Shown here in pieces: positions 1 through 64,000 of a stretch of DNA of 64,000 nt. Position 1 is the first letter of the stretch. Each line of letters opens with the position of its first letter. The stretch spans positions 3,916,518-3,980,517 of the forward strand of contig NZ_JACBZP010000001.1 in assembly GCF_013409065.1 (NCBI RefSeq), read 5' to 3'. This DNA is from Spelaeicoccus albus (GTDB taxonomy: Bacteria; Actinomycetota; Actinomycetes; Actinomycetales; Brevibacteriaceae). Under the pieces are notes generated by a model, which worked only from the letters and a program-made list of their open reading frames with translations, made no database searches and was not told where the DNA came from. The position numbers and the translations under genes were made by a program.

Positions 1-3243
<3,243 letters not shown>

Positions 3244-3301
3244 GTGAGTCCTTCTCTCCTTGGCTTACCAGCCAGATAATTCGATTTGATTCCTGGTGTC
3301 G

Positions 3302-3324
3302 GTTTCAGGGTCTCGCCCTGAAAC
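3302..3324 (-). other. Hairpin between rpoB and rpoC
   Basis: A perfect 9-bp stem (GTTTCAGGG / CCCTGAAAC) with a 5-base loop starts one base after the rpoB stop codon. No T-run follows on the coding strand, so it is not a simple intrinsic terminator. It may be an RNA processing or mRNA-stabilising hairpin that sets the rpoB:rpoC ratio. That role is inference. Confidence 0.6.
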
Positions 3325-3325
3325 T

Positions 3326-6820
<3,495 letters not shown>

Positions 6821-7151
6821 GACAGTCCTTCCAGTGTTCTTAAGAACTTCGGTTGCATTGACGCTGGCCTAACCGTCGATCATCGCCGCCGTGACACCTT
6901 CCGCCGCAGCAGCATGGGCGTGAATCCGCCGACGTTCGATGACCGCGCGCCCGGGAATCCGATCGGTGTCGATCGATGTGGTTCGACGTGGATCGGTCGG
7001 GTTTCCAATGCGACGCGGTGAAAATTGGTGGCCGGTTTTCTTCACGGCCCATGACCGACTAGCCCACCGCTATATGAAGGCAAGAGTTATGGGAGCGTAA
7101 GCCATTAGCATACACCCACTTGGCCTGCGTGTCTACGCGCAGGCGTTCTCG
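6821..7151. other. rpoBC 5' leader and upstream spacer, no gene
   Basis: These 331 bases hold no convincing gene. If the promoter placed at 7107-7135 is right, about 280 bases of untranslated leader precede rpoB. I see no known riboswitch or clear terminator in the leader. Its length leaves room for transcription attenuation. Confidence 0.5.
7107..7135 (-). promoter_or_regulatory. Probable rpoBC promoter
   Basis: On the minus strand the -35 TAGACA (7130-7135, five of six consensus bases) is separated by exactly 17 bases from the -10 TATGCT (7107-7112). Transcription would start near 7100, giving rpoB its own promoter separate from rplJL. This is assigned by sequence match only. Confidence 0.55.
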
Positions 7152-8402
7152 TCACAGGCTTCCCCGCGTCGCGATCTCCTTCGTCACGGTGTCGACCAGA
7201 TCTGCGCCGGTCGCTCCGAACAGTGTACTCGCCCAGACGCTCTGCCGCGTGAAATACGGCGCGTCGCCGTCGTTCAGCCACGCGGGCGTGCGTCCGGCTT
7301 TCAGATCGGCGGCTTCGTCTTTGGTGGCGGGGACTTCAATTGTCGCCCCGCCGGACGTCGTGATCTTGGCGGTCGTCGTCGCTTCGCCGTGCAACGGGTT
7401 CACCGAGCTGAAGGCACGCGGGCCCCGGCCCGCGGACTTTCCGCCGCTGTCGACGGCGAACAGGTCGCGTTCCGCCACCCGGAGGAGCACCATTGCCCCG
7501 GCCAGGTCGACCGCGCCGGAGTTGTCGTCGTCGACGATGCGGCCGGCCAGATCATAGGCGTCGAGGCCGTGCCGTACCCGGTCGGCTGCGTTCGCCGTCA
7601 GCGAGGTGACGTGCAATTGTTGCAGCCTGGCGGAGATTCCGAGCGTGTCGTCGGAGAGTTCCTTGCGCAGGTCGGAGCGTTGCGAGTTCCGTACGGCCGT
7701 GAGGATCCGACGGGGCATCCGGTACTTCCGGCGGCGTCCACGGACGATGAGGGCAGCAACCGCGGCAATGACGGCGATCAGCGCCAGCGATCCGTACCCG
7801 ATGATTCCGCCGACGCCGATACCCGCGTCGGTGTCGATTGACGACGGCGGCACGACAACTTGTCCGGCGTCGTCCGACGGCGCCTTCTTCGGGTGCGCCA
7901 AGAAGTTCAGAAACGTGTTCAGCGACGTCGCGGCGGGCGTGCCGGACGGCGTCTGTGCGCGCCAGTTCTTTGCCTGTTCATAAATCTGTTCGAACTGCTT
8001 CACGTCGTAGACGTCAAAGTTGACGAGACCTCCGGCCGGAACCAGGATGTACAGTCCCTTCCGACCGAGTGCGCTGTGTATCGAATCCAGCAGGTCCGTA
8101 CTGTCAACACTGTTGTCGGCGTCATCGTCTTTGACCGCGATGATGTACACCGGATAGTCGAGGCCCCGAGCCTTGTCGGCCGCCCTGTCGAGGGGCTTCT
8201 TCCCCAACGCGTCGGCAACGCCGGGCCCGACGTACAACCGCTTCTTCTGCAACACGGCGGCAATGCCGGCGGCTTCGCTGCTTGGCGCCCCCGGCCGAAC
8301 GGTCCCGCCGGCCGGCACGAATGTCACGAGCACCAACAGCAATGCGGCAATCGCGATCACCGGTGCCACCCGCCCGCGCGCGACGAGCTGTCTATTTGTC
8401 AT
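7152..8402 (-). CDS. Membrane protein with extracytoplasmic domain and degenerate Cys/His module (cluster gene 5)
   Basis: A 416-residue protein of unknown function, last in a five-gene unit. It has an N-terminal signal or membrane segment (about 12-32), an extracytoplasmic domain of about 170 residues that loosely resembles TPM-like domains (alternating strands such as VYIIAVK and GLYILVP), a second membrane helix near 210-230, and a C-terminal cytoplasmic module shared with genes 1, 2 and 3 of the cluster. The module keeps the VNPLHG motif and the VW-x4-LFG-x2-G-x-DLV ending, but all three expected cysteines are replaced (Ser before VNPLHG; Thr and Glu at the C-x2-C pair). The start ATG at 8402 is chosen over an upstream one because AAAGGA precedes it. 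It overlaps gene 4 by 11 bases. Confidence 0.7.
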   Translation of the reverse strand: MTNRQLVARGRVAPVIAIAALLLVLVTFVPAGGTVRPGAPSSEAAGIAAVLQKKRLYVGPGVADALGKKPLDRAADKARGLDYPVYIIAVKDDDADNSVDSTDLLDSIHSALGRKGLYILVPAGGLVNFDVYDVKQFEQIYEQAKNWRAQTPSGTPAATSLNTFLNFLAHPKKAPSDDAGQVVVPPSSIDTDAGIGVGGIIGYGSLALIAVIAAVAALIVRGRRRKYRMPRRILTAVRNSQRSDLRKELSDDTLGISARLQQLHVTSLTANAADRVRHGLDAYDLAGRIVDDDNSGAVDLAGAMVLLRVAERDLFAVDSGGKSAGRGPRAFSSVNPLHGEATTTAKITTSGGATIEVPATKDEAADLKAGRTPAWLNDGDAPYFTRQSVWASTLFGATGADLVDTVTKEIATRGSL

Positions 8403-9258
8403 CGGTGCCGTCCTTTCCCGGGCCCGCTCCGGGTTTTGAGCGCGGACCGTCTCCGAGAGCGTTTTCAATCGGGATGGCGATCGCCAAGATCACTACCCCG
8501 GCAAGCAGGCCGAGGACTCCGCCAAAGACGTATCCGGCCACCGGGAATCCGGCAAGCATCATCGGAGGATCCTCGTCCTCGGTGTAGTTCGGTGCATTCG
8601 AACTGGGTTCGGACAGATCGACGGGCGGGCCTTGCTGCCATTCCTTGTGGGCAATCAAAGTGACCATCTCGGACAGCACCGCCGACACGGATGCTCCGCT
8701 CTCCGCGCCGGAGCGGCTTTCCGCCGCCTCCCTGGCATCCGTTTGAATGAAGCCGGCAGAGGTGAGTGCCACGTTGTTCGCGGCAAGGTAGAAGTCGTTG
8801 GAAGTTGCTACGACCACGACGCCCGTCAGTCCGGATTTCGCAGCCACGCGCCGGGCGAGCAGTTCCATATCGGCGCGGGATTCGTCATAGGCGTTCTCGG
8901 GCGTCACGACGACGTCGATGGACTTGTCCAGCGCTTTGATTTTCTTGGCGAGCTGCACCTGCTGCGGGTTGCTGACAACCGTTCGCATCATCGGATGGAC
9001 GACGACCGGGCTCTTGTCGAGCTTGGCCACTATCCGATCGACCCGGGTGTGGTCGTAGTCGGGGATTGTCACGGCGGATGACTCTTCCGACGGCGGATCG
9101 GGAGGCATGGCACCGATCAGCCCGCCGGTCGCCACCACCGAAAGGACGAATGCCGCTACGACCGAGCCGAGAACTATCGCCGCGCGGCGGAGGGCTCGCT
9201 TGTCCGCCGCGGACGCCTTTCGGTTGGCCTGCTTTTTGCGTTTCTTTGCTCCGCTCAC
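8392..9258 (-). CDS. Bitopic membrane protein of unknown function (cluster gene 4)
   Basis: A 288-residue protein. It has a basic N-terminus, a membrane helix at about 26-50, an extracytoplasmic domain of about 180 residues and a second helix near 240-268 followed by a short charged tail. The ectodomain resembles those of genes 3 and 5 in layout (strand-helix alternation with IDVVVTPENAY and TGVVVVATSNDF), but the protein lacks the C-terminal Cys/His module of its four neighbours. The start is GTG, and GTGA overlaps the stop of gene 3, which points to translational coupling. I do not recognise a characterised family; a TPM-like fold is a guess. Confidence 0.7.
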   Translation of the reverse strand: MSGAKKRKKQANRKASAADKRALRRAAIVLGSVVAAFVLSVVATGGLIGAMPPDPPSEESSAVTIPDYDHTRVDRIVAKLDKSPVVVHPMMRTVVSNPQQVQLAKKIKALDKSIDVVVTPENAYDESRADMELLARRVAAKSGLTGVVVVATSNDFYLAANNVALTSAGFIQTDAREAAESRSGAESGASVSAVLSEMVTLIAHKEWQQGPPVDLSEPSSNAPNYTEDEDPPMMLAGFPVAGYVFGGVLGLLAGVVILAIAIPIENALGDGPRSKPGAGPGKDGTDDK

Positions 9259-10607
9259 GTCGTCGCCCTCGCTTCGGCGTCGACCTGGACGATAGTCTCG
9301 GCCAGATTCTCAAAAGCCCCGAACCCGGATCGGGCGTAAAACACGTCGTCCAGAGCCCAGTACGGCTTGACGCGTCTGCCCACGCGCACCGCCAGGGACG
9401 CGGGGCGGCGGCGACGCTTCAGATCCGCCGAACAGGTTTTACATGCCGGCACATCGAGCCATTGACGGCTTTCTCCCCGCCAGCGGGCCTCCGCGGCGGC
9501 CCGGCCGTGCAACGGGTTGAAGAAGCAATGCTCGTGCCGGTGCGGACCGCCGGGCTTCGTCGTGTCCGAGCGCCCGGTGACCGCTCGGTGGGCGAGCCGG
9601 GCATCGTCGGCAAGCACCAGCAATGCGGCGTCCTTGCGCGCGTCGTCCGGGAACCGTCCGGACGTCAGGACGCTTGCCGCCTTGTCGATAGTCATGATCG
9701 CGTCCCGCGCGTCCAGCTGCGCCTGACCGGTCGGTTCCGACTCGATGACGTCGTCGGCGATCCGGCGAATGTCGGCCTCGGCCTTGCGTACGGACCGCTG
9801 CTGCTTCGCGCTCAACTCGGTCGGCGTCAAGCCACGTCCGGCACGCGCACGCAGCCGTATCAACATCACTGCTCCGGCCAACGCCAGTCCGGTGAGGATC
9901 AGCGTGATGAGGTTCGGCCCGTCGGGGTCCATCCAGTAGTCGAAGTTCGAATTGGCAAGAAACGGCGGGGCTTCCGCATCGTTCGGTTTCGGCGGGTCCT
10001 CGCCGGCTTGGGCGTTGCCGACGCTGCGGATGCCGTAGCTGACGACCGAAGCCGGGTGACCGGTATCGACGCCCTGCGGGAAGTGCGACGTCGCCGACGC
10101 GGAAACCCCGTCGGCGTCGACCCAATACGAATTAGGCTCCCAGCGCCCGTAGTGCGTGGCAGTGGCCAAAATGACTACCGCCGATTCGCGGTGAAGGCTT
10201 GCTACCGCGTCCCCGGCGACTCCCGCCATGACGGGTCGGGTATCCGACAGCAGAAGCGGATCGTCCGTGTCTTCGCCGATCTCCGGCAAGAGCGCGACAT
10301 AGACATGGTCGGCCTGCGCGTCGTCGATCGCCCGATGAATGGCTCGTATCTGCGACCGGGTGGCCGCGGCGCCGACTATGTCGTCGACGAACAACGGGTC
10401 CTTGCGCCATCCGGCAACGACCTCTTTCGTCAAACTCCGGCGAACCGACGCCAGCGCGGTCGATTTGTCTGCCCGTACGACTTCCGTGCCGACGGCCTGC
10501 GCCGAGACCGCCGGGCCCGTTGCGGCGGCCGCCGTCGGAATGCACACCAATGCGGCCGCAGCGACAAGCGCGGCGAGTTGGACGGTGATCTGCCGATGTC
10601 GGCTCAT
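9255..10607 (-). CDS. Membrane protein with extracytoplasmic domain and Cys/His module (cluster gene 3)
   Basis: A 450-residue protein. A signal peptide-like segment (about 7-30, ending near AAAATGPA) leads to an ectodomain of about 200 residues, one membrane helix near 240-258, and a cytoplasmic module. The module contains CFFNPLHG, then VPACKTCSADL, then a conserved segment ending in VGRRVKPYW and SGFGAF. The C-x5-H and C-x2-C pairs could form one metal site (inference). Its module is closest to that of gene 1 (shared RPxSL and RVGRR-type segments). The start ATG at 10607 is chosen because ATGA overlaps the stop of gene 2. The function is unknown. Confidence 0.7.
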   Translation of the reverse strand: MSRHRQITVQLAALVAAAALVCIPTAAAATGPAVSAQAVGTEVVRADKSTALASVRRSLTKEVVAGWRKDPLFVDDIVGAAATRSQIRAIHRAIDDAQADHVYVALLPEIGEDTDDPLLLSDTRPVMAGVAGDAVASLHRESAVVILATATHYGRWEPNSYWVDADGVSASATSHFPQGVDTGHPASVVSYGIRSVGNAQAGEDPPKPNDAEAPPFLANSNFDYWMDPDGPNLITLILTGLALAGAVMLIRLRARAGRGLTPTELSAKQQRSVRKAEADIRRIADDVIESEPTGQAQLDARDAIMTIDKAASVLTSGRFPDDARKDAALLVLADDARLAHRAVTGRSDTTKPGGPHRHEHCFFNPLHGRAAAEARWRGESRQWLDVPACKTCSADLKRRRRPASLAVRVGRRVKPYWALDDVFYARSGFGAFENLAETIVQVDAEARATT

Positions 10608-11338
10608 TCGCCGCTGCCTTCCGCTCGGGTCACCGCTGCGACAAGATCGACGCCCGCGGAGCCGAAGAGGGTACGGGCCCACACCGTGCCGCCTTCGACG
10701 TACGGAGCATTGGCGTCATAAAGCCAATCCGGTGTTCGGCCCGCGTCAAGCGCGCGTGCGCACGTCCGACAGGCCCGCAAATGCTGGCTGTGGCCGCTGG
10801 AGCCTTCGAGCACTGCGTCATGAGTCGCGTCGCCGTGCAATGGGTTCACCGCGCACAAAATTGCCGAAGCGGTGCGCTTTCGGCCGGATCGCACGATTTC
10901 GAGATCCTGCTCGGCGATCCGGGTCAGGACGAGCGCTCCGGCCATGTCCACGGTCCGGGGGCTGTCCTCGTCCACAATGCCGCTGGCCAGGGAATAGGCG
11001 TCGAGGCCGTGCGTGATGGTCCGGGCCGTCTCGGCATCGATGTCATCGGTCTTGCACGATTCGAGTTCCGCGGCAACGTTCAAGGTGTTCGTCGACAAAC
11101 GTTGCCGCAGTGCGTCGCGCTGCGATTGCCGAGCCGCATTGACGACGGCGTCCGGAATCTTGAAGCGGCGACTGTTGGCGCGATGCTTGTTCACGAGGTG
11201 GACGATCAACGCGACGATGCCGGCGATGATGGCCGCCAGCACGACGATGACGATAAGCCCCAACCACCCGTCGGACGAGTCGGAGGAGTCGGCGGCAAGG
11301 AAGCCCGCGTGCCCGAGTTGACGGCTAACCACGCTCAT
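10604..11338 (-). CDS. Single-pass membrane protein with Cys/His module (cluster gene 2)
   Basis: A 244-residue protein consisting of one membrane helix (about 25-48, WLGLIVIVVLAAIIAGIVAL) and the shared module (about 58-240). The module has a helical front half with GLDAYSLASGIVDED and DMAGALVLTRIAEQDL, then CAVNPLHG, then LRACRTCARAL, GRTPDWLYD, and VWARTLFG-x2-GVDLV. It is essentially the module plus an anchor, the simplest member of the set, and its module is closest to the degenerate one in gene 5. It overlaps gene 1 by 14 bases. The function is unknown. Confidence 0.7.
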   Translation of the reverse strand: MSVVSRQLGHAGFLAADSSDSSDGWLGLIVIVVLAAIIAGIVALIVHLVNKHRANSRRFKIPDAVVNAARQSQRDALRQRLSTNTLNVAAELESCKTDDIDAETARTITHGLDAYSLASGIVDEDSPRTVDMAGALVLTRIAEQDLEIVRSGRKRTASAILCAVNPLHGDATHDAVLEGSSGHSQHLRACRTCARALDAGRTPDWLYDANAPYVEGGTVWARTLFGSAGVDLVAAVTRAEGSGE

Positions 11339-12458
11339 GAGACCTCACTGAATCGACAGTCTTCTTCACTGTTCGCACGATCAGCAAGCATAACAAGATC
11401 GGCAGGCAGCCTAAGCCGCCGAGGACCAGGCCGACCAGCAGCCCGATGAAGACGCCGTATCCCGGAACGCCGAAGAGGAGCACGTGGCCGTGCGCGGAGC
11501 CGGTCAACGGCTTAGTGCCCACCGTGACGAACGCGCCGATGGCCCCGGCAAGCAACGCCACGCCGATCGGAAGCAGGCGGTGGCCCTTGCGGCCGGGTCG
11601 GGAGTGCGAACGCCGCCGCAAGCGAAAGTTCGTCTTGTCCGGTTTGTCGGCCGCTCGAAGTTCGTCGGCGGTCGATACGGCGTCGACCAGATCGCCGAAT
11701 GCGCCAAACCCCGTCTTGGTGAACACGCCGTCGCGCACGGTCCAGTACGGAACGACCTTCCGGCCGCGGCGCACGCCGAGCGAACGCGGCCGGTCATCGC
11801 TTCCCAGGGCGCGCGCGCACTCACTGCACACCGGCACGCGCACGCTTTCCGGGGTGTCCGCCCGCCACGCCCAGTCGCTGTAGGCGACATGATGCATGGG
11901 ATCGAAGAAACACGCACGGGGCACATCATGATGCGCACCATCGGATTCGAGCGCGGCTGCGTGGAACTCGGCCAACCGGCCGAACACGACGAGCGCGGTG
12001 ATCTTCCGGCCGTCGCCGGTGCCCCACGGATCGCCGAGGATCTCGGCGGCGGTCGCGATATCGATCAACCGGCGCCGGCTCGCCAATTGAGCGGGCGACA
12101 CGTCGTCGTCCGACTTCATCAGTTCTCGTGCGCGCCGCGCGCCGGCGCGCACATCGGCCAGCGCCAGTGACGCCCGGCGTCTGGCCTGCGGATCGAGCCG
12201 GGTGCGGAACGGCGGCTTCACGCGCCCCCGTTGTCGGTCGACTTCGTAGAGCGTGAACGCCACGACAGTTCCCGGGATGACGAGCAGCGCGCACCACAGC
12301 AACGTGGCCTCATATTTGGCGTGATAGCTCAACGCGATGAAATGAGCCGACGCGTCGGCCGGGGAAGCAAAAGCCATGCATGCGGCAGCGGCCACGAGGA
12401 GCATCGCTCCCCCGGCGCGTACGGCTGCCCGCCGGTATTGCATCGGATTACCGGCCAC
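11325..12458 (-). CDS. Multi-pass membrane protein with Cys/His module (cluster gene 1)
   Basis: A 377-residue protein, first of the five overlapping genes. It has two N-terminal membrane segments (about 14-34 and 51-72), the shared module in the middle (about 95-265, with CFFDPMHH, then VPVCSECARAL, VRRGRKVVPYW and TGFGAF), and two to three C-terminal helices (about 295-370). The start is GTG at 12458 with GGGGAG 8 bases upstream; an ATG five codons further in is an alternative. A bidirectional terminator separates it from rplL, so it probably has its own promoter; only a weak TATTCT is visible close to the terminator. The function is unknown. Confidence 0.7.
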   Translation of the reverse strand: MAGNPMQYRRAAVRAGGAMLLVAAAACMAFASPADASAHFIALSYHAKYEATLLWCALLVIPGTVVAFTLYEVDRQRGRVKPPFRTRLDPQARRRASLALADVRAGARRARELMKSDDDVSPAQLASRRRLIDIATAAEILGDPWGTGDGRKITALVVFGRLAEFHAAALESDGAHHDVPRACFFDPMHHVAYSDWAWRADTPESVRVPVCSECARALGSDDRPRSLGVRRGRKVVPYWTVRDGVFTKTGFGAFGDLVDAVSTADELRAADKPDKTNFRLRRRSHSRPGRKGHRLLPIGVALLAGAIGAFVTVGTKPLTGSAHGHVLLFGVPGYGVFIGLLVGLVLGGLGCLPILLCLLIVRTVKKTVDSVRSHERG

Positions 12459-12526
12459 TCACCGCACTCCCCCCTGCCTCACTGCGCTCCGCCATCCACC
12501 GTGCCGTCGACCAGAATACCAATACG

Positions 12527-12563
12527 AAAGGGGAGCCCCGAATCAGATTCGGGGCTCCCCTTT
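12527..12563. terminator. Bidirectional terminator after rplL
   Basis: A perfect inverted repeat with an 18-bp stem (AAAGGGGAGCCCCGAATC and its complement) around a single central base, flanked by A/T runs on both sides. It ends the rplJL transcript and isolates it from the membrane-protein cluster. Confidence 0.9.
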
Positions 12564-12582
12564 TGCGTGGCGGTGAGGCTGA

Positions 12583-12972
12583 TTACTTCAAGGTAACCGT
12601 CGCGCCCGCGCCTTCGAGCTGAGCCTTGGCCTTCTCGGCGGTGTCCTTGTCGACGCCCTCGAGGACGTTCTTCGGGGCACCGTCGACCAGGTCCTTGGCT
12701 TCCTTGAGTCCGAGCGAGGTCAGCGTGCGGACCTCCTTGATGACCGGGACCTTCTTGTCGCCGGCGGCTTCGAGGACGACGTCGAACTCGTCCTTCTCTT
12801 CCTCGGCTTCGGCAGCGCCGCCGTTTCCGCCGGCAGCCGGGGCCGCAGCGGCGACCGGAGCGGCCGCGGTGACCTCGAAGGTCTCTTCGAACTTCTTCAC
12901 GAAGTCGGAGAGTTCGATAAGGGAGAGCTCCTTGAACGCGTCAAGCAGTTCGTCAGTGGTGAGCTTCGCCAT
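12583..12972 (-). CDS. rplL: 50S ribosomal protein L7/L12
   Basis: The ribosomal stalk protein that recruits translation GTPases, 129 residues. An N-terminal dimerisation helix region ([15 protein letters not shown]), an Ala/Gly-rich hinge (about 38-55) and the C-terminal domain with [18 protein letters not shown] and [13 protein letters not shown] are all present. The start ATG at 12972 is chosen because GGAAGGA precedes it and the sequence MAKL fits the family. It lies 122 bases downstream of rplJ. Confidence 0.97.
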
Positions 12973-12997
12973 GATGGCGTGTCCTTCCGTTGCGTGG

Positions 12998-13018
12998 TCC
13001 AAACCGGTGAGGTTTGGA
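12998..13018 (-). other. Hairpin between rplJ and rplL
   Basis: A perfect 8-bp stem (TCCAAACC / GGTTTGGA) with a 5-base loop lies just before the rplL ribosome-binding site. Without a T-run it is more likely an mRNA processing or stability element than a terminator. It may help give the extra rplL expression needed for several L7/L12 copies per ribosome (inference). Confidence 0.5.
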
Positions 13019-13094
13019 GCCGTTGTGATCTAACCGTTCGGCGGAGCATTGACCCCGCGTCGTACCTAACTTGCCTGGTGGGCGGCGGGGTGTT

Positions 13095-13685
13095 TTACGC
13101 CTCGTCGCCGTCCTCGGCGGGGGCTGCTTCCGCTTCGGCCGGGGCGTCGGAGGAACCGGCGGCTCCACCTTCGGTCTCGACCTTGGCCCGAAGGGCGTCG
13201 ACGGTGCGAGCCGCCTGCGCCAACGGTGCGGTGAACAGGTAGGCGGCCTGGAAGAGGCTCGCCTTCATTGCGCCGGCCAGCTTGGCCAGCAGCACCTCGC
13301 GCGACTCGAGGTCGGCGAGTTTGTTGATGTCCTCAGCGGTCATCGGGGCGCCGTCGAAGTAACCGGCTTTGATGACGAGCTGAGGGTTGGCCTTGGCGAA
13401 GTCACGCAGGGCCTTGGCAGTGTCGACGGCATCGCCGGAGACATACGCGATAGCGGTGGGTCCGGTCAGGTGGCCGTCGAATGCATCGACGCCCGCCTCC
13501 TTGGCCGCTATTGAGGTCAGCGTGTTCTTCACCACGGCGTAGCTAGCGTTCTCACCGAGCTTGGTGCGCAACTCCTTGAGCTGTGCAACGGTGAGCCCGC
13601 GGTACTCGGTCAGCACGGCGGAGTTCGAATTGCGCAGGTTCTCCGCAATCTCACTAACCGCGGCTGCCTTGTCAGGCCTCGCCAT
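13095..13685 (-). CDS. rplJ: 50S ribosomal protein L10
   Basis: The base of the ribosomal stalk, binding 23S rRNA and L7/L12 dimers. The 196 residues begin [17 protein letters not shown] and include the conserved [13 protein letters not shown] and YAVVKNTL segments. The C-terminus is a longer acidic Ala/Glu tail (last 25 residues), as in other actinobacteria. The upstream leader carries an L10-type regulatory structure, so autoregulation by the L10-L12 complex is expected. Confidence 0.97.
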
Positions 13686-13888
13686 GGCATTCCTTTCTTA
13701 CAGGTACCGGCCGGCCGACAACAAAAAATGCGTTCCGCGCAGGATGCACGAAACGCAGAGTGTTCGGGATCGAACACAAGCTACTTCGAAACACCTACGC
13801 AGGACGCCCGCATGTTGTACGGGCCTTAAGTCGCTATCGGCTGTGGTTCGGGTGAACGAGCCCCGGCGACGACCGGCGGTCTTGGGCA
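13686..13888 (-). ncRNA. Ribosomal protein L10 leader (putative)
   Basis: About 200 bases of untranslated RNA lie between the promoter at 13895-13924 and rplJ. The RNA has GACCGCCGG near its 5' end, a CTTAAGGCCC segment, CCTGCGTAGGTG in the middle, and an attenuator-like hairpin near the 3' end. Position and layout match the L10 leader known upstream of rplJL in many bacteria, where L10(L12) binding controls the operon. I have not folded it, so exact pairing is not claimed. Confidence 0.65.
13723..13757 (-). terminator. Attenuator in the rplJ leader
   Basis: On the minus strand a TGCGTT...AACGCA stem (13729-13757) is followed directly by six T residues (13723-13728). This is an intrinsic terminator placed about 40 bases before the rplJ start, so it would stop transcription inside the leader unless the alternative fold forms. 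Confidence 0.65.
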
Positions 13889-13894
13889 GACTTC

Positions 13895-13924
13895 ATCATA
13901 GCCGGTACGCGGGCTCAGTCCCAA
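13895..13924 (-). promoter_or_regulatory. Probable rplJL promoter
   Basis: The minus-strand -35 TTGGGA (13919-13924) and -10 TATGAT (13895-13900) are separated by 18 bases. The inferred start near 13888 gives a leader of about 200 bases, which agrees with an L10 leader. Confidence 0.65.
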
Positions 13925-14036
13925 ATCACGCCTCCTTCGGGCACTCGTACTCCCGGCACGGCGTCCCGCATAAGCCCCGGCGGGCTATCTCATCGGCCGG
14001 ACACACGTCGCGCACAGTTTTCTCGGATACTCTGTG

Positions 14037-14831
14037 ATGGCTGCCGACGGCACTCGAAAGGCTCGTAATTCACGCATGGATGCGCTCTCCAATTTCATCA
14101 TGGACGCCGCCAATTCCTATTGGCTGTTTCCCATCTTGGCGCTGTGCATCGCCTTCGACGCCTGCTTCCCGTCGTTTCCATCGGAAACCGCAGTCGTCTC
14201 ATTGTCCGCACTTGCCGCATCGACGAGCTCGCCGAACATCGCGGCAATCGGCGTCTCGGCCGCGTTCGGCGCGTTTTTCGGCGATAACGTGGCCTATTGG
14301 CTCGGCCGGAGCTTTCACCCGGAAAAGTGGCCGATCATGCGCCGCCCCAAGGCCCAGCGGGCCCTCGAACGAGCGAGGTCCGGGCTTGCCGACCGGGCTC
14401 CCCTGTTCATCATCACCGCCCGATTCGTGCCGTTCGTCCGGCTTGCCGTGAACATCACGGCGGGCGCCACCAAATTCCGCTGGGGCAGGTTCCTACCGAT
14501 CTCCGCTGGGGCCGGCATCGCGTGGGCGGGGTACTCGGTCTGCGTCGGCGCGATCGCGGGCAGCTGGGCACAAGTGCATCCGCTGCTCAGCGTGGGAGTT
14601 GCGATCGCCGTCGCCATAGTTCTCGGGCTCATCATCAATTGGGCCGTCGAGCGATTGTTCGCCCGGCGTGCGCAGTCTCAGGCGAACTCTCGAACTACGG
14701 CCAAGGCACGGTCCCGGGCACGGTCCGGCTCTCCCGCCGGAATAGTTGATCGGGACGACGCGATAGCTGCGGACGAGACCACTACGATCGAGGCGCCGGC
14801 GCACCGGGCATCGGATTGCGTCAAGAAATAG
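14037..14831 (+). CDS. DedA family membrane protein
   Basis: A 264-residue member of the DedA/VTT family, integral membrane proteins implicated in undecaprenyl-phosphate and phospholipid flipping. Visible hallmarks are FPSFPSETAVV near the N-terminus, GAFFGDNVAYWLGR, and the FITARFVPFVRLAVNITAGATKF-type region with conserved Arg residues, followed by two more helices and a basic, disordered tail. The -10-like GATACT at 14026-14031 lies only 5 bases before ATG 14037 and no ribosome-binding site is visible, so it is probably leaderless; GTG at 14034 and a later ATG at 14076 are alternatives. Its end overlaps the convergent GNAT gene by 11 bases. Confidence 0.85.
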   Translation: MAADGTRKARNSRMDALSNFIMDAANSYWLFPILALCIAFDACFPSFPSETAVVSLSALAASTSSPNIAAIGVSAAFGAFFGDNVAYWLGRSFHPEKWPIMRRPKAQRALERARSGLADRAPLFIITARFVPFVRLAVNITAGATKFRWGRFLPISAGAGIAWAGYSVCVGAIAGSWAQVHPLLSVGVAIAVAIVLGLIINWAVERLFARRAQSQANSRTTAKARSRARSGSPAGIVDRDDAIAADETTTIEAPAHRASDCVKK

Positions 14832-15942
14832 CGTTCATGCGCTTTTGCCACTGAGCACACCAGCCGGCCGTTGTGAATCCCAGTGCCACGTTGACCGACA
14901 ACATGTACGAGTTCTCGGCGGCGTTCCACGTGTGGACTCGTCGCACAGCCGGCCGCGCGGCAGCCAGCCTGCGCAAATTCCCGGTCTTCACGAACTGACC
15001 GAGCTTGCGCCCGCGATGCTCGGCGAGAACGAGCGTGTCGTTTTGAAACGCAATAGTCTCGTCATGATCGGGCACCACTATCTCGGTGAAGCCGACAAGT
15101 CGCCCGGACGGCACGTGCTCGGCTGCGCAGACCAGCGCAGTGCGCCTCTGCTGACGAAGTGTCGACTCGTTGTCGCGCACGCGTGCGGCGTCCCAACTCT
15201 CCTCGACGGCCTCGATGCCGGCGGACGGCGCGTCGGTGCTCATGCGCGTGCTCAACCATGCCAGGTCGTCGACCCATTCGTCCGGGCAGCGGTCGGTCCA
15301 GGTCACGAGTCGATAGTCGTGCGGCGCATTTGCCCGCCCGATCGCTTCGGCTTCGAGTCGCGCCACCAGCCGGGCGTCCGCCGGCATCGGCAGCACGCTG
15401 TAGCGTTCGACCTGCTCGAGCACGAATCCGCGGGCCAACGCAAACCGCGCCGCGGCATCATCCGGAATCTCCCCGACTCCGGATTTGGCTCTCACATCGC
15501 GACGCCCGCAGGCGGTGCCGGCCGGATGATCCGAATCCGACACAAGCACGGACCGTCCGTTCCGACGACAGAATTCGGTGAGCGCGACAAACAACGCCGA
15601 GCCGATACCCTGCCGCCTCCGGTCCGGGAGAACCGCCACGTGCGCGCGGGCCCGATCGGTGTCGTCGACCAGCGATCGGCCTATCGACGCGCGGCCGACC
15701 ACCAGATCGCCGTCCCAGGCCAGCAGCCTGTCGATACGGCTGTATTCCTCGTGGGCCAGTTCGGCAAATCGCTCGCGCGCCGTATGCACGAGGTCGGTAT
15801 AACCGAAATCGGTGAGGGCGCACTCCCGCTCCAGTGCAATCAGGCCGTGGAGGCCGGCGGCGTCCGCGTCGTCCAGCGATCGCGGCCGGGCCATCGGCTC
15901 GATGACGATGCCGTTTCGCTCAAAGTTCACCTCGGTGGTCAT
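14821..15942 (-). CDS. Tandem GNAT-family acetyltransferase
   Basis: A 373-residue protein made of two GNAT folds. The first has an acetyl-CoA binding stretch at about residues 108-117 (VLPDRRRQGIGSAL). The second has a weaker version near 307-318 (LAEHRGRKLGQFV) followed by NAAENSYMLSVNVALGF, a typical GNAT C-terminal helix. The substrate cannot be read from the sequence. It is the only gene on its transcript, between rplA and the convergent dedA gene. Confidence 0.8.
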   Translation of the reverse strand: MTTEVNFERNGIVIEPMARPRSLDDADAAGLHGLIALERECALTDFGYTDLVHTARERFAELAHEEYSRIDRLLAWDGDLVVGRASIGRSLVDDTDRARAHVAVLPDRRRQGIGSALFVALTEFCRRNGRSVLVSDSDHPAGTACGRRDVRAKSGVGEIPDDAAARFALARGFVLEQVERYSVLPMPADARLVARLEAEAIGRANAPHDYRLVTWTDRCPDEWVDDLAWLSTRMSTDAPSAGIEAVEESWDAARVRDNESTLRQQRRTALVCAAEHVPSGRLVGFTEIVVPDHDETIAFQNDTLVLAEHRGRKLGQFVKTGNLRRLAAARPAVRRVHTWNAAENSYMLSVNVALGFTTAGWCAQWQKRMNAIS

Positions 15943-16028
15943 CCGCTAACGTTCACCCATCCGGCGACGCGTCCGCAACCGATTTATCCGCCCGTTCCGC
16001 GTGGATCGGTGGACGGCGGGCCGGCAAC

Positions 16029-16070
16029 AAAAAGGGCCGCCGGCGAGTCTCCTCACCGACGGCCCTTTTT
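16029..16070. terminator. Bidirectional terminator between rplA and the GNAT gene
   Basis: An AAAAAGGGCCG ... CGGCCCTTTTT inverted repeat forms an 11-bp stem with A and T runs on both ends. It lies 14 bases past the rplA stop and ends the rplK-rplA transcript. Reading from the other side, it lies upstream of the GNAT gene. Confidence 0.85.
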
Positions 16071-16083
16071 GCAGGTTCGAGCG

Positions 16084-16779
16084 TTAGGCGCCCGCAACGT
16101 TCGGGTCCAGCGCGATGCCGGGACCATTCGTCGTGGAGATCGTCGCCTTCTGCACGTAGCGTCCCTTGGACGACGACGGCTTCAACCGCACAACCTCTTC
16201 GAGAGCTGCGTTCAGGTTTTCCTGCAGCGCGCTTTCGGAGAACGACACCTTCCCCACCACGAAGTGCAGGTTGGCGTGCCGATCGACGCGGAATTCGATC
16301 TTGCCGCCCTTGATGTCGGTCACGGCCTTGGCCACGTCCATGGTCACGGTGCCGGTCTTCGGGTTCGGCATCAGGCCGCGCGGCCCGAGTACCTTGCCGA
16401 GTCGGCCGACCTTGCCCATCAGGTCGGGCGTGGCGACTGCCGAATCGAAGTCGGTGAAGCCGTTCGCCACCTTTTCCAGCAATTCGTCGGAACCGACGAA
16501 GTCGGCTCCGGCTTCGCGTGCCGCTTCCGCACGGTCACCGGTTGCGAAAACCAGGACCCGGGCCGTCTTACCGGTGCCGTTCGGAAGGTTGACGGTGCCG
16601 CGCACCATTTGATCGGCCTTGCGCGGGTCGACGCCCAGACGCAGGGCGACCTCGACGGTCGCGTCGAATTTGGAAACCGAGGTCTCCTTGGCCAGTTTCA
16701 ATGCTTCGGTCGACGAGTACTGGTAGTCGGCTTCGACCTTGGCCGCTGCGGCCCGATAGGCCTTGCTGCGCTTTGTCAT
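16084..16779 (-). CDS. rplA: 50S ribosomal protein L1
   Basis: The L1 stalk protein, which binds 23S rRNA and assists release of deacylated tRNA. The 231 residues contain the family signature [15 protein letters not shown] (near 127-141) and the N-terminal [15 protein letters not shown] segment. L1 is commonly a translational repressor of its own rplK-rplA mRNA. It lies 78 bases downstream of rplK. Confidence 0.97.
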
Positions 16780-16857
16780 CTGCGTATCTCTCCTTAGCAG
16801 TCGTGGTGTGGGCCGGCAGTTGGCCCTGCCACTGGGGTTTGGTTAATCGACGGAACG

Positions 16858-17289
16858 TCAGTCTTCGACGGTGACGCCCATGGAGCGGGCCGTGCCCGCC
16901 ACGATCTTGGACGCGGCGTCCATATCGTTCGCGTTCAGATCTTCCATCTTCGTCGTCGCGATCTCGCGGACCTGCTCGGCGGTGATCTTGCCGACCTTGT
17001 CCGTGTGCGGCGTTCCCGATCCCTTGGCGACGCCCGCCGCCTTTTTGATCAGTTCGGCCGCAGGCGGCGTCTTCGTGATGAATGTGAACGAACGGTCTTC
17101 GTACACGGTGATCTCCACCGGCACGACGTTGCCGCGCTGGGATTCCGTCTCGGCGTTGTACGCCTTGCAGAATTCCATGATGTTGACGCCGTGCTGGCCC
17201 AGCGCGGGGCCGATCGGCGGGGCCGGGTTAGCAGCACCAGCTTGAATCTGGAGCTTGATAAGGCCGGCGACCTTTTTCTTCGGAGGCAT
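16858..17289 (-). CDS. rplK: 50S ribosomal protein L11
   Basis: A 143-residue protein of the GTPase-associated centre. It begins [36 protein letters not shown], the near-invariant N-terminal domain with the proline-rich helix (thiostrepton region), and ends with the rRNA-binding domain. The start ATG at 17289 is chosen for this conserved N-terminus and an AAGGA 7 bases upstream; an earlier in-frame start would add 22 atypical residues. Confidence 0.97.
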
Positions 17290-17372
17290 TTTCGGGTCCT
17301 TAACTTCTGTTGTGAGACGTTTGCCTTCCCCGCGCCGGGCGCGGAGCAAACGCATCCATTATTCCATGCTTT

Positions 17373-17431
17373 CGCCGCCGCTGAAACCAGCGACGGCGGA
17401 AGCTTCCCTGCACGGCCTGCCGTGCCGGAAG
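17373..17431 (-). promoter_or_regulatory. Two hairpins and a candidate promoter between nusG and rplK
   Basis: Directly after the nusG stop comes a hairpin (17403-17431: CTTCC..GCACGG / CCGTGC..GGAAG), then a second one (17373-17398: CGCCGCCGCTG pairing with CAGCGACGGCG, one mismatch, AAAC loop). Just past them on the minus strand an AATAAT -10-like box has a poor -35 (TTTCAG) 17 bases upstream. The hairpins may limit read-through from nusG, and the promoter could give rplKA separate expression. These roles are inference. Confidence 0.4.
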
Positions 17432-17434
17432 TTC

Positions 17435-18283
17435 TTAAATCTTGGCAACCTGGTTGAACGCGAGTTCCACCGGGACGTCGCGCTCAAAGATCGACAGCAA
17501 CACGACGAGCTTCTGGGTCTCGGCCTTGATCTCGGTGACGGTGGCCGGGTGTCCTTCGAACGACCCTTCCTTGACCATGATCGATTCGCCGACCTCGAAC
17601 TCGACCTCGATGGGCGAGGCCTTTTCCTGTCCGCCCTTGCCGCTGCCGGCCGCTTCGGGCTGTTCGGTTTCGAACACCGGAGCGAGCATCGTGAAGACCT
17701 CATCGATACGAAGCGGCACGGGGTTGTGCGCATTGCCCACGAATCCAGTCACGCCGGGGGTATGCCGGACGGCGCCCCAGGACTCGTCGGTCAGTTCCAT
17801 CCGCACCAGCACGTAGCCGGGGATCCGGACGCGGCGCACTTGCTTGCGCACCGAGTTCTTGATCTCGACGACGTCTTCCATCGGCACCTCGATCTGGAAG
17901 ATGAAATCTTCCATGTTGAGGCTGACAATGCGGTTTTCCAGATTCGCCTTGACGCGGTTTTCGTACCCTGCGTACGAGTGGATGACGTACCAGTCGCCGT
18001 CTTGGACGCGCAATTCGGCCTTGAACTCTTCGGCAGGGTCGACAGCGGCGGCCTCGGCATCGTCCGCGCCGGCATCGTCCGCGCCGGAAACGTCTTCGGC
18101 ACCGGCAGCGTCGTCCATCTCGGCAACGGAGTCCACTTGATCGGCGTCAACTGTCTCGGTGGCGTTGTCGGCAGCCGCCTGCGACTCTGCCTCGACGCCG
18201 GCGTCAGGCGTTCCGACTTCGGGCGTCACGGTCTCGGGGTCGACGGCCGGGTCGACGTTCGAACCGGCTTCAGATTCCGACAT
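17435..18283 (-). CDS. nusG: Transcription termination/antitermination factor NusG
   Basis: NusG binds the RNA polymerase clamp and links it to Rho or ribosomal protein S10. The 282 residues are longer than the E. coli type because of an acidic Ala/Asp/Glu-rich extension of about 88 residues, usual in actinobacteria. The NGN domain starts at DWYVIHSYAGYENRVKANL and includes RIPGYVLVRMELTDESW. The C-terminal KOW domain contains EGSFEGHPATVTEI. It sits between secE and rplK, the classical order. Confidence 0.96.
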   Translation of the reverse strand: MSESEAGSNVDPAVDPETVTPEVGTPDAGVEAESQAAADNATETVDADQVDSVAEMDDAAGAEDVSGADDAGADDAEAAAVDPAEEFKAELRVQDGDWYVIHSYAGYENRVKANLENRIVSLNMEDFIFQIEVPMEDVVEIKNSVRKQVRRVRIPGYVLVRMELTDESWGAVRHTPGVTGFVGNAHNPVPLRIDEVFTMLAPVFETEQPEAAGSGKGGQEKASPIEVEFEVGESIMVKEGSFEGHPATVTEIKAETQKLVVLLSIFERDVPVELAFNQVAKI

Positions 18284-18343
18284 TCTCCTGCTTTCTGTTC
18301 ATTGTCACTCATGCGTGCGGGGCCGTGCGGCGGATCCGGGCCG

Positions 18344-18610
18344 CTACATGCTCCAGTTGAATTTTCCGGCAAATACCCATCCGGCAATTCCGCCGAACAA
18401 GAAATCCAAGCCGGTCACGATCGCCATCATGATGACCACGAAGACCACCACGACGATCGTCATGTTGACGAGTTCTTTGCGAGTGGGCCGAACGACTTTC
18501 TTCAGCTCGGCAATGACTTCCCGCAGGAATCGCCACATCCGCGCGAAAATGTTCCGCGGGCGGTCCTTGCCGCCTGGGCTCTCTTTCGCCTTTGATGGCG
18601 TTTCGGTCAC
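18344..18610 (-). CDS. secE: Preprotein translocase subunit SecE
   Basis: The small subunit of the SecYEG channel, 88 residues. It has a charged N-terminus, an amphipathic helix (FLREVIAELKKVVRPTRKEL, the most conserved SecE segment) and one membrane helix (about 48-75). The start is GTG at 18610 with TGAGGAA 4-5 bases upstream. It lies 60 bases upstream of nusG and 49 bases downstream of tRNA-Trp. Confidence 0.95.
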   Translation of the reverse strand: MTETPSKAKESPGGKDRPRNIFARMWRFLREVIAELKKVVRPTRKELVNMTIVVVVFVVIMMAIVTGLDFLFGGIAGWVFAGKFNWSM

Positions 18611-18659
18611 GAATTCCTCACTCGTCCATCTCGATGTCGGCGGCTACCGTTTACCTGAG

Positions 18660-18732
18660 CAGGGTAGACAGGACTCGAACCTGCAACCTGCGGTTTTGGA
18701 GACCGCTGCGCTACCAATTGCGCCACTACCCT
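18660..18732 (-). tRNA. trnW: tRNA-Trp (CCA anticodon)
   Basis: A 73-base cloverleaf on the minus strand with acceptor AGGGTAG / CTACCCT, discriminator G, anticodon CCA in CTCCAAA, and a normal TTCGAGT T-loop. The 3' CCA is not encoded. Placement upstream of secE-nusG is conserved in actinobacteria. Confidence 0.97.
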
Positions 18733-18787
18733 TGGCTACGTCCGAATGGGCGCAGTCGATTACAGCGGATTAAACCGCCAAGACTCG

Positions 18788-18817
18788 AGTTTACGCAGAA
18801 GGTGCACTCCTGCGCAA
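18788..18817 (-). promoter_or_regulatory. Candidate promoter for tRNA-Trp/secE
   Basis: The minus-strand -10 TAAACT (18788-18793) has a TTGCGC (18812-18817) 18 bases upstream, with an inferred start about 48 bases before the tRNA. The -35 is poor, so this is a tentative call. Confidence 0.35.
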
Positions 18818-18877
18818 AAGCTCGGGCGCCCCCGACCGGCTCTGACGAATGACCGGGTCCGAGGATAATGAACACCG

Positions 18878-19801
18878 ATGACTTCTTCGCATCCGAGTCC
18901 CCGCGGGGCCGGACGTTTCGCGCCCAGCCCGTCGGGCCCGTTGCATCTGGGTAATCTTCGCACGGCGTTGCTGGCCTGGCTGTTCGCCCGGTCGACCGGT
19001 CGCCGGTTCCTGCTGCGCGTAGAGGATCTGGATGCCGACCGCTCGCGTTTCGCCGGTCAGCAGCTCGACGAATTGCAGTCGCTCGGGTTGACGTGGGACG
19101 GCGAGCCGGTCTACCAGTCCGACCGGCTGCCGCTTTACCGGGAGGCTCTCGACGTCTTGCGCGAAGCCGGACACGTGTACGAGTGTTTTTGCTCGAGGCG
19201 GGAGATCCGACAGGCCGCCAGCGCGCCGCATTCGCCGGTCCGCCGTTATCCGGGCACGTGCCGCAATTTGACGGACGCAGAGGTACGGCAGCGCCGCCGG
19301 GATCGAGCGCCGGCACTGCGGTTGCGTACCGATGCCTCGACGGGCACCGTGCACGATCTCGTGGCCGGCGTCCACCGCGCCGCGCTCGACGACATGGTCC
19401 TCCAGCGCCGCGACGGCACACCGGCCTACAATCTCGCGGTCGTCGTCGACGATGCCGCCTGCGGCATTGATCAGGTCGTCCGCGCCGACGACCTGCTCGA
19501 TTCGGCGGTGAGTCAGGCGTACCTGGCCGGCTTGCTCGACCTTCCGGTGCCCGAGTATGCACACGTGCCGCTGGCTGTGGGGCGCTCCGGACGCCGGCTG
19601 GCCAAGCGGGACGGCGACGTCACCCTCGAACGGCTTGCCGCACGCGGCCGGTCGGCGCAGTGGGCACTCGACCTCATCGCGTCGTCCTTGAGCGGTGCCG
19701 TGGCCGCCCGGCCCGGACGTTCGCCCGCCCAGTTACTCGACTCCTTCGATCCGGCGCTGCTGCCTGCCGGCCCGTGGTCGGTTCCGACCGAGTTGCCGTG
19801 A
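18878..19801 (+). CDS. gluQ: Glutamyl-Q tRNA(Asp) synthetase
   Basis: A paralogue of the GluRS catalytic domain that attaches glutamate to queuosine in the tRNA-Asp anticodon. The 307 residues hold the catalytic domain only. Motifs seen: FAPSPSGPLHLGNLRTAL (HIGH-type), RVEDLDADR, a zinc-site region with CFCSRREI and YPGTC, and RRLAKRDGDV (KMSKS-type). There is no anticodon-binding domain, which separates it from true GluRS. A GATAAT box at 18864-18869 lies 8 bases before the ATG, with CTGACG 16 bases further up, so the mRNA may be leaderless. It overlaps ogt by one base. Confidence 0.9.
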   Translation: MTSSHPSPRGAGRFAPSPSGPLHLGNLRTALLAWLFARSTGRRFLLRVEDLDADRSRFAGQQLDELQSLGLTWDGEPVYQSDRLPLYREALDVLREAGHVYECFCSRREIRQAASAPHSPVRRYPGTCRNLTDAEVRQRRRDRAPALRLRTDASTGTVHDLVAGVHRAALDDMVLQRRDGTPAYNLAVVVDDAACGIDQVVRADDLLDSAVSQAYLAGLLDLPVPEYAHVPLAVGRSGRRLAKRDGDVTLERLAARGRSAQWALDLIASSLSGAVAARPGRSPAQLLDSFDPALLPAGPWSVPTELP

Positions 19802-20304
19802 TGGACGCCGTCCGGCACCGAATCATCGACACCCCGGTCGGTGCGCTGTTGCTCGCGGCCACCGAGGCCGGGATCGTCCGGGTCGCGTTCGAACGGGAGA
19901 ATTTCGATGTCGTCCTTGCTGATCTCGCGGCCGCACTCGGTCCGACGGTTGCCCGTCCGACGACGCATCCGGCCGCCGCGGCCCGGCAGCTCGGCGAGTA
20001 CTTCGCCGGGCGGCGCACGGTATTCACTGTCCCGGTCGACTACGCGCTGTCGTCGGGATTCAGGCTGCTCGTGCTCCGGTATCTGCCGCAGGTGCCGTAC
20101 GCGAGCACCGTCTCATACGGGGAGGTCGCGGGCGCGGTCGGCCACCCTCGTGCGGCGCGGGCCGTCGGCAGCGCGTGCCGGACGAATCCGCTGCCGATCC
20201 TCGTCCCGTGTCACCGCGTCGTGCATGCCGACGGCACGCCGGGCGGGTATCTCGGCGGGCTCGAGGCGAAGGCCGCGCTCCTGGCCCTCGAACAACAAGC
20301 GTGA
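19801..20304 (+). CDS. ogt: Methylated-DNA--[protein]-cysteine S-methyltransferase
   Basis: A 167-residue suicide enzyme that removes O6-alkyl groups from guanine in DNA. The active-site motif LVPCHRVV places the acceptor cysteine at residue 137, and the preceding RTNPLPI and following GTPGGYLGGLEAK segments are typical. The start ATG at 19801 overlaps the gluQ stop (TGATG), which argues for translational coupling and against the longer in-frame reading. The usual GTxFQ..VW stretch is altered to SSGFRLLVLRYL, so substrate range may differ. Confidence 0.92.
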   Translation: MDAVRHRIIDTPVGALLLAATEAGIVRVAFERENFDVVLADLAAALGPTVARPTTHPAAAARQLGEYFAGRRTVFTVPVDYALSSGFRLLVLRYLPQVPYASTVSYGEVAGAVGHPRAARAVGSACRTNPLPILVPCHRVVHADGTPGGYLGGLEAKAALLALEQQA

Positions 20305-20322
20305 ACGTACGTCACCGCGCCG

Positions 20323-20343
20323 GCGGGCCTCGCAACGGCCCGC
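20323..20343. terminator. Hairpin between convergent ogt and the phosphoesterase gene
   Basis: A perfect 7-bp GC stem (GCGGGCC / GGCCCGC) with a 7-base loop between two convergent genes. It lacks a clear T-run, so termination efficiency is uncertain. Confidence 0.5.
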
Positions 20344-22034
20344 TACCCCCCGGAACCTTCGGATTTGACCGGCTCCGGGACCTTGTCGTGTTTCTTCACG
20401 GTACCCGGCGCAATGCCGGGCACCGGCTTCCACGGCGCGATTGTCACGCTGCGATCCGGATGCACGGTGATCAATTGGTAGTCGAGCGCCCGGCCCGTGC
20501 TCTTGTCGAAGCGGAACAGCGTCATTTCCGCATCCATCTTCAACGGCCCCGGCGTGAGCGCGTTGGCACGTGCGCCGCCGGTCGTCGAATTGACGTAGCG
20601 GATGGACTTCCCCACTTGCTCCGGGCCGACGCGCCGGTGCCAGTGTCCGGAAATCTGCAAGGGCACGCATCCCTTGTCGGTAGTTGCCGCTCCGGCCAGC
20701 GGGTCGTGGATCAGCAGCAAATCGATGGGTTTGGCGGCACGGCACGTCGTGTCGGCCATGCGGGCACTCAGGCTCTGCACCGTCTCCTTGCCGACACGCT
20801 TGGTGCCCTGGCCGAAAATGGTGCGCCGCGGATCGGCATCGCCAATGATGCGGATACCGTCTACGGTGACGGCTTTGCCTTCCAAGACCGTGACGCCGGC
20901 CTTCTTCTCCTCGTCCACGGTGGCCGCGGAATCGTGATTGCCTTTCACCCAGACCTTGGAGATACCGTGCGGAATCGCCTTGGTCATCGAATCGACGCAA
21001 TATTTCTCGGTCGGCGTTCCCGTCATAGTGGCATCGCCGGCCGCCAACACGGCATCGACCTGGCGGGCGCCCGCAACACGGCCGATGATCCGCGACATTC
21101 CGACGTTGCAGTGAATGTCCGACACGATCAGGAATGTGGCGATGTCGTTCGGAAGCGGCGTCTCGTCCGGATCCGGGATACCGCCGGGACTCGGCGATGA
21201 AGTGGACGACGGGGGCGGGTTGAGCGCGTTCATTGCCGCCGGCTCCGAAGCCAGCTCGTCGTTCAAATTGGACAACGCCTTCGCGTAGAATTTTTCGTTG
21301 GCGTCGTAGTAGTCCACCACCGTGCCGCCGACCCGATCGACAATCGAACTGAACCGGCCGGTCACGCGAGCCCCTTCGAGCGGCGTCCCGGCAAACAGCG
21401 GGTCACCCTCGAACGGCGCCGGCGAGCTCGGCCAGGTCAGTACTCCGGCGACGAGCGCGACCACCGCAGCCGCAGCGATGCCGCCGGCGGTCATCTTCGG
21501 ACGCCGGCGCAGCCGGCCACGAATCTCGTCGCGCCGGGCGCGCCCCACCAACACGGACAGCCCGGCCGCTGCGGCCGTCAAGGCGAGGGCGCCCACGACA
21601 TCGCGAAACACGACGTCACGGACCACTTCTCGCACCGCCCGGTCAATTTGCGCGTCCGGGTCGGCGAAGAACAGCGAATAACTTTGCACATCGCTGGACA
21701 AGTCGTCCATCGTCGACGGCTTGTTGACGGCGGACAGATCGGCTTCGATCTCTTCGACCTGCACGTGCACGCCCAGCGGCCCGGGTACCTGCGGCAGCGG
21801 CATCTCGATCGTGCCGAGAGGCCCGAGATCAACGTCCAGAATGTTCGACGCCGTCACCTCGACGATGGCGGTATGCGGACCGAACTGGGCAGTTGCGCGG
21901 GCCGATAAGATCGCCCACGGCGCCATCAGGACAGCACTGATCGCGAAAACGACGAGTAGTGCCCAGACTCGCCGGGCGGCCGGCGAGGTGGCGGCCGATC
22001 GCACGCTTGGGAGCCGGCGGCCGCGAATGCTCAT
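20343..22034 (-). CDS. Membrane-anchored metallophosphoesterase
   Basis: A 563-residue protein. The N-terminal third has a membrane segment near residue 20-40, an extracytoplasmic segment, and two further helices around 155-175 and 190-210. The C-terminal half is a calcineurin-like phosphoesterase with the metal ligand motifs VSDIHCN, AAGDATM, VKGNHDS, and ISGHWHRR. The catalytic domain is therefore probably outside the cytoplasm, where it could act on nucleotides or phospholipid-linked phosphate; the substrate is unknown. The start ATG at 22034 (MSIRGRRL) is chosen because longer readings enter the divergent add-like gene. Confidence 0.85.
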   Translation of the reverse strand: MSIRGRRLPSVRSAATSPAARRVWALLVVFAISAVLMAPWAILSARATAQFGPHTAIVEVTASNILDVDLGPLGTIEMPLPQVPGPLGVHVQVEEIEADLSAVNKPSTMDDLSSDVQSYSLFFADPDAQIDRAVREVVRDVVFRDVVGALALTAAAAGLSVLVGRARRDEIRGRLRRRPKMTAGGIAAAAVVALVAGVLTWPSSPAPFEGDPLFAGTPLEGARVTGRFSSIVDRVGGTVVDYYDANEKFYAKALSNLNDELASEPAAMNALNPPPSSTSSPSPGGIPDPDETPLPNDIATFLIVSDIHCNVGMSRIIGRVAGARQVDAVLAAGDATMTGTPTEKYCVDSMTKAIPHGISKVWVKGNHDSAATVDEEKKAGVTVLEGKAVTVDGIRIIGDADPRRTIFGQGTKRVGKETVQSLSARMADTTCRAAKPIDLLLIHDPLAGAATTDKGCVPLQISGHWHRRVGPEQVGKSIRYVNSTTGGARANALTPGPLKMDAEMTLFRFDKSTGRALDYQLITVHPDRSVTIAPWKPVPGIAPGTVKKHDKVPEPVKSEGSGG

Positions 22035-22080
22035 GAGACCATACTGCCGGACAGCCGGGCGGATGAGGCAAACTCGAGAA

Positions 22081-23103
22081 ATGGTCTTGGATTTGGCGAC
22101 ACTGCCCAAAGCGCATCTGCACGTGCATTTCACCGGCTCGATGCGGGTCGATACCGTCGTCGATCTGGGCGAGCAACACGGCATCCCCGTACCGGCAAGC
22201 GTGCGCACGCAGGAACTGCCCGACCTGACGCCGGATGCGCGCGGCTGGTTCCGGTTCCAACGCATTTACGACGCCGCACGCGCGGTCGTGCGCAGCGAAT
22301 CGGACATGCGCCGGATCGTCGCCGAGGCCGCGGAGGACGACAGGGCCGAGGGGTCGGCGTGGCTTGAGCTGCAAGTCGACCCGACGTCGTACGCGCCGCA
22401 CGTCGGGGGCATCACGCCGGCACTCGAGATAGTGCTGGATGCCGCCGCACAGGCTTCCGACGACGATTTCGGCGTCGCCGTCATCGTTGCGGCTTCGCGC
22501 ACGCGCCACCCCCTGGATGCACGCGCCCTGGCCCGACTGGCGGCCCGGTACGCCGGCGACCGACCCGGCACCGTCGTCGGTTTCGGATTGAGCAACGATG
22601 AACGCCGCGGCGTCACCACCGATTTCGGCAGGGCGTTCGATATCGCCCGTCGAGCGGGACTCGGATCGATGCCGCACGGCGGCGAGCTGCTCGGCCCCGA
22701 TCACGTGCGCGAAGTACTCGCGACCTTGCACCCCGACAGGCTTGGTCACGGCGTCCGAGTGACGGAAGATTCGGACCTGCTGGCACGCGTCATTGACGAG
22801 CAGATCGCACTCGAGGTCTGCCCGGCGTCCAATGTCAGCTTGGGCGTGTACGACGGGCCCGACCGGGTACCGTTGCGGAGGTTGTTCGACGCCGGGGCCC
22901 GGATTGCGTTGGGCGCCGACGATCCGCTGCTGTTCGGCAGCCGACTGCTGGCTCAATACGAGACGGCGCGGGACGCTGCGGGCTTCTCCGATCCGGAACT
23001 TGCCGAATTGGCGCGCGGCTCGGTGCGCGCCTCCCGGGCGCCGGACGCGTTCAAGACGAACGTCTTGGCCGGGATCGACGACTGGCTGGCCTCTTCCTCT
23101 TAG
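22081..23103 (+). CDS. Adenosine deaminase family protein
   Basis: A 340-residue zinc hydrolase of the adenosine/AMP deaminase family. Zinc and catalytic motifs: HLHVHFTGS (metal HxH), PHGGE (usually HAGE), LGHGVR, CPASNVSLG (usually CPTSN), and LGADDPLLFG (usually TDDP). All metal ligands and the catalytic Glu are retained, so it should be active, but the altered flanking residues leave open whether the substrate is adenosine, adenine or another purine. The last 4 bases overlap the convergent murB. Confidence 0.85.
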   Translation: MVLDLATLPKAHLHVHFTGSMRVDTVVDLGEQHGIPVPASVRTQELPDLTPDARGWFRFQRIYDAARAVVRSESDMRRIVAEAAEDDRAEGSAWLELQVDPTSYAPHVGGITPALEIVLDAAAQASDDDFGVAVIVAASRTRHPLDARALARLAARYAGDRPGTVVGFGLSNDERRGVTTDFGRAFDIARRAGLGSMPHGGELLGPDHVREVLATLHPDRLGHGVRVTEDSDLLARVIDEQIALEVCPASNVSLGVYDGPDRVPLRRLFDAGARIALGADDPLLFGSRLLAQYETARDAAGFSDPELAELARGSVRASRAPDAFKTNVLAGIDDWLASSS

Positions 23104-24161
23104 AGCCGGCAGCCGATCAGGTCGGGTTCGGGGCGCAGGTCGATGCCGTACGCATCCCGGACGCCGGCCCGGACGACACGCGCCAGTTCGATCAGATCGG
23201 ACGCCGTCGCGCTCCCCCGGTTCGTCAGCGCCAACGTGTGCTTGGTCGACAGCGACGCGACTGACGGGTCAATGCCGAACCCCTTGGCAAATCCAGCGTG
23301 ATCGATCAGCCACGCCGCGCTGGACTTCACCAGCCCACCGTCGACCGGCCACGTTGGGGCGCCGTCCGGCACGGCGGACGGCTCGATGATCGGGTTGGTG
23401 AAAAACGAGCCGGCGCTGTACGTGTCCGGATCGTTCTTGTCGAGGACCATGCCTTTGCCGGCGCGCAGACGCAGGACGGCGTGCCGGACGGCTTGTGCCG
23501 ATGCACGCTCGCCGATCCGGACGCCGAGCGTTCGGGCGAGTTCGGCGTAGGCGACGGGTGCACTCCCGTCGGACACGTCCAGGGCGAATTCGACGTCGAG
23601 AACTATGTACCGCGGTTGTCCGAGTGCGCGCGCCGTACGTTTGAACAGTGAATCGCGGTAGGCGAATTCGCATTCGGAGCCGGAGAGTTCCAATTCGGCG
23701 CCGGCCTGCCGATCCCACACGTGCACCGTCGTGATGCGGGTCGCGACTTCGGTGCCGTAGGCGCCCACGTTCTGCACGGGCGTGGCGCCCGCGGAGCCGG
23801 GCACGCCGGAGAGGGCCTCGAGCCCGGACAGTCCCTCTTCCAAAGTGCGGGCCACGACGTCGTCCCACGTCATACCGGCCTCGACGCGGACCAACGCCCG
23901 GCCGGGCCCGTCGGGGGTGACGGTGATGCCGCGGGTACGCACGTGGATCACCGTGCCGGTGAAGCCTTCGTCGGCGACCAGCAGATTGGATCCGCCGCCG
24001 AGCACCAGCACGTCGCGCCCGGACGCCCCGCCCGGCATGGGGTGCTCGGCCAGAAGCCCCACGAGCTCCTCGCGGGTCGCGGCCCGGCGGTAGTCTCCGA
24101 TCGGGCCGCCGACCTTGAAAGTGGTCAGGTCGGCCAGCGACGGCGCTCCTTCACCGGTCAT
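23100..24161 (-). CDS. murB: UDP-N-acetylenolpyruvoylglucosamine reductase
   Basis: This flavoenzyme makes UDP-MurNAc, the second committed step of peptidoglycan precursor synthesis. The 353 residues include the FAD-binding LTTFKVGGP and VLGGGSNLLVADEGF segments, SGVPGSAGATPVQNVGAYG, YRDSLFK, and SAGSFFTNPI, which carries the catalytic Ser region. It is the third gene of a hadA-hadB-murB unit, with ATGA overlapping the hadB stop. Confidence 0.96.
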   Translation of the reverse strand: MTGEGAPSLADLTTFKVGGPIGDYRRAATREELVGLLAEHPMPGGASGRDVLVLGGGSNLLVADEGFTGTVIHVRTRGITVTPDGPGRALVRVEAGMTWDDVVARTLEEGLSGLEALSGVPGSAGATPVQNVGAYGTEVATRITTVHVWDRQAGAELELSGSECEFAYRDSLFKRTARALGQPRYIVLDVEFALDVSDGSAPVAYAELARTLGVRIGERASAQAVRHAVLRLRAGKGMVLDKNDPDTYSAGSFFTNPIIEPSAVPDGAPTWPVDGGLVKSSAAWLIDHAGFAKGFGIDPSVASLSTKHTLALTNRGSATASDLIELARVVRAGVRDAYGIDLRPEPDLIGCRL

Positions 24162-24601
24162 AGTGCGACGACGGCTTGCGCCTTGCCCAGCACCGTCTTG
24201 CCTCCGGTTGTCGCGGTCAGGTCGATACGGGCCGTGCCGGCGTCGACATCCAACGCGCCGACAGCGGCGGTGACGGCGATGACCGCCGTAGCCTCATCGG
24301 GCGATCCGCTCGCGGCATCGGGCACGGGGACCGGGCGGGTGAACCGGACCTGGTAGTCCCGGACGCGTCCGGGATCCCCGACCCAGTCGACGACGACGCC
24401 CACGACGGCGCCCATCGTGAACATGCCGTGCGCGATGACGCCGTCCAGGCCCACTTCCCGGGCGAACCGCTCGTTCCAGTGGATCGGGTTGAAGTCGCCC
24501 GACGCGCCGGCATAGCGCACCAGGTCGCCGCGCGAGACCGGGTACTCGGCCGATGCGACTTCGTCGCCGACGCTCAGGTCGGTTACTTGCGGGGCGCTCA
24601 T
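24158..24601 (-). CDS. MaoC-family (R)-specific hydratase, HadB-like
   Basis: A 147-residue hot-dog fold protein with the hydratase-2 catalytic motif: D and H within GDFNPIHWNERFAREVGLDG. Such proteins dehydrate 3-hydroxyacyl thioesters. The mycobacterial HadB partner of fatty acid synthase II has this size and pairs with an N-terminal-type subunit, exactly as here. The start ATG at 24601 overlaps the stop of the upstream hadA-like gene, and its own stop overlaps the murB start. This organism's actual acyl substrate is unknown. Confidence 0.85.
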   Translation of the reverse strand: MSAPQVTDLSVGDEVASAEYPVSRGDLVRYAGASGDFNPIHWNERFAREVGLDGVIAHGMFTMGAVVGVVVDWVGDPGRVRDYQVRFTRPVPVPDAASGSPDEATAVIAVTAAVGALDVDAGTARIDLTATTGGKTVLGKAQAVVAL

Positions 24602-25041
24602 GAGTCGTCTCCTCGGATCACGATGGACGAGATGGCAGTGACGACGCGCTCGCCGTCCTCCGCCTCGATCTCGGAACGGGTGGTGACCATGGCGTTCGGG
24701 CCGACCGTACGCACCGAGTCGACGAAGAGCTCGGCGACGAGCCGGTCGCCGGCGACGATCGGACGGTGGTGGGTGAAGCGCTGCGAGCCGTGCACGACGC
24801 GGGAGAAGTCGATGCCGGCGTCCGGGTCGGCGATCAGCCGCGCGTCCGAGCGTTGCGCCGGGATGACGGCGAAGGTGGGCGGGGCGATGACGTCGGAGTA
24901 GCCGAGCGCCTGAGCGGCGTCCGGATCCGTGTACGCCGCGTGGTCGGCGTGGGTGGCGGCGGCAAATGCGCGGATCTGCTCGCGTCCAACTTCGTAGACG
25001 TCGCCGGCAGGATACTGCCGGCCTTCGATATCGGAATTCAT
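24598..25041 (-). CDS. MaoC N-terminal-type dehydratase subunit, HadA-like
   Basis: A 147-residue hot-dog fold protein of the FAS1-like dehydratase/HadA type. It contains HADHAAYTDPDAAQALGYSDVIAPPTFAVI and FTHHRPIVAGDRL, which are typical of the non-catalytic partner subunit. It begins with ATG at 25041 with GGAGGT 5 bases upstream, the strongest ribosome-binding site of the three-gene unit. It would form a heterodimer with the next gene product (known for mycobacterial HadAB, inferred here). Confidence 0.85.
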   Translation of the reverse strand: MNSDIEGRQYPAGDVYEVGREQIRAFAAATHADHAAYTDPDAAQALGYSDVIAPPTFAVIPAQRSDARLIADPDAGIDFSRVVHGSQRFTHHRPIVAGDRLVAELFVDSVRTVGPNAMVTTRSEIEAEDGERVVTAISSIVIRGDDS

Positions 25042-25091
25042 CCAACCTCCATGTCGATCCGGCGCGGCTAGAGACCCGTTGGAGGTGTCTG

Positions 25092-25165
25092 TAGCGGGGG
25101 CGGGGCACGATCCCGCGACCTCACGATTATGAGTCGTGCGCTCTAACCAACTGAGCTACCCCGCC
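25092..25165 (-). tRNA. trnM: tRNA-Met (CAT anticodon, elongator)
   Basis: A 74-base cloverleaf on the minus strand with 5' GGCGGGG and anticodon loop CTCATAA. The T-stem GCGGG / CCCGC encloses the loop ATCGTGC, where nearly all tRNAs have TTCGANN; thus positions 54 and 58 read A and T instead of T and A. The 3' CCA is not encoded. A tRNA-Ile with modified CAU cannot be excluded from the anticodon alone. Confidence 0.9.
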
Positions 25166-25202
25166 GCGTTCATCAGGCTGACACAGTCATTCTGACGTAC
25201 CG

Positions 25203-25275
25203 AGCCCCGAAAGGGAATCGAACCCTTGACCTTCTCCTTACCATGGAGACGCTCTGCCGACTGAGCTATCGGGGC
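25203..25275 (-). tRNA. trnT: tRNA-Thr (GGT anticodon)
   Basis: A 73-base cloverleaf on the minus strand: acceptor GCCCCGA / TCGGGGC, anticodon GGT in ATGGTAA, T-loop TTCGATT, discriminator T. It lies 37 bases upstream of tRNA-Met, so the two are probably co-transcribed. CCA is not encoded. Confidence 0.96.
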
Positions 25276-25336
25276 AACGCCATAAAACTTTACAGGCAAT
25301 GTCGCGCATTAGAAAATCGGCGCCTCCACACGCTCC

Positions 25337-25461
25337 CGAGTGGCGGCCAATGGCTCCCCCTTTTCGCCGAGTGGTGGCGAATGGTCGTGATTTTTTAAAA
25401 ATCACGACCATTCGCCACCACTCGATGACGGCACACGACCATTCGCCACCACTCGATGACG
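25337..25461. repeat. Palindromic repeat cluster between GDPD and tRNA-Thr
   Basis: A perfect inverted repeat with two 28-base arms (25368-25395 and 25397-25424) around one central base. A third copy of the 28-base unit CACGACCATTCGCCACCACT... (25434-25461) repeats the right arm (25403-25430) at a pitch of 31 bases. A degenerate fourth unit in left-arm orientation lies near 25337-25355. The cluster ends exactly at the stop codon of the GDPD gene. The AT centre (T6A5) would let the palindrome also act as a two-way terminator. Confidence 0.85.
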
Positions 25462-26319
25462 TCAATTCGGCAGATTCGCCGGCAGCCGGTACGGCACCGA
25501 GCGCGGCGGGGCCGGATGACCGGCTTCGCCGAGGACGGCGTCCAGGTAGCCCTGCAGGCGGGCCGGATGGTCGGTGATGATCGAGCTCACGCCGAAGTCG
25601 AGCAGCCGGCGCCACTGATCTTGTTCGTCCACGAACCACACGAAACTTCCGACGCCGGTATCCACGATGGCGCGCATTTCGTCCGGTCGGTGCAGCAGGC
25701 CCTGCACGCTGGGGTTGTACGCTGCAACTTCGAGTTCCGGCAAGAGTTCGAGGTCGCTTTGCCGCGGCGCACTGCGCAACAGTCCGCGCGGCAGATCGGG
25801 CGCAACGCTCAACAGATTGCGCACCGTTCTGACGTTGAAGCTTTGCACAAGCACGCGATCGTCCAGTCCGGCGCTCCGGATCCGCTCGCACACGGCCTTC
25901 ACCCCGTCGGGCTCCCACAGGCCCTTGAATTCGAAAAGCATCCGGCCGCCGTGCTCGGCAAATCCGGCAAGCATCGACTCCAGCGTCGGGATCCGGGCGC
26001 CGGCAAATCCCGGCCCGAGCCACGAGCCGGCATCGATATCGGCCAGCTCGGACAGCGTTTGTTGCTCGACGGTTCCGGTGCCGTCGGTTGTGCGCTCGAG
26101 CGTGTCGTCGTGGATGATGATCGGCACGCCGTCCGAGGTGCGGGTGACGTCGAACTCGATGAAATCGACGCCGACGGCGCGGGCCGCGTCAACGGCGGCC
26201 AGCGTGTTCTCGGGGACGGCGCCGGAGTATCCGCGATGGGCACTGACCCACGGCCGTCCGGTCTCGTGTGGATCGGGAAGGCCGATCCGCTGCTGGAATT
26301 TCTGCCATTCGGATTCCAT
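25462..26319 (-). CDS. Glycerophosphodiester phosphodiesterase family protein
   Basis: A 285-residue TIM-barrel enzyme that hydrolyses glycerophosphodiesters to an alcohol and glycerol-3-phosphate. Motifs: SAHRGYSGAVPENTLAA (catalytic His and Arg), FIEFDVTRTSDGVPIIIHDDTLERTT (metal-binding Glu/Asp and second His), EFKG, and SSIITDHPA. There is no signal peptide, so it is likely cytoplasmic. A TAGGCT box lies 6 bases before the ATG, so the transcript may be leaderless. The stop codon abuts the palindromic repeat cluster. Confidence 0.92.
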   Translation of the reverse strand: MESEWQKFQQRIGLPDPHETGRPWVSAHRGYSGAVPENTLAAVDAARAVGVDFIEFDVTRTSDGVPIIIHDDTLERTTDGTGTVEQQTLSELADIDAGSWLGPGFAGARIPTLESMLAGFAEHGGRMLFEFKGLWEPDGVKAVCERIRSAGLDDRVLVQSFNVRTVRNLLSVAPDLPRGLLRSAPRQSDLELLPELEVAAYNPSVQGLLHRPDEMRAIVDTGVGSFVWFVDEQDQWRRLLDFGVSSIITDHPARLQGYLDAVLGEAGHPAPPRSVPYRLPANLPN

Positions 26320-26431
26320 CCCGTCAGCCTAGCCGAGCCCGGCGGCGAATAGGATGTCCGCTAGGCGACGCCGCGGCACGGGCCCGGCGCGCGCCCGACA
26401 GCGGGCGTTTGAACAGGATTGAGATGACGAC

Positions 26432-27613
26432 GTGGCGTTGCAGTGGCCCGGCCGGCAGCTTGCCCGGTGGCTTGCCTGGTGGCTGCTCGGCGTCCTGGTC
26501 GTGGTCACGGGCGTGTTGCCGCCGGACGATTTTGCGGCGCTCGCCTGGCGAGTTGGGCCGATCCTGGGGTTCGTCGCGTCCATCACCGTGGTCGTCGAGC
26601 TTGCCACCTCGGCCGGACTCTTCGACGTCGTGGGAGACCGGATTGCAGCGTGGGGCAGGCATACCGGATGGTTGATCTGGCTGCTGGTCGTCGGCGCGGC
26701 CACCGTCAGCACGGCGTTCCTCTCCCTCGACACGACGGCAGTCGTGCTCACTCCGATCGTCGTTCTGCTGGCCCGCAAGGCGTCGATGTCTCCCCTGCCG
26801 TTTGCACTGACAACCGTGTGGCTGGCCAATACGGCGTCCGTGCTGTTGCCGGTATCGAATGTGACGAACCTGCTGGCGTGGCATCGCTGGCCCGTGCACC
26901 CGATCGGGTTCGCCGGAGCCATGTGGGCGCCGTTCGTCGTCGGTGTGGCACTTCCTGCCGCGCTGGTCTGGCTGCTCTACCGCCGCCGGCTGGCACACCG
27001 GTACTCGCCTCCGCCGCGCCATGTGGCTGCCGACAAGCCGTTGTTGGTGACAAGCGGCACTGTTGTGGCCGCCCTGTTGCCCGCGCTGGTGTCCGGGGTT
27101 CCCGTCTGGATCCCGTCCACGGCGGCCGCCGTTTTGCTGACGGCCGCGTTCGCCGTGCGCCGTCCGGGGACATTGCGGCCCGCGCTGATTCCGTGGCGTG
27201 CCGTGTCGATTGCGGCAGTGTTGTTCATCGTGGTGCAGGCCGCGGCGGCGCACGGTCTCACCACGGCAGTCCTGACACTGGCAGGAACCGGCAACGGCTA
27301 TCCGGAGCTGCTGCGGCTGGCGGGCGTCGCAGCGTTGGCGGCAAACGTCGTCAACAACTTGCCGGCATACCTGGCACTTGAGCCGGCTGCCGGCACGCCG
27401 ATCCGCCTCGGGGCGCTCTTGATCGGAGTCAACCTGGGTGCCATCGTGACGCCGTGGGCGTCACTGGCCGTGCTGTTGTGGCATGAGAGGGTCGCCTCCC
27501 TTGGAGTACGGATGTCGTGGCGCCGGTATTCACTCGTGGGGCTCGGGTTGACCGTGGTGCTCGTGCCGGCCGCCGTGGGCGCGCTGTGGCTGGCGCACGG
27601 GCTGCCCGGTTAG
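26432..27613 (+). CDS. ArsB/SLC13-like membrane permease
   Basis: A 393-residue integral membrane protein with about 11 predicted helices. The repeated loops STAFLSLDTTAVVLTP and NVVNNLPAYLALEP match the paired hairpin motifs of ArsB and divalent-anion transporters of the ion transporter superfamily. It lacks an adjacent arsR or arsC, so arsenite export is not supported by context; the substrate is open. The start is GTG at 26432. It is monocistronic and convergent with the S53 peptidase gene. Confidence 0.75.
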   Translation: MALQWPGRQLARWLAWWLLGVLVVVTGVLPPDDFAALAWRVGPILGFVASITVVVELATSAGLFDVVGDRIAAWGRHTGWLIWLLVVGAATVSTAFLSLDTTAVVLTPIVVLLARKASMSPLPFALTTVWLANTASVLLPVSNVTNLLAWHRWPVHPIGFAGAMWAPFVVGVALPAALVWLLYRRRLAHRYSPPPRHVAADKPLLVTSGTVVAALLPALVSGVPVWIPSTAAAVLLTAAFAVRRPGTLRPALIPWRAVSIAAVLFIVVQAAAAHGLTTAVLTLAGTGNGYPELLRLAGVAALAANVVNNLPAYLALEPAAGTPIRLGALLIGVNLGAIVTPWASLAVLLWHERVASLGVRMSWRRYSLVGLGLTVVLVPAAVGALWLAHGLPG

Positions 27614-27649
27614 CACGGCACGGCGCGGCCGCCGGTCGCCCCCGTGCTA
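27611..27649. terminator. Shared inverted repeat holding both stop codons
   Basis: TAGCACGG (27611-27618) and CCGTGCTA (27642-27649) form an 8-bp stem over a GC-rich loop. The stop codon of each convergent gene (TAG on both strands) is the outer end of the stem. It is likely a two-way terminator or RNA end-protecting hairpin. Confidence 0.45.
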
Positions 27650-29302
27650 TTTCCCTCCCAACGTGAACTTGTCCGGCACGCCGAGCCCCGTGCACGCGTC
27701 CCATCCCGGACCGGACTCGTAGGCGCCGTTCGAGCCGGACGTGATATCGCGAAATCCATCCGTGGTGTGCCCCGGTGTCACGCCCTTGTAGATGACCGGG
27801 TGGATCAGGCCCGGTCGTTTGCCGGGCGAGCCCGCGGCACTGCCGTCCGAGCCCGCGGCGTTCGCGGCAATGCGCGTGAGCAGCCCGGCCCACAGCGGGG
27901 CCACGGCGCTGGTTCCGCCGTAGACCGCCGATTTTCCGTCCACGTACACCTGGTATCCGGTATTCGGGTCGGCCGTCGCCGCCACGTCGGGCACTCCCCT
28001 GCCGCCTTTCCCGGTCGACGCCTCCGCCGAGGTGGCCGTCGATGCGCCTTTCCTGGGCGGAACTCCGGCATCGGCCTGCCACTTGGGCTGGTCGAAGACG
28101 TCGCTGACGCCCCCGCCGGTGGCGCCGCCGCCTTGCACGTTCCACACCGTTTCGCTCGTCACGGTGCCGGTGTCCGCGTCAGCGTGCAACGTCGTGCCGC
28201 CGCATGCCAATGCGTGCGGACTGGACGCCGGGAAGTCGACGTGCGGCCCTGCCGCACCCGTATCGGCCGAACCGGTATCGGCGGCATCGCTGCTGCCGTG
28301 ATCCCCGGCCGCGGCCGTGACGCACACGCCAAGTGCTGCCGCATCGGCGAACGCGTCGTCGAGAGCGCCCCGGGCCTGCGCCGTCCATGCGTCCTCGCTC
28401 TGACCCCAGCTGATACTGATTGCGGCAGGGGTGGGATCGGCGTGCACGGCCTTGGAGACGGCGTCGATGAATCCGTCATCCGTGTTGGGACCGAAGTACA
28501 CGACGATATCGGCTTTTGGCGCAATGGCCCCGGCTATTTCGATGTCGAGGAGCACTTCGCCATCCGCGCCCTTCGGGTCCTTGCCGGGATTGTTCTTGGC
28601 GCCGTCAACGCCGACGGCCGTGACCTTCGGCTTGTCGATGCCGAGGTGCGAGAAGTAGTGCGTCAAGTCGTCATCGCCAAAGCCGCCGCCCAGTTCGATG
28701 ATGCCGATCGATTGGCCTGCACCGTCGCCGTCCGGCATTGAATAGATCTTCGCCAGGTCAAGCGGGGTGTAGCTGGCGTCCGGTTTCGCGGACGCCCACG
28801 AGTGAGCACGCGATTGCGGCCGGTCGTCCAGGCCGAACACGCCCGTGACGACGTCCCGCAGACCGGACGGAACACTCAACGTCCCTTCCCGGTGCCGGTG
28901 TGTCATGGGGCGTCCGGTCGCCGGGTCCGCCGATTCGGCGCGGTTCAACCGGACACCGAACGTGGTGGCGAGCGCCCCGGCCGGTCCTTCGACGCGCATG
29001 GTGCGCGCACCGGGGTCGACCGCGGTCACCGCCAGCCCGGCGGACGTCAAGGCGGCGGTCACCGCGCCGATATCGGCGTCCGACGCGCCATAGCTCTCCG
29101 CCAGTTCGGCGGGCGTCAGCGCGCCGGCCGCCATGACGTCGTCGGGCAGTTCGGCCTTGCGGCGAAGCAGCACCGTCAGACCGATTCGTTCCGATTTGTC
29201 GACCTCCCCCAAGATTCGGACGTCCGGAGCGGCTTGCCGGTGGCTGGCCGAGAGTTCGAACGGCTGGGTGGACGACTGGTTGCGGGGCTGGTCCGTGGTC
29301 AT
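27647..29302 (-). CDS. S53 family serine-carboxyl peptidase (sedolisin/kumamolisin type)
   Basis: A 551-residue acid peptidase with an N-terminal pro-kumamolisin domain (about 1-165) and the catalytic subtilisin-like domain. Catalytic residues: Glu249 and Asp253 in GEVLLDIE, oxyanion Asp334 in AAGDHGSSD, and Ser465 in YGGTSAVAP. The C-terminal calcium site is at DITSGSNGAYESGPGWDACTGLG. No N-terminal signal peptide is visible, so how it reaches an acidic exterior is unclear. A CACAAT box 6 bases before the ATG suggests a leaderless mRNA. Confidence 0.93.
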   Translation of the reverse strand: MTTDQPRNQSSTQPFELSASHRQAAPDVRILGEVDKSERIGLTVLLRRKAELPDDVMAAGALTPAELAESYGASDADIGAVTAALTSAGLAVTAVDPGARTMRVEGPAGALATTFGVRLNRAESADPATGRPMTHRHREGTLSVPSGLRDVVTGVFGLDDRPQSRAHSWASAKPDASYTPLDLAKIYSMPDGDGAGQSIGIIELGGGFGDDDLTHYFSHLGIDKPKVTAVGVDGAKNNPGKDPKGADGEVLLDIEIAGAIAPKADIVVYFGPNTDDGFIDAVSKAVHADPTPAAISISWGQSEDAWTAQARGALDDAFADAAALGVCVTAAAGDHGSSDAADTGSADTGAAGPHVDFPASSPHALACGGTTLHADADTGTVTSETVWNVQGGGATGGGVSDVFDQPKWQADAGVPPRKGASTATSAEASTGKGGRGVPDVAATADPNTGYQVYVDGKSAVYGGTSAVAPLWAGLLTRIAANAAGSDGSAAGSPGKRPGLIHPVIYKGVTPGHTTDGFRDITSGSNGAYESGPGWDACTGLGVPDKFTLGGK

Positions 29303-29348
29303 ACGGCCATTGTGCGCTTCATCACCGACAACGTCGATGGGCTCGTGC

Positions 29349-30110
29349 TCAGCGCCGGTGAATCTCGATCAGTTCGCCGTCGGGATCGGTGACGGTGACG
29401 TGCGGAGCCTGCGCCTCGGGCTCTTCGGTCACCGCGTATCCCTCGGCACGCATCCGGTGCACGAAATCGGCAAGCGGCTCGGAGGTTTTGAAGCTCAGTC
29501 CGCAGCGGTATTCCGTGCCCGTCTCGCTTGCGTGCAGCCCTATCACCCCCGACTCGGCGCCGGCGCGGAGTTCACGCCACCCGGACGCCGTGGCGGCGAC
29601 GGAGAATCCCAGGCGGTCGAAGAACGCCTGCCACCCGTCAAGGTCCGGGGTGAAGACGACGGCCACCACGTCGACGGCCGGTCCGTCGGCCGTGCCGCCG
29701 TCGGACCGGCCGCCCGGCCGATCGTTGGACGAGTGCTTGCTGAAGCCGTAGAAGTCATCGGGCGGCTCGCGGACGCCGATCTCGTGCCCGGGTCCGAGGA
29801 CCGCCGCCCGCCGGCCAAATGCCTCGTCCCACCAACGCGCGTGAAGCCCGCCGCGAATAAGATCCTCTGCTGCCGCGCGAGCGTCGGGCGTTTCGAGGCC
29901 GAATGACGTGGTCACGCTCTCAGCCGTCTCGGCAGAGGCAAGCGGGTGGACGGCGACAATGCCGCCGGCGCCGCCCAGCACCGCGAAGTCGTCCTTCGTG
30001 ACCACCGGACGGAGCCCGACGGCTTCCAGGAAGCGCCGCATCTCGGCGGGCCCGTCGGTGAACCGATACGGGCTCACCCGATAGTCGGACGCCGCAGCGC
30101 GTTCGGTCAT
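29349..30110 (-). CDS. VOC (glyoxalase/bleomycin resistance) superfamily protein with two domains
   Basis: A 253-residue protein made of two VOC repeats. The first is about residues 10-120 and is degenerate; the second is about 145-253 and ends with VTVTDPDGELIEIHRR, a typical VOC C-terminus with Glu and His metal-ligand candidates. The reaction cannot be told from sequence. The start ATG at 30110 has AAGGA 8 bases upstream, and a good promoter lies at 30160-30188. Confidence 0.8.
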   Translation of the reverse strand: MTERAAASDYRVSPYRFTDGPAEMRRFLEAVGLRPVVTKDDFAVLGGAGGIVAVHPLASAETAESVTTSFGLETPDARAAAEDLIRGGLHARWWDEAFGRRAAVLGPGHEIGVREPPDDFYGFSKHSSNDRPGGRSDGGTADGPAVDVVAVVFTPDLDGWQAFFDRLGFSVAATASGWRELRAGAESGVIGLHASETGTEYRCGLSFKTSEPLADFVHRMRAEGYAVTEEPEAQAPHVTVTDPDGELIEIHRR

Positions 30111-30159
30111 CGCTCATTCCTTTCCAGGGACACCGGGTCTTGACACCTGTTGCTCCACG

Positions 30160-30188
30160 AGCGTAGTCGTGTATTAGTTTGCTAGCAA
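30160..30188 (-). promoter_or_regulatory. Promoter of the VOC gene
   Basis: On the minus strand -35 TTGCTA (30183-30188) and -10 TACGCT (30160-30165) are exactly 17 bases apart. The -35 sits inside a TTGCTAGCAA palindrome, which could be an operator half. Confidence 0.55.
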
Positions 30189-30200
30189 CAGTCTTGCGTG

Positions 30201-31472
30201 TCACGGCTGCGGGTTGCGCGAATCGTAGCGACGGAAAGCCGGCTGCAGCTTTGCCAGGATCAGCACGGCCAGCACGCAGGCAAGTCCGCCGGCGAGCGCT
30301 TCCAGCCCTTCGCCGAGCAGCGATCCGCCGGCTCCGGCCACGACGTCCCCCATGCGCGGGCCGCCGGCGACCACCACGATGAAGATTCCCTGCAGCCGGC
30401 CGCGCATCGCGTCCGGCGTGGCTGCCTGCAGGATGGTATTGCGGAACACCATGCTGATCGAATCGACCCCGCCCGACACCAGCAGGCACGCGGCCGCCAG
30501 CCAGAGGAACAAATCCGACGGGTTCGGGCCGGTGCGGTGCGCGATCACGATGACGACGCCGAAGCCCGCTATCGCAAGCCCCCACAGGCCGACACAGTTG
30601 ATGACGACCATGCCTTGGCGGCGCACCCTGCCGAGCGGTCCGGAGAACAGCGCGGCTCCCATCGATCCAAGTGCCGTCGACGCCAGCAGGAAACCGACGG
30701 TCGTGCCGTTGCCACCCAGCACCGCCTCCCCCACGGCCGGCAACAAGGCACGCGGCTGGGCAAAGATCATGGCACACATGTCCGACAAGAAAGTCATTCG
30801 GATATTGGGCCGAGTCGATAGGAATGTGAATCCCTGTACGACGGATCGCAGTCCGGCTTTGTGGACTTCGCCTTCGGGTGGGATCGGCGGCAGTTTCACC
30901 AACGCCCACAGCGCGAACGAGAACGTGAGGACGTCGATCGTATAGGTGGCGCCGTAGCCGACCGAGGCGACGAGGACACCGGCCAGCATGGGTCCAACCG
31001 TCATGGACACGCTGAAGATGATCGACCCGAGCGCGTTCGCGGCCGGGAGCATCTCCTTGCGCACCAATCGCGGGATGATGGCACTGCGGGCGGGCTGATT
31101 CAACCCGGCCGCAGCGTTCTGCACCGCCACGAGGCAGTAGAGCACCCACACATTGCCAAGCCCGAACCATGCCTGGGCGGCAATGCCGATCGTGACCGCC
31201 CAGAGCACGAGCGAGGCGTAAATGGCGACCTTGCGACGGTCGTGCGCATCGACGACCGAACCGCCGTACAGCCCCGAGGCCACGAGTGGGACCAGCGCGA
31301 ACACCCCGAGCAGGCCGACCGCGAACGTGGATTTGGTGATGGCGTAGATTTCCAGGCTGACCGCAACGGTCGTCAACTGAGTGCCGATCGACGACAACGC
31401 CAGTCCGGTCCACAGCCGCCGGTAGTCGGGGTTTTCCCGCAGCGGCGTCAGATCGGCAAGGAGTCGGGGCAC
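30201..31472 (-). CDS. MFS transporter (EntS/multidrug exporter type)
   Basis: A 423-residue major facilitator with about 12 membrane helices. The N-terminus LRENPDYRRLWTGLALSSIGTQL and the loop GGSVVDAHDRRKV between helices 2 and 3 resemble the EntS-like exporter group. The substrate is unknown. The start GTG at 31472 is preferred because a TACACT box lies 6 bases upstream (leaderless) and a longer reading would start inside the intergenic palindrome. It is monocistronic; the VOC gene is downstream on the same strand. Confidence 0.85.
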   Translation of the reverse strand: MPRLLADLTPLRENPDYRRLWTGLALSSIGTQLTTVAVSLEIYAITKSTFAVGLLGVFALVPLVASGLYGGSVVDAHDRRKVAIYASLVLWAVTIGIAAQAWFGLGNVWVLYCLVAVQNAAAGLNQPARSAIIPRLVRKEMLPAANALGSIIFSVSMTVGPMLAGVLVASVGYGATYTIDVLTFSFALWALVKLPPIPPEGEVHKAGLRSVVQGFTFLSTRPNIRMTFLSDMCAMIFAQPRALLPAVGEAVLGGNGTTVGFLLASTALGSMGAALFSGPLGRVRRQGMVVINCVGLWGLAIAGFGVVIVIAHRTGPNPSDLFLWLAAACLLVSGGVDSISMVFRNTILQAATPDAMRGRLQGIFIVVVAGGPRMGDVVAGAGGSLLGEGLEALAGGLACVLAVLILAKLQPAFRRYDSRNPQP

Positions 31473-31484
31473 CGACTTAGTGTA

Positions 31485-31585
31485 CGGCCCACGTTCCCGC
31501 GGCTTGTTCCGCGTGGGCGTCCGTTCGCCGGAGCGGTAGAAGGACGCGCCCACGCGGAACGGTTGGAGCGAGGGAACGGGCCCGC
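31485..31585. repeat. Long imperfect palindrome upstream of the MFS gene
   Basis: GTTCCGCGTGGGCG (from 31506) has its complement CGCCCACGCGGAAC (ending 31560), and outer arms CGTTCCC and GGGAACG continue the symmetry over about 100 bases. It differs in sequence from the other two palindromes of the window. It lies between the MFS start and the tRNA-Tyr terminator. Confidence 0.6.
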
Positions 31586-31598
31586 CACGCGGATACAG

Positions 31599-31636
31599 AA
31601 GAGCCCCCGCCGGAACTCAATCCGGCGAGGGCTTCC
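31599..31636 (-). terminator. Terminator of tRNA-Tyr
   Basis: On the minus strand AGCCCTCGCCGGA pairs with TCCGGCGGGGGCT (a few mismatches) and is followed by CTTCT. It lies directly downstream of tRNA-Tyr. The T-run is weak. Confidence 0.6.
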
Positions 31637-31642
31637 TCTCCC

Positions 31643-31727
31643 TGGTGGCAGGTGAAGGATTCGAACCTTCGAAGCGTAACGCGGCTGATTTACAGTCAGC
31701 TCCCTTTGGCCGCTCGGGCAACCTGCC
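31643..31727 (-). tRNA. trnY: tRNA-Tyr (GTA anticodon)
   Basis: An 85-base class II tRNA on the minus strand: acceptor GGCAGGT / ACCTGCC, anticodon GTA in CTGTAAA, long variable arm, T-loop TTCGAAT. Unlike the other three tRNAs here, its 3' ACCA is encoded. Confidence 0.97.
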
Positions 31728-31898
31728 GTGGGGGTGCTTCATGCACCTAGAAGAGAATACTAGCCCAGGGCGCCGACTAGGAAATCGGGTCCGCCGGGCC
31801 TTCCGGGGCGCGTCGCCCGGCACTTCGTCGCGGCACCGCCGTCTTGGTTAAGCTGGCCGAAGGAGTCCGCCCACCCCGACCAGTAGGGAGCATCATCC

Positions 31899-32390
31899 AT
31901 GGCAAGCGAATCCTCGTTCGACATCGTCAGCAAGGTCGACAAGCAGGAAGCCGACAACGCACTCAACCAGGCGGCCAAGGAAGTGTCGCAGCGCTACGAC
32001 TTCCGCGGCATGAACGCGTCGATCGAGTGGAGCGGCGAGAAGATCATGATCAAAGCGGCTAGCGAAGACCGGGTGAAAGCCGTTTTGGACGTCTTCCAGT
32101 CGAAGCTGGTCAAGCGGGGCATTTCGCTGAAATCCCTCGACGACGGCGACCCGTACCCGTCGGGCAAGGAGTACCGCCTCGAGGCCGCACTCAAGGAAGG
32201 CATTGGGCAGGACGACGCCAAAAAGGTCTCCAAAATCATCCGCGACGAAGGGCCCAAGGGCGTCAAATCGCAGATCCAGGGCGACGAGCTGCGCGTGAGT
32301 TCGAAAAAGCGCGACGACCTCCAAGATGTCATTGCCCTGTTGAAAGGCAAGGATCTGGACATCGACCTGCAGTTCACCAACTACCGGTAG
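31899..32390 (+). CDS. yajQ: YajQ family nucleotide/cyclic-di-GMP-binding protein
   Basis: A 163-residue protein of the UPF0234/YajQ family, made of two ferredoxin-like domains. It begins [22 protein letters not shown] and ends with the typical LQFTNYR, and matches the family over its length. Members bind nucleic acids or cyclic-di-GMP in some bacteria; the role in actinobacteria is not settled. GGGAG lies 9 bases before the ATG. It is monocistronic. Confidence 0.92.
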
Positions 32391-32449
32391 TCGACAAAAT
32401 TTGACCGGACCGGCGCTCTCCCCCGGAGCCGACGTGCGCCGCACGGACG

Positions 32450-33364
32450 TCAGGGCACCGTCAGCCCGGTTCGCTGTGCCACGAAATTGCGCACCTGCGC
32501 CCGGAACTCCGGGTCGGCGGCAGCTCCTCGAACCGGCACGGTATGCAGGCGGTGATCGCCTCTGCGCAGCCGTGGCCCAATGAACGTCCGCTGAGGTACG
32601 TCCGGCGCGACGGCGGCCCAGACAATCGATCGGGCGGCATCATCCGGCGTGCGAGCGAGGAGCGCATCCACGGCACGGGCGGTCACCCGGCTCATGGGAG
32701 TCGTCGCCTGCTGGTTCATGGCGGTCGCCGCTACGCCGGGATGCGCGATCACGGAGCGGATGGGCGACCCGGTCGCCTCCAGTCGGTCGGTCAAGTCAAC
32801 GGCAACGGCGGCGGCAGCCGTCTTCGAACTCCGGTACGTGCCCAATTGGGCAAATGCGGATGCGTCGTCGATGCCGGAAAGATCCGGCACCGCCGTCGTC
32901 CGCTGAGAAAGGTTCGAGCCGACGAGCACTATTCGCGGATCCGTCCCGGTCATCGCCGGAAGCAGCCGCTCGGCGAGAGCGGCAGGACCCACGACGTTCG
33001 TCGCCCAGGTGAGCTCGGTCCCGTCGACTCCCTTGTCGAATCTCGCCACGCTTACCCCGGCGTTGTTGATGAGCGCCCCGATCCTCGGACCCTCACTCAA
33101 CACATCGTGCGCAAAGGCGGCGATGGAGTCGAGAGAGGCGGTATCGAGAGGTCGAATTTCGACGCTGCCCCGTCCGGCCAGAGCAGCGGCAACATGCGCG
33201 GCCTTGTCACGATTGCGCGCCCCGATGATGATGTGGGCGCCCGCTTTCGCGAGCTCGCGAGCGGCGACGAAACCGAGACCGCTCGTGGCGCCGGTGATCA
33301 CGATAGTACGACCGCGTTGGTCCGGAATGTCGGCAAAGCTGAAATCGAAGGGGGTGGTGGGCAC
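32450..33364 (-). CDS. Short-chain dehydrogenase/reductase
   Basis: A 304-residue Rossmann-fold oxidoreductase. Motifs: cofactor-binding TGATSGLGF at residues 24-32, NNAG near 100, catalytic Ser in VGSNLS, and catalytic Tyr-Lys in TYRSSK. The long C-terminal extension and low substrate conservation resemble retinol dehydrogenase/light-dependent protochlorophyllide reductase-like SDRs; the substrate is unknown. It begins with GTG (33364) with GAGGAG 8 bases upstream. It is transcribed divergently from the TetR gene, whose product is likely its repressor. Confidence 0.88.
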   Translation of the reverse strand: MPTTPFDFSFADIPDQRGRTIVITGATSGLGFVAARELAKAGAHIIIGARNRDKAAHVAAALAGRGSVEIRPLDTASLDSIAAFAHDVLSEGPRIGALINNAGVSVARFDKGVDGTELTWATNVVGPAALAERLLPAMTGTDPRIVLVGSNLSQRTTAVPDLSGIDDASAFAQLGTYRSSKTAAAAVAVDLTDRLEATGSPIRSVIAHPGVAATAMNQQATTPMSRVTARAVDALLARTPDDAARSIVWAAVAPDVPQRTFIGPRLRRGDHRLHTVPVRGAAADPEFRAQVRNFVAQRTGLTVP

Positions 33365-33420
33365 GAGTGGGTACTCCTCAAAAGACTTAAGCGGATGCCT
33401 TATCCGGTAAGCCTAGCACA

Positions 33421-33439
33421 ACCGGATTATTCATCCGGT
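33421..33439. promoter_or_regulatory. Probable TetR operator
   Basis: ACCGGAT, five bases, ATCCGGT form a perfect inverted repeat in the 86-base gap between the divergent SDR and TetR genes. A third TATCCGGT copy lies at 33410-33418. The repeat overlaps the likely promoter region of the tetR gene, as expected for autoregulation. Confidence 0.65.
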
Positions 33440-33450
33440 ATTGTTGTCGT

Positions 33451-34029
33451 ATGCCCGAGATTCTTGCCAGACCCCAGGCACAACGGGTCGACGCCGCCCG
33501 GAATCGCGCCCGACTCCTCGAGGTCGCCCGAGCTCACCTGCTTGCCGGCAATGACCTGCCACTCAATACGATCGCCCGCGAGGCAGCGGTCGGCGTGGGA
33601 ACCGCGTACCGGCACTTCCCGAACCGCGCAACGCTACTGGAAGCACTGGCTATTGACGCCTTCGAGGCATTGCTGGAACAAGTCAGCGCTGCAATCGTCG
33701 CCTCTGGAACCGATACGGCAGCCGCACTGCGAGGGGCCCTCCAAGCCGCCTTCAATGAGCTCCGAGGCGACGCCGCGCTGGCCAAGATCCTCAGTTCCGG
33801 TGCGTTCTCCTGTGCCGATACGGCAGCGATCGCGAGCGATCTCGTCACGGCGTTCACCGACGTGCTGGCGCGTGCGCGCCGGGAAGGGCTGCTGCGCGAG
33901 GACGTCGGGCCGGACGACCTTCGCCGGCTGCTCTGCGGACTCGCTGCGGCCACGCACGCCGGCACCGAGCCGGTAGCCGATCCTTCGCGATACCTCGAGA
34001 TCCTCGTGGCCGGGCTGCGACCTCACTAA
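33451..34029 (+). CDS. TetR family transcriptional regulator
   Basis: A 192-residue regulator. The N-terminal helix-turn-helix is at residues about 19-65 (RLLEVARAHLL then NTIAREAAVGVGTAYRHFPNRATLLEAL), followed by an all-helical ligand-binding domain ending in an SBP-type C-terminal segment. A TATTGT box 6 bases before the ATG suggests a leaderless transcript. It probably represses the divergent SDR gene and perhaps the DHA2 exporter 30 bases downstream on the same strand. Confidence 0.92.
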   Translation: MPEILARPQAQRVDAARNRARLLEVARAHLLAGNDLPLNTIAREAAVGVGTAYRHFPNRATLLEALAIDAFEALLEQVSAAIVASGTDTAAALRGALQAAFNELRGDAALAKILSSGAFSCADTAAIASDLVTAFTDVLARARREGLLREDVGPDDLRRLLCGLAAATHAGTEPVADPSRYLEILVAGLRPH

Positions 34030-34059
34030 CGCCAAGGCGGGGCGTGACATTCTGGTGCC

Positions 34060-35469
34060 ATGGCCCGTTCCGCTCGCGATCACCGCACGCCCGTGCTGTT
34101 TGCCTTGATCCTTGCCATGGCACTCGTGGCCATGGACACCACCATCGTCGCCACGGCGATCCCCCAGGTCGTCGACGACCTGGGCGGGTTCGCCCTGGTG
34201 GGCTGGGTCTTTTCCGTCTATCTGTTGGCGCAGACCGTGACCATCCCGGTTTACGGAAAACTCGCCGACCTGTTCGGACGCAAGCCGATCCTGGTCATCG
34301 GCGTGGTGATCTTTCTTGCCGGTTCACTGCTGTCGGCGCTGTCGTGGTCGATGGTGGCGCTGATCGTCTTCCGCGCGCTGCAGGGCCTCGGCGCCGGCTC
34401 GATCGGCGCAACGGTGAACACGGTGGCCGGCGACATCTACACCATTGAAGAGCGCGGCCGGATACAGGGCTACTTGTCCAGCGTGTGGGGAATTTCGGCA
34501 GTCGTGGCACCTGCTATCGGCGGCGTCTTCGCACAATACGCATCGTGGCGATGGATCTTCCTGGTCAATCTGCCGATCGGCGTCTTTGCGCTGGTCTTGA
34601 TAGTGCGCGGCCTGCACGAGGATGTACGCCCGCAGCGTCACCGCATCGACTACGCCGGTGCTTCCGCCGTGTTGGTCGCGGCGTGCGCGCTCATTCTCGG
34701 CCTTTTACAAGGCGGGACGGCGTGGCCGTGGCTGTCGGTGCCGAGCATCGCCACCTTCGCGGCGGCCGTCGCCGCATTGATCGTCACCATCGCCTGCGAA
34801 CGACGCGCCAGCGAACCGATTCTGCCGGGCCATTTGTGGACCCGCCGGCTGCCGGCCGGATCGTATGCCGCGACCTTGACGGCGGGGCTGATGGTGATCG
34901 GCCTCTCGATCTACCTGCCCAACTGGGGCCAGCACGTCCTGGGGTTGAACGCGGTCGAGGCCGGGTTCGTCCTGGCGGTCATGAGCCTGACCTGGCCCAC
35001 CGCGTCCGGTCTCTCGGCACGGCTCTACCTGCGCATCGGATTCCGCAACACGGCGCTTGTCGGCACCGGATTCGCGATAGCGTCCGGAATCGTGTTCAGC
35101 CTTTTGGGCACGACGTCGCCCATCTGGCAGCCGGTGCTCGGCAGCGCCCTGATGGGCGCCGGAATGGGGCTCATCGTCTCGCCGCTGCTCGTCGGACTGC
35201 AAAGCACCGTCGGCTGGTCCGAACGCGGCACAATCACGGGCGGCGCCATGTTCGCCAGGTTCTTCGGGCAGAGCATCGGCGCCGCGGTGTTCGGCGCCGT
35301 CACGAACAACGTGCTACGGAGTCACCACGGCGCGCCGCTCGACGTGGCGACGAACGCGGCAACGCACGCCACGTTCATCGGGCTGTTGGTTGCGGCAGCG
35401 GTGACGGCGGCGATTTTGCTGATAGTCGTGCCGCGGCACTTCCCCACCATCGACGCGCACTCCGCTTAA
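34060..35469 (+). CDS. DHA2-type MFS drug exporter (14 helices)
   Basis: A 469-residue major facilitator of the EmrB/QacA group. Motif D1 ALVAMDTTIVATAIPQVVDDLGG in helix 1, GKLADLFGRKP between helices 2 and 3 (motif A), and a WRWIFLVNLPIG segment are typical. It follows the tetR gene by 30 bases on the same strand, so the regulator may control it. The last 4 bases overlap the convergent ferredoxin reductase gene. Confidence 0.9.
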   Translation: MARSARDHRTPVLFALILAMALVAMDTTIVATAIPQVVDDLGGFALVGWVFSVYLLAQTVTIPVYGKLADLFGRKPILVIGVVIFLAGSLLSALSWSMVALIVFRALQGLGAGSIGATVNTVAGDIYTIEERGRIQGYLSSVWGISAVVAPAIGGVFAQYASWRWIFLVNLPIGVFALVLIVRGLHEDVRPQRHRIDYAGASAVLVAACALILGLLQGGTAWPWLSVPSIATFAAAVAALIVTIACERRASEPILPGHLWTRRLPAGSYAATLTAGLMVIGLSIYLPNWGQHVLGLNAVEAGFVLAVMSLTWPTASGLSARLYLRIGFRNTALVGTGFAIASGIVFSLLGTTSPIWQPVLGSALMGAGMGLIVSPLLVGLQSTVGWSERGTITGGAMFARFFGQSIGAAVFGAVTNNVLRSHHGAPLDVATNAATHATFIGLLVAAAVTAAILLIVVPRHFPTIDAHSA

Positions 35470-36827
35470 CTGGGCGCGTGCGCGGCCTTCAACATCTCCT
35501 CGCGGGTGGCGAATTTGATGCGTTCGCGTCCACGGGCCTCGCCGTTGCGACGCTCCTGATCGTCCATGGCGTGGTAGCCCGACCAGTCGGTGGCTTCGAT
35601 TCCGCGGCTTTCCAAAAAGTCCACTATCGCCGCCGGATCCGGATTCTCCGGTTCCGGCAGGCCGGGCCGATCCTCGATCACGTGCGTGATGGTTTCCAGT
35701 GCGTCGCCCTTGGTGTGCCCGATCAGTCCGACCGGCCCGCGTTTGATCCAGCCCGTCGCGTAGACGCCGGGGACCGGCTCCGCGCCGGCCTCCGTCGACG
35801 ACAACACGACTCCGCCGTCATTGGGAATGACTCCGCGCTTTGAATCGAACGGCAACGCATCCAGCGGGGATCCGAAGTAGCCGACCGCGCGATACACGGC
35901 CTGTACCGGCCACTCGTGGAACTCGCCGGTCCCCTTGACGCCGGCGTTGCCGTCGAGTTCCATCCGCTCGGTGCGCAAACCTTCGACCTTGTCCTCGCCG
36001 AGCACTTCGACGGGCGCGTGCAGGAAATGCAGGTGCAGCCGGCGCGAGGCGCCCGAGGGCTCGCGCAACGTCCAGTCGGTCAAAGTCTTCGTGACCTGCT
36101 TGGTCTGATTGTTCGAGTGGATCTGCCGCATCGATGCGTCGTCGAAATCGAAATCCTCCGGATACACGATGACGTCGACGTCCGGAACCTTGCCCAGCTC
36201 GCGCAACTCCAGCGGCGTGAATTTCACCTGGGCCGGCCCGCGCCGTCCGAACACGTGCACATCCGTGACCGACGAATTCTTCAACGTCTTGTACACGTGG
36301 TCCGGAATTTCGGTCGGCAGCAGGTCGTCGGCATGTTTCGAGAGCATCCGGGAAACGTCGAGCGCGACGTTCCCGTTGCCGATCACCGCCACCTGCCCGG
36401 CGTCCAGCGACCATTCCTGCGAGTAGTCCGGATGCGAGTCGTACCAGTTGACGAACTCGGCTCCGCCGTGCGACCCGGGCAGATCGATCCCGGGGATGTC
36501 GAGGTCGGCGTCGCGCACGCACCCGGTCGAAAAGATCACCGCATCGTACATCGACTGCAGTTCGGCAAGGTCGATGTCACGGCCGTATTCCACATTGCCG
36601 AATACGCGCACGTCGCCCCGGTCGAGCACCTTGATCAGTGCATTGATGATCAGTTTGATGCGGGGATGATCCGGCGCGACGCCGTAGCGGACCAGCCCGA
36701 ACGGTACCGGAAGCCTCTCGAACATGTCGATGCTGACCTCGAAATCGCGTTCGGCCTTCGTCAGCAGATCCGCCGCGTAGATACCGGCCGGACCGGCGCC
36801 GACAATTGCCACCCGCATTGGGCGCAT
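35466..36827 (-). CDS. Ferredoxin/adrenodoxin--NADP reductase (FprA type)
   Basis: A 453-residue FAD enzyme that passes electrons between NADPH and a ferredoxin. FAD-binding VAIVGAGPAGIYAADLL is at the N-terminus, PFGLVRYGVAPDHPRIK follows, NADP-binding VIGNGNVALDVSRML is central, and ATGWIKRGPVGLIGHTKGDA binds FAD near the C-terminus, all as in adrenodoxin reductase-like FprA. The start ATG at 36827 has GGAGG 8 bases upstream; a start at 36818 is possible. An iron box-like sequence lies 70 bases upstream. Confidence 0.93.
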   Translation of the reverse strand: MRPMRVAIVGAGPAGIYAADLLTKAERDFEVSIDMFERLPVPFGLVRYGVAPDHPRIKLIINALIKVLDRGDVRVFGNVEYGRDIDLAELQSMYDAVIFSTGCVRDADLDIPGIDLPGSHGGAEFVNWYDSHPDYSQEWSLDAGQVAVIGNGNVALDVSRMLSKHADDLLPTEIPDHVYKTLKNSSVTDVHVFGRRGPAQVKFTPLELRELGKVPDVDVIVYPEDFDFDDASMRQIHSNNQTKQVTKTLTDWTLREPSGASRRLHLHFLHAPVEVLGEDKVEGLRTERMELDGNAGVKGTGEFHEWPVQAVYRAVGYFGSPLDALPFDSKRGVIPNDGGVVLSSTEAGAEPVPGVYATGWIKRGPVGLIGHTKGDALETITHVIEDRPGLPEPENPDPAAIVDFLESRGIEATDWSGYHAMDDQERRNGEARGRERIKFATREEMLKAAHAPS

Positions 36828-36896
36828 AAAAATGTCCTCCCTCGGCCCTCGGGGCCTGCAACGCGCCATGAAGCGGCGCCGTAAAAATCCACCCGT

Positions 36897-36915
36897 TTAG
36901 GGTAGGCAAATCTAT
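36897..36915 (-). promoter_or_regulatory. DtxR/IdeR-like iron box upstream of the ferredoxin reductase
   Basis: TTAGGGTAGGCAAATCTAT matches 15 of 19 positions of the commonly quoted DtxR/IdeR consensus (TTAGGTTAGSCTAACCTAA). A further half-site AGCCTAAC lies about 15 bases away. The element lies between the divergent FprA-type and rarD genes, 70 bases from the former. Confidence 0.55.
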
Positions 36916-37045
36916 CGTAATTCAAGCCTAACGCGCTTGCCGAACGCCCGCGAGGGGTTCGTGAGCTTCGCCACGTCCGGCCGGCAGGCGTTCCACGCAC
37001 TGAAATACCGGCACGTTTCGGACCGGGCGCGCATAAGCTGGTGGC

Positions 37046-38017
37046 GTGCCCGAGATCGAGACTTCCACCACGGCTGCCCCCGAAGAGAACACCGACCGCC
37101 TCGGATTGCTCTTCGGCATGCTCGGGTACGTGTCGTGGGGGTTCATTCCGCTCTACTTTGCGATTCTGGAGCCGGCCGGATCCATCGAGATCGTCGCCCA
37201 CCGGGTGCTGTGGTGCCTCGTGCTGTGCGCGATAGCGCTGATCTTCACCCGCGGCTACCGGCGAGTCTTCGCCCTTATGCGCTCACCGCGCGTACTGCTG
37301 ACCATCGCCGCCGCATCGGTGTTCATTGCCGGCAACTGGCTGACGTACGTGTACGGCGTGATGACCGGGCGTGTGGTCGAGGTATCCCTCGGCTACTTCA
37401 TCAACCCGCTGTTCACGGTGCTGTTGGGCGTGGTCGTGCTCCGGGAGCGCCTCTCGCGGACGCAATGGGCGGCCGTGATCATCGGTACGGTGGCCGTCAT
37501 CGTCATCGCCGTCGCGTACGGGCGTCTTCCCTGGCTCGCACTCGTTGTGGCGTTCAGCTTCGGCATGTACGGATTGCTGAAGAACCGGGTCGGCAAGTCG
37601 GTCGGCTCGCTCGAGGGCCTGTCGATCGAATCGCTCGTGCTGACCCCCATCTCGCTGGCCTACGTGCTGTGGATCGAAGCGGCCGGCCACGGCACGTTCA
37701 CCGGCAACGGGGCGGGCCACACGCTGCTGTTGATGGGGCTCGGAGCCGTCACGGCGATCCCGTTGCTGCTTTTCGGCGCGGGAGCACGGCGTCTGCCGCT
37801 GGTCTGGATGGGGATGCTGCAGTACATCACGCCCATCATGCAGTTCGTCCTGGGCGTCACGGTGTTCGGCGAGCACATGGCGCCGGCCCGGTGGATCGGT
37901 TTCTTCCTCGTTTGGACGGCGCTTGCCGTGCTCACGACCGACATGCTGCGCCGACGCCGGCAGCGTCAGCTCCGTAGCCGTGCCCGGGCAAATGAGCCGT
38001 GCGAAGACGCGAGCTAG
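37046..38017 (+). CDS. rarD: EamA-family transporter, RarD type
   Basis: A 323-residue membrane protein with ten predicted helices in two EamA halves. The segments GYVSWGFIPLYF, EIVAHRVLWC and SLGYFINPLFTVLLGVVVLRERL are characteristic of RarD. Its substrate is not established. The start is GTG at 37046. A TAAGCT box 6 bases upstream and no ribosome-binding site suggest a leaderless mRNA. Its end overlaps the convergent prenyl synthase gene by 4 bases. Confidence 0.9.
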   Translation: MPEIETSTTAAPEENTDRLGLLFGMLGYVSWGFIPLYFAILEPAGSIEIVAHRVLWCLVLCAIALIFTRGYRRVFALMRSPRVLLTIAAASVFIAGNWLTYVYGVMTGRVVEVSLGYFINPLFTVLLGVVVLRERLSRTQWAAVIIGTVAVIVIAVAYGRLPWLALVVAFSFGMYGLLKNRVGKSVGSLEGLSIESLVLTPISLAYVLWIEAAGHGTFTGNGAGHTLLLMGLGAVTAIPLLLFGAGARRLPLVWMGMLQYITPIMQFVLGVTVFGEHMAPARWIGFFLVWTALAVLTTDMLRRRRQRQLRSRARANEPCEDAS

Positions 38018-39051
38018 GCCGTCCGCTCGACGACGGTGCGTGCAAACGCACTCAACGCATCCTTCACGCTGCCGTCCGGCAGCGGTGCCAACGCGGCAAT
38101 TGCCGCATCCGCCCATTTGCGCGCTTCAGCGGACGCCTCGGCGACGGCGGGGTGCGCCCGCATGGCCGCGACTGCGCCGGCCAATGCCTCGTCGGTGGAT
38201 AGATCGGCGTCCAACAAGGCGACCAGATCGCGGCTTGCCGCGTCGCCGTCGTCCGCGGCCTTGCGCGCCAGCAGAACCGGCAGGGTCGGCACACGTTCGC
38301 GCAAATCGGTTCCGGGAGTCTTACCGGACGTCGCCGCGTCGATTGTCAGGTCGATGACGTCGTCGGCCAGTTGAAACGCCACGCCGATCTTTTCGCCGAA
38401 TTCGGCCAAAACCGGCACATATGCCGCCGGGGCACCGGAAAAACGCGTCCCGAACTGGCCGGCCGCCGAAATCAGCGACCCGGTCTTGTCGGATAGCACG
38501 CCGATGTAGTGCTCGATCCGGTCGGCGCCGTCGTCCGGGCCGAGCGTTTCGCGCATTTGGCCCAGGCAAAGCCGCTCGAAGGTCTTCGCTTGCAACGAGA
38601 CGGCCTCGGGACCGAGCTCGGCAACGATGCTCGACGCACGGGCGAACAACAGGTCGCCGGTCAAGATCGCAATCGAGTTGCCCCACACCTCGTGCGCACT
38701 GGGCGCGCCGCGGCGCATGGGCGCCGAATCCATCACGTCATCGTGGTACAGGGTGGCCAAGTGGGTCAGTTCGGTCACGACCGCCGCTTCAACCACTTCG
38801 TGGTGCCGCGAATCGCCCAACTGCGCGGCCAACAGGACGAGCAGCGGGCGAACGCGCTTGCCGCCGGCGTCAATCAGATGTTTCGAGCTGGCGTCGGCGA
38901 TGTCGTCGGTCTGCGCGACGGCGGCGCGCAGCCGGTCCTCGACGATTGCCAGACCGTCCGTCATGTTCTTCGCCAGCACGGGGTCGTCCGGGGCGAGAGC
39001 AAATCCCGCGCCCACGTTAATGGGCGACGTCTGCGGTTCAGCCTGGTTCAT
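38014..39051 (-). CDS. Polyprenyl diphosphate synthase (menaquinone side chain)
   Basis: A 345-residue trans-isoprenyl diphosphate synthase. The first aspartate-rich motif is DDVMD (in LYHDDVMDSAPMRRG) and the second is DDVID (in FQLADDVIDLT); KTGSL and GGKRVRPLL are also present. The bulky residue pattern before the first motif is long-chain type. Its place 12 bases downstream of menJ and menG argues that it makes the menaquinone tail; chain length (hepta- to nona-prenyl) cannot be read. Confidence 0.93.
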   Translation of the reverse strand: MNQAEPQTSPINVGAGFALAPDDPVLAKNMTDGLAIVEDRLRAAVAQTDDIADASSKHLIDAGGKRVRPLLVLLAAQLGDSRHHEVVEAAVVTELTHLATLYHDDVMDSAPMRRGAPSAHEVWGNSIAILTGDLLFARASSIVAELGPEAVSLQAKTFERLCLGQMRETLGPDDGADRIEHYIGVLSDKTGSLISAAGQFGTRFSGAPAAYVPVLAEFGEKIGVAFQLADDVIDLTIDAATSGKTPGTDLRERVPTLPVLLARKAADDGDAASRDLVALLDADLSTDEALAGAVAAMRAHPAVAEASAEARKWADAAIAALAPLPDGSVKDALSAFARTVVERTA

Positions 39052-39063
39052 GAGCTTTCACAT

Positions 39064-40389
39064 TCACTGGTTCGAGGTGGCCGGGACTAAACGATCCAAG
39101 GCATGAATAACTCGATCGTATCCGTCCCGACGGTGACGGGGGTCCTCCGTGAGGTTAGCCAAGAGCTTGACGACGAACCGCATCAGGGTGCGTGACGACA
39201 TTCCGTATTTGATGCCCAGTGCCATCAGCGCGGGCCTGCCGATCACTTGGACGAAACCGCGGCCCAGGGTGAAATAGCTGCCCCATGCGGTTTTGATCCG
39301 GTCCGGATAGGCGGCAAGTTCGCGGTCGGCGTTCATTGCCGGACGGCGGGTGAATGCCTGGGCGATCGTGTCGGCGGCGATCCTGCCGGCTTCCATGGCG
39401 TAGGCGATGCCTTCGCCGTTGAACGGGTTCACCATACCTGCCGAGTCGCCGACCAGCAGCATGCCCGGCACGTAATGCGGCGTCCGGTTGAATGCCATGG
39501 GCAGCGCGGCCCCGCGCACCCGTCCGACTTGATTTTCCGGGCGGAACCCCCACGCTTCGGGCGTCGAGTCGGTCCAGTCGCGCAGCACCCGCCGGTAGTC
39601 GACCTTGCCGAACTGCTTGGAGGAGTTCAAAATGCCCAGTCCGACGTTCGACGTGCCGTCGCCGACGCCGAACACCCACCCGTATCCGGGCAGCACCGGT
39701 CCCGGGTGCCCGGCCGTGCCTTTGGCGCGGATCTCCACCCAGCTTTCCAGCCAGTCGTCGTCGTGACGCGGCGACGTGAAATAGGTGCGCACTGCCACCC
39801 CCATGGGGCGGTCGTCGCGTTTTTCCAGACCGAGGGCCAGCGCCATGCGCGCCGAGATGCCGTCGGCCGCGACGACGACGGGCGCTCGGAAGTCGGCTTC
39901 CGGGCCGGTCTTGCGTCCGGCGTCGTCGGTTTCGCGCACGCGGACGCCCGACACCCGGCCGGTCTTCTCATCGACGATCGGCGCCGTCACGGCGTGTTGC
40001 TGCAGCAAGCGCGCTCCGGCCCGTTCGGCGTGGGCGGCGAGTTCGGCGTCGAATCCGAGCCTGGTGCGCACGAGCCCATAGTTCGGGAAGGCGCTGACAT
40101 CGGGCCAAGGCATTTCCAAGGAATGCCCGCCGCCGATCAGGCGCAGCCCCTTATTGCGACGCCACCCGCGCTCGTACGTCGTCGGCAGCCCCATGCATTC
40201 GATCTCCCGGGTCGCGCGCGGCGTGAGACCATCCCCGCACACCTTTTCGCGCGGGAACTTCGACTTCTCGACGGCCAGCACGTCGAGGCCGGCCTTGGCC
40301 AAGTAGTACGCGGTTGTCGCGCCGGCCGGTCCGGCGCCGACCACTATGACATCTGCCTGCCGCGAGGGCCCGCCTGCTGGTGTGCTCAC
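39064..40389 (-). CDS. menJ: Geranylgeranyl reductase family flavoprotein, menaquinone reductase MenJ-like
   Basis: A 441-residue FAD-dependent reductase. FAD-binding [21 protein letters not shown] at the N-terminus, [11 protein letters not shown], and [25 protein letters not shown] are diagnostic of the family. In mycobacteria MenJ saturates one isoprene unit of menaquinone; the same position between menG and a prenyl synthase supports that role here. The start is GTG at 40389, in a GTGA overlap with the menG stop. Confidence 0.9.
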
Positions 40390-41156
40390 TCGGCTCCGGC
40401 CGCCGATCCGCTCCGCCGGTCTTCATCGCGTGCCGCGGCGTCCGGCTTCGCGGCGTCCGGCTTGACCGCCCGGTGCAAGGCGACGATGCCGCCCGTGAGG
40501 TTCCGATAGCGCACGCGCGCCCAGCCGGCGTCCGACATGAGCGCGGCGAGTCCGTCTTGATCGGGCCACGCCCGGATCGACTCGGCCAAGTACACGTACG
40601 CGTCCGGGTTCGAGCTGACGGTGCGAGCCACGGACGGCAACGCGCGCATCAGGTATTCGAAATAGACCCGCCGGAACGGGGCGAATGTCGGAGTGGAGAA
40701 CTCACACACGACAATGCGTCCACCCGGTTTCGTCACCCGGCGCATCTCGCTGAGCGCGCGGATCGTGTCATGCACGTTGCGCAGGCCGAACGAGATGGTG
40801 ACGGCGTCGAAAGTGTCGTCGCCGAACGGAAGATCCATGGCGTCGGCGTAGCGAAAATCGATATCGGGACGTCGGCGGCGGCCTTCGGCAAGCATGCCTT
40901 CCGAGATGTCCCCGGCCACCACGCGCGCGCCGAGGTCGGCGAACGGTTCGCTGGAGGTGCCGGTGCCGGCAGCCAGATCAAGCACCGATTCGCCGCGGAC
41001 GGCGTGCACGGCGCGGACCACCTGCGTACGCCACAGCCTGGCTTGGCCGAGCGACGCCACGTCATTGGTGACGTCGTAGCGGGCAGCGACGCGATCGAAC
41101 ATTGCGGCGACCTCGCTCGGCTGTTTGTCCAGGTGAGCCCGATTCATATCTCCCAT
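40386..41156 (-). CDS. menG: Demethylmenaquinone methyltransferase
   Basis: The last step of menaquinone synthesis: S-adenosylmethionine-dependent C-methylation. The protein is about 256 residues of the UbiE/MenG family. [39 protein letters not shown] (SAM loop), [26 protein letters not shown], and [14 protein letters not shown] are family hallmarks. The start is uncertain: ATG 41156 and ATG 41147 are both possible and neither has a well-spaced ribosome-binding site. It leads the menG-menJ-prenyl synthase unit. Confidence 0.93.
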
Positions 41157-41278
41157 GATCGCAAGGAAGCCAGTCGAGTAGCGAATCGGGAGGGCCGAAT
41201 CCGGCGCGGGAAGGCTGTGAGGTTGCCCACCGGCACACGCCGGCAGCACATCCGGGCCGGTGAGGGAGACTATCCTTT

Positions 41279-42595
41279 GTGCTTACGATGACAAAGCAGC
41301 ATTTGCACGCTCGTTCGTACTTCATCGACGGGGTCGGCTCGGCCGTCTCGCCTTTCGACAGCGAGCTGCCGACCGACCTGACCGATTTCCTGACCCGGCT
41401 GCCCGCGAGCGGCCTCTCGGCGTGGGTGCGCGGACATTCGGGGCTCGTCGGATGGGGCGAGCTTTCCCGGTTCGAGACCAAGGGCGCCGACAGGTTCGCC
41501 GATGCGTCGGACTTCTGGAAACAACTCTCGGCCGGCGCGGACGTCGACGACGCCGTCCGGCTCCCCGGGTCGGGGCCCGTCGCTTTCGGCTCGTTCGGCT
41601 TCTCCGACCGAACCGATATCCCGTCCGTCCTGATTGTTCCGCGCGTCGTGCTGGGCAGGCATTCGGGCCGCGTATGGGTGACGACCATGAGTTTTGACGA
41701 CGAGCCCGCGCCGGAGCGGCTGGGAGCGCCGTCCCCGTTGGAGCGGCCGCGCGCCGTCACCGTGACGGCCGGCGGCCGCGACGACTGGGAAGAAACCGTC
41801 GGGAAGGTGGTCGACCGTATCCGCGCCGGCGAAGCGAAAAAGGTGGTGATGGCCCGGGACGCCGCGGCCCGCAGCGACGAGCCGCTCGACGTGCGGTTCC
41901 TTCTCGGCCATTTGAACGCACACTACCCGACCTGTTGGACCTACCACGTCGACGGAATGCTCGGCGCTACGCCGGAGTTGTTGGTGAGCTCGCACGACGG
42001 GGCGGTGCATTCGCGGGTGCTGGCCGGCACGTTCTACAACAACTCGGGCGATCACGACGTCGATGTCGAGGCGGCCCGCCATGTGCTGGCGAAATCCAAG
42101 GACAGCGCCGAACACAAGTACGCGGTTGATTCACTTGTCGAAACCCTTTCACCGCTGTGCAGCTCGCTCGAGGTCGACTGCGAACCGTTCCTGCTCGAAC
42201 TGCCCAACGTCATCCACTTGGCCTCGGACGCACGCGGGCACCTGACGCATCGATCCGACGGAAGCCGGGTCAGCTCGCTGGAAATCGCTGCCGCGCTGCA
42301 TCCGACGGCAGCGGTCGGCGGCACCCCTCGCGGCCGTGCCCTCGAACTGATCGACGAACTCGAGGCAACGGATCGCGGCAGGTACGCCGGGCCGGTCGGC
42401 TGGATCGGCGCGTCCGGCGACGGCGAGTGGGGCCTTGCTCTGCGCGGCGGGCGTCTGGACGAGGACGGCCGCGGCGTTCGGTTGTTCGCCGGCGGCGGGA
42501 TCGTCGGCGAGAGCGTGCCGGAATACGAGTGGCTCGAGACAGTTGCCAAACTGGCACCCATGCTTGCCGCGCTCGGCGTCCGGACCGAACGATAG
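41279..42595 (+). CDS. menF: Isochorismate synthase
   Basis: This enzyme converts chorismate to isochorismate, the first step of menaquinone synthesis. The 438 residues end in the chorismate-binding domain with [61 protein letters not shown], and [19 protein letters not shown] role in siderophore synthesis is less likely because all neighbours are men genes. The start is GTG 41279 or ATG 41288. It is divergent from menG and convergent with menD. Confidence 0.93.
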
Positions 42596-42647
42596 CCGGC
42601 CTCGGCGGCGTTCTCGCCGGCCGGGCGGATTCACAAGTCCGGCCGGG

Positions 42648-44483
42648 TCAGGCCGGGGGCACGTCCGGCCGGGCCGGCGCTTCCAGCGCGGCGTGGACAC
42701 GGGCACGGATGCGGCGATCCAACCGGCGACGACCGAGCCGATCGCCGCGCACCTCGATGAGCCGGCGTCGTCCCCACGTCCAGGTGCCCAAGGCGCGGCG
42801 CAGCCCCGCCGCCAAGTCGACGCATTCATACTCCAGCCCGTAAGCGGCGGCCAGGTGGTCGAATCGGGCGCCGTGCGGCGTGCCGAAGATCCGTTCGAAC
42901 GAGGCCGCCAACCGGTCGTCGCCTTGTTCCAAGGTCGCAAAGATGCCGCCGCCGTCGTCATTGAAGACGATGATTTCCAGATCCGGGGCGTCCTCGAGCG
43001 GCCCGATCATGAGGGCGCCGGAATCGTGCAACGCGGTCAGGTCGCCCACCAGCACGCGGACTCTCGATTGCGGAAGCGCCAAGGCGATGCCGGACGCCGT
43101 CGCGATCGTGCCGTCGATTCCCGCCAGCCCGCGCGAGGCCACCACCGTCCGCTCTTCGGCGGGCATCACCAGGTCGACGTCGCGAATCGGGTTCGACGAA
43201 CCGACGACCAGGACGTCCCGCGGCCCGGTGGCGGCCACGACGTCGGCCGCCACTGCCGGCCCCGTGAGTTCGACGGCGTCGTCCAGCACGTCGGCAACCG
43301 CCGACAAGGCGCGGGCGCCTTCGCGGATCCACGCGTCCCGCCAGGCTCGGTCGGCCGATTCCCCGACTGCAGCGTCCGCGTCGCCCGAGGCATCCGGGTT
43401 GCCCGGATCGAAAGTCACGCCCGGGACGCACCGGCCGCCGGGCACGCCCGCGCCAAACGCTCGGGGGTCGGCGGTCACCACGACGTGCTCGATGTCGGGG
43501 CGGGACAAAAGCTCGTTCACGGGACGGCTCAACGTGGGGTGGCCGAAAACGACTACCCGTTCGATCCGTTCGGTCAGTGGCGACTCGGCCAGCACGAGCC
43601 GGTAGGCATCGACGGATCCGCGGCGAGCGCCGGACGTCGGCTCGGCAAGAACCGGCCAGCCGGCGGCATCGGCAAGACGGCAGGCCGCCCGGCCGGTCGC
43701 CGGATTCGGGGAGTCGCCGGCCACGATGACGGTCCGCGGCCCCCGTCGAAGACGTAACTGCCCCGTCTCGGAGCCCGCCGTCTGCCGCTGCCGCACCCGG
43801 GGGCTGCCCGGGGTCGCCGGACCGTCCGCATTCTGCTCCGGGGTGTACGGTTCGTCGTCCGGCACCAGCGGCGGCCGAAAGGATACGTTCACGTGGACCG
43901 GCCCGGGGCGAGGATCCGCGCCGTCCGCGGCCGGCCCGGCGCCTCCCCGCGCCAGCGCGATTGCCGTGCGCAGTGCCTCAGCCGGCTCGGCGACGTCGCT
44001 CGGCTGCCCGACGGCAGGCACATCCACGGCGTGCCGCACGTCGGTCGTGAAGAGCGTGTGCTGAGCGCGTAGCGTTTGGTTCGAGCCGGTACCGCGCAGC
44101 TCGGCCGGCCGGTCGGCGCTCAGGACGATCAGCGGCACTCCCCCGTAACTTGCTTCGAGCACGGCCGGGTGGAGGTTCGCCACGGCCGTGCCCGACGTCG
44201 TCACAATCGCGACCGGATCCGAAGGCGTCGCGCCCTCACCGACCGGGTCGCCGCCGATCAGGGCATTCTGAACCAACTCGCCCTTTGCCAAGCCCAGCGC
44301 CGTGAATCCGGCGACGCGCTCGTCGATACGCACGTGCAACCGGATGAGGCCCCGGTCCGCTGCAGCCGTCAAGGCATACGCCAACGGGGCGCTGCGCGAG
44401 CCCGGTGAGAGCACCACGTGGCGGATTCGCGAGCGGATGAGCTCGGTGACGAGGGCTCGGGCGGTCAGGGTGGAAACGTTCAC
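42648..44483 (-). CDS. menD: SEPHCHC synthase
   Basis: A thiamine diphosphate enzyme that adds the succinyl semialdehyde unit from 2-oxoglutarate to isochorismate. The 611 residues include VLSPGSRSAPLAYAL, TSGTAVANLHPAVLEASYGGVPLIVLSADRP, QTLRAQHTLF, and the diphosphate-binding GDLTALHDSGAL with NDDGGGIFATLEQGD. The start is GTG at 44483 (VNVSTLTARALV), supported by family alignment at the N-terminus. A tandem 25-base repeat lies just upstream. Confidence 0.95.
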   Translation of the reverse strand: MNVSTLTARALVTELIRSRIRHVVLSPGSRSAPLAYALTAAADRGLIRLHVRIDERVAGFTALGLAKGELVQNALIGGDPVGEGATPSDPVAIVTTSGTAVANLHPAVLEASYGGVPLIVLSADRPAELRGTGSNQTLRAQHTLFTTDVRHAVDVPAVGQPSDVAEPAEALRTAIALARGGAGPAADGADPRPGPVHVNVSFRPPLVPDDEPYTPEQNADGPATPGSPRVRQRQTAGSETGQLRLRRGPRTVIVAGDSPNPATGRAACRLADAAGWPVLAEPTSGARRGSVDAYRLVLAESPLTERIERVVVFGHPTLSRPVNELLSRPDIEHVVVTADPRAFGAGVPGGRCVPGVTFDPGNPDASGDADAAVGESADRAWRDAWIREGARALSAVADVLDDAVELTGPAVAADVVAATGPRDVLVVGSSNPIRDVDLVMPAEERTVVASRGLAGIDGTIATASGIALALPQSRVRVLVGDLTALHDSGALMIGPLEDAPDLEIIVFNDDGGGIFATLEQGDDRLAASFERIFGTPHGARFDHLAAAYGLEYECVDLAAGLRRALGTWTWGRRRLIEVRGDRLGRRRLDRRIRARVHAALEAPARPDVPPA

Positions 44484-44491
44484 CCCGCCAT

Positions 44492-44541
44492 CTTCTCGCA
44501 CCCCTCGCCGCAATACCTTCTCGCATCCCTCGCCGCAAAAC
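44492..44541. repeat. Tandem 25-bp repeat upstream of menD
   Basis: Two adjacent 25-base units (44492-44516 and 44517-44541) differ at two positions. On the menD strand each contains a GCGAGAAG purine stretch, and the proximal copy lies where the ribosome-binding site should be. The distal copy runs into the 70-bp palindrome. Confidence 0.75.
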
Positions 44542-44604
44542 GCGCCGCGGCGTATAGAACGCGCCGTCATGACGGCGCGTTCTATACACGCCGGCGCGTT
44601 TTGC
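44535..44604. repeat. 70-bp intergenic palindrome, copy 1
   Basis: A near-perfect palindrome centred on TCATGA (axis between 44569 and 44570), with outer ends GCAAAACGCGCC / GGCGCGTTTTGC and an inner TATAGAACGCGCCG arm. It lies between the menD start and the LLM stop. Copy 2 at 45660-45729 differs from it at only a few positions. Confidence 0.9.
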
Positions 44605-44656
44605 CGGGGCGCGGACGGGAGCGTGGCGCAGGTGGCCGGGCGGGACTTCGGAGCAG

Positions 44657-45583
44657 CTACTGCGTGAGCGCCCGTTGGATTCGTTCGAGGGCATCAATCG
44701 AATCGGCGCGGACCGCGTAGCCTCCAATCCCTCGCCGGCGTTCTTGGGCCCGCACGTGGTCGGCGATCTCCGTGACCGTGCCGATCAACGCAAACGGGGC
44801 GTCCAATAGTTCGGCCGGGGTCATTGAGTCGACGTCGAATCGGTCCAGGAGCGCTGCCGCGGCGCGCTCCGCGTCGTCCGTGATCTCGACATACTGCACC
44901 AGTGCCTCCAGCTGCGGCCCCGGCCCATCCTCAACACCGTCGCGAACTGCATCGAGATGCCTTTCGATTTCCGCCGGCGTCCATCGCACCTCGTGCGAAT
45001 GCCCGTCGGCGCGAGTTTTCCCCAGGCCGGAGAGGCCGACGATATCGGCGTGCTGCCCGGCATACCGCAAAAGCCGGGAGTTATTGCCGCCCACCAGCAG
45101 CGGCACGCGACTTTGCACGGGTCTCGGGCATTCGAGGACTGCATCGTCCAGTGCGACATGCTTGCCGCGAACCGTCACGGTGCTGCCGTCCAACAACCGC
45201 CGCGCGGCATCCGCGACTTCAATCAACCGGTCGACACGCTCGGCCGGACCGGGCCGAGTACGGCCGTAGTATTCCCATTCGGCAGGCGTATGTCCCGCGC
45301 CGAGGCCCAACACCGCGCGGCCGCCGGAGATCACGTCGAGACTTGCCGCATCGGCGGCCACGTCGAAAGGTTCCCGCACTCCGGCGTTCATGACGAGTGC
45401 GCCGAGCCGGACACGTGATGTGACGGCGGCTGCGGCAGCAAGCGCCGGCACCGGCGAAAGCGTCGTCCCCGGATGGTCGGGACAGTACAAGCGTTGCACC
45501 GACCCCTCGTCTGCCCGGCGTGCCAACGCCAGCCATGCCGATGGGTTGCCGGGCGAGCCTTGTACCGAGAATTCGATACTCAT
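44657..45583 (-). CDS. LLM-class flavin-dependent oxidoreductase
   Basis: A 308-residue luciferase-like monooxygenase fold protein, possibly using coenzyme F420 or FMN. TSRVRLGALVMNAGVREP, DVISGGRAVLGLGAGHTPAEWEYYG and VPLLVGGNNSRLLRYAGQHADIVGLSG are family features. The start ATG at 45583 is preferred; a TCTACT box 6 bases upstream suggests a leaderless mRNA. The gene is bracketed by two copies of a 70-bp palindrome and separates menD from menC, so it may be an insertion. The substrate is unknown. Confidence 0.85.
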   Translation of the reverse strand: MSIEFSVQGSPGNPSAWLALARRADEGSVQRLYCPDHPGTTLSPVPALAAAAAVTSRVRLGALVMNAGVREPFDVAADAASLDVISGGRAVLGLGAGHTPAEWEYYGRTRPGPAERVDRLIEVADAARRLLDGSTVTVRGKHVALDDAVLECPRPVQSRVPLLVGGNNSRLLRYAGQHADIVGLSGLGKTRADGHSHEVRWTPAEIERHLDAVRDGVEDGPGPQLEALVQYVEITDDAERAAAALLDRFDVDSMTPAELLDAPFALIGTVTEIADHVRAQERRRGIGGYAVRADSIDALERIQRALTQ

Positions 45584-45659
45584 TCGGCCAGTAGAGCACG
45601 ATCGGTGTCCGGTTGCTTCGGCTTTCGCCAATTGCGCAATTCCCGTCTCCGCCATTTCC

Positions 45660-45729
45660 GCAAAACGCGCCAGCGCGTATAGAACGCGCCGTCATGACGG
45701 CGCGTTCTATACTCGCCGGCGCGTTTTGC
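45660..45729. repeat. 70-bp intergenic palindrome, copy 2
   Basis: Same element as at 44535-44604, 1125 bases away, centred between 45694 and 45695. The last few codons and the TAG stop (45707-45709) of menC fall inside its right arm. No target-site duplication is evident. Confidence 0.9.
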
Positions 45730-46816
45730 GGCTGGTCAACAGCGTGTAACAGCGACGCAGCCTGTCCAGCCACCAGTCGCGACGATCCGTCGGGGCCGCC
45801 AACGCGTCCAACCGCTCTTCGTCCACGTTCAGGTTGCCGACCCGGAGTTCGCCGCCGGACGGTAGTAACGGCGGGTCGGCCACGTCGCTGCTGAACAATC
45901 CGATGGTTCCCAGTCCGCACGCATGGTCCAGCTCCGGCAACGCCGCGGCCAGAGCGAGGCCGGCCCGGATACCGACCGATGTGTCCAATGCCGAAGACAC
46001 GACGGTGGGCAGCCCGCATTCGGCAGCAACCGCGAGCGCCGCCCGCACACCGCCGAGCGGCGCCACCTTGACGATGACGATGTCGGCAGCACCGGCCCTC
46101 GCCACCGTGATCGGATCGTCGGCCTTACGAATCGACTCGTCGGCCGCGATCGGCACGTCGATCCCCTCGCCTGCCAACCACGAGCGCAAACCGGCCATCT
46201 CCGGCACGCTCGCCACCGGCTGCTCGGCGTATTCGAGCCGCACGCCGGCCAGCGCGCGCAAGCCCGCCCGGGCGTCGTCCATGCTCCACTTGGCGTTTGC
46301 ATCGATGCGCACCTGCGCATCGTCGCCCAGCAACTCGCGCACCGCCTCGACGCGGGCAACGTCCTCGCGCAGGTTCTGCCCGGGTTCGGCCACCTTCACC
46401 TTGGCAGTGCGGGCGCCGGGGAATCTGGCCAGTACCGACGCGACCTCCGAGGCCGGAACGGCCGGCACCGTGGCGTTGACGGCGATCCTGTCGCGTCGCG
46501 GCTCGGGCCAGCCGGCCCATCCGGCTTCCATGGCGGATAGCAACCAGCGGGATGACTCCTCGTCGCCGTATTCGTTGAAGGGGGCGAACTCTCCCCACCC
46601 GGCGGGGCCGCGCACCAGCAAGGCTTCGCGAATGGTGATGCCGCGAAAGCGCACGGGCATCGGAATGCTCACGACCCGCGCTCCCGCGACAAGTTCACGC
46701 CAATCCGGCCATTCGATTCCCTCGCCCCAGCCGGACGGCCCGCCGTCCGGCGCGTACGGGCCCTGCCGGTGGGGCATGTTCGGGGACGGCGGGCACGGCG
46801 ACGAAATATTCGGCAT
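45707..46816 (-). CDS. menC: o-Succinylbenzoate synthase
   Basis: An enolase-superfamily enzyme that dehydrates SHCHC to o-succinylbenzoate. The conserved IPMPVRFRGITIREALLVRGPAGWGEFAPF segment, the AKVKV Lys motif, RIDANAKWS (metal Asp), EQPV, ADESI, and IVIVKVAPLGG are present. Up to 369 residues from ATG 46816; family comparison suggests the first about 15-25 residues may not be translated, and ATG 46777 is an alternative. The C-terminal residues and stop codon come from the 70-bp palindrome. It is divergent from menB with only 17 bases between starts. Confidence 0.92.
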   Translation of the reverse strand: MPNISSPCPPSPNMPHRQGPYAPDGGPSGWGEGIEWPDWRELVAGARVVSIPMPVRFRGITIREALLVRGPAGWGEFAPFNEYGDEESSRWLLSAMEAGWAGWPEPRRDRIAVNATVPAVPASEVASVLARFPGARTAKVKVAEPGQNLREDVARVEAVRELLGDDAQVRIDANAKWSMDDARAGLRALAGVRLEYAEQPVASVPEMAGLRSWLAGEGIDVPIAADESIRKADDPITVARAGAADIVIVKVAPLGGVRAALAVAAECGLPTVVSSALDTSVGIRAGLALAAALPELDHACGLGTIGLFSSDVADPPLLPSGGELRVGNLNVDEERLDALAAPTDRRDWWLDRLRRCYTLLTSRKTRRRV

Positions 46817-46833
46817 CTATCCTTGATTCCACT

Positions 46834-47817
46834 ATGACGACCACAGATTCTCAACCGTCCGGCCGCGATCGTCCGGCCAAGGTCTCGGAGATTTTCAACC
46901 CGGAATCCTGGCGCGAGGTCGAGGGCTTTTCCTTTTCCGATATTAGTTATCACCGTGCCGTTGAACGCGATGAGGCCGGCCGAGTGCGGGATCTCGGCAC
47001 TGTGCGCATCGCCATCGACAGGCCCGAAGTGCGCAATGCCTTCCGCCCGCATACTGTCGATGAGCTCTACCGGGCGCTTGACCACGCCCGGCAGACGTCG
47101 GACGTCGGCGCCGTCCTGTTGACGGGCAACGGGCCGAGCGCCAAGGACGGCGGCTGGGCGTTTTGTTCGGGCGGGGATCAGCGTATTCGCGGCCGCTCGG
47201 GGTATCAGTACCAGCGCGATAACGACGCCGATGCTCCGGCCGAATCGGTCGATCCTGCCCGCGCCGGACGGCTGCACATCCTCGAGGTCCAGCGGCTCAT
47301 TCGCACCATGCCCAAGGTGGTGATGGCGGTGGTCCCCGGCTGGGCCGCCGGTGGCGGGCACAGCCTGCACGTCGTGTGCGATCTGACGTTGGCCAGCCGC
47401 GAACACGCCCGATTCAAGCAGACCGACGCCGACGTCGGCTCGTTCGATGCCGGCTACGGTTCGGCATATCTTGCCAAGATGGTCGGTCAAAAGAAGGCCC
47501 GGGAAATTTTCTTCCTCGGGCGCGCCTACGATGCCGAGTCCATGGCGGCCATGGGCGCGGTCAACGAAGTGGTCGATCACGCCGATCTCGAGCAGACGGC
47601 GTTGCAATGGGCGCGCGAGATCAACGGAAAGTCGCCGACCGCGCAGCGGATGTTGAAATTTGCGTTCAACCTCACCGACGACGGCCTGACCGGTCAGCAA
47701 GTGTTCGCCGGAGAAGCCACGAGACTGGCGTATATGACCGATGAGGCGGTCGAGGGCCGGGACGCGTTCTTGCAGCGGCGCGACCCCGACTTCTCCCCGT
47801 ACCCCTGGTACTACTGA
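46834..47817 (+). CDS. menB: 1,4-Dihydroxy-2-naphthoyl-CoA synthase
   Basis: A crotonase-fold enzyme that closes the naphthoate ring of o-succinylbenzoyl-CoA. The 327 residues include NAFRPHTVDELYRALDHAR, CSGGDQRIRG, VPGWAAGGGHSLHVVCDLTLAS (oxyanion hole), KQTDADVGSFDAGYGSAYLA, and the typical ending FSPYPWYY. A TATCCT box lies 10 bases before the ATG with no ribosome-binding site, so the leader is very short. menE follows after 5 bases. Confidence 0.96.
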   Translation: MTTTDSQPSGRDRPAKVSEIFNPESWREVEGFSFSDISYHRAVERDEAGRVRDLGTVRIAIDRPEVRNAFRPHTVDELYRALDHARQTSDVGAVLLTGNGPSAKDGGWAFCSGGDQRIRGRSGYQYQRDNDADAPAESVDPARAGRLHILEVQRLIRTMPKVVMAVVPGWAAGGGHSLHVVCDLTLASREHARFKQTDADVGSFDAGYGSAYLAKMVGQKKAREIFFLGRAYDAESMAAMGAVNEVVDHADLEQTALQWAREINGKSPTAQRMLKFAFNLTDDGLTGQQVFAGEATRLAYMTDEAVEGRDAFLQRRDPDFSPYPWYY

Positions 47818-47822
47818 CCGGC

Positions 47823-48989
47823 ATGACCACCATCCGCCATTACGTCGAGCCGCGCGGGCAAGCGGCTCTGACGCTGCTGGACCCCATCGAAGCCGCGCTC
47901 GGCGCCGGGCCGGCCGTCTGCGTCGACGATTCCGGCCCGGCCGCGCCGGACGACCAGGTCGACGTGCCCGATCCGGCAGTCGCCGTGCGCACTTCCGGCT
48001 CGACCGGCTCACCCAAGCTTGTCTTGCTGCCTGCCGACGCGCTGCGTGCCTCGGCCGACGGCACGTCCGCGCGGCTCGCCGGACCGGGCCACTGGCTGCT
48101 GGCCTTGTCGACGGCCCACGTCGCCGGACTGCAAGTACTCATCCGCAGCGTCCTGGCAGGCACCACCCCGACGGTGCAGGACACCTCGAAGCCGTTCACG
48201 GCGCGCGACTTCGCCGACGCCGTGGCCCGCATGCCCGCCGGCACCCGGTACGCCTCACTCGTCCCGACCCAGCTGATCCGCGTGCTGCAGGACGCCCGGG
48301 CCAGGGACGCGGCGGCCTCGTTCGACGCCATCCTGGTCGGCGGGGCGTCGCTCGCCGAGGCGACGGCGCAGGAGGCCGCGGCCGCGGGAATCCGGGTCGT
48401 CACCACGTACGGCATGAGCGAGACGTGCGGCGGTTGCCTCTACGACGGTCAGCCGCTGGACGGCGTGCTGGTTCGTGCGGACGACGCCGGGCGACTCGCT
48501 CTCGGCGGGCCGGTCGTCGCTGCCGGATATCTCAACGACGGCCGGTTCGACACCGCCGGGTTCAGCATCGACGACTCGGGCACGCGCTGGTTCACGACGA
48601 ACGATCTGGGTTCGATGTCGGGCGGACGGCTCGAGCTGACGGGGCGTGCCGACGACGTCATCATTTCCGGCGGTCGGAACGTCGCCCCGGCGCCGGTGGA
48701 GGCCGCCTTGGTCACATTGCCCGGTATCCGCGAGGCCCTCGTCGTCGGAGTGCCGGATGCCGAATGGGGTTCGGCCGTGACGGCGCTGATCGTGCCGGAC
48801 CGGCGGACCGCGAGCGGCGTCCCGGAGCTTGCCCGGATCCGGTCGATGTTGAAGCCGCTCGTCGGCCCCGCCGCAACGCCGCGCACCGTCTTGATCGTCG
48901 ACGAGCTGCCGCTGCGCAGCCTCGGCAAACCTGACCGGAAGGCCGCAACGAACCTGGCGGCCGCGGGCATCCTCGAGGCGCTCGAGTAA
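47823..48989 (+). CDS. menE: o-Succinylbenzoate--CoA ligase
   Basis: An adenylate-forming ligase that activates o-succinylbenzoate with CoA. At 388 residues it is shorter than the Bacillus enzyme, as in other actinobacteria, with a reduced N-terminal domain. The P-loop RTSGSTGSPKLVLL, VTTYGMSETCGG, and GRADDVIISGGRNVAP are present, and the C-terminal catalytic Lys is in LGKPDRKA. It is 5 bases after menB, in the same operon. Confidence 0.94.
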   Translation: MTTIRHYVEPRGQAALTLLDPIEAALGAGPAVCVDDSGPAAPDDQVDVPDPAVAVRTSGSTGSPKLVLLPADALRASADGTSARLAGPGHWLLALSTAHVAGLQVLIRSVLAGTTPTVQDTSKPFTARDFADAVARMPAGTRYASLVPTQLIRVLQDARARDAAASFDAILVGGASLAEATAQEAAAAGIRVVTTYGMSETCGGCLYDGQPLDGVLVRADDAGRLALGGPVVAAGYLNDGRFDTAGFSIDDSGTRWFTTNDLGSMSGGRLELTGRADDVIISGGRNVAPAPVEAALVTLPGIREALVVGVPDAEWGSAVTALIVPDRRTASGVPELARIRSMLKPLVGPAATPRTVLIVDELPLRSLGKPDRKAATNLAAAGILEALE

Positions 48990-49089
48990 GCGTCCACCGG
49001 GTGGCTCGACCCGAGTTACCGGTGAGTAAACTTGAACGGGACGTCACTCGTCCGTCACCTTCTTGAAAAAATTCAACAAAAGGAGCTCG

Positions 49090-50025
49090 ATGGCCACTGC
49101 AGCCCAGTGGGTGTCCGGTGCCCGGCTGCGGACCCTTCCGTTGGCTATCGCCCCGGTAATCATCGGAACCGGTGCGGCTTTGGGGCTCACGGGCGGGCTG
49201 TCCGAGCAATTCATCGGCGCCGTGGATGCCCCCGGGCACACCGAGATCGGCGCCGGCCAGTGGACCTTGCGGTTCGTGCTGGCGCTCGGCGTGGCGCTTC
49301 TTCTGCAAATCGGCACGAACTTCGCCAACGATTATTCGGACGGCGTGCGCGGCACCGATGAGGAGCGCGTCGGCCCGCTCCGGCTGACGGCAAGCGGCGC
49401 GGCCGCACCGCACGCAGTCAAACGAGCCGCGTTCGGGGCATTCGCCGCGGCCGCCGTCCTCGGACTGGTGCTTGTCGTGTTATCGCAGGCATGGTGGTTT
49501 CTGCTGATCGGCGCCATCTGCTTGCCGGCCGCGTGGCTGTACACGGGCGGCAAGCATCCCTACGGATATATCGGCTTGGGCGAGGTGTTCGTCTTCGTGT
49601 TCTTCGGCCTGGTCGCCACGCTCGGGACCACGTACACGCAAGTGCATTCGCTTTCTGCATGCGCGTGGGGAGGCGCCGTCGGCATCGGCTTGATCTCGTG
49701 CGGATTGCTGATGGCAAACAATTTGCGCGACATCCCCACCGACCGCGAGGCCGGGAAGACCACGCTGGCCGTACGGATCGGAGACGTGCGAGCTCGCCAT
49801 AGCTATGCCGTCATGCTCACGCTGCCGTTCCTGCTGCTGCTCGTGCCGATCGCCTTCGGGCATTGGGGCGCGGCACTGGCGCTGCTGGCCCTGACGACTG
49901 CCGTGACGCCGGTGCGCACCGTCCTGTCGGGTGCGACGGGTGCGGCATTGGTGCCGGTCCTGAAGCAAACCGGAATCGTCGCGCTGACTTACGGAGCGTT
50001 GCTGGCCCTCGGCCTGTCTCTCTGA
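49090..50025 (+). CDS. menA: 1,4-Dihydroxy-2-naphthoate polyprenyltransferase
   Basis: An integral membrane UbiA-family prenyltransferase that joins the polyprenyl tail to DHNA. The 311 residues form about nine helices. The two aspartate-rich motifs are NFANDYSDGVRGTD and NNLRDIPTDREAGK. The start ATG at 49090 is chosen because AAAGGAG lies 5 bases upstream; a longer reading adds MKKFNKRSS. The 100-base gap after menE contains no clear terminator, so it may be co-transcribed with menBE. Confidence 0.95.
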   Translation: MATAAQWVSGARLRTLPLAIAPVIIGTGAALGLTGGLSEQFIGAVDAPGHTEIGAGQWTLRFVLALGVALLLQIGTNFANDYSDGVRGTDEERVGPLRLTASGAAAPHAVKRAAFGAFAAAAVLGLVLVVLSQAWWFLLIGAICLPAAWLYTGGKHPYGYIGLGEVFVFVFFGLVATLGTTYTQVHSLSACAWGGAVGIGLISCGLLMANNLRDIPTDREAGKTTLAVRIGDVRARHSYAVMLTLPFLLLLVPIAFGHWGAALALLALTTAVTPVRTVLSGATGAALVPVLKQTGIVALTYGALLALGLSL

Positions 50026-50088
50026 CTCGAACGGTAACGGCCCGGCGCCGGCACGCATGCGGAACAGGGCCGTCGAGCACGAAACCGG

Positions 50089-50415
50089 TCAGGTCTCGGA
50101 CGCCGTCCCGGGCCGTGAGTCGGCGGTGTCTGTGGCCGGCAGGTCGTCGTCGAACAGCGAATCCTCGTAGTTCTCGTCGGCGTCGCGGCGCTTGACGCGC
50201 GTTTCCGCCTTTTCGGCCCTTGACCGCCTGCGTTCGTCCAGATACGTGATCATGTCCCGCCGGGCGCCGCGCAAGGCCAGGAACGAGATCAAGAACGCCA
50301 GCACCGCCGCCGCGACGATCGTGAGCAGGCTCAGCAGGTGCACCATCCAGAAAATTGCGAGGAGCACGGCGAAGATGCCAATGCGCAGCACACTGTATTT
50401 GAGCACGGGATTCAT
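50089..50415 (-). CDS. DUF4229 membrane protein
   Basis: A 108-residue small membrane protein of the DUF4229 type: MNPVLKYSVLRIGIFAVLL, two helices with SLLTIVAAAVLAFLISFLALRGARRDMITYLDERR, then an acidic disordered tail. Found next to menA in many actinobacteria, which hints at a link to quinone synthesis, but no function is known. The TACCCT box 7 bases before ATG 50415 suggests a leaderless mRNA, divergent from the next gene. Confidence 0.8.
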   Translation of the reverse strand: MNPVLKYSVLRIGIFAVLLAIFWMVHLLSLLTIVAAAVLAFLISFLALRGARRDMITYLDERRRSRAEKAETRVKRRDADENYEDSLFDDDLPATDTADSRPGTASET

Positions 50416-50459
50416 ACACACCAGGGTACGCCGAAGAAGCTTTCGCCTAAACTTGTGTC

Positions 50460-50759
50460 ATGGGCGTACGGGGTTTGCTATTCGTGATAGTCATCGTGAT
50501 CGCGATGATGATCTATTCGGTCATCGATTGCGTGCGGCGCGATCCGGCGGAGGTGCGCAGTTTGCCGAAGGTCGCATGGGTCGCGGTCATCATCCTGCTG
50601 CCGGCGATCGGCACTATTCTCTGGTTCCTGCTGGGCAGGGGGCCGGTCGACGGACAAGGTCCTCCCGGCGGACAGCGCGGCCGGCGCGGGCCGGTGGCGC
50701 CGGACGACGATCCGGACTTCCTGCGAGGGCTCGGTCCGTCCGGACGTCGCGATCACTGA
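50460..50759 (+). CDS. PLDc_N domain membrane protein
   Basis: A 99-residue protein with two membrane helices (about 4-22 and 38-58) in the PLDc_N pattern: YSVIDCVRRDPAEVRSLPKVAWVAVIILLPAIGTILWFLLGR. The tail is Gly/Pro/Arg-rich. Such proteins lack the catalytic phospholipase D domain; the role is unknown. A TAAACT box lies exactly 6 bases before the ATG, so the transcript is likely leaderless. It shares a short intergenic region with the divergent DUF4229 gene. Confidence 0.8.
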   Translation: MGVRGLLFVIVIVIAMMIYSVIDCVRRDPAEVRSLPKVAWVAVIILLPAIGTILWFLLGRGPVDGQGPPGGQRGRRGPVAPDDDPDFLRGLGPSGRRDH

Positions 50760-50798
50760 CCCGCCGCCGGGCACCGGCCGCCCGCCCCGGGGCCGAGG

Positions 50799-51812
50799 TC
50801 AGCTGGACGGGGAATCCAGTCCGGAATACGCGTGCAGGCCGTGGAAGTACACGTTCACGATCGTGAAGTTGAACACGACCGAAGCGAACCCGATGATCAG
50901 GAGGACGGCGATCATGGTGCGGCTCCAGCCGCGCGTGGCACGGGCGTGCAGATAGGCGGCGTAGACGACCCAGACCACGAAGGTCCAGACCTCCTTGGAG
51001 TCCCAGCCCCAATACCGCCCCCAGGCCTTCTCGGCCCAAATGGCTCCGGCGATCAGCGTGAACGTCCACAGGATGAATCCGACGGCGGCCAACCGGTAGG
51101 CGAGGTTCTCCAGTTCGACCGAGCCGGGAATGGCGCGCAGGAACCGCATCACTTCGCCCTTGCCGCCGGTGATCCTGTTTTCCCGCCAGGTCTGCATCAG
51201 CTGCAGCACGGCCAGCGCGAACGCAATCGTCAGCACTGCCGACGCCACCACCGCGATGGAGACGTGGATGAGGAGCCAATAACTTTGCAACGCCGGCACC
51301 AGTTCGGCGGCCGGCGTGTAGAACGCGATGACTGCCATGCCGAGCATGACAAGCGTGAATCCGGTGATGAACGTACCCAGGAAGCGCAGGTCCTTGGCGA
51401 TGATCACTATCAGGTACGCGGTGATCAGCACTGCCGATGCCGTGATGGAGAACTCGTACATGTTCCCCCACGGCGCCCTGTCCACCGACAGGGCGCGCGT
51501 CACGACGGCGCCGATGTGGACGAGCGCGCCCAAGACGGTCAGCGCCGTGGCGATGCGAGCCAGCCGACGCGGCCCGCCGTCCTCTTCGGTCACGGCCCCG
51601 TAATCGCTGGTGGCCGGCGTTTCGATCTGGGTACCGGCGTTGCCGACGAGTTCGCGGCTGCGTTCGGTCCGTGCCTTCGCGCTCGTGCGCACCACCCGGT
51701 TCCTGCCCTGCACCAGGTCGAAGGCGTAGAGCACGAACGCGATCATGTAGACGGTCATCGCCGAATACACGAGCGTATTCGACAGGCCGGCCATCGTTTC
51801 GTTGGTGGTCAT
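50799..51812 (-). CDS. ccsB: Cytochrome c biogenesis protein CcsB (ResC)
   Basis: The heme-handling half of the System II cytochrome c synthase. The 337 residues have about eight helices and the WWD-type motif WGRYWGWDSKEVWTF (near 265-280), with conserved His residues in the flanking loops. It partners with ResB, whose stop overlaps its start (TAATG). Last gene of the phosphatase-tlpA-ccdA-resB-ccsB unit. Confidence 0.95.
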   Translation of the reverse strand: MTTNETMAGLSNTLVYSAMTVYMIAFVLYAFDLVQGRNRVVRTSAKARTERSRELVGNAGTQIETPATSDYGAVTEEDGGPRRLARIATALTVLGALVHIGAVVTRALSVDRAPWGNMYEFSITASAVLITAYLIVIIAKDLRFLGTFITGFTLVMLGMAVIAFYTPAAELVPALQSYWLLIHVSIAVVASAVLTIAFALAVLQLMQTWRENRITGGKGEVMRFLRAIPGSVELENLAYRLAAVGFILWTFTLIAGAIWAEKAWGRYWGWDSKEVWTFVVWVVYAAYLHARATRGWSRTMIAVLLIIGFASVVFNFTIVNVYFHGLHAYSGLDSPSS

Positions 51813-53488
51813 TACTCTCCCTTGTCGCCTTCCCCGGGACGGCGATCCCCAAGCGATTCGTCCTCGGCCGCAGCGGGATCGTGTCCCAGCCGTGTCAGTA
51901 CGCTTTTCGCGACCAAATCGACTTCGCCGTTCAATCGATTATCTTCCCCGCGGGCAAGTCCCGCCACCTCGACGCTCGAACCGTCGTCCGCGGCGGCCAC
52001 GCGGACCCAGATCCGACGGCGCGGCACGAACAGCGATCCGCCCAAGCCCAGCATGCCGAGCAGCGCGAACACCAACACGTACATCTTGGACGGATCCGCG
52101 CGAACGTCCATCGACACATACCGTTTGACCCCGTCGAACCGGACGCTGCCCAACCCGTTCGGCAGTTTCTTCGACTGGCCCGGTTTCAGCTGCACCGTCA
52201 ATGGCTTGCCGCCCGCCGTTGTCATCTCGGTCATATTCGTCGGGTCGAGCGAGTACACGGATTGCGCCGTGCCGTTGTCGAGCCCGAGATCGCCGGAGTA
52301 TCCGGACAAGAGCAGCACCGGATTGGCGAGTCCGGCGAATATCGACGTGGCGGTGCCGGTCGCCTTGTCCTCGCCGGCCGTCGGGAAGAAGACCCCGACG
52401 AAGCCGAGCTGCTTGGGAGCGGCGTCCGGCGCCTTGACGACGCCGCGCGAGACGTAATTGCCGTTTTGCGGCAGGAAGACGGTGGGCCCGGAGTAGACGG
52501 TGTGGCCCGTGCCGTCCTTCACCGTGACGACCGGGGCGTACCCGTTGCCCGACAGGTACAGGTTCGCGCCGCCGAGGTGCAGCGGGTCATTGACCTTGAG
52601 CAGCTGCTTCTTCGTCTGTCCGTCCTCGCGGGTCGTCACGTGGCCGACGAACGACCGCGGCTCGCCTGCCTGGTTCCCGCTGGACGTCGTGTCGAACGTC
52701 GCATCGAACTTGTCCAGCTTCACCGAATATTTCGGCAGCCGGTCCGGGTTGAAGTACGTGCCCTTGGTGAACGAGTCGTACGCCGGCAGCGAGTCATTGA
52801 ACGTATCGCCCTCGACGAGGATCCGCTGGCCCGAATAACTGAGCATGCCGCCGATGGCCGCCGTGACCACGACGCCCAGCACCGCAATGTGGAACACCAG
52901 GTTGCCGGTCTCGCGCAGGTAGCCGCGTTCGGCCGCAACATGGTCGGAGTTCGTCTTCACCCGGTAGCCACGACGCTTCAGCGCTGCTGCAGCGGCGCTC
53001 AGAGCCGTCTGCTCGTCGACCTGCACGTCGCGGGCGGGCACGTGGGCCGGCATCCGCGACAGCCGGCGGGGCGCCTTGGGCGGATCGGCGCGCAAGGCCC
53101 GCCAATGCACCTTGGTGCGCGGCAGGATGCATCCGACGAGCGATACGAGCAGCAGAATGTAGATGGCCGAGAACCAGACCGACGAATTCACATCGAACAG
53201 TTGGAGTTTGTCCATGATCCTGCCGATTTGCCCGTGCGCATCGATATAGTCGGCGACGGCTGTCGGATCCTGTACGCGCTGCGGGAACACCGACGCCGGG
53301 ACCGCGGCAAGTGCGAGCATGAGCAGCAGGAACAATGCCACCCGCATAGTGGTCAGCTGCCGCCAGGCCCAGCGGATCCAGCCGAAGAATCCGAGCTTCG
53401 GCTGCGCGGCCTCGCGCTTCGATCGTTCCAGGGTGCCGACGGCGCCGTATTCGTCGCGCCTGTCCTCGGGACCGTGCGGGTCACTCAT
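51812..53488 (-). CDS. resB: Cytochrome c biogenesis protein ResB
   Basis: The second subunit of the System II cytochrome c synthase, holding heme on the outer face. The 558 residues have membrane helices near 45-65, 95-115, 185-205 and 480-500 and a large extracytoplasmic domain between the last two. ALFLLLMLALAAVPASVFPQR and ETGNLVFHIAVLGVVV (conserved His) are typical. The start ATG at 53488 shares one base with the ccdA stop, which rules out the longer in-frame reading. Confidence 0.94.
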   Translation of the reverse strand: MSDPHGPEDRRDEYGAVGTLERSKREAAQPKLGFFGWIRWAWRQLTTMRVALFLLLMLALAAVPASVFPQRVQDPTAVADYIDAHGQIGRIMDKLQLFDVNSSVWFSAIYILLLVSLVGCILPRTKVHWRALRADPPKAPRRLSRMPAHVPARDVQVDEQTALSAAAAALKRRGYRVKTNSDHVAAERGYLRETGNLVFHIAVLGVVVTAAIGGMLSYSGQRILVEGDTFNDSLPAYDSFTKGTYFNPDRLPKYSVKLDKFDATFDTTSSGNQAGEPRSFVGHVTTREDGQTKKQLLKVNDPLHLGGANLYLSGNGYAPVVTVKDGTGHTVYSGPTVFLPQNGNYVSRGVVKAPDAAPKQLGFVGVFFPTAGEDKATGTATSIFAGLANPVLLLSGYSGDLGLDNGTAQSVYSLDPTNMTEMTTAGGKPLTVQLKPGQSKKLPNGLGSVRFDGVKRYVSMDVRADPSKMYVLVFALLGMLGLGGSLFVPRRRIWVRVAAADDGSSVEVAGLARGEDNRLNGEVDLVAKSVLTRLGHDPAAAEDESLGDRRPGEGDKGE

Positions 53489-54267
53489 CAAATCACCGGC
53501 CTGAACGTACCGATAGTGTTCTGGAGGTTCCCGACCAGGTCCGTCCACACGCCACTGACCAACAACACACCCACACATATCAACATGACACCGCCGATTC
53601 GCATGACGGAAACGCGGTGTCGACGGAAAAATTGCATCTTGCCCATCCCGGCGCGCAGCAGCAGGGCGACTACCACGAACGGAATGCCGAGGCCCAGGCA
53701 GTACACGAACGTCAAGAGCGTGCCGCGAGCCACTCCGCTGCCGGCGTCCGGCCCCATCGTGTACGACAAGCTGAGCACCGCCGCAAGGGTCGGCCCGATG
53801 CACGGCCCCCATCCGAGCCCGAACGTGGCACCGAGCACCGGGGCGCCCCACAGTCCGGCCGGCGGCCGCCGGGTGATCTTGCGGTCGCGCTGGAACCACT
53901 TCATGCCGCCCATGAACACGACGCCGGCCAGGATGACCACGACGCCGAGCACGCGGGTGACCGGTTCGACCCACGGCCGCAGGGCCGCACCGGCAATGCT
54001 GAACGCCAGGCCGTAGGCAATGTAGATGACGGAAAATCCGAGCACGAACAAGCCGACCCCGGCAAAGATCCGACGGGATTTGTGCTGCACCAGATCGGCG
54101 CCGGTCAGCCCCGTCACGTAGCCGACGTAGCCCGGCACGAGCGGCAGGATGCACGGCGACAGGAACGACACGAGCCCGGCCAATGCGGCGATCGGGATGG
54201 CCAGCAGCATCGGCCCGCCGAGTACCGTATCGGCGAAGTCGCTCGAGATCGATGCCAGGAGTGTCAT
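53488..54267 (-). CDS. ccdA: Cytochrome c biogenesis protein CcdA
   Basis: A six-helix membrane protein that carries reducing power from cytoplasmic thioredoxin to the outside, keeping apocytochrome c cysteines reduced. The 259 residues carry the two conserved redox cysteines in FLSPCILPLVPGYVGYV (C39) and GLGWGPCIGPTLAA. The start at 54267 is chosen because ATGA overlaps the tlpA stop. It is a functional partner of the adjacent thioredoxin-like lipoprotein. Confidence 0.95.
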   Translation of the reverse strand: MTLLASISSDFADTVLGGPMLLAIPIAALAGLVSFLSPCILPLVPGYVGYVTGLTGADLVQHKSRRIFAGVGLFVLGFSVIYIAYGLAFSIAGAALRPWVEPVTRVLGVVVILAGVVFMGGMKWFQRDRKITRRPPAGLWGAPVLGATFGLGWGPCIGPTLAAVLSLSYTMGPDAGSGVARGTLLTFVYCLGLGIPFVVVALLLRAGMGKMQFFRRHRVSVMRIGGVMLICVGVLLVSGVWTDLVGNLQNTIGTFRPVI

Positions 54268-54875
54268 GTGCGCAGGTCGCCGATCATGCCCTTGAGCGTT
54301 GTCTTGTCGACCTCGCCGACGACGCGGCCGGCAATGCGGCCCTTCGGGTCGAGCAGCAACGTCGACGGTGTCGCTTCGGGAGGCAGGACGCCGTGCAGCG
54401 CCGACACGACTCGTCCGGCAGTGTCGAGCATGACCGGGTACGTGATGTCGAACGTGCGCATATACGATTTCGCGGCTGCTGCGCCGTCGCGCACGTTCAC
54501 GCCCAGGAAGCGCACGCCTTTGTCCTTGTACGCACGGTAGGCGGCTTCGACGTCCTTGGCCTCCTTGCGGCACGGCGGGCAGGCCGCGTACCAGAGATTG
54601 AGCACGAGGATGTTGCCGCGCCAGTCGGCAAGATCGAAGTGTTTGCCGTTCAGCAGTTTGCCGCCGGCCTCGACGGGATGCCCGCGCTTCGACGGCGGCA
54701 GTTGGGTGACGACGCCGTCGCCGGCGATGTACCCCTTGTCGCTGCCGGAGTTGGCTTGTTCGGACAGCGAGTCCTTGTCGCCGCACGCTGCCAGGGCGAC
54801 GCCGAGAGCGGCGGTTCCGGTTGCGGCCAGCGCCGAGCGCAATACGGTGCGGCGCGGGGTCTCCGGGCCGATCAT
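54264..54875 (-). CDS. Thioredoxin-like lipoprotein (TlpA/ResA type)
   Basis: A 203-residue exported thiol-disulfide oxidoreductase. The N-terminus has an RR and a hydrophobic stretch ending in the lipobox ALAAC (Cys31), so it is membrane-anchored. The thioredoxin domain has LNLWYAACPPCRKEAKD, with redox cysteines C99 and C102. It probably reduces apocytochrome c using electrons from CcdA. ATGA overlap with the phosphatase gene upstream. Confidence 0.93.
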   Translation of the reverse strand: MIGPETPRRTVLRSALAATGTAALGVALAACGDKDSLSEQANSGSDKGYIAGDGVVTQLPPSKRGHPVEAGGKLLNGKHFDLADWRGNILVLNLWYAACPPCRKEAKDVEAAYRAYKDKGVRFLGVNVRDGAAAAKSYMRTFDITYPVMLDTAGRVVSALHGVLPPEATPSTLLLDPKGRIAGRVVGEVDKTTLKGMIGDLRT

Positions 54876-55501
54876 GCTCCCGGCACCGCCTTGTCCGGCA
54901 GGAGGTCACGCGCCGGCTCGGAGTAGTCGACGCCGATCAGGCGGCCGGCGTCGAACCGGAGGCTCGTGACCGAGGCCAGAGCGCATTCGCGCCGACGCGG
55001 GTCGTGCCACAGTCGGCGCCCCTCGGCCCGGAGGCGGGTCACCCAGATCGGCAGTTGGTGGCTGACGATGACTCCCTCGTGGCCCTCCACGCGGGCGCGG
55101 AGCGTCGCGATGGCGGCGCACATGCGCAAGGCCTGGTCGGCGTAGGGCTCGCCCCAGGACGGGCGTAGCGGGTTCCACACGCGCCGGGCGATGGACGGGT
55201 CGAGAAGTTTTGCCGGCGTGAAGACCAGACCCTCGAACTCGTTCGCTGCCTCGATGACACGCCGGTCCGTGTCGATGTCGAGAGCGAGCGCGCGCGCGAG
55301 CGGCGCCGCGGTTTCTTGCGCGCGCACCAGCGGCGAGGCCACGACGGCGCGAATATCGCGCCCGCCGAGATAGTCGGCCGCTCGGTCGGCCATCCGCGCA
55401 CCCAGGTCGGACAAGTGGTAATCCGGCAGGCGCCCGTACAGCACGCCTTCCGGGTTGAATACCTCACCGTGGCGTAACAGATGGATGGTCGCTGTGGCCA
55501 T
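54872..55501 (-). CDS. Histidine phosphatase superfamily protein
   Basis: A 209-residue phosphoglycerate-mutase-like phosphatase. LLRHGEVFNPEGVLYG holds the catalytic His10 and Arg9, VVASPLVRAQETA the second Arg, and VIVSHQLPIW the second His. The substrate is unknown. It opens the cytochrome c maturation unit, a common arrangement in actinobacteria, though its link to cytochrome assembly is unexplained. The start ATG at 55501 has GGAG very close upstream. Confidence 0.92.
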   Translation of the reverse strand: MATATIHLLRHGEVFNPEGVLYGRLPDYHLSDLGARMADRAADYLGGRDIRAVVASPLVRAQETAAPLARALALDIDTDRRVIEAANEFEGLVFTPAKLLDPSIARRVWNPLRPSWGEPYADQALRMCAAIATLRARVEGHEGVIVSHQLPIWVTRLRAEGRRLWHDPRRRECALASVTSLRFDAGRLIGVDYSEPARDLLPDKAVPGA

Positions 55502-55563
55502 AGCTCCAATTTTCTCAAATGTCGGTCCCCGTGACGCATCCGGGGTTCGACGGCGTGTAGAAG

Positions 55564-56928
55564 TTACGCGGCGGCAGCGGCGCGAGCCGCCGCCGGAAGC
55601 GCGTCGATGACCCTGTCGAGCACCAAGTCGTCGTGGGCAAGGGACAAGAACCACGCTTCGAACGGGCTCGGCGGCAGGTGCACGCCGGCGTCCAGCATGG
55701 AGTGGAAGAACGCGGCGTACGCCGGCACGTTTTGCGCGCGGGCGTCGTCGTAGTCAATGACGCCGCGGGTCCGGCGCTCGTCGAATCCGGGGGCGTCCGG
55801 ATCCAGGAAGAACACGCTGAACATCGATCCGGCCGATTGGACGGCGTGCGGCACTCCCGCCGCATCGAGCGAGTCGTGCACGGCGCCGCGGAGCGCATCG
55901 GCGGCGCGGGTCAGCTTGGGGTACACGTCGTGGGACACCGTGCCGCGCAAGGTCGCGATGCCGGCGGCCGTCGCGACCGGGTTGCCGGACAGGGTGCCGG
56001 CCTGGTAGACGGGGCCGTCGGGCGCCAATTTCGCCATCAGGTCGGCGCGGCCGCCGAACGCGGCAGCCGGGAACCCGCCGCCCATGATCTTGCCAAAGGT
56101 GAACAGGTCGGCCGGCCCGCTGTCGTAGGGGCCCTCGTGGCCGTACCAGCCGGCGGCCGACACGCGGAACCCGGTCATCACCTCGTCGGAGATCATGAGC
56201 GCGCCGTGGCCGGCGCTCAGGTTGCGGATCAGCTCGGTGAATCCCGGCAGCGGCGGGACGACACCCATATTGCCGGGCGACGCCTCGGTGATGACTGCGG
56301 CGATCTCGTCGCCGTTCTCGGCAAAGACCCGGCGCAGCGCGTCGGCATCGTTATAGGGCAGCACTATCGTGTCGGCGGCGCTGGCTCCGGTCACACCGGG
56401 CGTGTCCGGAAGGCCGAAGGTGGCGACTCCGGAGCCCGCCGAAGCCAGCAGGGCATCGACGTGGCCGTGGTAGCAGCCGGCGAATTTCACGATCTTGGCG
56501 CGGCCGGTGGCGCCGCGGGCCAGCCGGACGGCGCTCATCGTCGCTTCGGTGCCGGACGACACCAGCCGGACCTGCTCGACCGGGTCGACGCGGGAGACGA
56601 TCTCCTCGGCCAGCGCCACTTCGTTTTCGCTGGGAGTGCCGAAGGAGAACCCGCGGGACGCCGCCTCGGCAACTGCCGCCTCGACGTCGGGATGCGCGTG
56701 CCCCAAGATCATCGGCCCCCACGACGAGATGAGATCGACATACTCGTTGCCGTCGACGTCGGTGATCAGAGCGCCCTTGGCCGACGTGATGAACCGCGGG
56801 TCGCCGCCGACCGCGCCGAACGCGCGCACCGGCGAGTTCACGCCGCCGGGCGTGACCGCCCGTGCGCGGGCGAACAATGCGGACGACTGGGCGGTCGGCG
56901 CGGAGCTGCCGGCCGTGCGGTTGGTCAT
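55564..56928 (-). CDS. hemL: Glutamate-1-semialdehyde 2,1-aminomutase
   Basis: A PLP enzyme that makes 5-aminolevulinate from glutamate-1-semialdehyde (C5 pathway). The 454 residues contain [48 protein letters not shown], and the PLP lysine in [11 protein letters not shown]. The start ATG at 56928 has AAAGGTG 9 bases upstream. It is 100 bases downstream of the marR gene; that gap holds direct repeats. Confidence 0.96.
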
Positions 56929-56979
56929 GATGTCGGCACCTTTCGGTTGAACGGCCGCCGTGGTTCCGGCGGTGAGAGT

Positions 56980-57004
56980 TGTCTGTGCAATTGCCCTGTC
57001 TGTG
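56980..57004 (-). promoter_or_regulatory. Direct repeats upstream of hemL
   Basis: On the minus strand CACAGACA occurs twice (56980-56987 and 56997-57004) with a 17-base pitch around a CAATTG palindrome, in the 100-base marR-hemL gap. It is a candidate regulator site, perhaps for the MarR protein encoded next to it (inference). Confidence 0.35.
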
Positions 57005-57028
57005 AAAATGCCCCGTCGGCCTCGAGCG

Positions 57029-57523
57029 TTATTCGCGGTCGATGCGGCGCACGTGGCGCAAGTGCGTGACGATGCCCTCCATGGCCTCGCCGCACGCGTC
57101 GAGATGAGCGTCGTCGGTGCGGTCGATGAAATGCTCGCGCACACTCGTCACGTGGCTGGGTGCGGCGTCCTCGAGCAGCCGGTAGCCGGCGTCCGTCATC
57201 GTGCACAGGACGCCGCGGCCGTCGCCGCACGTGGTGCTGCGCGCCAACAGGCCGCGTGATTCCATTCGCGAGACGATGTGCGTCAGTCGCGACCGGGAGA
57301 TCGCCACTTCGGCGGCCAGCCGCGCCATCCGCATCGAGTGCTCCGGCTGCTCCGACAGTCGCACCAGCAGTTCGTATTCGCCGATCGCCAATTGGTGCGT
57401 TTCGCGCAATTCCTTGTCCAGTTGGGCCATCAGAAGCTGGCTGGCCTCGAGATAATTACGCCACGCGTGCTGCTGGTCCGAGGTGAGCCATCGGACGGTG
57501 TCGGGAGAAGTCGTCTTGGTCAT
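57029..57523 (-). CDS. MarR family transcriptional regulator
   Basis: A 164-residue winged helix-turn-helix regulator. The segment [51 protein letters not shown] is the DNA-binding domain, followed by a wing ([20 protein letters not shown]) and a dimerisation helix. It is encoded inside the heme operon, in an ATGA overlap with hemB and upstream of hemL, so it is translated along with heme enzymes. Its ligand and targets are unknown. Confidence 0.92.
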
Positions 57524-58500
57524 TGTTCCGCTCGGAGTTTCAATGCGACTTCGGTCGCCCAGTAGGTGAGGATTCCATCGGCGCCGGCGCGTCGGAAGGC
57601 GAGCAGCGATTCCATGATCGCTTCGTCCCTGTCGATCGCGCCGCGCTCGGCGGCGAGCTCGATCATGGCGTACTCACCGGAAATCTGATAGCTGAAGACC
57701 GGGATGTCTTGGGTGGCGGCTACTTCGGCAAGCACGTCCAGATACGGCATACCCGGTTTGACCATCAGGATATCGGCGCCCTCGGCCACGTCGAGACGTA
57801 CTTCGCGCAACGCTTCACGCCCGTTTGCAGCGTCCTGCTGGTACGTGCGGCGATCCCCGGTGAGCTGCGAGTCGACCGCCTCGCGGAACGGCCCGTAGAA
57901 CGCGGAGGCGTATTTCGCCGCGTAGGCCAGCACCGACACGTCGGTGTAGCCGTGCGCGTCGAGCACCTCACGCACATAGCCGACCTGGCCGTCCATCATG
58001 CCGGACATCCCCAGCACGTGCGTGCCGGCAGCCGCTTGCGCCAGAGCCATGTCGGCGTAGCGTTCGAGCGTCGCGTCATTGTCGATCCGGCCGTCGTCAT
58101 CGAGGACGCCGCAGTGGCCGTGGTCGGTGAATTCGTCCAGGCACAAGTCCGCCATGACGACTGTCCTGTCGCCGAATTCGTCGACCAGGGCGCTCAAGCC
58201 CCTGTTCAAGATCCCGTCCGGGTCGTCGGCGCCCGAGCCGATGGCGTCGCGCCGGGCCGGGACGCCGAACAGCATGAGGCCGCCGACGCCGGCGTCGATC
58301 GCCGCGCGGGCCGCTTCGAGCAGCGACGGCAGGGTGTGCTGGTACACGCCCGGCATGGATTCGATCGCGACTGGTTCGTCGATACCCTCGCGCACGAACA
58401 TGGGCAGCACGAGATCCGCCGCGTGCAGCCTGTTCTCGCTGACCAGTCGGCGCAGCGGTGCGGTCGCGCGCAGCCGGCGGGGCCGTTCGAGGATTCTCAT
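57520..58500 (-). CDS. hemB: Porphobilinogen synthase (delta-aminolevulinate dehydratase)
   Basis: This enzyme condenses two 5-aminolevulinates to porphobilinogen. The 326 residues carry the Schiff-base lysines K196 (AYAAKYASAFYGPF) and K248 (DILMVKPGMPYLD). The metal loop reads DLCLDEFTDHGHCG: cysteines at 120 and 130 but Asp at 122, where classical zinc enzymes have Cys and magnesium enzymes lack all three. ATGA overlaps with hemD upstream and marR downstream show coupling. Confidence 0.96.
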   Translation of the reverse strand: MRILERPRRLRATAPLRRLVSENRLHAADLVLPMFVREGIDEPVAIESMPGVYQHTLPSLLEAARAAIDAGVGGLMLFGVPARRDAIGSGADDPDGILNRGLSALVDEFGDRTVVMADLCLDEFTDHGHCGVLDDDGRIDNDATLERYADMALAQAAAGTHVLGMSGMMDGQVGYVREVLDAHGYTDVSVLAYAAKYASAFYGPFREAVDSQLTGDRRTYQQDAANGREALREVRLDVAEGADILMVKPGMPYLDVLAEVAATQDIPVFSYQISGEYAMIELAAERGAIDRDEAIMESLLAFRRAGADGILTYWATEVALKLRAEQ

Positions 58501-60107
58501 CGAGCGCGCCGCCGGGCCGCACCCTTACGCTGGCTGGGCCGGAGTACCGGCTCGCCGGCCGCCAGCGCGCTCTCGCGGGAGGCTCGTGCGAAGTCGGCCA
58601 GATCCTCGACGAGGGTGGCGGCGTCGGCAGTGCCGGCCAGCACGTCGACCCGCAGGCCGTGTTCCTCGGCCGTCTTGGCCGTGGCCGGGCCGATACACGC
58701 GATCACGGTGGAGGTGTGCGGCTTCCCGGCGATGCCCACCAGGTTGCGCACGGTGGACGACGAGGTGAACAGCACTGCGTCGAATGTGCCGTTCTTGATC
58801 GATTCGCGGATCGGGGCCGCCGGCGGCGCCGCACGAACCGTCCGGTATGCGGTGACGTCGTCGACCTCCCAGCCGTTCTCCTGCAGCCCGGCCACAAGCG
58901 TGTCGGTGGCGATATCGGCTCGCGGCAAGAACACGCGCCCCACCGGGTCGAGAACCGGGTCGAACGGCGGCCAGTCGGCCAAGAGGCCGTGCGCCGACTG
59001 CTCGGACGACGGCACGAGGTCCGGTTCGATTCCCCAGTCGCGCAACGCCGCAGCCGTCACGCCGCCGACGGCCGCGATCTTCAAGCCGGCAAATGCCCGG
59101 GCGTCCAGGCCGAACTCGGTGAACTTCTCCTTGACGGCACGCACCGCGTTGACCGAGGTGAAGCCGACCCATTCGTACCGGCCCGTCACCATGCCCTTGA
59201 TGGCCTTTTCCATCTGCTGCGGCGTACGCGGCGGCTCGACCGAGATGGTCGGCACGACCGTCGGTACGCCGCCGTGTTCGCGGATCCTGTCGATCGTCGA
59301 TGCCGCCTGGTCCTTGGTCCGCGGAATGAGCACCTTCCAGCCGAACAGCGATTTCGACTCGAACCACGAGAATTCGTCGCGCGATGACGTGCCGGGCCCG
59401 ATCATGGCGTGCACGTTGGCGCCGAGTTCGCGGCGCCGGCCCAACGCGGCGAGCTCGGAGGCGAGCCCGTCAAGCGTCGTGGCGACCGACACCTGGTCCG
59501 ACCGGGTCCCGTCGACCGCGACGACTACCGGCGTGTCGGACGGCCATCCGCCGGCGACGAGTTGTTCGGCGGCGTCGGCAAGTTCGCCGGCATCGCCGAC
59601 CAGCACCGTCGAGGCGCGTTTGCTGCTGACGATGTTGCCGGCCACATTGCCGCCGGCGTGCACCACGTGCACGGCCTTCACGGTGTTGGTGGTCAGCGGC
59701 ACGCCCGAATAGGTGGCGATGGCCGACGGTGCGGAAACGCCCGGTACCACTTCGAAGCGGATGCCTTCCTTGTGCAACGCATGCGCTTCTTCGGCGAGCC
59801 CGGCAAAGGTGGCGGCGTCGCCGTCCAACAGCCGCACCACGTGCGCGTGGGTTTTAGCGGCCTTGACGATGCGCTTGGCGCGCACGGCCGTGGCGGTCGA
59901 CCCGCCCGGATCGACGGCGGCCGTCAGATCGGCCGTGCCGGGCGCGTATTTACCGGCCACGTCGACGTGCAGGCTGGTTTCGTACACCACCGCGTCGGCC
60001 ACGCCCAGCGCATCGATCGCCTTCACCGTCAAGAGCCCCGGGTCGCCCGGGCCCACTCCCACAAACGTCACGGTTCCGGCCGCGCGGGCCACGGTTCCCT
60101 TACTCAC
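58497..60107 (-). CDS. hemD: Uroporphyrinogen-III synthase fused to a SUMT-like domain
   Basis: A 536-residue fusion. The N-terminal half (about 1-255) resembles uroporphyrinogen-III C-methyltransferase with VGVGPGDPGLLTVKAIDAL and EVVPGVSAPSAIA. The C-terminal half (about 262-520) is uroporphyrinogen-III synthase with GWKVLIPRTKDQAAS, WVGFTSVNAV and LFTSSSTVRNLVG. In the methyltransferase half the usual KGGDP motif is replaced by LDGDA, so methyltransferase activity is doubtful. It overlaps hemC and hemB by 4 bases each. Confidence 0.93.
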   Translation of the reverse strand: MSKGTVARAAGTVTFVGVGPGDPGLLTVKAIDALGVADAVVYETSLHVDVAGKYAPGTADLTAAVDPGGSTATAVRAKRIVKAAKTHAHVVRLLDGDAATFAGLAEEAHALHKEGIRFEVVPGVSAPSAIATYSGVPLTTNTVKAVHVVHAGGNVAGNIVSSKRASTVLVGDAGELADAAEQLVAGGWPSDTPVVVAVDGTRSDQVSVATTLDGLASELAALGRRRELGANVHAMIGPGTSSRDEFSWFESKSLFGWKVLIPRTKDQAASTIDRIREHGGVPTVVPTISVEPPRTPQQMEKAIKGMVTGRYEWVGFTSVNAVRAVKEKFTEFGLDARAFAGLKIAAVGGVTAAALRDWGIEPDLVPSSEQSAHGLLADWPPFDPVLDPVGRVFLPRADIATDTLVAGLQENGWEVDDVTAYRTVRAAPPAAPIRESIKNGTFDAVLFTSSSTVRNLVGIAGKPHTSTVIACIGPATAKTAEEHGLRVDVLAGTADAATLVEDLADFARASRESALAAGEPVLRPSQRKGAARRRAR

Positions 60108-61069
60108 GCTTCACGCTCCTGGTCGTTTGTCTTCTCACCGATCGACAATCGGTCAAGTAATTCGATAGCTAGTTCTCGGCCCAGCCGGTCGGCGTCGGCG
60201 ACGCCGCCCTGCACCGACAGCCGGACGACGTCGCCGTCGTCGATGCTCTCTTCGGGGCACAATGCCGCACGCAGCGACAGCGCCGGGCCGTCTTCGTCTT
60301 CCACAATCTCCGCCAACGCTCCCAGAGGAGCCGAGCACCCCGCTCCCGTCTCGGCAAGCACCGCCCGTTCGGCGGTCGTGGCACTGCGGGTGTCGGCGTC
60401 GTCGATCTCGGCCAGCGCCCGGACCAGCTCGTCGTCGACGGCGCCGCCGGATTCGTCCCGGGTCTCCACGGCCAACGCACCCTGTCCGGGTGCCGGGAGC
60501 ATGTTGATCGGGTCGATCTTCTCGGTGATGTCGGCCTGTTTGCCGAGCCGTTCGAGGCCGGCCATGGCCAGCACCACCGCATCCAGCCGCCCGGACGTGA
60601 CATACCCCATCCGGGTCTCGACGTTGCCGCGGATGTCGACGACGTCGAATCCGAGGCCGAGGGCTTTCAACTGGGCATGCCGCCGCGGCGAGCCGGTGCC
60701 GATGACGGCGCCGGCGGGCAGTTCGACGAGTTTCTTGCCGCCGGCCGAGACGAGAGCGTCGCGCGGGTCGGCGCGGCGCGGCACGGCGGCCAGCCGGATA
60801 CCGGGTTCGGGGGTTGTCGGCAGGTCCTTCAGCGAATGGACGACGACGTCGACGGTGCCGTCCGTCAACGCGCCGCGCACGGCGGAGACGAACACGCCGG
60901 CGCCGCCCATCGACGTAAGCGGCGCCCGATTGGTATCGCCCTCGGTGGTCACGTTGACGAGTTCGACCTCGCGGCCGGTCAACTCGCGCAGCCGGTCCGC
61001 GATCAGTCCGGACTGGGTACGTGCCAGGGCGGACCGCCGGGTGCCCAGCCGAATGGGACGCGCCGTCAT
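60104..61069 (-). CDS. hemC: Hydroxymethylbilane synthase (porphobilinogen deaminase)
   Basis: Polymerises four porphobilinogens into hydroxymethylbilane. The 321 residues include LGTRRSALARTQS, VHSLKDLP, GTGSPRRHAQL, and the dipyrromethane cofactor Cys245 in ETGAGCSAPLGA. It is coupled to hemA (61066-61069) and hemD (60104-60107) by 4-base overlaps. Confidence 0.97.
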   Translation of the reverse strand: MTARPIRLGTRRSALARTQSGLIADRLRELTGREVELVNVTTEGDTNRAPLTSMGGAGVFVSAVRGALTDGTVDVVVHSLKDLPTTPEPGIRLAAVPRRADPRDALVSAGGKKLVELPAGAVIGTGSPRRHAQLKALGLGFDVVDIRGNVETRMGYVTSGRLDAVVLAMAGLERLGKQADITEKIDPINMLPAPGQGALAVETRDESGGAVDDELVRALAEIDDADTRSATTAERAVLAETGAGCSAPLGALAEIVEDEDGPALSLRAALCPEESIDDGDVVRLSVQGGVADADRLGRELAIELLDRLSIGEKTNDQEREA

Positions 61070-62481
61070 CGTTCCTCCCCCGGGCCTGTTGTGGCGTCGG
61101 AAAGGGCCCCGGCGTCGAACATGGCCGACGGCATGGCATTCAACGCGGCGGTGTCGTCCGGCGCGGTCAACGAATGGCCGCCGGATTGCCCCGCCGCGGT
61201 GTCCGAATCGGGCTGGTCGAGCTTCAAGTCGAAAAGGGCGCGCAGCGCGTCGGCATATCCGGAGCCGCCCGGCTGCGACGCCAATTGCTTGACCCGCACC
61301 GTCGGGGTGTGCATGAGTTTGTCGGCCATCCGGTTCAAGCTGGTGCGCACTTCGGTCAGGACGTGTTCGTCCACGCCGGACAACCGGGAGTTCAAGCGCT
61401 CCATTTCGGCGTCGAGCACGCGTTGGGCGCGCTTGCGCAGGGCAATGACAGTCGGCAGCGCCGCCTTCGAGCGCTTGGCTGACAAGAACCGTTCGACCTC
61501 TTCGGCGACTATCTCGTCGGCGCGAATGAGCGCGGCGGAGGCCGGGGAGTCGGCCCCGCGGTCGATCAACTCGGACAGCTGACGCAGACCGACGACTTGA
61601 ACGCCGGGCAGCTCGCCGACGGCTTCGTCGATATCGCGCGGCAACGCCAGGTCGACGAAGAACTGCCGGTCGGGCCTGTCGGCCCGGGCGACCCGGTCGG
61701 CCGAAATGACTGTCGTGCGGGCGCCCGTGCAGGCCACTACCAGGTCGGCGTGCGGCAACTCGGCGTCCAGTATTTCTCCGGTCATGGGCACGGCGCGCCC
61801 GCCCACGCCGGCGGCCAGACGCTCGGCTCTGGCAAGCGTCCGGTTGGCCACTGTGATGCTTTTCACGCCGCTGCGGGCAAGCTCCGCTGTCACCAGGCCG
61901 CTCATGGCGCCGGCCCCCAGCACGAGAGCGTGGGCGCCGGACAGGTCGCCGATCCAGTTCGGCGCGGGTTCGAGTGCGTCGTCCAGCATCGACCGGGCCA
62001 CCTGGTCGAGATCGGTTTCCGCGTGCGCCCGTTTACCGACGCGCAGGGCGGTTTGCATCAACCGTGACAAATTCGAGCTGACGTGCCCGGCCGATGTCGC
62101 TCGCGCGAGCGTCGTGCGCAGCTGGCCGAGGATTTGCGCTTCGCCCAGAGCCATCGAATCCAGGCCGCACGCCACCGAGAACACGTGCCGCACCGCGGCT
62201 TCGTCGTAGTGCACGTACAAGTGATCGGTCAGCGACGTCCAGTCCATGGCCAGCGCATCGACCAGTGCGCCGCCCAAGTCGGCCAGGCCGCCGTGGAACG
62301 ACGTCACGTCGGCGATCAATTCCAGCCGATTGCACGTGGAGACGACCAGTGCGCCGTCGACGTACTCGCCCGCCAGCATTCCGCCGGCAAGCTCTTCGGC
62401 ACGCGTCGCCCCGAGCGCCGCCGACTCCAAAACGCCAATGGGCGCGGAGTGGTGCGACAGGCCCACGATGAGTGCGGTCAC
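61066..62481 (-). CDS. hemA: Glutamyl-tRNA reductase
   Basis: The first enzyme of the C5 heme pathway, reducing Glu-tRNA to glutamate-1-semialdehyde. The 471 residues include the nucleophile Cys50 in VVSTCNRLE, LGEAQILGQLR, VLGAGAMSGLV (NADPH domain), ITVANRTLARAERLA and the C-terminal dimerisation helix. The C-terminus has an extra Gly/Ser/Asp-rich tail of about 50 residues. The start is GTG at 62481, in a GTGA overlap with the rex stop; longer readings lie inside rex. Confidence 0.96.
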   Translation of the reverse strand: MTALIVGLSHHSAPIGVLESAALGATRAEELAGGMLAGEYVDGALVVSTCNRLELIADVTSFHGGLADLGGALVDALAMDWTSLTDHLYVHYDEAAVRHVFSVACGLDSMALGEAQILGQLRTTLARATSAGHVSSNLSRLMQTALRVGKRAHAETDLDQVARSMLDDALEPAPNWIGDLSGAHALVLGAGAMSGLVTAELARSGVKSITVANRTLARAERLAAGVGGRAVPMTGEILDAELPHADLVVACTGARTTVISADRVARADRPDRQFFVDLALPRDIDEAVGELPGVQVVGLRQLSELIDRGADSPASAALIRADEIVAEEVERFLSAKRSKAALPTVIALRKRAQRVLDAEMERLNSRLSGVDEHVLTEVRTSLNRMADKLMHTPTVRVKQLASQPGGSGYADALRALFDLKLDQPDSDTAAGQSGGHSLTAPDDTAALNAMPSAMFDAGALSDATTGPGEER

Positions 62482-63224
62482 GATGACACCTTTCCTGCGA
62501 GAAGATCGGCGGCCTCGCGGCGTCCCGCATGAAAAGCGAGAATCTGCAGTTCCGTCGCCAAGTCGACGCGCCGCAATTGCACGTGCGCAGGAACCTGCAG
62601 CACGCACGGCGCGAAGTTCAGAATTCCGTGGATGCCGGCGCCGACCAGTTTGTCGCAGAGGCCCTGCGCGGCATCCGCCGGAACCGCCAGCACTGCCAGT
62701 TGGGCCTGCGCCTCGGCGATGCCGGCTTCAAGTTCGGCGGCGTCGCGTACCGTGAGCCCGCCGACGCTGCTGCCGACCACCGACTCGTCCACGTCGAACA
62801 TGCCGACCACCGAGAATCCGCGGGAGGCGAATCCCGAGTAGCCGGCCAAAGCGCGGCCCAGATGACCGACGCCGACAATGACGACGCGCCAATCGAGCGT
62901 CAGGCCGAGGGTTTCGGAGATTTGCGTGACAAGCCTGCCGACGCTGTAACCGACGCCGCGGGTGCCGTACGAGCCCAAGTACGATAAATCCTTGCGGAGC
63001 TTTGCCGCGCCCACCCCGGCCAGCTCGGCCAAGTCCTCGCTCGACACGGTTTCGGTGTCGGTGGCCGCAAAGGTGCCCAGCGCCTGTAGATATACGGGGA
63101 GCCGGGCCACGGTTGCGTCCGGAATGCCGCGAATCTCGTCGATTCCGCTGCCGTCGGCAGCGCTGCCCGGTGCGATTCGACGCGTGTTGACCGCAGGCAG
63201 CTCAGCGTACTCAGGCTGGGACAA
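62478..63224 (-). CDS. rex: Redox-sensing transcriptional repressor Rex
   Basis: Rex binds DNA when NADH is low and leaves it when the NADH/NAD+ ratio rises. The 248 residues have an N-terminal winged helix (about 30-90, ARLPVYLQALGTF and AKLRKDLSYLGSYGTRGVGY) and a C-terminal Rossmann domain with VGVGHLGRALAGY. Typical Rex targets are cytochrome bd and hem genes; in Streptomyces the rex-hemACD operon is itself Rex-controlled. The start is TTG at 63224 with GGAGA 10 bases upstream. Confidence 0.96.
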   Translation of the reverse strand: MSQPEYAELPAVNTRRIAPGSAADGSGIDEIRGIPDATVARLPVYLQALGTFAATDTETVSSEDLAELAGVGAAKLRKDLSYLGSYGTRGVGYSVGRLVTQISETLGLTLDWRVVIVGVGHLGRALAGYSGFASRGFSVVGMFDVDESVVGSSVGGLTVRDAAELEAGIAEAQAQLAVLAVPADAAQGLCDKLVGAGIHGILNFAPCVLQVPAHVQLRRVDLATELQILAFHAGRREAADLLAGKVSS

Positions 63225-63277
63225 GGGGGTCGGTGTCTCCTACCAAACTGATGGATGTAATACTGCCCCAACCTTAA

Positions 63278-63307
63278 GCGTCACGGGTCGTTTGCACAAA
63301 GTGACGC
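63278..63307 (-). promoter_or_regulatory. Inverted repeat at the rex promoter
   Basis: GCGTCAC (63278-63284) and GTGACGC (63301-63307) form a perfect inverted repeat with 16 bases between, around the near-palindrome TTTGCACAAA. A likely promoter (GTGACG, 16 bases, TATTAC on the minus strand) starts inside it. It does not match the Rex consensus TTGTGAA-N4-TTCACAA well, so the bound factor is open. Confidence 0.4.
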
Positions 63308-63318
63308 ATCACGGCGTA

Positions 63319-63579
63319 TCATGCTCTCCCGCCGCTGACGTCCAACCCTTCGAGAGCGGCCCGAAACCGGCCGGCGTCCACGCGCCAATAGGTGTGCACG
63401 CGACCGTCGATCAGCACTACCGGAATCTCTTCGCCGTACCGCCTCGTCAGTTCGGCGTCGTCGTCGATGTTCGTCTCGCGGACCTCGATGCCGGCCGCGG
63501 CAGCCTCCCGCAGCACCGTCTCCCGGGCCGCATCGCACAAATGGCAGCCCGGCCGGGTCAGTAATTCGACTCGTGTCAT
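63319..63579 (-). CDS. Glutaredoxin-like thiol protein
   Basis: An 86-residue thioredoxin-fold protein of the DUF836/glutaredoxin-like group. TRPGCHLCDAARETV gives a C-x2-C active site at residues 11 and 14, EIPVVLIDG carries the cis-proline, and WRVDAGRFRAAL closes the fold. It probably acts in the cytoplasm; the partner is unknown. A TACGCT box 7 bases before the ATG suggests a leaderless mRNA. It lies upstream of rex on the same strand. Confidence 0.85.
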   Translation of the reverse strand: MTRVELLTRPGCHLCDAARETVLREAAAAGIEVRETNIDDDAELTRRYGEEIPVVLIDGRVHTYWRVDAGRFRAALEGLDVSGGRA

Positions 63580-63642
63580 AGTCGCCAGCGTACCGCTCTC
63601 GAATCCGGCCGAGCGGACGACTCGGGCCGCTACAGTGGTGGT

Positions 63643-64000
63643 ATGCCATCGAATCCCGAGCCGCATTCCCCCGGCTCCCCGTCGGCCGGATCGTCCGGGC
63701 GCGCCGCGTTCTTCGACGTCGATAACACGGTGATGCGCGGGGCGAGCCTGTATCACCTGGCCCGCGGAATGCGCCGCCGCAAGCTGCTGACGTACCGCGA
63801 GCTCGTGCGGTTTGCGCTCGAGCAGCTCAGGTTCATCTCCAAGGGCGAACACGTGATCAATTTGGACCGGATCCGTACGCGCGCGCTGTCGTTCGTTGCC
63901 GGTTACACGGTCCCGGAGATTCGTCGAATCGGCGAAGAGGTGTACGACGAGTTGATGGCTTCGAAGATCTGGCCGGGAACTCGCGAGCTGGCCGCCGAGC
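63643..64000 (+). CDS. HAD-superfamily subclass IB hydrolase, partial
   Basis: The first 119 codons of a SerB-like phosphatase, cut by the right edge. FFDVDNTVMRGAS carries the DxDxT nucleophile motif, and the helical cap follows (YRELVRFALEQLRF). The ATG at 63643 has a TACAGT box 6 bases upstream and no ribosome-binding site, so it is probably leaderless. Divergent from the glutaredoxin-like gene. The substrate is not clear. Confidence 0.88.
   Translation, partial: MPSNPEPHSPGSPSAGSSGRAAFFDVDNTVMRGASLYHLARGMRRRKLLTYRELVRFALEQLRFISKGEHVINLDRIRTRALSFVAGYTVPEIRRIGEEVYDELMASKIWPGTRELAAE

Follow-up and report, generated by a model that had tools for sequence, protein, structure and literature searches.

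TPM domain proteins (PF04536), among them AtTLP18.3, Psb32, cg2496 and BA41, and MSMEG_4692, a mycobacterial III2IV2 supercomplex subunit, are the described systems closest to the membrane proteins analyzed here. MSMEG_4692 is a DUF5130 protein with a 157-residue chain (6adq_J) that is retrieved by the TPM profile, and we take it to be PRSAF1. According to the literature, PRSAF1 sits where the bc1 and aa3 complexes meet (PMC7719681), TPM proteins are suggested as assembly helpers (PMC11237479; PMC12419801), and TLP18.3 takes part in photosystem II repair (PMC13089150). We compared these systems with a five-gene cluster found in a 64,000-nucleotide stretch of Spelaeicoccus albus DNA, hereafter referred to as the window.

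The cluster consists of five minus-strand genes (P5, P4, P3, P2 and P1) between rplL (12583-12972) and rpoB (3326-6820), and the gene coordinates agreed with the original prediction of overlapping same-strand genes (14, 4, 4 and 11 bases for P5/P4, P4/P3, P3/P2 and P2/P1, respectively). It is made up of a full three-gene cassette, P3-P2-P1, with the domain order ectodomain plus module, ectodomain, and ectodomain plus module, and of a second copy, P5-P4, without ectodomains. P3 (A; 9255..10607) comprises a signal-like transmembrane (TM) segment, ectodomain E1 (10062..10427), a TM segment and a helical region with a Cys/His module (9291..9809). P2 (B; 8392..9258) has a TM segment, ectodomain E2 (8674..9039; assigned only by the domain profile common to E1 and E3) and a second TM segment, without the module. 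P1 (C; 7152..8402) again has a signal-like TM segment, ectodomain E3 (7920..8270), a TM segment and a helical region with a degenerate module (7185..7685). The domain profile found no ectodomain in P4 (C'; 10604..11338), which carries a TM segment and a helical region with the module (10631..11125), or in P5 (A'; 11325..12458), where TM segments are followed by a helical region with the module (11676..12191) and two further TM segments. The shared profile thereby confirmed that three of the proteins, P1, P2 and P3, have extracytoplasmic domains.

A search with P5 recovered P3 in the same genome (E = 6.5e-23) and the reciprocal search recovered P5 (E = 2.6e-21), in line with the earlier proposal that the membrane proteins are paralogues. 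Identity is 44% between P1 and P4 and 29% between P3 and P5, and the P5 module clusters with that of P3 in the tree (support 96/88). P5-P4 duplicates just the inner half, as a second copy particular to this lineage; for the pair of TM segments at the C-terminus of P5, a B-like origin looks likely by eye. All five proteins belong to one actinobacterial membrane-protein family, in which Ka/Ks values of 0.16-0.34 in 12 of 12 hand-picked pairs of relatives indicate purifying selection; the reciprocal matches and this selection show that the pattern exceeds chance. The search for a characterized family proposed at the outset gave no meaningful score, as P1-P5 had no matches, or only sub-threshold ones, in Pfam and NCBIfam; the same was true of P3 in a PDB sequence search. 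PADLOC and PHROGs, which cover anti-phage defence and phage genes, yielded no family for any of the five proteins at E <= 0.01, and a plasmid origin was dismissed, P3 having no plasmid match. A literature search, which covered only a minority of subscription journals, found no paper on the family or on the motif strings of its module. The five proteins form one family without a name in the libraries searched.

We then compared full-length protein models with PDB chains (VIA-align). For the P1 model, compared with 996 chains, the five best matches were all TPM entries, headed by 2kpt (Z = 12.1, 113 residues, 2.6 A) and followed by 5anp (11.6), 7tbr (11.2), 3ptj (11.0) and 3pvh (10.8), of which the last two represent the same protein. 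Psb32 (8c7i) ranked seventh (Z = 10.0), so that six TPM entries, 2kpt included, reached Z = 10 or more, and 6adq_J scored 8.9. The best scores of the P3 model were likewise to TPM entries, 5anp (8.4), 3pvh (8.3) and 3ptj (8.1). Matches of the helical region (DnaK lid, 2pmr; Z of about 8-10) were discounted as common helical bundles, and the module is scarcely covered by the VIA alignments. In the models, the ectodomains of P1 and P3 thus have the predicted TPM fold, a Rossmann-like sheet with flanking helices. A profile-profile comparison gave a weak match of the ectodomain to TPM (84.5% over 62 columns, in the expected register), with 9.2% for a reversed TPM control and 0.3% for the module. 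Foldseek returned no significant E-values (best for P1, 0.35), and its list for P3 was headed by TolB rather than TPM. A shared fold alone is no proof of function for TPM-like ectodomains.

The cassette proteins share the predicted ectodomain fold with the TPM domain proteins, but they have no PF04536 match (0 in the S. albus genome at E <= 10; 0/30 C and 0/25 A members at E <= 0.01), their ectodomain is joined via a TM segment to the Cys/His module, and each cassette supplies three ectodomains. MSMEG_4692 is likewise actinobacterial and of TPM fold; however, its chain is too short for an added Cys/His module, and the TPM profile finds it but not the window proteins. Conversely, the C-family profile retrieved no MSMEG_4692-type PDB chain up to E = 5.

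The original prediction described a C-x5-H and C-x2-C module in four proteins. The module does occur in P1, P3, P4 and P5, but the ligands are complete only in P3 (CFFNPLHG), P4 (CAVNPLHG) and P5 (CFFDPMHH), because P1 has lost its cysteines while retaining the fold and ending (SSVNPLHG ... PATKDEA; S, H, T and E at the four ligand columns). The extra copy P4 thus keeps cysteines that P1 lost. Among 128 distinct module copies, many of them from close relatives, the ligand set was complete (CHCC) in 112 and CHCD in 8, and two or more ligands were lost in P1 and in three fused A proteins. In the P3 model, the pair C361/H367 precedes a beta-hairpin (strands 372-376 and 384-388) and a helix (390-397) that opens with C389-x2-C392. 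This order resembles that of treble-clef zinc fingers, whose usual first ligand pair is C-x2-C, in contrast to the C-x5-H found here, and no Pfam model matches. The module is probably a zinc-binding piece of treble-clef-like build. Charge supported the earlier view that the ectodomain lies outside and the module inside: K/R residues were richer on the module side of the TM segment in 106/109 proteins with the ectodomain-TM-module layout (110 in all, one left out for want of a clear TM segment), which places the module in the cytoplasm.

A single-gene relative with the same module (family D), spread across Actinomycetota, matched 117 of 296 genomes of the class. It shares the helical region and module with the cassette, and its long form also has the same ectodomain and TM segment; in contrast, most of the D copies printed have a Gly/Asp-rich tail, the fourth ligand is often Asp, and the D modules form a separate clade (100/100).

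One check proposed at the outset was whether related genomes carry the cluster at the same site; B. aurantiacum ATCC 9175 (L144) is one carrier. The site is shared by 24 of the 29 named Brevibacterium loci, in which the cassette directly follows rplL, but not for the other five or beyond the order, where it recurs in Nocardiopsis, Streptomonospora, Actinomadura and further families of the class. There its neighbours include accA-type genes and, by eye, aconitase, ileS and gap/whiA. Three ectodomains were encoded in adjacent genes in 19/20 loci, hand-picked from class-wide hits whose tally mixes cassette and D proteins; both counts bear out the co-occurrence of the genes beyond this genome. Across 31 loci, the neighbour clusters present in three families were biotin carboxylase (8/31) and, named by eye, FAD disulfide-reductase-like (7/31) and acyl-CoA-dehydrogenase-like (3/31) proteins, with no membrane complex among them; one large cluster (f35/f38, 9 loci), whose head was apparently a miscalled antisense frame, was ignored. 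Among the same-family genomes listed in the order draw, 7/35 lacked a match and an eighth (G031) gave a false match only, and some copies are broken (L136, G021, G014); because copies are absent or broken, the cassette is dispensable in some lineages. The marginal C-profile matches in G031, G214 and G382 (E of about 5e-4) were dismissed since they aligned on a TM segment; by eye, the genes encode LPXTG-like surface proteins and, within a metal-transporter locus, a membrane protein.

Co-expression with the core translation and transcription genes, as originally proposed, was not borne out. A 17-bp hairpin lies 3' of rplL, between rplL and P5 (12527..12563, minus strand; 83-nt fold, -46.2 kcal/mol, z = -6.5; -34.1 kcal/mol for 50 nt containing the hairpin), and strong hairpins recur downstream of rplL in 25/25 related loci examined (fold energy, without shuffle control). 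From stem strength only, we infer that the hairpin acts as a terminator; its T-poor tail kept it off the list of the promoter/terminator scan. Given these hairpins here and in relatives, co-expression of the cluster with rplJL is doubtful. No known RNA family matched near the cluster.

We tentatively propose, with somewhat less than even confidence, that the cassette encodes a scaffold of TPM type that serves the assembly or quality control of membrane complexes and has a putative zinc module inside. The cluster would form a membrane complex with TPM-like domains outside, one TM helix, a cytoplasmic helical bundle and a terminal zinc module. By analogy with AtTLP18.3/Psb32 on photosystem II and MSMEG_4692 on the respiratory supercomplex, the three ectodomains may clasp the outer face of a membrane protein complex, and on the inner side the zinc module may hold or recruit partners; these two activities together would make a scaffold. 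P4 probably supplies the zinc-bearing module lost by P1. The same receptor-like layout, with an outside domain, a single TM segment, a helical linker and an inside module, could also serve a transmembrane sensor whose ectodomains detect envelope condition and whose zinc module signals to a cytoplasmic regulator. Serine/threonine-kinase-like genes (by eye) near the cassette in 5/31 loci from two families (f35, f37) fit such a role, but nothing regulator-like was among the three-family neighbour clusters, and we regard a sensor as rather unlikely. A lineage-specific regulator may lie among the clusters from fewer families, of which a part was named. Envelope maintenance, the other role originally suggested, may likewise apply. 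The varying site and gene order, the absent or broken copies and the fast divergence of the copies would also suit an accessory locus that evolves fast within a variable part of the chromosome, with no dedicated membrane-complex role (for instance, one in surface structure or transport). Against this stand the retention of the three-gene cassette outside the order, the purifying selection and the near-invariant ligands, and we regard such a locus as unlikely.

Near-invariance of C, H, C and C could instead reflect metal handling, with the modules sensing or storing zinc (or a thiol redox state) on behalf of a membrane partner. Pfam Metal_resist is matched by one of 25 A-family members (1.1e-4), and a metallo-beta-lactamase-fold gene adjoins the cassette in both same-family loci in which the adjoining gene was scanned (L042, L043). 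However, four ligands in treble-clef-like order usually hold structural zinc, P1 and the fused A proteins L045, L047 and L049 dispense with at least two of them, and the three-family neighbour clusters include no metal transporter or regulator; metal handling thus seems improbable. An enzymatic role of the TPM-like ectodomains, as acid phosphatases, draws on the fold match to AtTLP18.3 (3ptj), for which this activity is claimed and is named in the title of a reference cited in PMC13089150, and on D69, D125 and R137, in or beside the ectodomain, which are kept in 9/9 B proteins. The A and C families, however, have no invariant polar ectodomain column, and later authors judged a phosphatase role unlikely (PMC12419801); we give this reading very little credence. 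The scaffold reading has its own difficulties, namely neighbour clusters that are not membrane complexes, the lack of a PF04536 match, the non-significant Foldseek E-values and the missing or broken copies in some lineages.

More broadly, and with greater reserve, the cassette may represent a transmembrane machine across actinobacteria, not previously described, in which three TPM-type ectodomains, linked across the membrane to zinc modules, form a dedicated assembly or repair factor of a major membrane complex, some lineages adding further copies of just the inner zinc half. Together, these findings trace beyond its own order a conserved membrane system of several genes for which the family libraries searched contain no model. 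Its predicted ectodomain fold ties the cassette to photosystem II assembly and repair proteins and to a mycobacterial respiratory supercomplex subunit, and thus offers a concrete, testable guess for otherwise 'hypothetical' genes.

The five membrane-protein genes of the window (P5 to P1, all on the minus strand) are flanked by rplL and rpoB, and the original prediction of a five-gene cluster is sound, with overlaps of 14, 4, 4 and 11 bases borne out by the gene coordinates. Domain profiles made from relatives separated an ectodomain (E) from a module (M), the latter comprising a helical region and a Cys/His part. Set among transmembrane segments (TM), these units describe P5 (A'; 11325-12458) as TM-M-TM-TM, P4 (C'; 10604-11338) as TM-M, P3 (A; 9255-10607) and P1 (C; 7152-8402) as TM-E-TM-M, and P2 (B; 8392-9258) as TM-E-TM. 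The window therefore holds a complete A-B-C cassette (P3-P2-P1) together with a second copy without ectodomains (P5 and P4). None of the five proteins scored above the curated cut-off in Pfam or NCBIfam, and none matched PADLOC or PHROGs at E 0.01; at the same E-value, Pfam matched 0 of 30 C-family members and 1 of 25 A-family members, the latter a stray.

When the model of P1 (416 residues; pLDDT 79.5 on average, all ectodomain blocks but one above 90) was compared with PDB chains, the top five by Z were all TPM entries, the fold family of PF04536 (AtTLP18.3, Psb32 and MSMEG_4692): 2kpt (Z 12.1; 113 residues, 2.6 A), 5anp (11.6), 7tbr (11.2), 3ptj (11.0) and 3pvh (10.8). Psb32 (8c7i; Z 10.0) ranked seventh, after a helical match, and a further match, 6adq_J (Z 8.9), is MSMEG_4692, a DUF5130 protein named via the TPM profile, which we take to be PRSAF1. 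The top rows for the P3 model (mean pLDDT 73.6) were 5anp (8.4), 3pvh (8.3) and 3ptj (8.1). Profile-profile comparison of E with TPM gave 84.5%; against reversed TPM and against the module the figures were 9.2% and 0.3%. Foldseek E-values were not significant for P1 (best 0.35, with probability 0.95 to 5anp) or for P3, where TolB headed the list, and a PF04536 search of the S. albus genome returned nothing, even at E 10. By its modelled fold the ectodomain is TPM-like, yet it is not assigned to PF04536.

Membrane orientation was read from 110 distinct E-M proteins, one being left out for its unclear TM. Lysine and arginine were commoner on the C-terminal side of the TM than on its N-terminal side in 106 of 109 (28/28 with an N-terminal hydrophobic segment, 78/81 without), a bias that predicts E outside and M inside the cell. 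In the 81 proteins without a signal-like segment, either the N-terminal domain would have to cross the membrane with no such segment or the called start would have to be wrong. Among 128 distinct copies of M, 112 have C, H, C, C at the ligand columns, 8 have C, H, C, D, and the remaining 8 are degenerate or partial. Close relatives supply many of these copies, which are therefore not independent events. P1 alone has S, H, T, E, and in three fused A+B proteins (L045 7452-9683, L047 7813-10101 and L049 7137-9233) the A module lacks two or more ligands. The P3 model places C361 and H367 before a beta-hairpin (372-376/384-388), with C389 and C392 opening helix 390-397; the element order is that of a treble clef, although the C-x5-H first pair is unusual. 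We infer that the module binds zinc.

In the module tree (65 rows), P3 paired with P5 (96/88), P1 and P4 fell inside the Brevibacteriaceae C clade (100/99), and single-gene relatives with the same module, termed D, formed their own clade (100/100). An A' without ectodomain is also present in the senegalense lineage (L041/L142). In the tree it falls among that lineage's own A proteins and those of a near relative (100/98), so ectodomain trimming probably happened at least twice. D was matched in 117/296 class genomes at E 0.001 and, at E 1e-10, in 12/149 genomes drawn from the phylum, of which 8 fall outside the class. It lies inside the fetched stretch at 6 of the 20 hand-picked loci described below (L184, L187, L188, L190, L194 and L199). 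The S. albus D (L036 8232-8942; C1:264234-264938) lies near groEL-like and cspA-like genes, named by eye, in a neighbourhood common to Brevibacteriaceae loci.

The family is both older and more widespread than the original prediction could see. P5 as sole query found relatives in 30/60 same-family genomes at E 0.001. The C profile, in an order draw with only four candidates scored per genome, matched 27 of the 35 listed genomes from the same family (one, G021, only through a broken remnant) and had no convincing match in any of the other 361 of the 396 genomes. A ten-row C profile matched 75/197 class genomes at E 1e-10, D-type proteins counted in; among 20 loci hand-picked from these matches, 19 have adjacent genes with three ectodomains and L203 shows two by gene calling. 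Scanning named genomes gave 33 loci, 29 from Brevibacterium (Micrococcales), 2 from Nocardiopsis and 1 from Actinomadura (both Streptosporangiales), and 1 from Streptomonospora. Two gene layouts occur, A-B-C as in the window versus E1, E2+M, E3+M as in Nocardiopsis, with fusions. Adjacency to rpoB characterises a single lineage. In 24/29 Brevibacterium loci the cassette comes immediately after rplL, with rpoB visible past it in 23 of these (one contig stops earlier); it lies after rplA in 2/29 and elsewhere in 3/29. The A gene is uncalled in L130. C genes are broken or interrupted in single species (L136 8263-9174, in pieces; G021:C1:3651467-3651729; G014:C57:7957-9168), which indicates that lineages can lose the cassette. 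Ka/Ks was 0.16-0.34 in all 12 hand-picked Brevibacterium A, B or C gene pairs.

Co-expression with the core translation and transcription genes had also been proposed. Between rplL and P5 the window has a hairpin of 17 bp (12527-12563; z -6.5, 0/200 shuffles as stable), its tail poor in T, and 25/25 Brevibacteriaceae loci (L116-L136, L138, L142-L144) have a 50-base segment folding at -26.7 kcal/mol or lower within 180 bases past rplL, by fold energies without shuffle control. Stem sequences differ among the window and these loci. In a consensus scan the rplL-P5 hairpin of the window was not called as a terminator; the same scan placed a single promoter-like site 5' of rpoB (7135-7107; region total two against 0.5 expected). 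Given a strong hairpin after rplL in the window and its relatives, co-expression with rplJL is doubtful rather than excluded. In the window, one GNAT acetyltransferase gene and one VTT/DedA-type gene lie between rplA and rplJ (14076-15942); in Brevibacterium loci (L042, L043, L055) a GNAT relative and, where scanned, a metallo-beta-lactamase-fold gene lie between cassette and rpoB. Both gaps seem insertion-prone.

Clustering of 354 neighbouring proteins from 31 loci indicated no single membrane complex. Three clusters in all spanned three families: biotin carboxylase (8/31 loci), a FAD disulfide-reductase-like gene near the cassette or D (7/31; L146, L184, L187, L188, L190, L194, L199) and an acyl-CoA-dehydrogenase-like gene (3/31), the latter two named by eye. 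An accA-type biotin carboxylase gene is directly upstream on the same strand at 6/20 loci from three families (L184, a contig-end fragment, L188, L190, L194, L198, L199), and a serine/threonine-kinase-like cluster (by eye) lies near the cassette at 5/31 loci from two families (L145, L185, L186, L200, L201).

What is new is that TPM-like ectodomains and a transmembrane, probably zinc-binding module occur together, in a cassette for which the family libraries searched have no model. The main rival to a role in assembly or quality control is that the cassette acts as a sensor. TLP18.3 takes part in photosystem II repair (PMC13089150), PRSAF1 sits where the bc1 and aa3 complexes meet (PMC7719681) and makes lipid contacts (PMC11189923), and one group both puts TPM domains forward as assembly helpers for membrane-linked complexes and doubts a phosphatase role (PMC11237479, PMC12419801). 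By analogy with TPM proteins, which act on membrane complexes, the cassette may be a scaffold for assembly or quality control whose inner half would carry zinc, a tentative reading to which we give somewhat less than even weight.
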